Below, one piece after another: positions 1-27,112 of a stretch of 27,112 nucleotides of DNA. Location of the stretch: positions 1 through 27,112 of the forward strand of contig JAHBMJ010001703.1 of the NCBI GenBank assembly GCA_018398765.1, read 5' to 3'. Position numbers and translations under genes: made by a program. Each line of letters begins with the position of its first letter. Position 1 is the stretch's first letter. Source of the stretch: Chromera velia (taxonomy: Eukaryota > Sar > Chromeraceae). The notes under the pieces are model-generated. The model was not told the DNA's origin and did no database searches. It saw only the letters and a list, made by a program, of their open reading frames with translations.

Positions 1-114
1 CCCCCTTCTGAATCCCCCCCCCACCGTTGAAAGCCACGCCTTCCCACTCGTTCCCGTCTCCTCCTCGTGCCCCCCTCAACCGCTCCCCCTTCCACCACAC
101 CCCATCGCTCACAG

Positions 115-3100
115 TCCATTCTCCCTCTCACTGGAGGGGACCGTGGGGAAGTCCACTGCCCTATTGGCAGGAGGTGCGGGGGCCTTGCTGGACTCGCCGG
201 CAAGGTCTGACGTTTGTGCAGCGACACTTGCGACTTGTGCAGCGAAGGCGACCAGCAGTCTCAGTCCGGTCGCGGGAGGTGCCCTCCTCTTTGGTGCTAA
301 ATGGGCATACACAAAGGTGAAAAACTCATATATTCGTCTCGGTGCGAGTTGGTTGCAAGACTGGAAGGAGAGGCAGGAGATGGAGCCCATGCCGCAGCAG
401 CAGGCCCCCCCCCCTCCGGGACCTCCGCCGGGAGGGCCTCCGCCGGGACTTCCCCCTCCCCCAAACGGCCCTCCCCATCCCCCTTCCAATGTGAGTGAGT
501 GAGTCCTCAATTCATGATCACGTCTTTGAATCTGAAAACGTTTCTTGTGTTTCTCTGATATGTTCTACTCGGTGCTTGATGACTGCATCATGCAGCTGGA
601 TTCTATTCTTTTAGTTCCCAGTCAATGCGAATTTCCCCAACTATTTCAGGTTTGCTATGACATTGTTTGCATTGCAAAGTTTTTTTGTGTGTATGCGTAT
701 CTTGCTGTGTATGCTCCGATTGCCTCTACTGTACTGTTTCAGTCGTTGCATGTGAGCCGTTTGTCGTGGAACTCCATGAACCGTGAACAGGGCATATTGA
801 AACCTGAGAAGTTACTACTGTATACTGTGTCCCACTGTGTCGCGCGTCTGACTTAGGCGTCTGATCTTTCTCGCCCGCCGGCTTTGAACGTGTCTGGCCC
901 CGGTTCTGCTCAGAAGTCTGTCGGTCTGCCCACCAACTGTTCACCCTCGTTTCTCCCCTCGAACCCTCCCCTTCTTTGGTTCCTCTGCAGGGAGGATTTG
1001 AATTCGCGTCGGGAGTCCCAGAGGGTGAAAACCCCGGGAAGGCGGGACGAGCAGCTAAGAACGGCGCAGTAAGTTTAAGTCAAAGTGTGTGACTATGAAG
1101 AAAGCGACTGCTGCACAACAGATTCAGCCTGCAGCCTCACTTTGAATCACCATCGCGAACGCACGAATTCTTTCCTTCTCTCTTTTTTTCTTTCTTCTTT
1201 TCTTTCTTCTTTTTTTTCTTTCTCTCTTTTTTTCTTTCTTTCTTTCTTTCCTTCTTTTTTCTTTCTTTCCTTCTTTTTTTCTTTCTTTCTTTCTTTTTTT
1301 GTTTCTCTCTTTCTTTCTAAGACTTTCTTTCTTTGCTTTTTTTCTTCCAGACAGACATGCACACAGAAAGACACGCATCCAGACAGACAGAAAGACAGGC
1401 AGACAGGCAAACAGGCAGACAGGCAGACAGATAGACAGTCAAGTGAGTCAGTCAGAGAGCCAGTCCGTCCGTCCGTCCGTCAGTCAGGCATACAGGCATA
1501 CAGGCAAACAAGCAGACAGGCAGACAGATAGACAGTCAAGTGAGTCAGTCAGAGAGCCAGTCCGTCCGTCCGTCCGTCAGTCAGGCATACAGGCATACAG
1601 GCAGGCAGGAAAAATGACTCTTCCTGCCTCTTTGCGAACCTGGTCCAGTTAACGCTGTGTTTCAATCCCCCACTTCTGTGCCACAGGACTGTCCGCTCGC
1701 TGAATTCTCTATCTTCCGCTTTACTCATGCAGCTTCAGAAGCTCGGGCTAAGCCGGAACTGTACCTCAAACACATCTACCGGGGTCCTCAAGACGTCTGC
1801 CGCTCACAAACAGGGCAACTTGAAGGTCAGTGTTAAACGCAACAACATACAAGAAAGGGCTCACTGTCCAGTCAGAATGCGCTCGAAAAGCAGTCAGAAT
1901 GAGCACGAAACCTTCATGTCTGAGCGATAAGAGCAACAGCAGCAATGCTGATCAGAATGGGAATGTCTCGGGTTACTTTGGACTGTCCATCCCGACTTTT
2001 GTGCTTCGACATTAGTATTCATGTATGGCACACGTGTTCCAGTTCCATCGTTCGGCAACGTTTGCACATTGATTGTACGCTGCTTTCTCAATCATGTCTC
2101 CTTATTTTCACCCCGGAAAAAGAGCAGAGCATGATCCGGTGTATTTTGGAAAGCTGCCTTTCATTGACGATCTCTTGGAAAGTGCTTTCCGTTCTGAGAT
2201 GTAGCTGCATGCAGGGGATGTGACTGCGTGTGCATGTGTGCGTGTGTGATTGTGCATGTACTGGTGGGCAACCCTGCCTGCCTGTGTATCTTTAATTCTC
2301 TATGTTTATTAATTTGTTGTACATGACCCTACGCTTGTTTGCAGGGTCCGAACTTGGAAAAACGCCGGAGAGAAGGAAATCGAGCAGACTCAATCACACC
2401 AGCAGGCGCCGAAGACGAACGTCAACAGGTGGGTCTCTTTTACTCTTGGCGGGTTTCGATCTCACACCCTATTTCTAGCGGTAAAACGACCGACTATGAC
2501 ATGCGCTTCTTGTAAGGCAGGTGGGTGTTACCGTGGGTTCTGCTCGGGACCGGACTGATCTGTTGCAGTTTCGGCTGCCATCGTTTTCGATGAGATCAGA
2601 TGGGAATTCTTGATGATGCTCCAACTGTCTGCCTTACACCTGGCCAGTCTGTAAACCCTTCTATCCTTGCGTGTTTGTTCGCTGACTCGTGTCACCATTC
2701 AGCAACTTGTCTGTGAGGCCGTCTGTCTGCTAAGCGTCTGCTGAGTGATGTCTCCTTCGGATTACTTGATTGCCAGCCTGCCAATCTGTCTGACGCTTTC
2801 CGACTTGTATCTGCTCTGCTTGATGCTTCAGTACTTCGTCTTTTGGCCTGTCAATCTGTCAATCGATTTCTGTTTGGAGTCCTCTTCAGTTGTTCGTCTT
2901 TCGGGCTGGCAGTCTTTCGGCCGATTGTTGACTTGGTGGCATGTTCATTGACTCACACACGCAGGGAGTGCTGTCTGCTGAGAGCTCAGTTGTGAATTCA
3001 TAGAATGACTGAGCGGTGTGTAGACAGCATAGATGAAGGGCTTACAGAAGTGCTCAGTGGAGGGTCCAGGTCCCTCGGGACTTTCTGGCTCTCGGACGCT

Positions 3101-3695
3101 GCATAGTCGATTCAAAAAGAGAAGATATGGGTAATTCTTCGTTGGTATCCTCTTCACTCGACGTGAGGAATCATCGGTTGTTATCAGTCAAAATGGTTCG
3201 CTTCCAGTCCTCTCCTTCTGTTTAATTCCCACCTCTCTCTGTCTTGCGCGCAGAGTCAGCAGAGACGCGCCAGGTGCAAAGCCAGCGAAACAGCCGAAGT
3301 GAAAAAGGCACCGGTGAGCCTTCCTACTTTTCCATTTCTTTTTTCCTGGTTCTACTGTGTCAGTCATGCAGTCATACGTCCGTCCCTCTCCCCGCTGCTC
3401 TTTTGCGTTGAGTGCACAATTGCAATCTCTCTTGCTTTCTAAATTGGGCGAGGGGGATTCGCCATTCGCATATAAAAACCGTAATCTCTTCAGTTGTCTC
3501 TTCAATCTTGCCTTTTTGCCTGAAAGAGGGGACTGGAAGAAGACCACGCCCTTCACTCCTTATTTGTCTGTTTGTTGATTTTTGTTGTATCTCTTTTTGT
3601 CTTCTTATTGCTTTTTACTTTGTCTTATTTAGCATAAATTGCCGATATCATTTACCTGTCCTGTACGTCCGAACATGTCACGCAGATAGGCATGA

Positions 3696-3726
<31 letters not shown>

Positions 3727-4136
3727 CACAGAGACACAGCGAGAGAAAGGGACACTGTGACAAATAGGCAGACAAACAGACAGGCAAACCAGCAGACTGA
3801 GACAGACAGTGTGAAACATAGATGTGCATGAAAAGATGGACACACGGTAAGACAGCTACGTGGATCTGCAAAAGTGTCAAGGTCCGACGTAACATGTCAA
3901 GGCGTGCATGAGGTCTAAGTCATTGGCTTCAAAGCCTTTCATGTCAAGAGTTAGACGTCATATTTGGCCCAGAAGCCTGTTTTTGTGTGCACGAGGGAAT
4001 GTCACGCCGTTTTTCCCCCTTGGTGCTTTATAGCCTGCAGTCAATCAACCCTCTGGAGTCCGAGTCCGAGGAGATTAAGTCCGAGTCTACATGCAACATA
4101 GGGGACGCATTCGGCATCTTGCACGTTCTTCAGTGA
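115..4136 (+). CDS. Unrecognised multi-exon gene, 3' part (5' end outside window or unresolved)
   Basis: Proposed exons are 115-490, 991-1068, 1733-1825, 2345-2428, 3254-3313 and 4041-4136, ending at TGA 4134-4136. All five internal introns are phase 0 with GT..AG ends, and the frame stays open throughout; this is the main evidence. The first exon has no in-frame ATG, so it is probably internal. Its acceptor is uncertain (CAG at 112-114, or GAG at 134-136, which would give phase 0). The visible protein is about 260 residues. It starts with an Ala/Gly/Leu-rich stretch that could be a weak membrane or amphipathic segment (LAGGAGALL; SPVAGGALLFGAKWAY). A Gln/Pro/Gly tract (PPPPGPPPGGPPPG) follows, then charged, low-complexity exons (EKRRREGNRAD; ESESEEIKSES). 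No known domain is visible, and the charged tail looks disordered. I do not assign a function. The small exons could be over-called, but five consecutive phase-compatible junctions are unlikely by chance. Confidence 0.5.
1170..1350 (+). repeat. Polypyrimidine (TTTC)n tract within an intron
   Basis: An almost pure C/T stretch of TTTC/CTTT units lies in the intron 1069-1732 of the first gene. Apparent long ORFs here (Ser/Phe/Leu on one strand, Lys/Glu/Arg on the other) are products of the repeat and are not coding. Confidence 0.9.
1360..1613 (+). repeat. CAGA/GTCC repeat with a 97-bp tandem duplication
   Basis: Tetranucleotide-like ACAG and GTCC units end in two nearly identical copies of a 97-bp unit. 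Copy 1 is about 1415-1511 and copy 2 runs from 1512 to about 1605; both start GCAGACAGGCAGACAGATAG. About 90 bases match without a visible difference before the copies diverge. The repeat lies in the same intron as the TTTC tract, so it is not coding. Confidence 0.85.
3697..3722 (+). repeat. (GA)n microsatellite
   Basis: About 13 GA units lie in the last intron of the first gene (3314-4040). They are followed by a degenerate GACAGA/CAAACA tract to about 3810. Confidence 0.9.
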
Positions 4137-4700
4137 GAAGATCGGGATGCAAAGAAAGGAGACAGATCTACATGGTTCTCCATACAAACAGACTTTGAAG
4201 TCAAGAACTTCAGAAATCTCTTGTGGGAAAAAGGTTTTTCAGCAGAGCATCCACACATACATAGAAACAGGCTTCGAAGCAAAAAACTGCATGTAGAAAC
4301 AGGCTTCGAAGCAAAAAACTGCATTTATGCAACCTCATACAACCCTGATCCTCACATCAGACCTCACAAGTGTCTCGACTCTGCCTGTCAGCTGGAACTT
4401 CAGCCTGTCCGTCTTCCCGTCTGTCCATCTTTTCATCCAAATCTCTTCGTCTGTTTTGACCATGCTGTCTGTCTCTTTTTTTGCCGGGAAATTTGCCCTT
4501 GACTGGTCTCTCTGCAAGTCTCCCCATTTTCCTGCATTTTCCTGTCTGTGTGTTTATCTGGTGTGAACTCTTTCTACATCCATAACACACGGTCTCAAAT
4601 GCGCGCAAAACTTGGCATCATACAATTTGTCTGCTGGTCTTTTGTTCTTTTTGCCTATTTCCCATGCACATCTATCTCTGCATCAGCTTTCCTCTCCGAG
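4137..4700. other. Intergenic stretch after the first gene, with a 32-bp tandem duplication
   Basis: No convincing gene is visible. Positions 4262-4293 and 4294-4325 are two copies of one 32-bp unit differing only at the last base; each contains the palindrome GCTTCGAAGC. The rest is unique sequence probably including the 3' UTR of the upstream gene. Short ORFs on both strands have neither splice-site support nor recognisable domains. Confidence 0.6.
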
Positions 4701-4701
4701 C

Positions 4702-4990
4702 CTCTGTGTCAGTGTCAGTGTATCTGTGTGTCTGTGTGTCTGTGTGTCTGTGTGTCTGTGTATCTGTGTATCTGTGTGTCTGTGTATCTGTGTGTCTGTG
4801 TATCTGTGTGTCTGTGTGTCTGTGTGTCTGTGTATCTGTGTGTCTGTGTGTCTGTGTGTCTGTGTGTCAGTGTGTCAGTGTATGTGTGTGTGTGTATGTG
4901 ATGTCTGTGTGATGCCTGTGTGGTGTCTGTGTGATGTCTGTGTGATGTGAGTGGATGTCAGTGTGTCTGTCTGTTTGTCTGTTTGTCTGT

Positions 4991-5033
<43 letters not shown>

Positions 5034-5065
5034 TCTGTCTGTCTGTCTGTCTGTGTGTGTGAGAG
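4702..5065 (+). repeat. GT-rich minisatellite (TGTGTCTG/TGTATCTG units)
   Basis: Dozens of TGTGTCTG and TGTATCTG units (4720-4880) are followed by TGTGTGATGTC-type units (4890-4945). Then come GTCTGTTT units, a (GT)n run near 5000-5030, a (GTCT)n run near 5034-5054 and a short (GA)n. The Cys/Val/Ser/Leu ORFs across all three forward frames are repeat products. Confidence 0.95.
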
Positions 5066-5129
5066 AGAGAGAGTCAATGTACCACGACCTAGTCTTTCAG
5101 AGTCTTCCTGCGTTTGTCTCTCTACATAA

Positions 5130-6250
5130 GTATATTCATACATTTATATCATGAGGTGTGTCTACGTCCGCGCCTATAATTTAAATTGTTCCGATATAAA
5201 TGTTCAAAAGTTTGTTCATAGTTACTTATGATACTTAGTGTTTGGTTCGCTTGGCACTGAGCTTGGCACCTTTTCTTTGTACTACAAATAATTCAATCGA
5301 TTTAAAGCCGGTGCCTCCAATTGGATTGATTAATTGATTGATTGAAAAATGCTAGGAAAAATGCTAAAACCGAGATGTTCTCTAGGATGTTCTAAATCAT
5401 TTTTATTTGTATATTCAAATTTATATTATTTTCAAAGTTGCTTAGTATGTTGGCATAATGTTTAGCTGCTTTAGCATAATGTTGCTAGGTTTAGCTAGGT
5501 TTAATTTGCAGCACTTTCTTTATTTTTTATTTATAAGTTACAAGGATGTTCTATTGAGCTACATTTAGCTAGATTTACTAGTAAATTTACTGTTTCTCGT
5601 GAAACAAAGTGTGCCAATCACGTTTCTAAGCTTTATTTGATCATATTTTATTTAAAACAATTTTTAAGAATATTTTAAGATTTGAAGATATTTTTAGATT
5701 AACTATGATCAACTGGTCTTTTACTGATCAGCGGTTGCGTTAAAAAGGTGAGTGCTTTAAAATGTTTCACTAACAATATCGAAGGTACCCGAGTGTCTGC
5801 ACTATAATGTCTCAATACGATTTTTTTTTAATTTATTTAGAATATTCATATATGGGGACGCGGCATGTATAATAAAACTCTTGATCATCATTTGGAATAT
5901 TCCGTTACCCTATGTCACCCCCCTAACCTTCCGTACAACGTAGTACAACGTTATGCCTATACATGCGTGGACCAAACTTTAAGGTACTTTGAGGCCCCGC
6001 TGCCAGTGGCTGAGAGTCCCTGACCATTTTAATTAACATGGGGGGGGCCTTCCGTAGTATCCGTACGAGTCTCTAGAAAAAATGAGAAAAAATGTTGCAC
6101 CATTAGCGGAAAGTCGCGCATTTGAGTAAAGAAGCCGAAGTTTCTTATTGCCACTGAGCCGATCCGCTCTCCCATGCAGACTTACTTCCGCGCGCAGGCC
6201 GCGCGATCTGACTTGTTTATTTTATTTAAAGAATTAAGAATCGATCCGCT
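5130..6250. other. AT-rich intergenic block
   Basis: Base composition drops sharply to AT-rich just after the GT minisatellite and returns to mixed composition near 6000-6250. The block contains ATTGATTG-type words near 5325-5345 and repeated GCATAATGTT and TAGCTAGGTTTA words near 5450-5510. GTACAACGTAGTACAACGTT occurs near 5932-5952. No ORF of any length or domain is visible. It separates the first gene from the J-like gene and may be ordinary intergenic DNA or a decayed element. Confidence 0.6.
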
Positions 6251-6507
6251 GCATGTGCGGGAGACGGAGGATCAGACTGAGTCTTACCCCAGCCGGGCAA
6301 CCTCGCCAAATTAAAGCCATGGGGGGGGGGTTGAGTCTTGACAGATTTGCGTAAGGATGCGTTCGGAAAAGGGGGCAGCGTATGACTTAAAAGTTCCGGA
6401 GGGGAGTGGTCTTCAGCCAGGCCGGATAGATACACCCCTATCGCGGCGACAATTGATGAAATGCGTCAAGGTGTGCGTCTCTTTGTCCTTTTTCTTTCAG
6501 CGAAAAG

Positions 6508-9249
6508 ATGATGATGGACCAATTGCTCTTCCATACTGCCATCGGGGCAGTGGCGATTCGGTGTACCCTGCACTACGTGACGAAACCTCTGTATGGTGGG
6601 CCGCGGTGACTGCAGGGAGGCAGATCTTCATCAGCTGTCCGTCTCACACAACGTGTGTCTCCCTGTTTGCAGCATACTCCCTGTGTTTCGCAATTGTGAG
6701 TGTCCTGGTATACTTTGAGGTCAGTCGCAGCTTCTTCTTTGGGCTCGGCGTCTTGTGAATTAGTCGTTCCTTTCCGTTTTCTTTCGCGGCCTCGACACGT
6801 CATGCCAGGTTCACTTGGTTTCTGGCACCAACCAACTCCATGTCTAGACGGGTGTTGCATGACCGTTGACGTCGTGCAGGTCCAACGACCGCAGCCGAAT
6901 TTCTATGACGTTCTCGGGGTGAAGATTGGGAGCGACGTGGAGGTGATCGGAACAGCATTCAAAGCTTACTCGGAGGCCTACAACCCGGTCTGTCTGCATG
7001 TCCCTGTGCGTGAGCATGTGCAGGGGTTGCATAATGGGTGGTCATGATGCTTGAGTGCGTTCTTTCTGTGGCTTGCGGCGACACCTTCTCAGAATGATTG
7101 TATCATCTTTGGGTGTTCGAACATCTTTTCATATTCCTGCTCAATGCCTCCATGCTGTGAACATGCAATGCCATGGTTGTATATAATGAATCCCAAATGG
7201 TCCGTCACGGTGCAGGAAGAGAATCCTGAAGCGACCCCGGAAGACGTCGAGTCCTTTGCTAACGTCAAGAAGGTCAGTGCATGGGTGAGCGGATTGCCGG
7301 GCTGCTTCGTTACTCTATAGTTTTGCTTTCTCTTTCAATTCCAGCCGAAGGCCCAAGGGCGCAAGCACCGCCATTCGTTCCCGGTGCTTTATATTGAGTC
7401 GATTATTTGCTACTTCTCGTCAGACTCGCTCATTCTTCAATACATGCAGCTTTTTTGATTTCTACGGCAACTCTCTGCTGTTTTTTCTGTTATTTTTTCC
7501 CCTTTGCCTTCATTTACGGAATACGTGCTCCCTCTCCCTGCCAACCCCCTTCTGTCGCTTTCTTCCCGACTGCTTTCTTTGTTTTGTCAACACTCTCTTC
7601 ATTCTTTTGACTGCCACCCGTTACCCTGTCTTCCTGACTAGTGAGCAAAGGACAGGAAGTAACGACTCGACGACCGAGCACAGAAACGAGGTAGAAAGAG
7701 ACATGTATGCATTTATGGCATGCAGGGATATGACACGCTGATGAGCGAAACAAAGAGAAGCAACTACCACCGATTCGGCGACTACTCTCACAGTACGCGA
7801 GTGACCGGCCAATTTGATTGATTTCATTCATTGATTTGCTGTGGTGATGCCCTCCTTCGGCTACTGCTTTGCGGATATCGATCACTTTTTGGAAAGCTAC
7901 GTCCACCCAACTTCTCCACAGTATTACCTCTCTCAATCTACCCTTTTTTTGCTAGCTTTCTCTCTCTTCGGCCCATTGTATGTCATCGTGCATTTCGCTG
8001 TCTGCGTGTGCACCCACAATGCGTGCATGGACCCACAAGTGCTTGCATGCAGGCGAGGTTGACACGGAGAGTCAAATGATGATCGTGCTGCTGTCCATCG
8101 TCACCTACGTGCTCCTCTTTATTGCCGCACTTCTCTTCACTTACCCAAAAAAGTACCACATGGCAAGACAGGTCTGTCCCGCTTTGCCGACATTCAAGAG
8201 AGGCGGAAATTAGGACGGAAGCATCTCATCCAACAAGGCAGCAGGTGGAAGAATGAAGTTTGGAAAATCGGAATCAAATTGAGTTTCCCTATCGGCCTGT
8301 CCGTGTAGGAACAGCGAGAAAGGAGAAACTTTGATCTCGACACCGACGTGCCTACAGTCCGTTCTACACCCCTCCCGGCGCTCCTCCTGTGCACTTTTTG
8401 TTTCCGTTGTGTTCCCCCCTGCCCCTCCCCTCTCTCACACACAGACACCCTCGCACCCATTCATTCACTGACGCACGCACGCATGCGCACACACAGTCGC
8501 TCTCACTCAGACACATGCACTCACACACCCTCATGCATGCACAGAGGCCATCTTTTGATGTATCCGGATTCACCTTTCGCCACCTGTCCGTGCAGCTCAG
8601 TGCATTCTACCTGGCGACTGCCTTCTATTGCGAGCTGACCTTCCGGATTTTCGACATAAACATGAACAAAGAGAGGACGCTAAGCATTTTCACACCAGTG
8701 CGGAATGAGTATCTTCCCTTCGAGATACTGGTCGTTCGATCAGGTCACGGTAGGGGCTGCCTGTGGTCAGTCTCTCTCGCCCCTTCCCACTCTCCCTCCT
8801 GTGCCTGCATCAGTGATGTTAGTGGGGCTGTGCATGAAGAGCTGCATATCGAACCAAGGCCGTGCATGAATAACGTGGTGGGTGCTCGCGGACGGACGGT
8901 GGACAGTGGGGACAGGTCGATCTTTGAACAGCAAGGCATTTGCTCATGGTACCTGCATGCAAGGGGGTGAGAAGGAGGGGAAACATGATGAAACAAGAAT
9001 TCTTGTAAGAACGAAGCAGACGTTCTTGCTGCTTTGAATTTCTCCGCGAACCCAAGTTGTCCTCGATCCCACCTTTCTGCCTGTACGGCTGCAGTTGATA
9101 CGTCGATTGTTTCCCACGGCCCTCTGTCGATGTTGGCTGCGGCCTACTGGTTTGACGACGCCGAAGAGACTCAGTGGACACTCTTGAAGGGCACTTGGAT
9201 AATGAACAAGGTGATCGTCGCGAGGCTAGGCATAGATCTTAATAGATAA
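6508..9249 (+). CDS. Multi-pass membrane protein with a J-like domain lacking HPD
   Basis: Proposed exons are 6508-6595, 6673-6719, 6880-6987, 7216-7272, 7726-7800, 7922-7999, 8058-8171, 8596-8743 and 9095-9249, giving 289 residues and a TAA stop at 9247-9249. ATG 6508 starts an MMMDQ peptide. Hydrophobic segments lie near residues 6-24, 30-44, 128-150, 158-181 and 190-208. Between the second and third, about residues 50-121, is a J-like fold: FYDVLGV at the helix I position, AFKAYSEAYNP for helix II, a Glu/Pro loop, then ESFANVKKGYDTLMSE and KRSNYHRFGD for helices III-IV. The HPD triad that stimulates Hsp70 is replaced by an Asn-Pro-Glu segment, so it is J-like rather than a canonical DnaJ. 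The layout loosely recalls Sec63-type ER proteins, but I cannot place it in that family. Weak points are the short 7922 and 8058 exons, an alternative acceptor at 8544 that would add RPSFDVSGFTFRHLSVQ in frame, and the C-terminus, where a GT at 9211 could be a donor to an unseen exon. Confidence 0.62.
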
Positions 9250-10016
9250 AACCTAGTAGTTCATTATCGTTATTTTTTTTTTCGTTTTAGAGTGGATCGT
9301 AGTCATTATATTATTATTACCATTATTATATTGTCTAGACTATTGAAATAGTTGCGTGTCCCGCAGTGTTCCGGCGGTATCCGTCGGACTCCCCTGGTCT
9401 ATTTTTCGACGCCCTTCAATCATGTATATCAAAGATACTTGGAACGCAGGCGTTGCCATGCACGTTACGGGTAATGTGTAACAGCAACCCGGACTTAGTA
9501 TCCGACCTACTCGGACCTGCCCGTCTTGTTAGGGCCGTCTTGTTAGGGCATAACAAGCCCCTCCAAAAACGATTAACACTCCTACCCTAATTGATTGATT
9601 GATTGCCCTAATTAACCTGGAAGCACTTTAAAAACACTTTTAGGTATATACCTAGGTTTTATAGCGGTATGAAGAAATATAACTGTAGCTTTCTAGCTAA
9701 CTCTTAGCTTGAATTATGAATCGGTGATAATCGGTGATTACTGTTGTTTTGACAAGTGATAATCAGTGATATGGACTATGATAGACCACTTTCATGAGTA
9801 TGATAGACTATGAGTTTCATACAGCTTTCAAAATTATTCAATCTCAGTTTATTTTTCAGTCTTTATGAAGTTGATGACGTTTTTCTGCAGTTCTTCTGTG
9901 AAGTTATCAAGTTTTTGTATCAGGTTTAACTGTGATTCAATGCAATTGGTTGGATCAAGTGATAGTTAGAGTCTGAATCCACTGTCTGATGGAGTCTGCA
10001 AACCTTACAACTTCTT
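9250..10016. other. AT-rich intergenic block with a short hairpin
   Basis: AT-rich DNA begins at the end of the J-like gene. It holds a T/ATT-rich run near 9270-9330 and a 14-bp direct repeat CGTCTTGTTAGGGC at 9522 and 9536. A perfect 7-bp inverted repeat lies at 9539-9557 (CTTGTTA / TAACAAG, 5-base loop). An (ATTG)n run lies near 9588-9604. No gene is visible. Confidence 0.6.
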
Positions 10017-10906
10017 TTAAGTCTCCAACGCATGCCCGACTAGGACCTGCCGTGTCACCGCATGCCTGTATGCAACATACATGCATACACTTCTGCTCAG
10101 ACATAGCCCGACCAGGTCAACACGTGCACAATATACACCAACCAAAAGACACCAAAAGGCATTATAAAGGCATCCATTCAGTGCTTTAGATTCCTTTAGT
10201 ATCAGAGGAAAGTCTTTTGTAAGCAAGAAACTGTAACAGTTCTAAAATTGCTTGAATGCGCAGCTTTGGTCTGTCTTTGAGGAATCCTCCACAGAGGATC
10301 GGGGTAGGTAGATTTCCGACATTTTGCATAACCGTTACGATGCTGGAGATGTTACCTTCTCTTGGTTTCTTCAGGCTCTCTGAAAAGCGGGCTTCCAATG
10401 GATGGGGGGGGAGGCAGGTTCGAAGAGTCAGCAGAGGTTGTAGCTGGCTTCTGCCCTATTACGTCTCACCTCAGTACATCTTGAGTCACAGCGTTTACAG
10501 AGGTATGTGAGTCAGCACGCTTTTTTTTTTGCGAAACAATCGCTTGAAATAAAGGAAATAAACTTAAATACGTTGCAGCCGAAAGACAGGCATTCACTCT
10601 ACTGTTTAACCATATTGTCGTCCCTCCGTTTCTCCATTAGCGGGCATGTGGGGCTGCATAGGGAATTCAGACTTTTCAAAATGTTAGTTAAAATGAGCCT
10701 TGACCACCGGGGCATGGGTAGACGGTGTTACCGGGTGTTGCATGAACGCAGAACGTACTGTTGCTTATGTAATAGCCTTCCTATATCTGCCCGGGGGAGT
10801 TTGAAAGCAATCAAAGCCAACATAGATCAGCTTGGAGAACTTTTTGTAGGGCGGCACCTTCCTTACGTTTGGTCATTAGCACTCTTTTTACATTGAGTGT
10901 TTGCAG

Positions 10907-11585
10907 GCATGATGCGCCCCTCCTCAAATGGGGAAAAGACTATGCGCCGCTTAGAACCGACAAAGGAGTTCAAGAACTCTCTTCTCCCTTCCCTTTCTGG
11001 TGCTACACGGGTCCTGTAGGTGGGTATATCCTGCTTTCTCTCTATCTATTTTCTTTGTTTGTTTGTTTTTTTCGTTCGTTCGTTTGTTCGTTCGTTCTGT
11101 CTGTTTGTCTTTCTTTTTTTTTCTTTTCTCTCTCCCTCTCCCTCTCCCCCAGGCTCTTTATCTCTGTCTCCCTCTGTGGTGGTGTTAGTCACACATTGTT
11201 CTTCTTTAGATTTTTCTCCTTCCCCTGCCCTCCGTTGTCCCCTCAAATTCAAATTGAGACGCTTTGCCCTTCTTAAAGGCTTTTTTGAAGCCTCCATTTG
11301 CTTGTTCCTTCCCTGTAAACCGGTAAAGGGGTTTCGCAGAGTTTTATTCCCTCCCTGGGGCTGTAGGCCAACTGTCTGCAGGAGAAAAGACCATCTGGGG
11401 GTTTTGGACCCCCGAAAAGAGCGTAGATGCTTTTCACCCAGGCAGAGCTGCTTGGGACGTATCCAGTGAAGATCGATCAGGTCCAGAGTTGGAAAAAAAG
11501 AAAACTCCTCTTTTGTATAAAGGTGAATGAATGCGGTTCTCTACTTCCAATTCTAGCCACCTTTTTGCTGGATGCTTGCTCTTAA
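10907..11585 (+). CDS. Weak candidate spliced ORF, unrecognised
   Basis: Three segments join in frame across GT..AG sites: 10907-11019 (after TTTGCAG, ending before GTGGGT), 11382-11522 (after CTGCAG) and 11557-11585, ending in TAA. The product includes HDAPLLKWGKDYAPLR, FPFWCYTGPVGEKTIWGFW and TPEKSVDAFHPGRAAWDVSS, which look more protein-like than random translation. No start exon was found. Upstream sequence (10680-10890) shows protein-like stretches in two different frames, which suggests decay. The last intron would be only 34 nt. I recognise no domain. This could be part of a degenerate gene or mobile element, or a chance alignment of splice sites. Confidence 0.2.
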
Positions 11586-12156
11586 ACAATTGAAGAAAGA
11601 AGGATGGCAGAGCAAGCAGGGAATGAAGGAGGGCACAAGTGACAAACTCACCGATCATTCCAGGGAGGGCAAATCCAGTTCAAGAAAAATAAAAACAGCA
11701 CTGCTTTTGGTATTAGAAGTTCCTTCTGCACAAGTAAAAGTAAGTAAAAGCATGAAAGAGACCAAGACAAACACATTGGACTACAAAGGTTCCCACAAGG
11801 AAACAGATAGACGGTCCTGGTATATGTTTTATGATTCACAGGGTGTAAAGACCAAACCGTTGCTGGAAGCTAGGTCAACGTTGAAAGACGAGCAGCGAGT
11901 CGCCAAGTAGCAAGCTTTTGTAAAAGATGAGGTCATCAGAGGTATGTTCATTGGCTGAACATCAATGGTAAAGTGGCAAGCTTCAATGGCAGAGTATGGA
12001 TGTTACCAAATGACAGTGACCTCACTCGTGACTAACTTTTCTAAATCTCAGTTCGCCTATGTTGACATCCTAGTCGATCCGGTCACTTCTGAAGCTCCAA
12101 GACAGTACAAAAAAAGGAGACAACACTGTGGAAAGAGTCCGAAAGACGATTCTTAG
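11557..12156 (+). pseudogene. Possible decayed ORF with two in-frame stops
   Basis: One forward frame reads about 200 codons from 11557 to the TAG at 12154-12156, interrupted only by TAG at 11908-11910 and TGA at 11956-11958. The translation is rich in Lys, Ser and Thr with ordinary-looking composition (RRSWYMFYDSQGVKTK; SQFAYVDILVDPVTSE). It follows the acceptor-like TTCTAG at 11551-11556. No family is recognisable. It overlaps the last short segment of the preceding candidate in a different frame, so at most one of the two is right there. Confidence 0.25.
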
Positions 12157-13521
12157 ACTACTGTCCTTGAGCTGTTTGGACGTTGACTAGTGAGCCAACT
12201 CCGACAGGACAACAACGGGTCAAGCAACTCTACATGCCGAAGAAATGAAATTTCTATCTGCCTGACGTTTATAATATGCCCACACCTTATAGCTTGTTTT
12301 TTTCCCCTTCTGGCTGTTATGATGCTTTGATTGTCTAGAAGCGGTTTTATTTAGAAAACAGAAATGATGAAGCTCTGTTAGATCGGATGCAGTGTACATG
12401 CAGTCTTGTCTTGAAGCTAAGTCGGGCTGTTCTGGCTGCTGAGGCTGAATTCAGTGCACGTTGTATGAAGCCGGTTCCGCATTTATCTATGCATGGAACC
12501 GGTTGGGGACGGTATACGTATTACTGCATAGGCCCGGCCGCGCCCGGTCTTCGAGCTCCGAGGCCCGGCCCGGCACGCGCCTTGCCACATATTAGCCCAG
12601 CTAGTCCTTCACAAGCTCTATGCAGGCCGATACTAACCGATACTTAGCCGCTCGAGAAAGAACCGATAGTCGATACTTCAATACCGATACCGATACGATA
12701 TTGATACGATAGCTATCCCTATCTAGAGCCTTAACCTCAAATCAAGCCAAGTCAAATCTAGAGTCAAATCAAATCAAATCTATCAAATCAAACCTGGTCA
12801 CTAACCACATAGACAACCACAAAGCCCGCCCTAAGGCCCGCCTGGAGGGCGGTGAATAAAAGGAAAATAAACGTGAAGCCTGCTGTGAAAAGCTAAAATT
12901 AGTGAAGTCTAGAGCGAAAGTCAACGTTGAAGCTTAAAGAAAGGAACGCAGTAGGGAGCTAGTCAGGGAGTACACTCAGACAAACATCATGCATAAATTG
13001 AGAAACCAGGATGAAAAATGAAGGGACAACAGCGCAAAAGCCAAACGAGGAGGAGGAACGACCAACATGCTCGACAGAAGGAAGCCAGGAAGAGCTAGAC
13101 AGGTGCCAATGATTTGACTGTTATATATATGTAATTTGACTTTATGAATTTCTCGCCGAGACTTCAAGTCAAAGCAGCAAACATCCCGGCACTTCATCGA
13201 CATGTTCGGTTTAACAAAAGCGCACCGTAATACCGAATTTCTTCTCAGCAGTGCCAAGCTCAAACAGACCATAAACCCCCCCACCCCACCCCCCAGACTA
13301 TCGAAATTTTATTCGATGTGTCCATTCTTTCCCTCTGCTCATCTGTTGTGGTCAGAGTGAACCTTCACTTGTCAATGAGTGAAGCCGAAGTTGAGTCAGC
13401 ATGGATTGACGAGAGAGCGGGGATATGAACAGGGGATCTAGCTGTCTGTGTTTCTTTTCTTGTCTTCCGTCTCCTCGGAGTCCTCCTTCCATTCACACTC
13501 ATACAAGGAAGGAAAGTTCAT
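12157..13521. other. Gene-free stretch with short repeats
   Basis: No supported gene. A GC-rich patch of CCCGG/GCCCGG words lies at about 12528-12590. Directly after it comes a CCGATAC/CGATAC repeat cluster (about 12635-12705), then AGTCAAATC/CAAATCAAATC repeats (about 12745-12792). A C-rich run at 13278-13304 is probably in or just beyond the 3' UTR of the reverse-strand GID8-like gene. The short ORFs have no domain or splice support. Confidence 0.55.
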
Positions 13522-14445
13522 TCATTGAAACATGGAGTAACCAGGAAGATAGGGAAACATTTGCGGAGACGCCAAGAGTCTCTGCGACTGGGGGTCCCAC
13601 TCTCCGGGCTCCCCCCACCGCCACCGACGCTGTTGGCCTCCTTCGCCTTCCCCATTCTCCTTCTCTTCCTCTTCCTCCTCCTCCCCACCTCCCGCTTCCT
13701 CCAACAAATTTCTCTGAGAGGAACTCAGACCATCACATTCGGGCACAGAAAACACGGAACGTGCAACATCCTTCAACAAGGGGAGAGACACCCCCTCCCT
13801 TGTGAGGCACTCTTCTGAGTATTTGGTTTCCTTCAAAATCGTTTCAAGTGTGGACTCTTTGTGCACGGCAAAAAAGTCCAAAATCATTTCGTCAATCTTC
13901 CCCGCAAGCTCCTCACTGCTGCTCACAAGCACAGAAGAAGCCTGCCGGGCCTCTTTGACTTTCTCAGGGTCACTGAAGGCCAACAACGCCATCATGGCCT
14001 CCAATTTCGGCAACAGCCTCTTGTCTTTCCTCACTGCATCTGCCAGGTGATTCTGTGCGAATTGAAGCGCACCCTGCACGTCTCCTGCAGTAATCAGATT
14101 CAGAAGTTCGTGCTGTCGGAGTTCAAATTTCAAATCTGGATTTTTCTCCAGAATGCCCGGGTCCAACTCATTCAACCCCGCCTCTGCGGCCTTCACATCT
14201 CCCTTCAACACAGCGTCCTTCACCACCTGCCTCTTCCTCAGGCTTGTCAAAGGAACGTCAGTTTGGATGTTCGCCTCGCGTGCGAACTCTAGGGCGGCGT
14301 CGTGATGCCCATACACGGTGAGGAAGTTAAGAATGGCGGCGTGGATGTCGTTCTCAAGTACCTCCATGCCTTGGAGACGCTTCAACCAGGCCGCACTGTC
14401 AAGGACCGGGTTTGGGGAACTCTCTAGGGAGTCTATGTCCATCAT
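13522..14445 (-). CDS. GID8: GID8-like LisH-CTLH-CRA subunit of the GID/CTLH E3 ubiquitin ligase
   Basis: The product is a 307-residue protein from one uninterrupted reverse-strand ORF. The ORF stays open upstream but only to non-ATG codons, so the start is ATG at 14443-14445 (MMDIDSLESS); the next codon is also ATG. Domains in order: a Trp-containing lead (AAWLKRLQ); a LisH motif at about 31-63 (NDIHAAILNFLTVYGHHDAA, EFAREANI); CTLH at about 68-128 (VLKGDVKAAEAGLNELDP, FELRQHELLNLI); and a CRA-like region at about 125-225 (GALQFAQNHLADAV, LEAMMALLAF). This matches Gid8/TWA1 throughout, including the KEST segment near 196-199. Gid8 is a scaffold subunit of the GID/CTLH ubiquitin ligase. Unlike the human protein (about 228 residues), it has a C-terminal extension with an acidic run (about 255-268) and a Trp/Arg/Pro-rich end. 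It is intronless within the CDS, whereas its neighbours have many introns. It is transcribed divergently from the TLDc gene. Confidence 0.9.
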   Translation of the reverse strand: MMDIDSLESSPNPVLDSAAWLKRLQGMEVLENDIHAAILNFLTVYGHHDAALEFAREANIQTDVPLTSLRKRQVVKDAVLKGDVKAAEAGLNELDPGILEKNPDLKFELRQHELLNLITAGDVQGALQFAQNHLADAVRKDKRLLPKLEAMMALLAFSDPEKVKEARQASSVLVSSSEELAGKIDEMILDFFAVHKESTLETILKETKYSEECLTREGVSLPLLKDVARSVFSVPECDGLSSSQRNLLEEAGGGEEEEEEEKENGEGEGGQQRRWRWGEPGEWDPQSQRLLASPQMFPYLPGYSMFQ

Positions 14446-15115
14446 GACTGGAGCTTTTTGCAGCAGTGGGAGAGGCCGGAAAAGAAAAGTCAAGGCAGTC
14501 AGCGATGACAAGAAGAGCGCGTGAAGTCAAATTGAACGGTTAGTTGGCAGACTGAATTTTGAGGATTTTCGGTTCCTTCTCCGTGGGGGTATGGGAATTG
14601 GATCTTGACTCACCTTCAGTCAAACCTGGTGAGCAATGCCTTTTGGATGCGTCTGCAAAGCTGGCAGTCGTCAAGTTTGGCATGTGACTGATTGTGACTG
14701 TCACTGACTGAATGATTGTCAGAACGTAGAGTCAGGCTGTCATGCACAGCCATTCACAGCCGTGAGAGAGATTCGATGTTGCCATGCACTTTTTTTGTCA
14801 TTTTTTGTGTATGCATGCAGCTAGGAACGCGCGAGATAATCATCGCGAAAGTTCGTCACCCGTCTACTTAAGAATTCGAACATCTTCGAACATCCTCTTC
14901 TTCGATCATCTTCGACCCACTTTCAATGAACGATCTTCCCACACCAGTTCGATAGATCCTGTCGATGCCCGAGAATGACTGTTAGAGGTCCTCTATCCTT
15001 CTTCGTGTCCAAAGAGTGTACGTACCTGCAGTTCGGATGTGCGCAGGGCAAATTTTGGATCTTCCTCCACAGTATCAGTCTGCTTCAATTTTGTGTGGCA
15101 CTTGATTGAGAGCCG
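14446..15115. promoter_or_regulatory. Divergent intergenic region between the GID8-like and TLDc genes
   Basis: About 670 bp separate the two start codons, so this interval should hold both promoters and 5' UTRs. It contains ATGCATGCAG at 14812-14821 and repeats of TCTTCGA-type words near 14878-14915. ATGCATGC resembles the TGCATGCA sites bound by an apicomplexan ApiAP2 factor, but the same string is also a typical splice acceptor in this window. No TATA box can be assigned with confidence. Confidence 0.45.
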
Positions 15116-17007
15116 ATGGGTGGCAACCAGTCTTCTCACAAGGGTGCTGAAGCATCTTCCTATAACAAAGGCCGTTTGACCGATTTTGAATTCCATACCT
15201 TACTTAAGCGTTTTCATGCAGAGAAGGGAAGGGATCATGTTCCCGTCTCCGAATTTCTTTCCGTCTTTCCTGCAGTCGTCAGACCTGCAATCGCACAACT
15301 GCTGAAAGGTCTCAAGGCCCAGCAATCTCACACAGCCGTAGAGGATAGCAGTGACCAGGGAGCACAGCAAGCCCAGTTGCTGTCTGTACAGGAAGTTATC
15401 TCTGCCTGTAAGTTCTGTCTCCCGAACCACGTGTGAAGTAGACGTGTGAATTGTACAGCACAACTTCCTTACTCTGCATACCTCCCTTCTCCTGTCCCCC
15501 CCTCCCTCCCTCCTTCCTCCTCTCTCCCTTTTTCTCCCCCCAACCTCCCTCTCTCTGCTGTTTGACTGAATTCTGCAGGTTCTTTGTTATCACGGGGGAG
15601 CGAGAAGGACGTCTTTAGCGCCTTTGCAGACGGATTCCTGCTTCATGCCCACGCCCCTGCCGCAGAGGGCCCTGCAGACCTGCAGGCGGGTATCCGTCTG
15701 AACGCCCTCCTCTCCGGGCTGTACGTCTTCGGCCTCTTCCTCCACGTACCCGAGAGAGAAATCTTCGAGGCGGGGCCGCTCGCAAGACTGAAAAGGGGAC
15801 AGTCGAACCCGGATCTCCATGCAGCAGCGGCGGCGGCAGGGGAAGGAGGGAGTGGAGGCGGCGCCACTGCGGACCCATGGGACGTGGCGGCGGTGTTCAA
15901 GGGCAGTGGGGAGGAGAGATCGCCCCTGCATTTCAGGTCAGCTCGTCGATCGCTCTGGCAAGAAGGTGTGCGCTTGCTTGAGTTCTTATCTGCAAACCCG
16001 TCCTTCGGCCTGGCTGACTGCACCCTCAGCTTCGGGCATGTTAGACAAATGAGTGCAGTCGAACTCTGCGAGGTTGTAATGCAGCCTTCTCGACCCTCAG
16101 TGGACGCACAGGAGAGAGACGGGGAAGAGGGGAATGGAGAGACGCAGATAGAGCTGGAGACTAGGGGCCGTACTTCGCAGCCACGGTGAAGAAAGTAGCG
16201 TTTGTGTATGCACTATCCTTGCCCTGCTGCAGGGGTCTATGTCGGTCCTGGCTTCGATTCTTGAAACAGCGGTTGGAAATCGGGTCCGTAGAGGAGGCGG
16301 GGGGTGCAGCTGCGATTCTCCAGCGCGTGGGGGGGTCTGAGGTGAGGCGGCTGTTCCTCGCTTGGGCGGAGCGTCATGTGAAGTATGCAGCGACTCAGGT
16401 GACATCGGCAGGACACAGAATGTTGTTCGGGCAGCCGAAGGGAAGTGCAGCGGGAGGAGAAGGATCAGCAGAGCCCTCGTCGCACATGCAGGTCGGTTTG
16501 GGCAGGCAGCAGGTGGCAGGAAGGACTGAGGGCTGAATGACACAGGTGGACAGATTGGTTGATACTGCACATCTGGTCAATTCCTTTTTCGTGGATGCAC
16601 ATTCCATCCCTCTGCTGCGTCTTTCCCCTTCTCTCTTTCAGGGTCTGTCAGGCCAGCCTCTTGCGAAGGCCTTCAAGGAGAGTCCCGCCCTCGGGCCCAT
16701 CGTGAAGACCAGCAACGGCCTGAGGGGAGGCATGACTCTCGGACAGAGCAAAATTTTGACCGACGAGAAGGTTTTTGTGGTCAGTCAGCCAGTCAGCAAG
16801 ACACGCTGTGTGTGTGAGAGAGAGAGAGAGTGAAGGGCGAAAAACGAACAAGGACTGCTGATGCGAAACAAAGAAGCCTCCGCCTCCCAGTCAGGAGACA
16901 TGAGAAGGAGGGCAGAGACGTCTGAATCAATATACTTCGGTATTTCTGTTCTTCAGTACTCTCTCTCTCTTTGTCCCTCTGGCTATTTATCCCCCCCCCG
17001 CCCCCCC

Positions 17008-17056
<49 letters not shown>

Positions 17057-17295
17057 TGTGCATGCAACAGAGAGAAAAAACTGTCATCTTCTTTCGGTAT
17101 GTATGCCTCCGTGCAGATTCAGCAGAGCTCTCCCCTCCTCCAACAGCACAGGTGGACGCGACTGTACGCAACTTGGCGAAATGGTCCGTGATCGGCTGTC
17201 AAGAAAAGAAAAAAAAGAAGAGTGAAAGATTCTGCCTGCCTGCCCCTGCCTGTCTGTCTGTCTGCCTGCCTGCCTGCCCCTGCCTGTCTGTCTGT

Positions 17296-17327
<32 letters not shown>

Positions 17328-17853
17328 GGTGCTTTCTTTGACTGTCCGAATTTTGTCTCCCTTTTTTACTTTTTCCTTTTGCTTTTTTCTTTTTCAAAAG
17401 GAAAGAGAAAGAAAAAAGAAAAAATATAGTCCGTTGGTCTGTCGGTCAGTCAGCCTATCTGTGAGAAGAAAGAAAATGCAATTTGTCTGCAGGACTTCAA
17501 TTTCCTTTTGCTGCGCTTTCTTCCTCTTGACCCTCTTTCCTTCCGATTCTTCAGTTCCTCCCCAGCTGCCTTGTGTTATCACTCTGCAATGGCTTCGCGT
17601 TGGAAGTCACACTCCGCCTCTCCGTACAGTTTCTTTGACCAATCGAACATTCATTTGAGCTCTCCATGGAGCATGCCATGATTTTTTTTTCTGTTGTCCT
17701 CCGCCCTCTCTTTCAAGCAGGTACCTCGTTCAACCGATTCGTCTCCCAGATCTGCAAATACGGAGGCCCGACAGTAGTCGCCATTCGCACACGGAAGTTT
17801 CAAGTCATCGGGGCGGTCTGCATGGCGTCAGTCACCTGTTTACATACGTAGAG

Positions 17854-17888
<35 letters not shown>

Positions 17889-20155
17889 CATCTGTCTTTC
17901 TGTCCGTCCATTCGTCCGTCTTTCTGTGAGAAATTTTCTTTCTTGATCAGCGGTCTGTCAGGGAAAAAGGACAGAAAAAGTCGTCCGTGAATGGAGAAAA
18001 ATGAATGGAAGAAAATGAAGGGAAAGAATCATGTGATCTGTCTGTCCCTCTCTCACTCTCTGTACGCATGTTGTTTTTTTTTTGCGAGCATGTGTGCATA
18101 TGAGAATTTCCCTTCTTCCTTAATTTCTTCCTAAGAGCAGGCCCTGGGAGGAGTCGCAACACGTTTTCTTCGGAGCCCCTTCGCAAGCGTGTCTCTTCTC
18201 CGCAGCGCCCTCATTCGAGACCTATCCGTCAGTCACTTCATGCTCTGATCATGGGCACTGCCAAACGTCGTTCTCCCGTTGGGCGGTGTTGCAAATGTAA
18301 GAAAGGTTTCGTATTTCAGCCGGGTCCTCCCTCCAGATCTTTCGAAACCCCCCCCCCCCTTCGTGGACTTTCTTCGTGAATCCATCCACACTTCTTTGGC
18401 AGTGTATGGACGGACGCCTCTGTGACAGATCAGCCCTCATCCCCACCCCACCCCTGGAGGCCTTCTAGAAAAAAAAGCCTCTGCCACACATGTATGCCTG
18501 TATGTGTGATCCTGGGAGTCTGTGTTTGTGCGTACATCGGGCAACACACACAATTGCGTGCGTCACCATGCACTGAATCACTCAGGTGTTCTGGGGGAAA
18601 GAACCTCCAGTTCCTCAACGCAAAGCACCAATTCACCCCGAAGGGATTCGGGTTCGGGGGGCAGATGGGCACCTTCAGGCTTTTCGTTGATCAAGGTCAG
18701 TCAATATGGGTCGGGCCAGTATCAACCACATAGGCAAGCAAGGAGAGAGAGAAATGAAGGAGAGAGACAATTCACGTGCAAGGCTGGGTACGCGAAGGGG
18801 GGGAAAGAGAGTCAAGAAAAAGAACGCCGGAGGGAGGAAGAACAGGCACCCGGGGGGCGAACGGATGCATGTGTAGAAGAGGAAAGAAAACAGCTCTAGA
18901 AGTCCTGAGAAGAGAAGAGAAGAATTGTTTCCTGGTGGACCGTTGACTTGTTTCTTGCTGCCTTTTTTGATTTCCCTTTCTTTCCGACAATCGGTTCTTT
19001 TGGGGCAAGCCTTTGCTCCTTGACCCTCTCCCTCCCTCTCTACCTTACTCTGTCAGTTTCGTGCTCTATCTCTTTCTCTCTCTCTCTTTTCTTGTCCCCC
19101 CCCCCCTCTCCTCTGTGTGTGTGTGAGAGAGAGAGAGAGTGACTTAGCTCCAGCTTATGCGGAAATTGATGTTTTCGATTGGAGTTGTGTGTCTGGCCGT
19201 CGTTTCTTGAATGGTGGTGAAAAGAAAATATAAAGGAAGCAAGGAAACAATGAACAGTCGATGCTTCTCTCTTTCTTTAAGCAGATTGGGCGCAGTGTTG
19301 CCCTATTTGGCCTTGGGTTGGTTGCATGGGTTCATTCATTCTTTGTATGGATTTCTTGTATGCGATACAATGGGTGCAGATTTGAAAGAGGGGTACTGTC
19401 TCCAGTCCTGTTCAACTTATGCCTCGGGGCCTCTGCTTTTCACTCGGCCGGGGCCCTCCCAACCGTCGCAAGAGGGTGCAGGGGGCCCGGGTTGGGGGCC
19501 CATTCGTTCGATCAGAGAGCAGCTTGAGGCTGTGGGATCCGAGAACTTCCAGGATTCGTTTGAGGTGGACGAAATCGAAATTTGGGGCACGGGGGGGGAG
19601 GACGCTCTGATCGCACAACAACAGGCACTGGCTCGAGATGAGATGGTCAGTCGGTGATCCATGGTCGTGTATGCATATGTCTCTTTTCCGGTTGAAAGAA
19701 TTTTTCTTACTTTGTTTCGCAACAAGAATAACGTATTTGTGGATGGCTGAGGTTTGAAAGGCTTCGGTAGGGTTCAATGGAGAGAGTCAGATAGATCAGA
19801 TAAGAAGGGGACCTGGTTGAGTCATCTGCAGAAAACGCACCTTTCGACACTGGCAGAACAACACGATTGCAAAAGGGAGTTCGATTCAGAGCTCTTTCTC
19901 AATTTCCGCTTGCTCGTGGACGCTCCGCCGGTTTCCTCGCATATATTTTGAACATGCACTTTCAGACGTTTGAAATCTTTTCGTGTTTGAAAACATTTTT
20001 GTGTGCAGTTGCGGAGCGAAAGAAGGCAGGTTGACAAAAGTCGGTTTTTGGACAACGAGTTCGACAGACAAAATCTGTTGGGGGGGACATTCAAAGGGGC
20101 AGCAGATGCGCGGGTCGACGCCCGCATGGAACGGAAAGAGATTGGAAAAAATTGA
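15116..20155 (+). CDS. TLDc-domain protein resembling MEAK7/TLDC1, probable N-myristoylated
   Basis: Exons are 15116-15407, 15579-16185, 16233-16491, 16642-16779, 17117-17183, 17721-17826, 18141-18227, 18586-18695, 19380-19645 and 20009-20155; the stop is TGA 20153-20155. All ten join in frame to 692 residues. The N-terminus MGGNQSSHK fits an N-myristoylation signal (Gly2, Ser6), as in MEAK7, a lysosome-associated mTOR regulator. Residues about 19-300 look like a divergent helical/EF-hand-like region (LTDFEFHTLLKRFHAEKG, VPVSEFLSVFP) with an Ala/Gly-rich insertion. The TLDc domain spans about 418-626: QHRWTRLYATWRNGTSFNRF, GPTVVAIRTRKFQVIGA, CLFSAAPSFETYP, FQFLN-type LQFLNAK, GFGFGGQMGTFRLFVD and FEVDEIEIWG. 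A Pro/Gly-rich loop of about 30 residues (577-606) interrupts its end. The short tail SRFLDNEFDRQNLLGG resembles the conserved post-TLDc segment of MEAK7 and plant TLDc proteins. TLDc proteins include V-ATPase-binding members; which role applies here is not known. The tiny 47-nt intron 16186-16232 is the least certain junction. Confidence 0.85.
15479..15560 (+). repeat. C/T-rich tract in first intron of the TLDc gene
   Basis: A dense polypyrimidine run (CCCTCC/TTCCTCC) lies just upstream of the CTGCAG acceptor at 15573-15578. It probably includes the polypyrimidine signal for that splice site. Confidence 0.8.
16810..17057 (+). repeat. GA, C, CT and GT microsatellites in a TLDc-gene intron
   Basis: A (GA)n run near 16815-16830, a C-run and (CT)n near 16990-17022, and (GT)n at about 17023-17055 lie in intron 16780-17116. 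ORFs across them are repeat products. Confidence 0.85.
17230..17330 (+). repeat. TGCC/TGTC tetranucleotide repeat in a TLDc-gene intron
   Basis: Alternating CTGCCTGCC and CTGTCTGTC units fill part of intron 17184-17720. A near-palindromic TTTTTC..GAAAAA segment follows near 17380-17425. Confidence 0.85.
17856..17887 (+). repeat. (GT)n microsatellite in a TLDc-gene intron
   Basis: An uninterrupted GT run of about 16 units lies just downstream of the GTCAGT donor at 17827. It is intronic. Confidence 0.9.
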
Positions 20156-21300
20156 GATGAGAGCTTTTGGCGTCTACAGCCATCCAGTCAACCTTGTGAG
20201 TGCCAGTTATGCAAGGATGTCCAGTAGTGCTTCTTTAATGATCATATATGATCAAAATACCAATAGTACCCGGACCAATACAGCTTAGGCATCGAAGTAA
20301 TTGTACTGGTTGGGACTCGAGAATCTTCAATTTCAAGTTCTACGTATGGATTTCTATTATTTTTCCATTCAATATATTTCTATATAAATTTTATGTATTT
20401 TTATGCTAGTCGAAGCCTATAGTTTTTATCCTGAATGAATGACTATAATATATTTCTATAGTAGTATACTCAAGTATTTTAGTAGGAAATTAAAAAAGAA
20501 ATCCTCTCCATCTGATTACTTGTTCTAGTTACTTGTTATTTCTTTTTTGGTCAAACAACTGTTAGCCATGATGCATATATATGCTCGTGCATGCATGTGG
20601 CACACTAGTTTGCGCACTGGCAACTGTTGTTTGGCCAGGTGTTACCCAGAGAACTTGATCTGTTGCACAACTTAAACTGTGATTAGGTCACGGTGTTGTT
20701 CAGGTTTAACACGTAAAAAAAAAAAAAAAAATTCTGATTATTTAATTATTATTTTGACCTATGAAAATTTTTCTGTATATAGATTTTAAATGCGGAATTT
20801 ATATGAACTCCCATATTAACTCCTAGATTATATATTAACTCCTTCAAATTCCTTTCTAAAATCTAAATTCCCCGTTATAGATTCCTACATCCTTGCAAGG
20901 TTGTGTGTTGCTGCCAAAACTTGGCCCAAAAGCAAACAGAAAACTAGACACACATGTATAAGTCAATGGCGATGGCGTATCTTTATCAATCAATCAATCT
21001 ATTGGCATGTGATGATAATAAAATTTAAATCTAGATTTAAATACTCAAAAAAAGAGTTGAAATCCCATTGAATTAGCTGAAATAAAATTTAGCTTTTTGA
21101 ATTCAATCAGATTAAATCAGATTTACTTAGCTTAAGCGATATTTCAAAATTATATCAATTATTATTTTTGTGCTACAATTCTATGCCGCACACTATGCGG
21201 TAAAGTTTATGTTAAGGTTTGTATGAAAAATGTTCAACTGCACCGATTTAGGTTCCGATTCATAACGATTCAATAATGTGAGGCTAATTGTAAGCTAGCC
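20156..21300. other. AT-rich intergenic block between convergent genes
   Basis: AT-rich DNA begins shortly after the stop of the TLDc gene and ends near 21300. It contains no ORF with support. It includes ATATATTTCTATA-type words near 20370-20460, the possible retroposed insert at 20511-20740, repeated 'TTAACTCC' words near 20816-20845, and a (CAAT)n run near 20984-20999. It presumably holds the 3' UTR of the TLDc gene. Confidence 0.6.
20511..20740 (+). mobile_element. Possible SINE-like retroposed insertion with poly-A tail
   Basis: A run of 17 A residues (20715-20731) is followed by TTCTGATTATTT. A near-identical word, ATCTGATTACTT, lies about 220 bp upstream (TCTGATTA at 20511-20518 and 20733-20740). 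An oligo-A tail followed by a short direct repeat matching the 5' side is the layout left by LINE-type retroposition. The roughly 195-bp body has no ORF and no tRNA promoter box that I can recognise. The flanking repeat is short and lies in AT-rich DNA, so chance is possible. Confidence 0.3.
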
Positions 21301-22339
21301 GGCATCAAACATTCATCTCTGTTGAAAGCAAAGGGCAAACACACATGCAGCAAGAAAAGCTGCAGCAGAGGAATCGGAACGGGAGGACGTTGCATGCATG
21401 AGTCTCAGCATAACAATCGGAGACCTGCGGTCAGGACAGGCCAAGACAAGAGAGAGGGCACCTGCATGTAAACCTTCTTTTTAGCGTGATGTGACATGAC
21501 GATTGTCTCTATCAATCGACCGGTATTCGATCGATCGATCGATGAATCACCCGCCTATCAATTACGAAAGAACCATTCTTCCCCCCCCAAGACTTCCTTC
21601 TCGATTCTTTGGCTCTCTTCCATTTCAACTCATCGCAAGTCAAACATTCATCACAATGACTGCTTGTCGGTCTGACTGATACCACAGGCCCCTGACAAGC
21701 AGGAGGGGTATGTCTGCAAATTTACGGTGCGGTGAACAATTTCTCTCTGTATAGAATTTGTTTGGTTTTGTTGTTTCTTTCTTGTCCTTTCTTTCCAAAG
21801 AAACAGAAGCACATCGCTAATCGAGACTGAAAGCCTCTCATTGTAATGCATGCAGAAACGCAGCCAGGCAGACCTTGTAAGGCTAGGTTCAACTTTCCTT
21901 CCATTCATCGATCAATGAAAGGAAGGATCTAGGTGCAGACAAACACAAACAAACAAACGCGATTTCATGCATGGAGACATCAGGAACATATTCCCTGCCC
22001 TGAATGTCAAAGAGCTCCGACACAGTGGCCAAATGACAGCGCGTAGTTCTCCTCCTCCAAAAGACAGTAACCGGAAGAAGGCCCTACCCGGTGAAGCGTC
22101 GAAGGCAATTCGGAGTTGGAGAATTAAGAGGTTGCAAAGGCTAGGATCTAGAGGAGAAGAGAGGAGAGGAGGGGAGAGAAGGTGATGAAAAAAGAAGAGG
22201 TGAGTCAATCTGGCAGTCCGTCTCTCTGTTTTTCGGCCTCCCTTTCCGCTATCTGCTGACGCCTTCAAGATTTACCTCCACCGCTTTCCTTTCATCGTTT
22301 TCTTCCTTTCTTTTGTGGTGACCATCAATCGCGCCTTCA
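21301..22339. other. Gene-free stretch 3' of the PKS gene
   Basis: Mixed-composition DNA with TGCATGCATG near 21393-21402, a (CGAT)n run at 21527-21543 and (CAAA)n near 21944-21958. A GA-rich segment lies near 22145-22190. ORFs of 60-118 codons on both strands lack domains and splice support. The part nearest 22339 probably contains the 3' UTR of the reverse-strand PKS. Confidence 0.5.
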
Positions 22340-25300
22340 TTATGGCGGTGCGCGTCCGTGCCCCTCCTTCCTTCTCTCCCCGTCAGCTGAGAAGCTCCGG
22401 AGAGCTTTGGACAACTTCACATCTTCGTCCAGCTGCCGAGCCACGTCGAGACAGGAGGACTCCCACCAGTGGTAATCAGGTTCGTGGTCTCCTGCGATCT
22501 CGACGAATTCTGCATGCAATTGATTGACCGTTGCAAGGGTGATGCATCTGTATGCATTCATTCGCACAAAGACAATACGTGGGTACGTGAATGCATTGGC
22601 ACATATGTTGAAACCCACGTGTATGCACATTGCAGAGAAATAGCAGGGTTCAAAATCCGTATACATTCTGCGGGCTGGAGGAAACAGACAGAGCAAGGTA
22701 GAAAAAAGGCCAGAGAGAGAACAGAGAAGGAGAGAGAGAGAGAGAGAGAGAGAGGTCTGCAAAAAGAAAGGAGGGAGGAAGGAACTCCTGCATACAGCCA
22801 AGAAAGAAATGTGATTATCGGAAAGCTGCCCCAGGCAATTAAGGGCCAGACATCGTTGTCCCTGAAGAGAATGCCTAAGTTCATCTGAATTGACTGACCG
22901 TGTTGGATTCCCATTTCAGTGAGGAACCCTTTCCATGCCGACATGTAGCCGTAGGGGATCAGCTGCGAGCATGGCAAGAACGAGGAATTTCAGCGTTGAG
23001 ACAGTACAGAATTACCTGACTTTATTTTTCTCATGCTTGTTCACGTGATAGGGAAGAACTTTGAACATCCGAAATAAACGAGTTGAAAACACACTGGCAT
23101 GCGGGGAGGAAAGGTGAACAGAGAAAAATGGAATCAAAGATCCAGGAAAGGAGGAATCACACGAAAGAAACAATGTGCTTCAAGGAAACGAGGAAAGAAA
23201 CGACAAAGAGAACGGGAAGGGCCTCTGAGCACTGTCTTTGACAATATTTTGTTCTGAACATTTACTGATTCACACATGGGCGGGCACTCACCGTGTCATG
23301 TACAGAGACGCCAAACACCATACGCATTCGTCTGAGTCCCGCTGTCCGGTCCCGCGAGGCTCCCCGGATTGTCTGCCTCATCGTCTCTCGCTGACACAGG
23401 GGTGCACCCCAGATCTCTGCATGCATATCGATACAGAAATTAATTGGGATTACAATGTACGACGCAGAGAAATTAATTCAGAGGGGACCTAGGGCTTCGC
23501 TGTTGTTTGTACGTTTTCTTTCTACCTGACTGCATGCCTTGCTCCTTCCTTGACCCGAGATAATGGACAGCCAATCATTTAGAGTTTGGATGCGACGCGT
23601 TGTAGAGAATTGATAGATACAAAGCAGCCACAAGAGGAATGGAACGATAAGCGTCCTTTTAGGTACGTGTTCCCTTCATCTGCATCTCCAGCAGGGTGGG
23701 GTGGCCAGGAGAAAAGAAGATCGGTCAGAGCGACGAAGATCTAAGCCAATATTCATTTCCTTCCGTCCAGCGGACAGACAGACGTGTCATTCTGGGAGGT
23801 CGTTTCATGTTGATGGCGACATCGAAGGCTACAGTAGCGCCTGCATTTATTCAGTCAAGAAGAATTCAATTGTCTGCTTCTGGCAGAGGCACTTTTTTGC
23901 AAATCGTTCCAGGATTTTTCATTCCTCTTTCTTTGCAAAACTCCTGTCGCGAGGCGGAGAGACAGGTCGATCGAACAAGTAGCAAGATCAAAGAGGGGGT
24001 CCAGTTCAACAAAAGCTGAAGGACCAAATAGAGACAATCAGACACAATAAAGAGAGCGACAGAGAAAACAGGCCGAGAGACTGACAGGGAGAGACAAAGA
24101 CAGAGAGACAGAGAGACAGCGAAAAAGCGAAAGACAGGCCCAAGGTGCAGTGTGCGTCACCGAGGAGGGTGTCGAAGAGGCATATTGGCCTCACGTTGAG
24201 AGGTGCCAGTGACTGAATGTCTTTTTGTGTGTATATACACCTAGCTAAATATGTCAGTAAACGACCTCACCTTGAGAAAGGCCGCTGAGTGCGACTGCGT
24301 CGGGTCCAATTTTGAATTTGTCCATGGCTGCTTCCACGCACCCGACCGTCTTTGCCAGCTGCTCCGGCCAGTCTGCACATATAATGAAGAGGAAAAAAGC
24401 GTCCCACCAACTGATTGATCGCCAATGGAATTTCTCATGCCCATTTCGTCATTGGGAGTCTTCAGGGCAAAACGAATGTCCACTACACTGCATCGAACAT
24501 ATGTAGTTTATGGTACAGTAGAAAGAGTGGTGCTGTACGATGAACCTATCGCCTTTCTGTGTCCGTCGAAGGGATGGAGAGATCCCACGTGCATTCAGTT
24601 AATGCCTATGCTTGGCGGTCAAACTTTTAGTACTCAGTGACCAGAAAAGCGTATCATGAGACAGCATCCTCATTTATTGGCATTTCCCTCACGCACCTTC
24701 GAATTCCATTGTGTGCACCCTGTCTGCCCCCTGGAAGTGCATCATGATCTCCCGCAGCTCCAAAATCTTGGCATAGAACCAAAAACAGAATGTTTTCGGG
24801 TCGATGTAATGTTGAGGAGCGCGAGGCACAATCATCGCCAAATTCAGTCCGATCTTGCTCGCGGCTGCGACGTGGGTCACTGAGAAGAAAAAAACAAGAG
24901 AAGAAAAGAGAAGGGAACATGCATGAACACCAGAGCCGACTTCGGTAAAATCCAGTCTTGCAACTGAATGCGATCATAATGCCTGCTAAATCGCCATGCA
25001 TATCCCTGGGAGGGGAGCAAGAGAATACGGCGCAGACCGAAAAGAAAGGACCACAAGAAGTGATCGTTGCAACACAGGATGCTTCACGGCCAGAGTCTCC
25101 AGTGAAGGAGCTAAAGAGGGTGTCGGGGTGTCAGCACTTCGGGAAGAACGAAACATATAGAGCCAGGCAAGGACGCTACAATTTGTGCATGTCATGAACA
25201 TGGGACATACACACTCGTCAAAAAAAGCTTTTCACGCTGCCCGCCTGTCTATCTCCCTGTCTCCCTGTCTCCCTGAGTGACTCACTGACTCCATTTGGGT

Positions 25301-27112
25301 TTGGTGCTATTCGGATCCATCAGAAATCCGTGGAAGAAGAAAGCTGCAAAGGGAGATGCGGAGCACAGACAAATCTCGAAGACTGTCGAAAAATGTTGCA
25401 CACATCATTTTCAGCCTACACAAAGCGGACGCTCGCATGATGTATGAAAAAATGAGGCAGACAATGGGGCAAACAAACATTTAGCAGTATACCACAGGAG
25501 GGCCTCTACCGATGAATATGGTTCATTTGCTGAGACAAATATGAGTTCCATCCAGATGAAAAAATTGGGCACGTCTTCATAGAATTGCAAAGTGAGCTAG
25601 TAGATGAGAGAGGCGGAATAATTGACAGACGCACAGAAAGGCAGGTTTGGAGGGACAGGCAAATGGAAAGCGAAGATGCAAAAAGACAAAAAAACACATG
25701 AAAGGTCTCCTAGCTGTTCACTTACCCACCCAGTGCATCCGGTTTTCCTGTTCCCGTCTTTGCGACCAGACAGTCCAGTTCTCCAAACTTTTCCCACTCG
25801 AAAGTGACGGTTGCGCCCTCTGCCAGGGGAGGCAGAGGTTGTTTGACGTTCAACTCGTGGAACTTCCAGGCGGCCTCACAGAGAACAGCGGGAGATCCCA
25901 AATTCCCAGTCGAGAGGTTTGCGTCGGCGCTTGCTGCCGCTTTCTTCTGTTTCCCTGTCTCCTTTTTTGACGAGGGCTCTGTTTGATTGGTTTTCTTTCC
26001 GACTTCCTCTGTGAGGGCACCAACGAGGGACTCTACAGTCGGGAACTCTGCAAGGAAATTGGAGGACAAGGGAACGCCAAGTTCCTCCTTGATGAAAGTT
26101 CGCAACTCCACAGCACCCAGGGAATCGATCCCCATCTCCCTCAGAGACGTGGATCCCTCAACATCCTCTATGCCAAGCACAGAACTGAGTGCTCTCTTCA
26201 CAACACCCAGAATGCTCTGGGGAGAAGATTCACTGCCCTGACCTTCTTTTCCTCTATTTCTCCCACCACTTCCCCTCAGGCTTCTGTAGTGCTGAGTTTG
26301 TCTCTTTGCCTCCATTCCTTGGACGAGACTGGAGACGGAAGAAGCGGGTGCGTCCCTGCAGATCAACCGGACGCCCTCCATTCGACAGACACACGCAGAG
26401 TTGCCCTCTTCAGAAGTCATCAAATCGACGTCAACTACAGCAGACGAGAAATCTGATTCAACCGAATGAACTCTCACATGGGCCCATGTGGGCTTCACAG
26501 AACTGTCGGCAGATCTTGTTGCAGGGTCGAGAGAAACAGCCAGCGAATCCGCAGTCAACGAGACGAGAGACTTGCCCTCCAGCTCTGGAACGGAGGTAAC
26601 AAGAGCGGCAGCAGCCGACTGAAAGGCACCGTCGAGGACTGACGGATGCAACCAATAGGCCCTGTTAACCTCCGACAGGAAGCTCGGCTCTGCTTTCTCA
26701 TTCTCTCCTTGCGTGCTCTGTACCTGCAGCTTTGCGAGCACTTCCCGCTCCCCCAAGAACACCTCGCAGATCGTCCGAAAACGATCGCCGTACTGAATCC
26801 CTGCTGAGGCAAAGCGGGCGTACAACGATTTCACATACTCAGTCTCGGCCTTCGTCATTTTGCCCTGGAGCGAAGCAACGCTCTCCACCCTCCCAAGCTC
26901 AGCAGCCTCTCCCACTCCACAGCTCAGGTGCACCCTCTCTCCGGTGGAGTCCGACGTCAGCAGCTCGGCCTCCCCATCGGCAGACAGCGACACCCGAAGC
27001 TTGGTGGCCAAGGCTCTCTTTCTATCCGCAGGGACTATCAGAGGCTCTTGAATGACCACGTCCTGTAGAGCCACCACCGATGGAGAGGCCTTCTCTTGGC
27101 CTTCGCACTCCT
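22340..27112 (-). CDS. Type I polyketide synthase, C-terminal part: DH - ACP - LYPLA-like alpha/beta hydrolase
   Basis: Reverse-strand exons in coding order: 27112 (window edge)-25730, 25343-25290, 24879-24697, 24372-24271, 23840-23784, 23416-23292, 22962-22899 and 22509-22340 (stop TAA 22342-22340). All junctions keep frame, giving about 711 visible residues; the N-terminal modules lie beyond the edge. A dehydratase-type double hotdog comes first: LQDVVIQEPLIVP, then GIQYGDRFRTI and YWLHPSVLDGAFQ with the expected Asp at 26631-26633. The ACP follows directly (LREMGIDSLGAVELRTFI; phosphopantetheine Ser codon 26121-26123), with no ketoreductase between. After a Lys/Ala linker comes a hydrolase: oxyanion FFFHGF, IVPRAPQHYIDPKTFCFWF, nucleophile elbow ALSGLSQGA (Ser codon 24275-24277), acid in SVHDTLIP (Asp codon 23295-23297), and a His in AGDHEPDYHWW. 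This pattern and spacing match acyl-protein thioesterase/carboxylesterase (Abhydrolase_2, LYPLA). It probably releases the chain from the ACP. Substrate and product are unknown. Confidence 0.87.
22730..22754 (+). repeat. (GA)n microsatellite in the last PKS intron
   Basis: About 12 AG units lie in the reverse-strand intron between exons 22962-22899 and 22509-22340. They appear as a CT-rich run on the transcribed strand upstream of the GCATGCAG acceptor. Confidence 0.85.

Follow-up and report, generated by a model that had tools for sequence, protein, structure and literature searches.

A predicted LYPLA-like serine hydrolase at the C-terminal end of a Chromera velia polyketide synthase

The gene at the contig end

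Chromera velia is a photosynthetic relative of malaria parasites, and the window analysed here, a stretch of 27,112 nucleotides (contig JAHBMJ010001703.1, assembly GCA_018398765.1), carries on its minus strand the 3′ part of a polyketide synthase (PKS) gene. The predicted model consists of one dehydratase-ACP (DH-ACP) exon followed by seven small exons, all joined in frame at GT-AG boundaries (Table 1), and we infer that the gene is spliced in this way in the cell. The exon lengths sum to a multiple of three and the only stop codon is the terminal one, at 22342-22340. An earlier note on this DNA had already joined seven small exons to the ACP exon with no internal stop, and our model ends at the same coordinates (25730 and 22342-22340). 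The note had also derived the hydrolase from those seven exons, but the domain begins slightly earlier, inside the ACP exon, whose phase-1 donor lies after the first hydrolase strands.

Table 1. Exons of the predicted PKS gene in the window, with the corresponding exons of the paralogous contigs C3755 and C3962
Exon	Coordinates	Strand	Length (nt)	Content	Paralogues
1	25730..27110	-		C-terminal part of PKS dehydratase, ACP (GIDSLGAVELR), linker EAAWKFHELNVKQPLPPLAEG, first hydrolase strands GELDCLVAKTGTGKPDAL	Linker also conserved in C3962
2	25290..25343	-	54	Oxyanion-hole strand FFFHGFLMDP; GT-AG, phase 1 at both ends	Length identical in C3755 and C3962
3	24697..24879	-	183	Segment THVAAASKIGLNLAMIVPRAP...; splice model	Length identical in C3962; 246 nt as chosen in C3755
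4	24271..24372	-	102	Helix and nucleophile elbow ALSGLSQ(G), predicted catalytic Ser	Length identical in C3755
5	23784..23840	-	57	(G)ATVAFDVAINMKRPPRMT	Length as chosen in C3755 identical
6	23292..23416	-	125	IWGAPLCQRETMR...MRMVFGVSVHDT, predicted catalytic Asp	Length identical in C3755
7	22899..22962	-	64	LIPYGYMSAWKGFLTEMGIQH	Length identical in C3755
8	22340..22509	-	170 including TAA	EFVEIAGDHEPDYHWWES..., predicted catalytic His, charged C-terminus	

In exon 1, Pfam recognizes PS-DH (75.7 bits) and PP-binding (49 bits), both above their cut-offs, so that dehydratase and ACP, which mark a type I PKS, share this exon with the start of the hydrolase. No further domain occurs between the hydrolase and the stop. 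The DH is cut by the end of the contig, and the 5′ end of the gene lies beyond it; a KS would be expected in that part because of the DH-ACP context. Inspection by eye of seven PKS contig ends (C409, C781, C2410, C1319, C3834, C3755 and C1753) revealed none ending inside a DH. The end of C1753 holds no frame of at least 150 residues.

An additional exon, taken from the open stretch 23658-23578 between exons 5 and 6, was considered and rejected, since these two exons join in frame; their product aligns there with that of C3755 free of gaps.

A model built from genomic DNA alone can err, and a separate downstream hydrolase gene could have been wrongly joined to the PKS. We regard this as extremely improbable: the first strands of the hydrolase and a phase-1 donor sit in the ACP exon itself, an ATG upstream of the HG motif was sought in the open frame of exon 2 and none was found, and in both C3755 and C3962 a PKS exon is joined at the corresponding junction. 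At the level of the gene model, the predicted fusion of ACP and hydrolase is confirmed, and the paralogues described below show it to be more than chance.

Family placement of the terminal domain

By its motifs HG, GLSQG, HDTLIP and GDHEP, the tail of the window gene is a predicted alpha/beta hydrolase, and the oxyanion motif, nucleophile elbow, acid site and C-terminal-side His that the earlier note had read from it are all present. The HG, the Ser of GxSQG, the Asp of D-x-x-x-P and the His follow one another as in LYPLA enzymes. Abhydrolase_2 (PF02230) is its top Pfam match, with 19.2, 18.4 and 19.7 bits for three lengths of the tail (18.4 with the longer upstream part), short of the curated cut-off of 23 bits; the match covers profile positions 12-200 of 217 and is the first of the two families listed at E up to 10. 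A relationship to LYPLA/Abhydrolase_2, as originally proposed, is upheld by the top match and by the profile comparisons that follow, but since the score stays under the curated cut-off, the tail is better described as a diverged relative than as a clear member of the family.

A LYPLA profile gave the tail 16.9 bits, a score reached by none of 2000 shuffled sequences (best 5.7). With small reference sets (10 LYPLA, six thioesterase or TE, five BioH and five DLH sequences, including 8 of the 20 hits listed for LYPLA and 5, 4 and 4 of the 12 listed for each of the others, and with some LYPLA rows found by APT1 but labelled as dienelactone hydrolase or prolyl oligopeptidase family), hhalign assigned the LYPLA set probabilities of 95.6-96.9% over 195-201 columns (95.6% over 201), and the TE, BioH and DLH sets at most 6.2%. 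In the LYPLA alignment, the predicted Ser, Asp and His stand opposite the catalytic residues of APT1, namely its elbow, the Asp of CDPLVP and the His of MMHSS. The likeness to LYPLA/APT1 lies in the order and aligned positions of the four motifs, whereas identity over the hhalign columns is only about 15%. The note had claimed both the motif set and the spacing of LYPLA enzymes; the motifs and their order hold, but the spacings are near, and not equal to, those of human APT1, with HG-Ser (107 vs 91) and Ser-Asp (61 vs 55) longer in the window and Asp-His 31 vs 34. Taken together, the comparisons support a relationship of the tail to the LYPLA/Abhydrolase_2 lineage of acyl-protein thioesterases and carboxylesterases.

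An alternative is a PF00975 thioesterase of the classical type I PKS kind, diverged past recognition. It would share the fold class and the position after the last carrier protein, PF00975 matches exist in the genome on contigs C3434 and C1305, on the same strand and downstream of KS exons, and the TE profile does give the window tail 3.7 bits, which just five of 2000 shuffles reach. Nevertheless, Thioesterase is not listed by Pfam for the tail at E up to 10, and hhalign gives the six-sequence TE set 0.3-1.0%, against the values above for LYPLA, so that we consider this reading very unlikely. Nor does Pfam list NAD_binding_4 (PF07993) up to E = 10, and a terminal reductase was rejected on this basis. 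The claim that the tail is neither a classical PKS thioesterase nor an NAD-binding reductase is supported by these comparisons, and the profile comparison proposed as a check, against Abhydrolase_2, Thioesterase and NAD_binding_4, did not place it in the ordinary thioesterase family.

Other searches were uninformative. NCBIfam listed nothing for the tail at E up to 10; among PDB sequences, the single tail found nothing significant (only a monooxygenase, E = 0.68), nor did a two-row profile (only the elbow of the esterase LC-Est1C, E = 0.76).

Paralogous tails in Chromera

On contig C3755 a PKS likewise bears a paralogous tail, complete and spliced from that contig's own sequence, and contig C3962 carries KR, ACP, the linker and then the first part of such a tail. 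The exon ends of these paralogues were chosen by homology to the window together with GT/AG, and not blind; in the third exon of C3755, for which seven in-frame GT donors are available, the 246-nt choice rests on flanking sequence. With these choices, C3755 has exon phases identical to those of the window and equal lengths in five of six internal exons, and its tail matches that of the window with E = 9e-39 (82 of 278 positions identical). Over 117 codons dN is 0.68 and dS 2.36, the latter near saturation. Both visible internal exons of C3962 match the window in length, the remainder, triad region included, being hidden by a run of N.

The C3755 tail has Abhydrolase_2 as its sole Pfam match at E up to 0.1 (14.4 bits, below the 23-bit cut-off, with no single stretch passing), and the LYPLA profile gives it 12.5 bits, with none of 2000 shuffles as high (best 5.4); the TE and DLH profiles return no score, and BioH 0.7 bits, a value that 24 of 2000 shuffles reach. 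For the partial C3962 tail, the LYPLA score is 8.8 bits, again above all 2000 shuffles, of which the best has 6.9.

The C3755 gene has a KS, and its order is KS-KR, an ACP not being recognisable. Its KR was judged degenerate by eye from the NADP and Tyr motifs, although the two halves score 33.8 and 24.8 bits, above the Pfam cut-off of 22.6. In its tail, the Ser, Asp and His of the triad are replaced by Thr, Ser and Cys, while the exons stay open. Since all three residues are replaced there, the LYPLA-like domain can evidently persist without the usual triad, and some copies may serve other than the usual catalysis. One could extend this to the window and regard its tail as an editing or non-catalytic domain, a dock, gate or scaffold, instead of an off-loading enzyme, as would be allowed by C3755, where the domain is retained, the exons stay open and five of the six internal lengths are unchanged. 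In the window copy, however, HG, Ser, Asp and His are all kept and follow one another as in LYPLA enzymes, and this copy is the last domain before the stop; we hold this reading to be improbable.

When the six reading frames of the genome were searched with the window tail, all eight matches fell in its own locus and both paralogues were missed. Searching the genome with PF02230 gave a single match, on C1022, in an 875-residue frame with no PKS domain. By eye, this frame looks like a PHB-depolymerase-type esterase.

Alphaproteobacterial relatives

Scanning the collection with the Chromera alignment confirmed only two relatives, the alphaproteobacterial genes L094 (4956-5633) and L095, which are identical at 218 of 226 positions. 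The L094 protein, the one of the pair that was scanned, reaches 128.2 bits with Abhydrolase_2 and is a phospholipase/carboxylesterase; aligned pairwise with the window tail it shows 41 of 159 identical positions (E = 3e-9), with GGKPDALVVFLHGY facing GTGKPDALAFFFHGF in the window. It differs in being a free-standing protein of 225 residues. None of the open reading frames around L094 was recognised by eye as a PKS. An earlier scan of genome contigs with a two-row alignment yielded 103 stretches and none confirmed, and neither tblastn of the tail against plasmids nor a pattern scan of viral contigs gave a useful match.

These relatives bear on the suggestion that the domain came from a depalmitoylase-like family in particular, which is not sustained: the scanned relative is a phospholipase/carboxylesterase, and nothing marks depalmitoylases out among the carboxylesterases of the Abhydrolase_2 family.

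A proposed mechanism of product release

We estimate at roughly 0.7 the probability that the 3′ end of this PKS encodes a last ACP followed, on the same polypeptide, by a diverged LYPLA/Abhydrolase_2 serine hydrolase that would hydrolyse the chain off the ACP. In this scheme the GLSQG Ser, activated by the GDHEP His and the HDTLIP Asp, would take over the finished acyl chain from the phosphopantetheine thioester of the ACP. The HG motif would form the oxyanion hole, and water would then release the chain as the free acid. As the family already cleaves long-chain thioesters from proteins, little change would be needed for it to act on an ACP. The catalytic activity, the preference for hydrolysis over transfer and the nature of the product are likewise inferred from the sequence.

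Serine hydrolases are capable of transfer as well as hydrolysis. The acyl-enzyme might then be resolved by an alcohol, a sterol, glycerol or a protein side chain, so that an ester or a lipidated acceptor would form, and on the PKS contigs C133 and C1549 sub-threshold Condensation matches do follow the ACP. Yet an acceptor-binding feature was not recognised in the tail and none of the relatives found is annotated as an acyltransferase; an acyltransferase-like terminal domain seems to us as improbable as a non-catalytic one.

Comparison with known release systems

The hydrolytic reading can be set beside several known endings. LYPLA enzymes are free enzymes, whereas the window domain is the C-terminal domain of a PKS. 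The classical thioesterase of type I PKS and NRPS is a serine hydrolase with an acyl-enzyme mechanism. The earlier note had announced a different off-loading chemistry for alveolate PKSs; this holds in comparison with reductive release and with that alone, because a Ser-His-Asp hydrolase would use the same acyl-enzyme chemistry as the classical thioesterase. In the literature consulted, product release by giant alveolate PKSs is described as reductive, in Cryptosporidium, where CpFAS1 and CpPKS1 carry a reductive release domain (PMC6568194). As in those megasynthases, the predicted off-loading domain of the window is terminal, but theirs is a reductase and the window tail has no NAD_binding_4 match. 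Elsewhere in Chromera, NAD_binding_4 does follow a KS on the same strand, on four contigs. In fungi, LovG is described as a separate thioesterase releasing the LovB product (PMC7870829). LovG is a separate protein, unlike the window hydrolase, which is fused after the ACP. Both would be release hydrolases outside the usual fused PKS thioesterases, LovG belonging to an FSH1-like family. For the IPR027417 domain of algal PKSs, its authors suggest a role in product release or transfer, as we do for the window tail; we take it to be a P-loop family and not an alpha/beta hydrolase.

Judged by their predicted domains, Chromera PKSs appear to end in several ways: with a reductase-like, a PF00975 thioesterase or a condensation-like domain, or with the LYPLA-like hydrolase. 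Release as a free acid in place of an alcohol or aldehyde would alter what the long-chain products can be, and the fusion would also suggest that protein depalmitoylase-like enzymes can become release domains of megasynthases, since for both the substrate is a long-chain thioester on a protein. The triad-replaced paralogue of C3755 offers a ready comparison for asking if release depends on the domain. A more speculative scenario, which we consider rather doubtful, is that Chromera recruited a LYPLA-type terminal module that spread to at least three synthases with different last domains. In this scenario the C3755 copy would no longer hydrolyse and would, as a terminus, receive, gate or pass on the chain; release and transfer would then both have arisen from one depalmitoylase-like module within one genome. 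The domains preceding the tail are DH-ACP in the window, KR-ACP in C3962 and KS-KR, with no recognisable ACP, in C3755.

The hydrolase tail is predicted to be continuous with the polyketide synthase

The window is one entire contig (C1701) of the 4040 that make up the 177.8 Mb Chromera velia genome searched. The coordinates proposed in the earlier note for a hydrolase tail, encoded by seven small exons downstream of the ACP, were reproduced by our exon model, with in-frame joins and no internal stop. All introns are GT-AG, the summed exon length is divisible by three, and the single stop is the terminal TAA. In exon 1, Pfam recognizes PS-DH (75.7 bits) and PP-binding (49 bits) domains.

Exons of the PKS gene and its predicted hydrolase tail in the window
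Feature	Position	Strand	Basis
Exon 1: PKS dehydratase C-terminal part and ACP	27110 (contig end)-25730	minus	open frame, Pfam
Exon 2	25343-25290	minus	splice model
Exon 3	24879-24697	minus	splice model
Exon 4	24372-24271	minus	splice model
Exon 5	23840-23784	minus	splice model
Exon 6	23416-23292	minus	splice model
Exon 7	22962-22899	minus	splice model
Exon 8	22509-22340	minus	splice model

The first strands of the hydrolase, GELDCLVAKTGTGKPDAL, lie within the ACP exon itself, which has 460 whole codons and in which they start at residue 443, and the Pfam match to the tail begins at residue 14 of this segment, still in exon 1. Furthermore, the in-frame sequence upstream of exon 2 is open for 21 codons and contains no ATG, so that no separate translation start is visible for the tail.

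Paralogous tails in the same genome

Reading 3′ of other KS exons in the genome revealed a PKS on a second contig, C3755, which continues into DAWENIGGLDCLVTSNGKDPQALG, a near-match to the window segment. Its downstream exons encode a complete homologue of the tail (BLASTP against the window, E = 9e-39, 82/278 identical). Both genes share the exon phases 1,1,1,1,1,0,1, and five of the six internal exons are equal in length (54, 102, 57, 125 and 64 nt), the exception being the third, for which a length of 246 nt was chosen in C3755, against 183 nt in the window.

A third contig, C3962, was recovered by a search with exon 1 (40% identity over residues 276-461). Its coding sequence includes the last part of a KR (76.6 bits) and then an ACP (43.2 bits), followed by a linker, EAALRFHEVMEAIPLPPLASG, that corresponds to EAAWKFHELNVKQPLPPLAEG in the window, and by exon 2 (54 nt) and exon 3 (183 nt), the same lengths as in the window. 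The remainder of this tail, where exons 4-8 are expected, falls under a run of exactly 2500 N (L068 2501-5000); the identities are 39/102 with the window and 36/82 with C3755. No further copies emerged when the genome was searched in six frames with the tails of the window and C3755 and with the start of the C3962 tail; such searches proceed exon by exon and can overlook diverged small exons. Indeed, the one made with the window tail overlooked both C3755 and C3962, and the copy number is therefore at least three.

Family placement of the tail

As judged from its sequence, the tail is a diverged relative of the Abhydrolase_2/LYPLA family. This is the placement that the earlier note had expected, and Abhydrolase_2 does come on top in Pfam, but with 19.2 bits, below the cut-off of 23; at E up to 10 the only other match is Abhydrolase_3 (13.3 bits), Thioesterase and NAD_binding_4 being absent from the list. 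A shorter version of the tail scores 19.7 bits against Abhydrolase_2 and a longer one 18.4 bits, the latter also giving an unrelated CusF match (E = 0.08). For the C3755 tail, Abhydrolase_2 alone is listed at E up to 0.1 (14.4 bits), and NCBIfam lists no family for the window tail. Since the score lies under the cut-off and the activity is a prediction, we class the tail neither with the Pfam Abhydrolase_2 members nor with the acyl-protein thioesterases.

Profile comparisons point in the same direction. A LYPLA profile of 10 sequences (human APT1, eight plasmid-borne proteins and E. coli YpfH) scores 16.9, 12.5 and 8.8 bits with the window, C3755 and C3962 tails, respectively, values reached by 0/2000 shuffles of each. 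The comparison profiles, all small (TE, six sequences, from EntF; BioH, five; DLH, five), give 3.7, 4.7 and 0 bits with the window tail, with 5, 5 and 87 of 2000 shuffles scoring as high; BioH gives 0.7 bits with the C3755 tail (24/2000 shuffles). Moreover, hhalign of the Chromera alignment against LYPLA yields 95.6% with two rows and 96.4-96.9% with three, versus 0.3-1.0% for TE, 2.2-6.2% for BioH and 0.1-0.2% for DLH. It places the Ser, Asp and His of the window opposite GFSQGG, CDPLVP and MMHSS of APT1; when these rows are aligned with MAFFT instead, Ser and Asp are matched to APT1 and His is unmatched.

Scanning a contig collection with the three-row N-terminal alignment, 2 of 162 stretches were confirmed, both from alphaproteobacterial MAGs and 218/226 identical to each other. 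One of them (L094) encodes a 225-residue Abhydrolase_2 protein (128.2 bits) that matches the window tail with E = 3e-9.

Proposed release mechanism

The window copy retains the serine-hydrolase residues, follows the last ACP and is the last domain. Taken together, these features make release through an acyl-Ser intermediate and water the simplest reading, and a probable one: the chain would be passed to the Ser and then released by water. The earlier note had suggested a different off-loading chemistry. The acyl-Ser route is, however, that of classical PKS thioesterases, and what differs from them is the enzyme lineage; the contrast with the reductive release of terminal reductase systems holds.

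In the C3755 copy, T replaces S at the nucleophile position (GATQG), S replaces D at the acid position (FSKDVP versus HDTLIP in the window) and C replaces H (ADCLPN versus GDHEPD). The Thr might still serve as nucleophile, or the Asp that stands two residues beyond the replaced one might take part. Its exons are open, which together with a dN of 0.68 and a dS of 2.36, near saturation, over 117 ungapped codons argues for constraint on the protein in the C3755/window pair, on a branch that two sequences do not resolve. Upstream, the KS has the Cys and two His motifs by eye (TVDSACSSS, QCHGAG, FGHQGA; Ketoacyl-synt_C, 79.8 bits) and is followed on the minus strand (L035, L058) by two KR pieces (33.8 and 24.8 bits) that pass the Pfam cut-off, although on visual inspection their NADP and Tyr motifs seem degenerate. 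Pfam gave no match to PP-binding in either of these exons. On the same strand, 5′ of this KS, a 738-residue open frame with IGHSQGVV (L067, C3755:9044-12500) resembles a starter-unit acyltransferase on visual inspection.

Other PKS endings and the published record

Judged by titles and abstract starts, the open-access papers listed on chromerid, apicomplexan (Cryptosporidium included) and dinoflagellate PKSs, on acyl-protein thioesterases in connection with PKSs, on abhydrolase release domains and on LovG-like enzymes gave no description of a PKS fused to a LYPLA-like hydrolase; since domain maps may stand in figures, supplements or subscription journals, this lack is weak evidence of novelty. 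Type I PKSs are numerous in chromerid genomes and their modules are mostly of the fully reducing type, and the passages covered of the same article make no statement on release domains (PMC7073580). In the main text of PMC7464705, the words thioesterase and hydrolase are absent.

Within the C. velia genome, NAD_binding_4 lies 3′ of a KS on the same strand on four contigs (C3391, C608, C727, C819), and PF00975 3′ of a KS on two (C3434, C1305), as known from the order on the contig, unspliced. Toxoplasma TgPKS2 reportedly has both a KS and a thioester reductase at its end. In Cryptosporidium, a reductase is described as terminating both megasynthases (PMC6568194). The PF00975 match of C3434 comes last in a minus-strand series that opens with weak Patched matches (28.2 and 27.7 bits, against a cut-off of 23) and continues with KS exons. 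This layout agrees with PMC7464705, in which two PKSs of C. velia are said to carry a fused AcrB-like or sterol-sensing domain.

Sub-threshold Condensation matches (cut-off 30.6 bits) follow the ACP in L062 2493-4028 (C133; 22.9 bits) and L065 7209-8279 (C1549; 29.3 bits), and similar post-ACP stretches are seen by eye in L061 (C612), with an HHVIAGQ-like motif, and L063 (C3849). This stretch is possibly an acyltransferase or condensation-type ending of Chromera PKSs.

Elsewhere in the window, an open frame on the minus strand (13522-14526) matches CTLH (76.9 bits) and, below the threshold, LisH; its product is presumably a LisH-CTLH protein of the kind known from GID/CTLH complexes.
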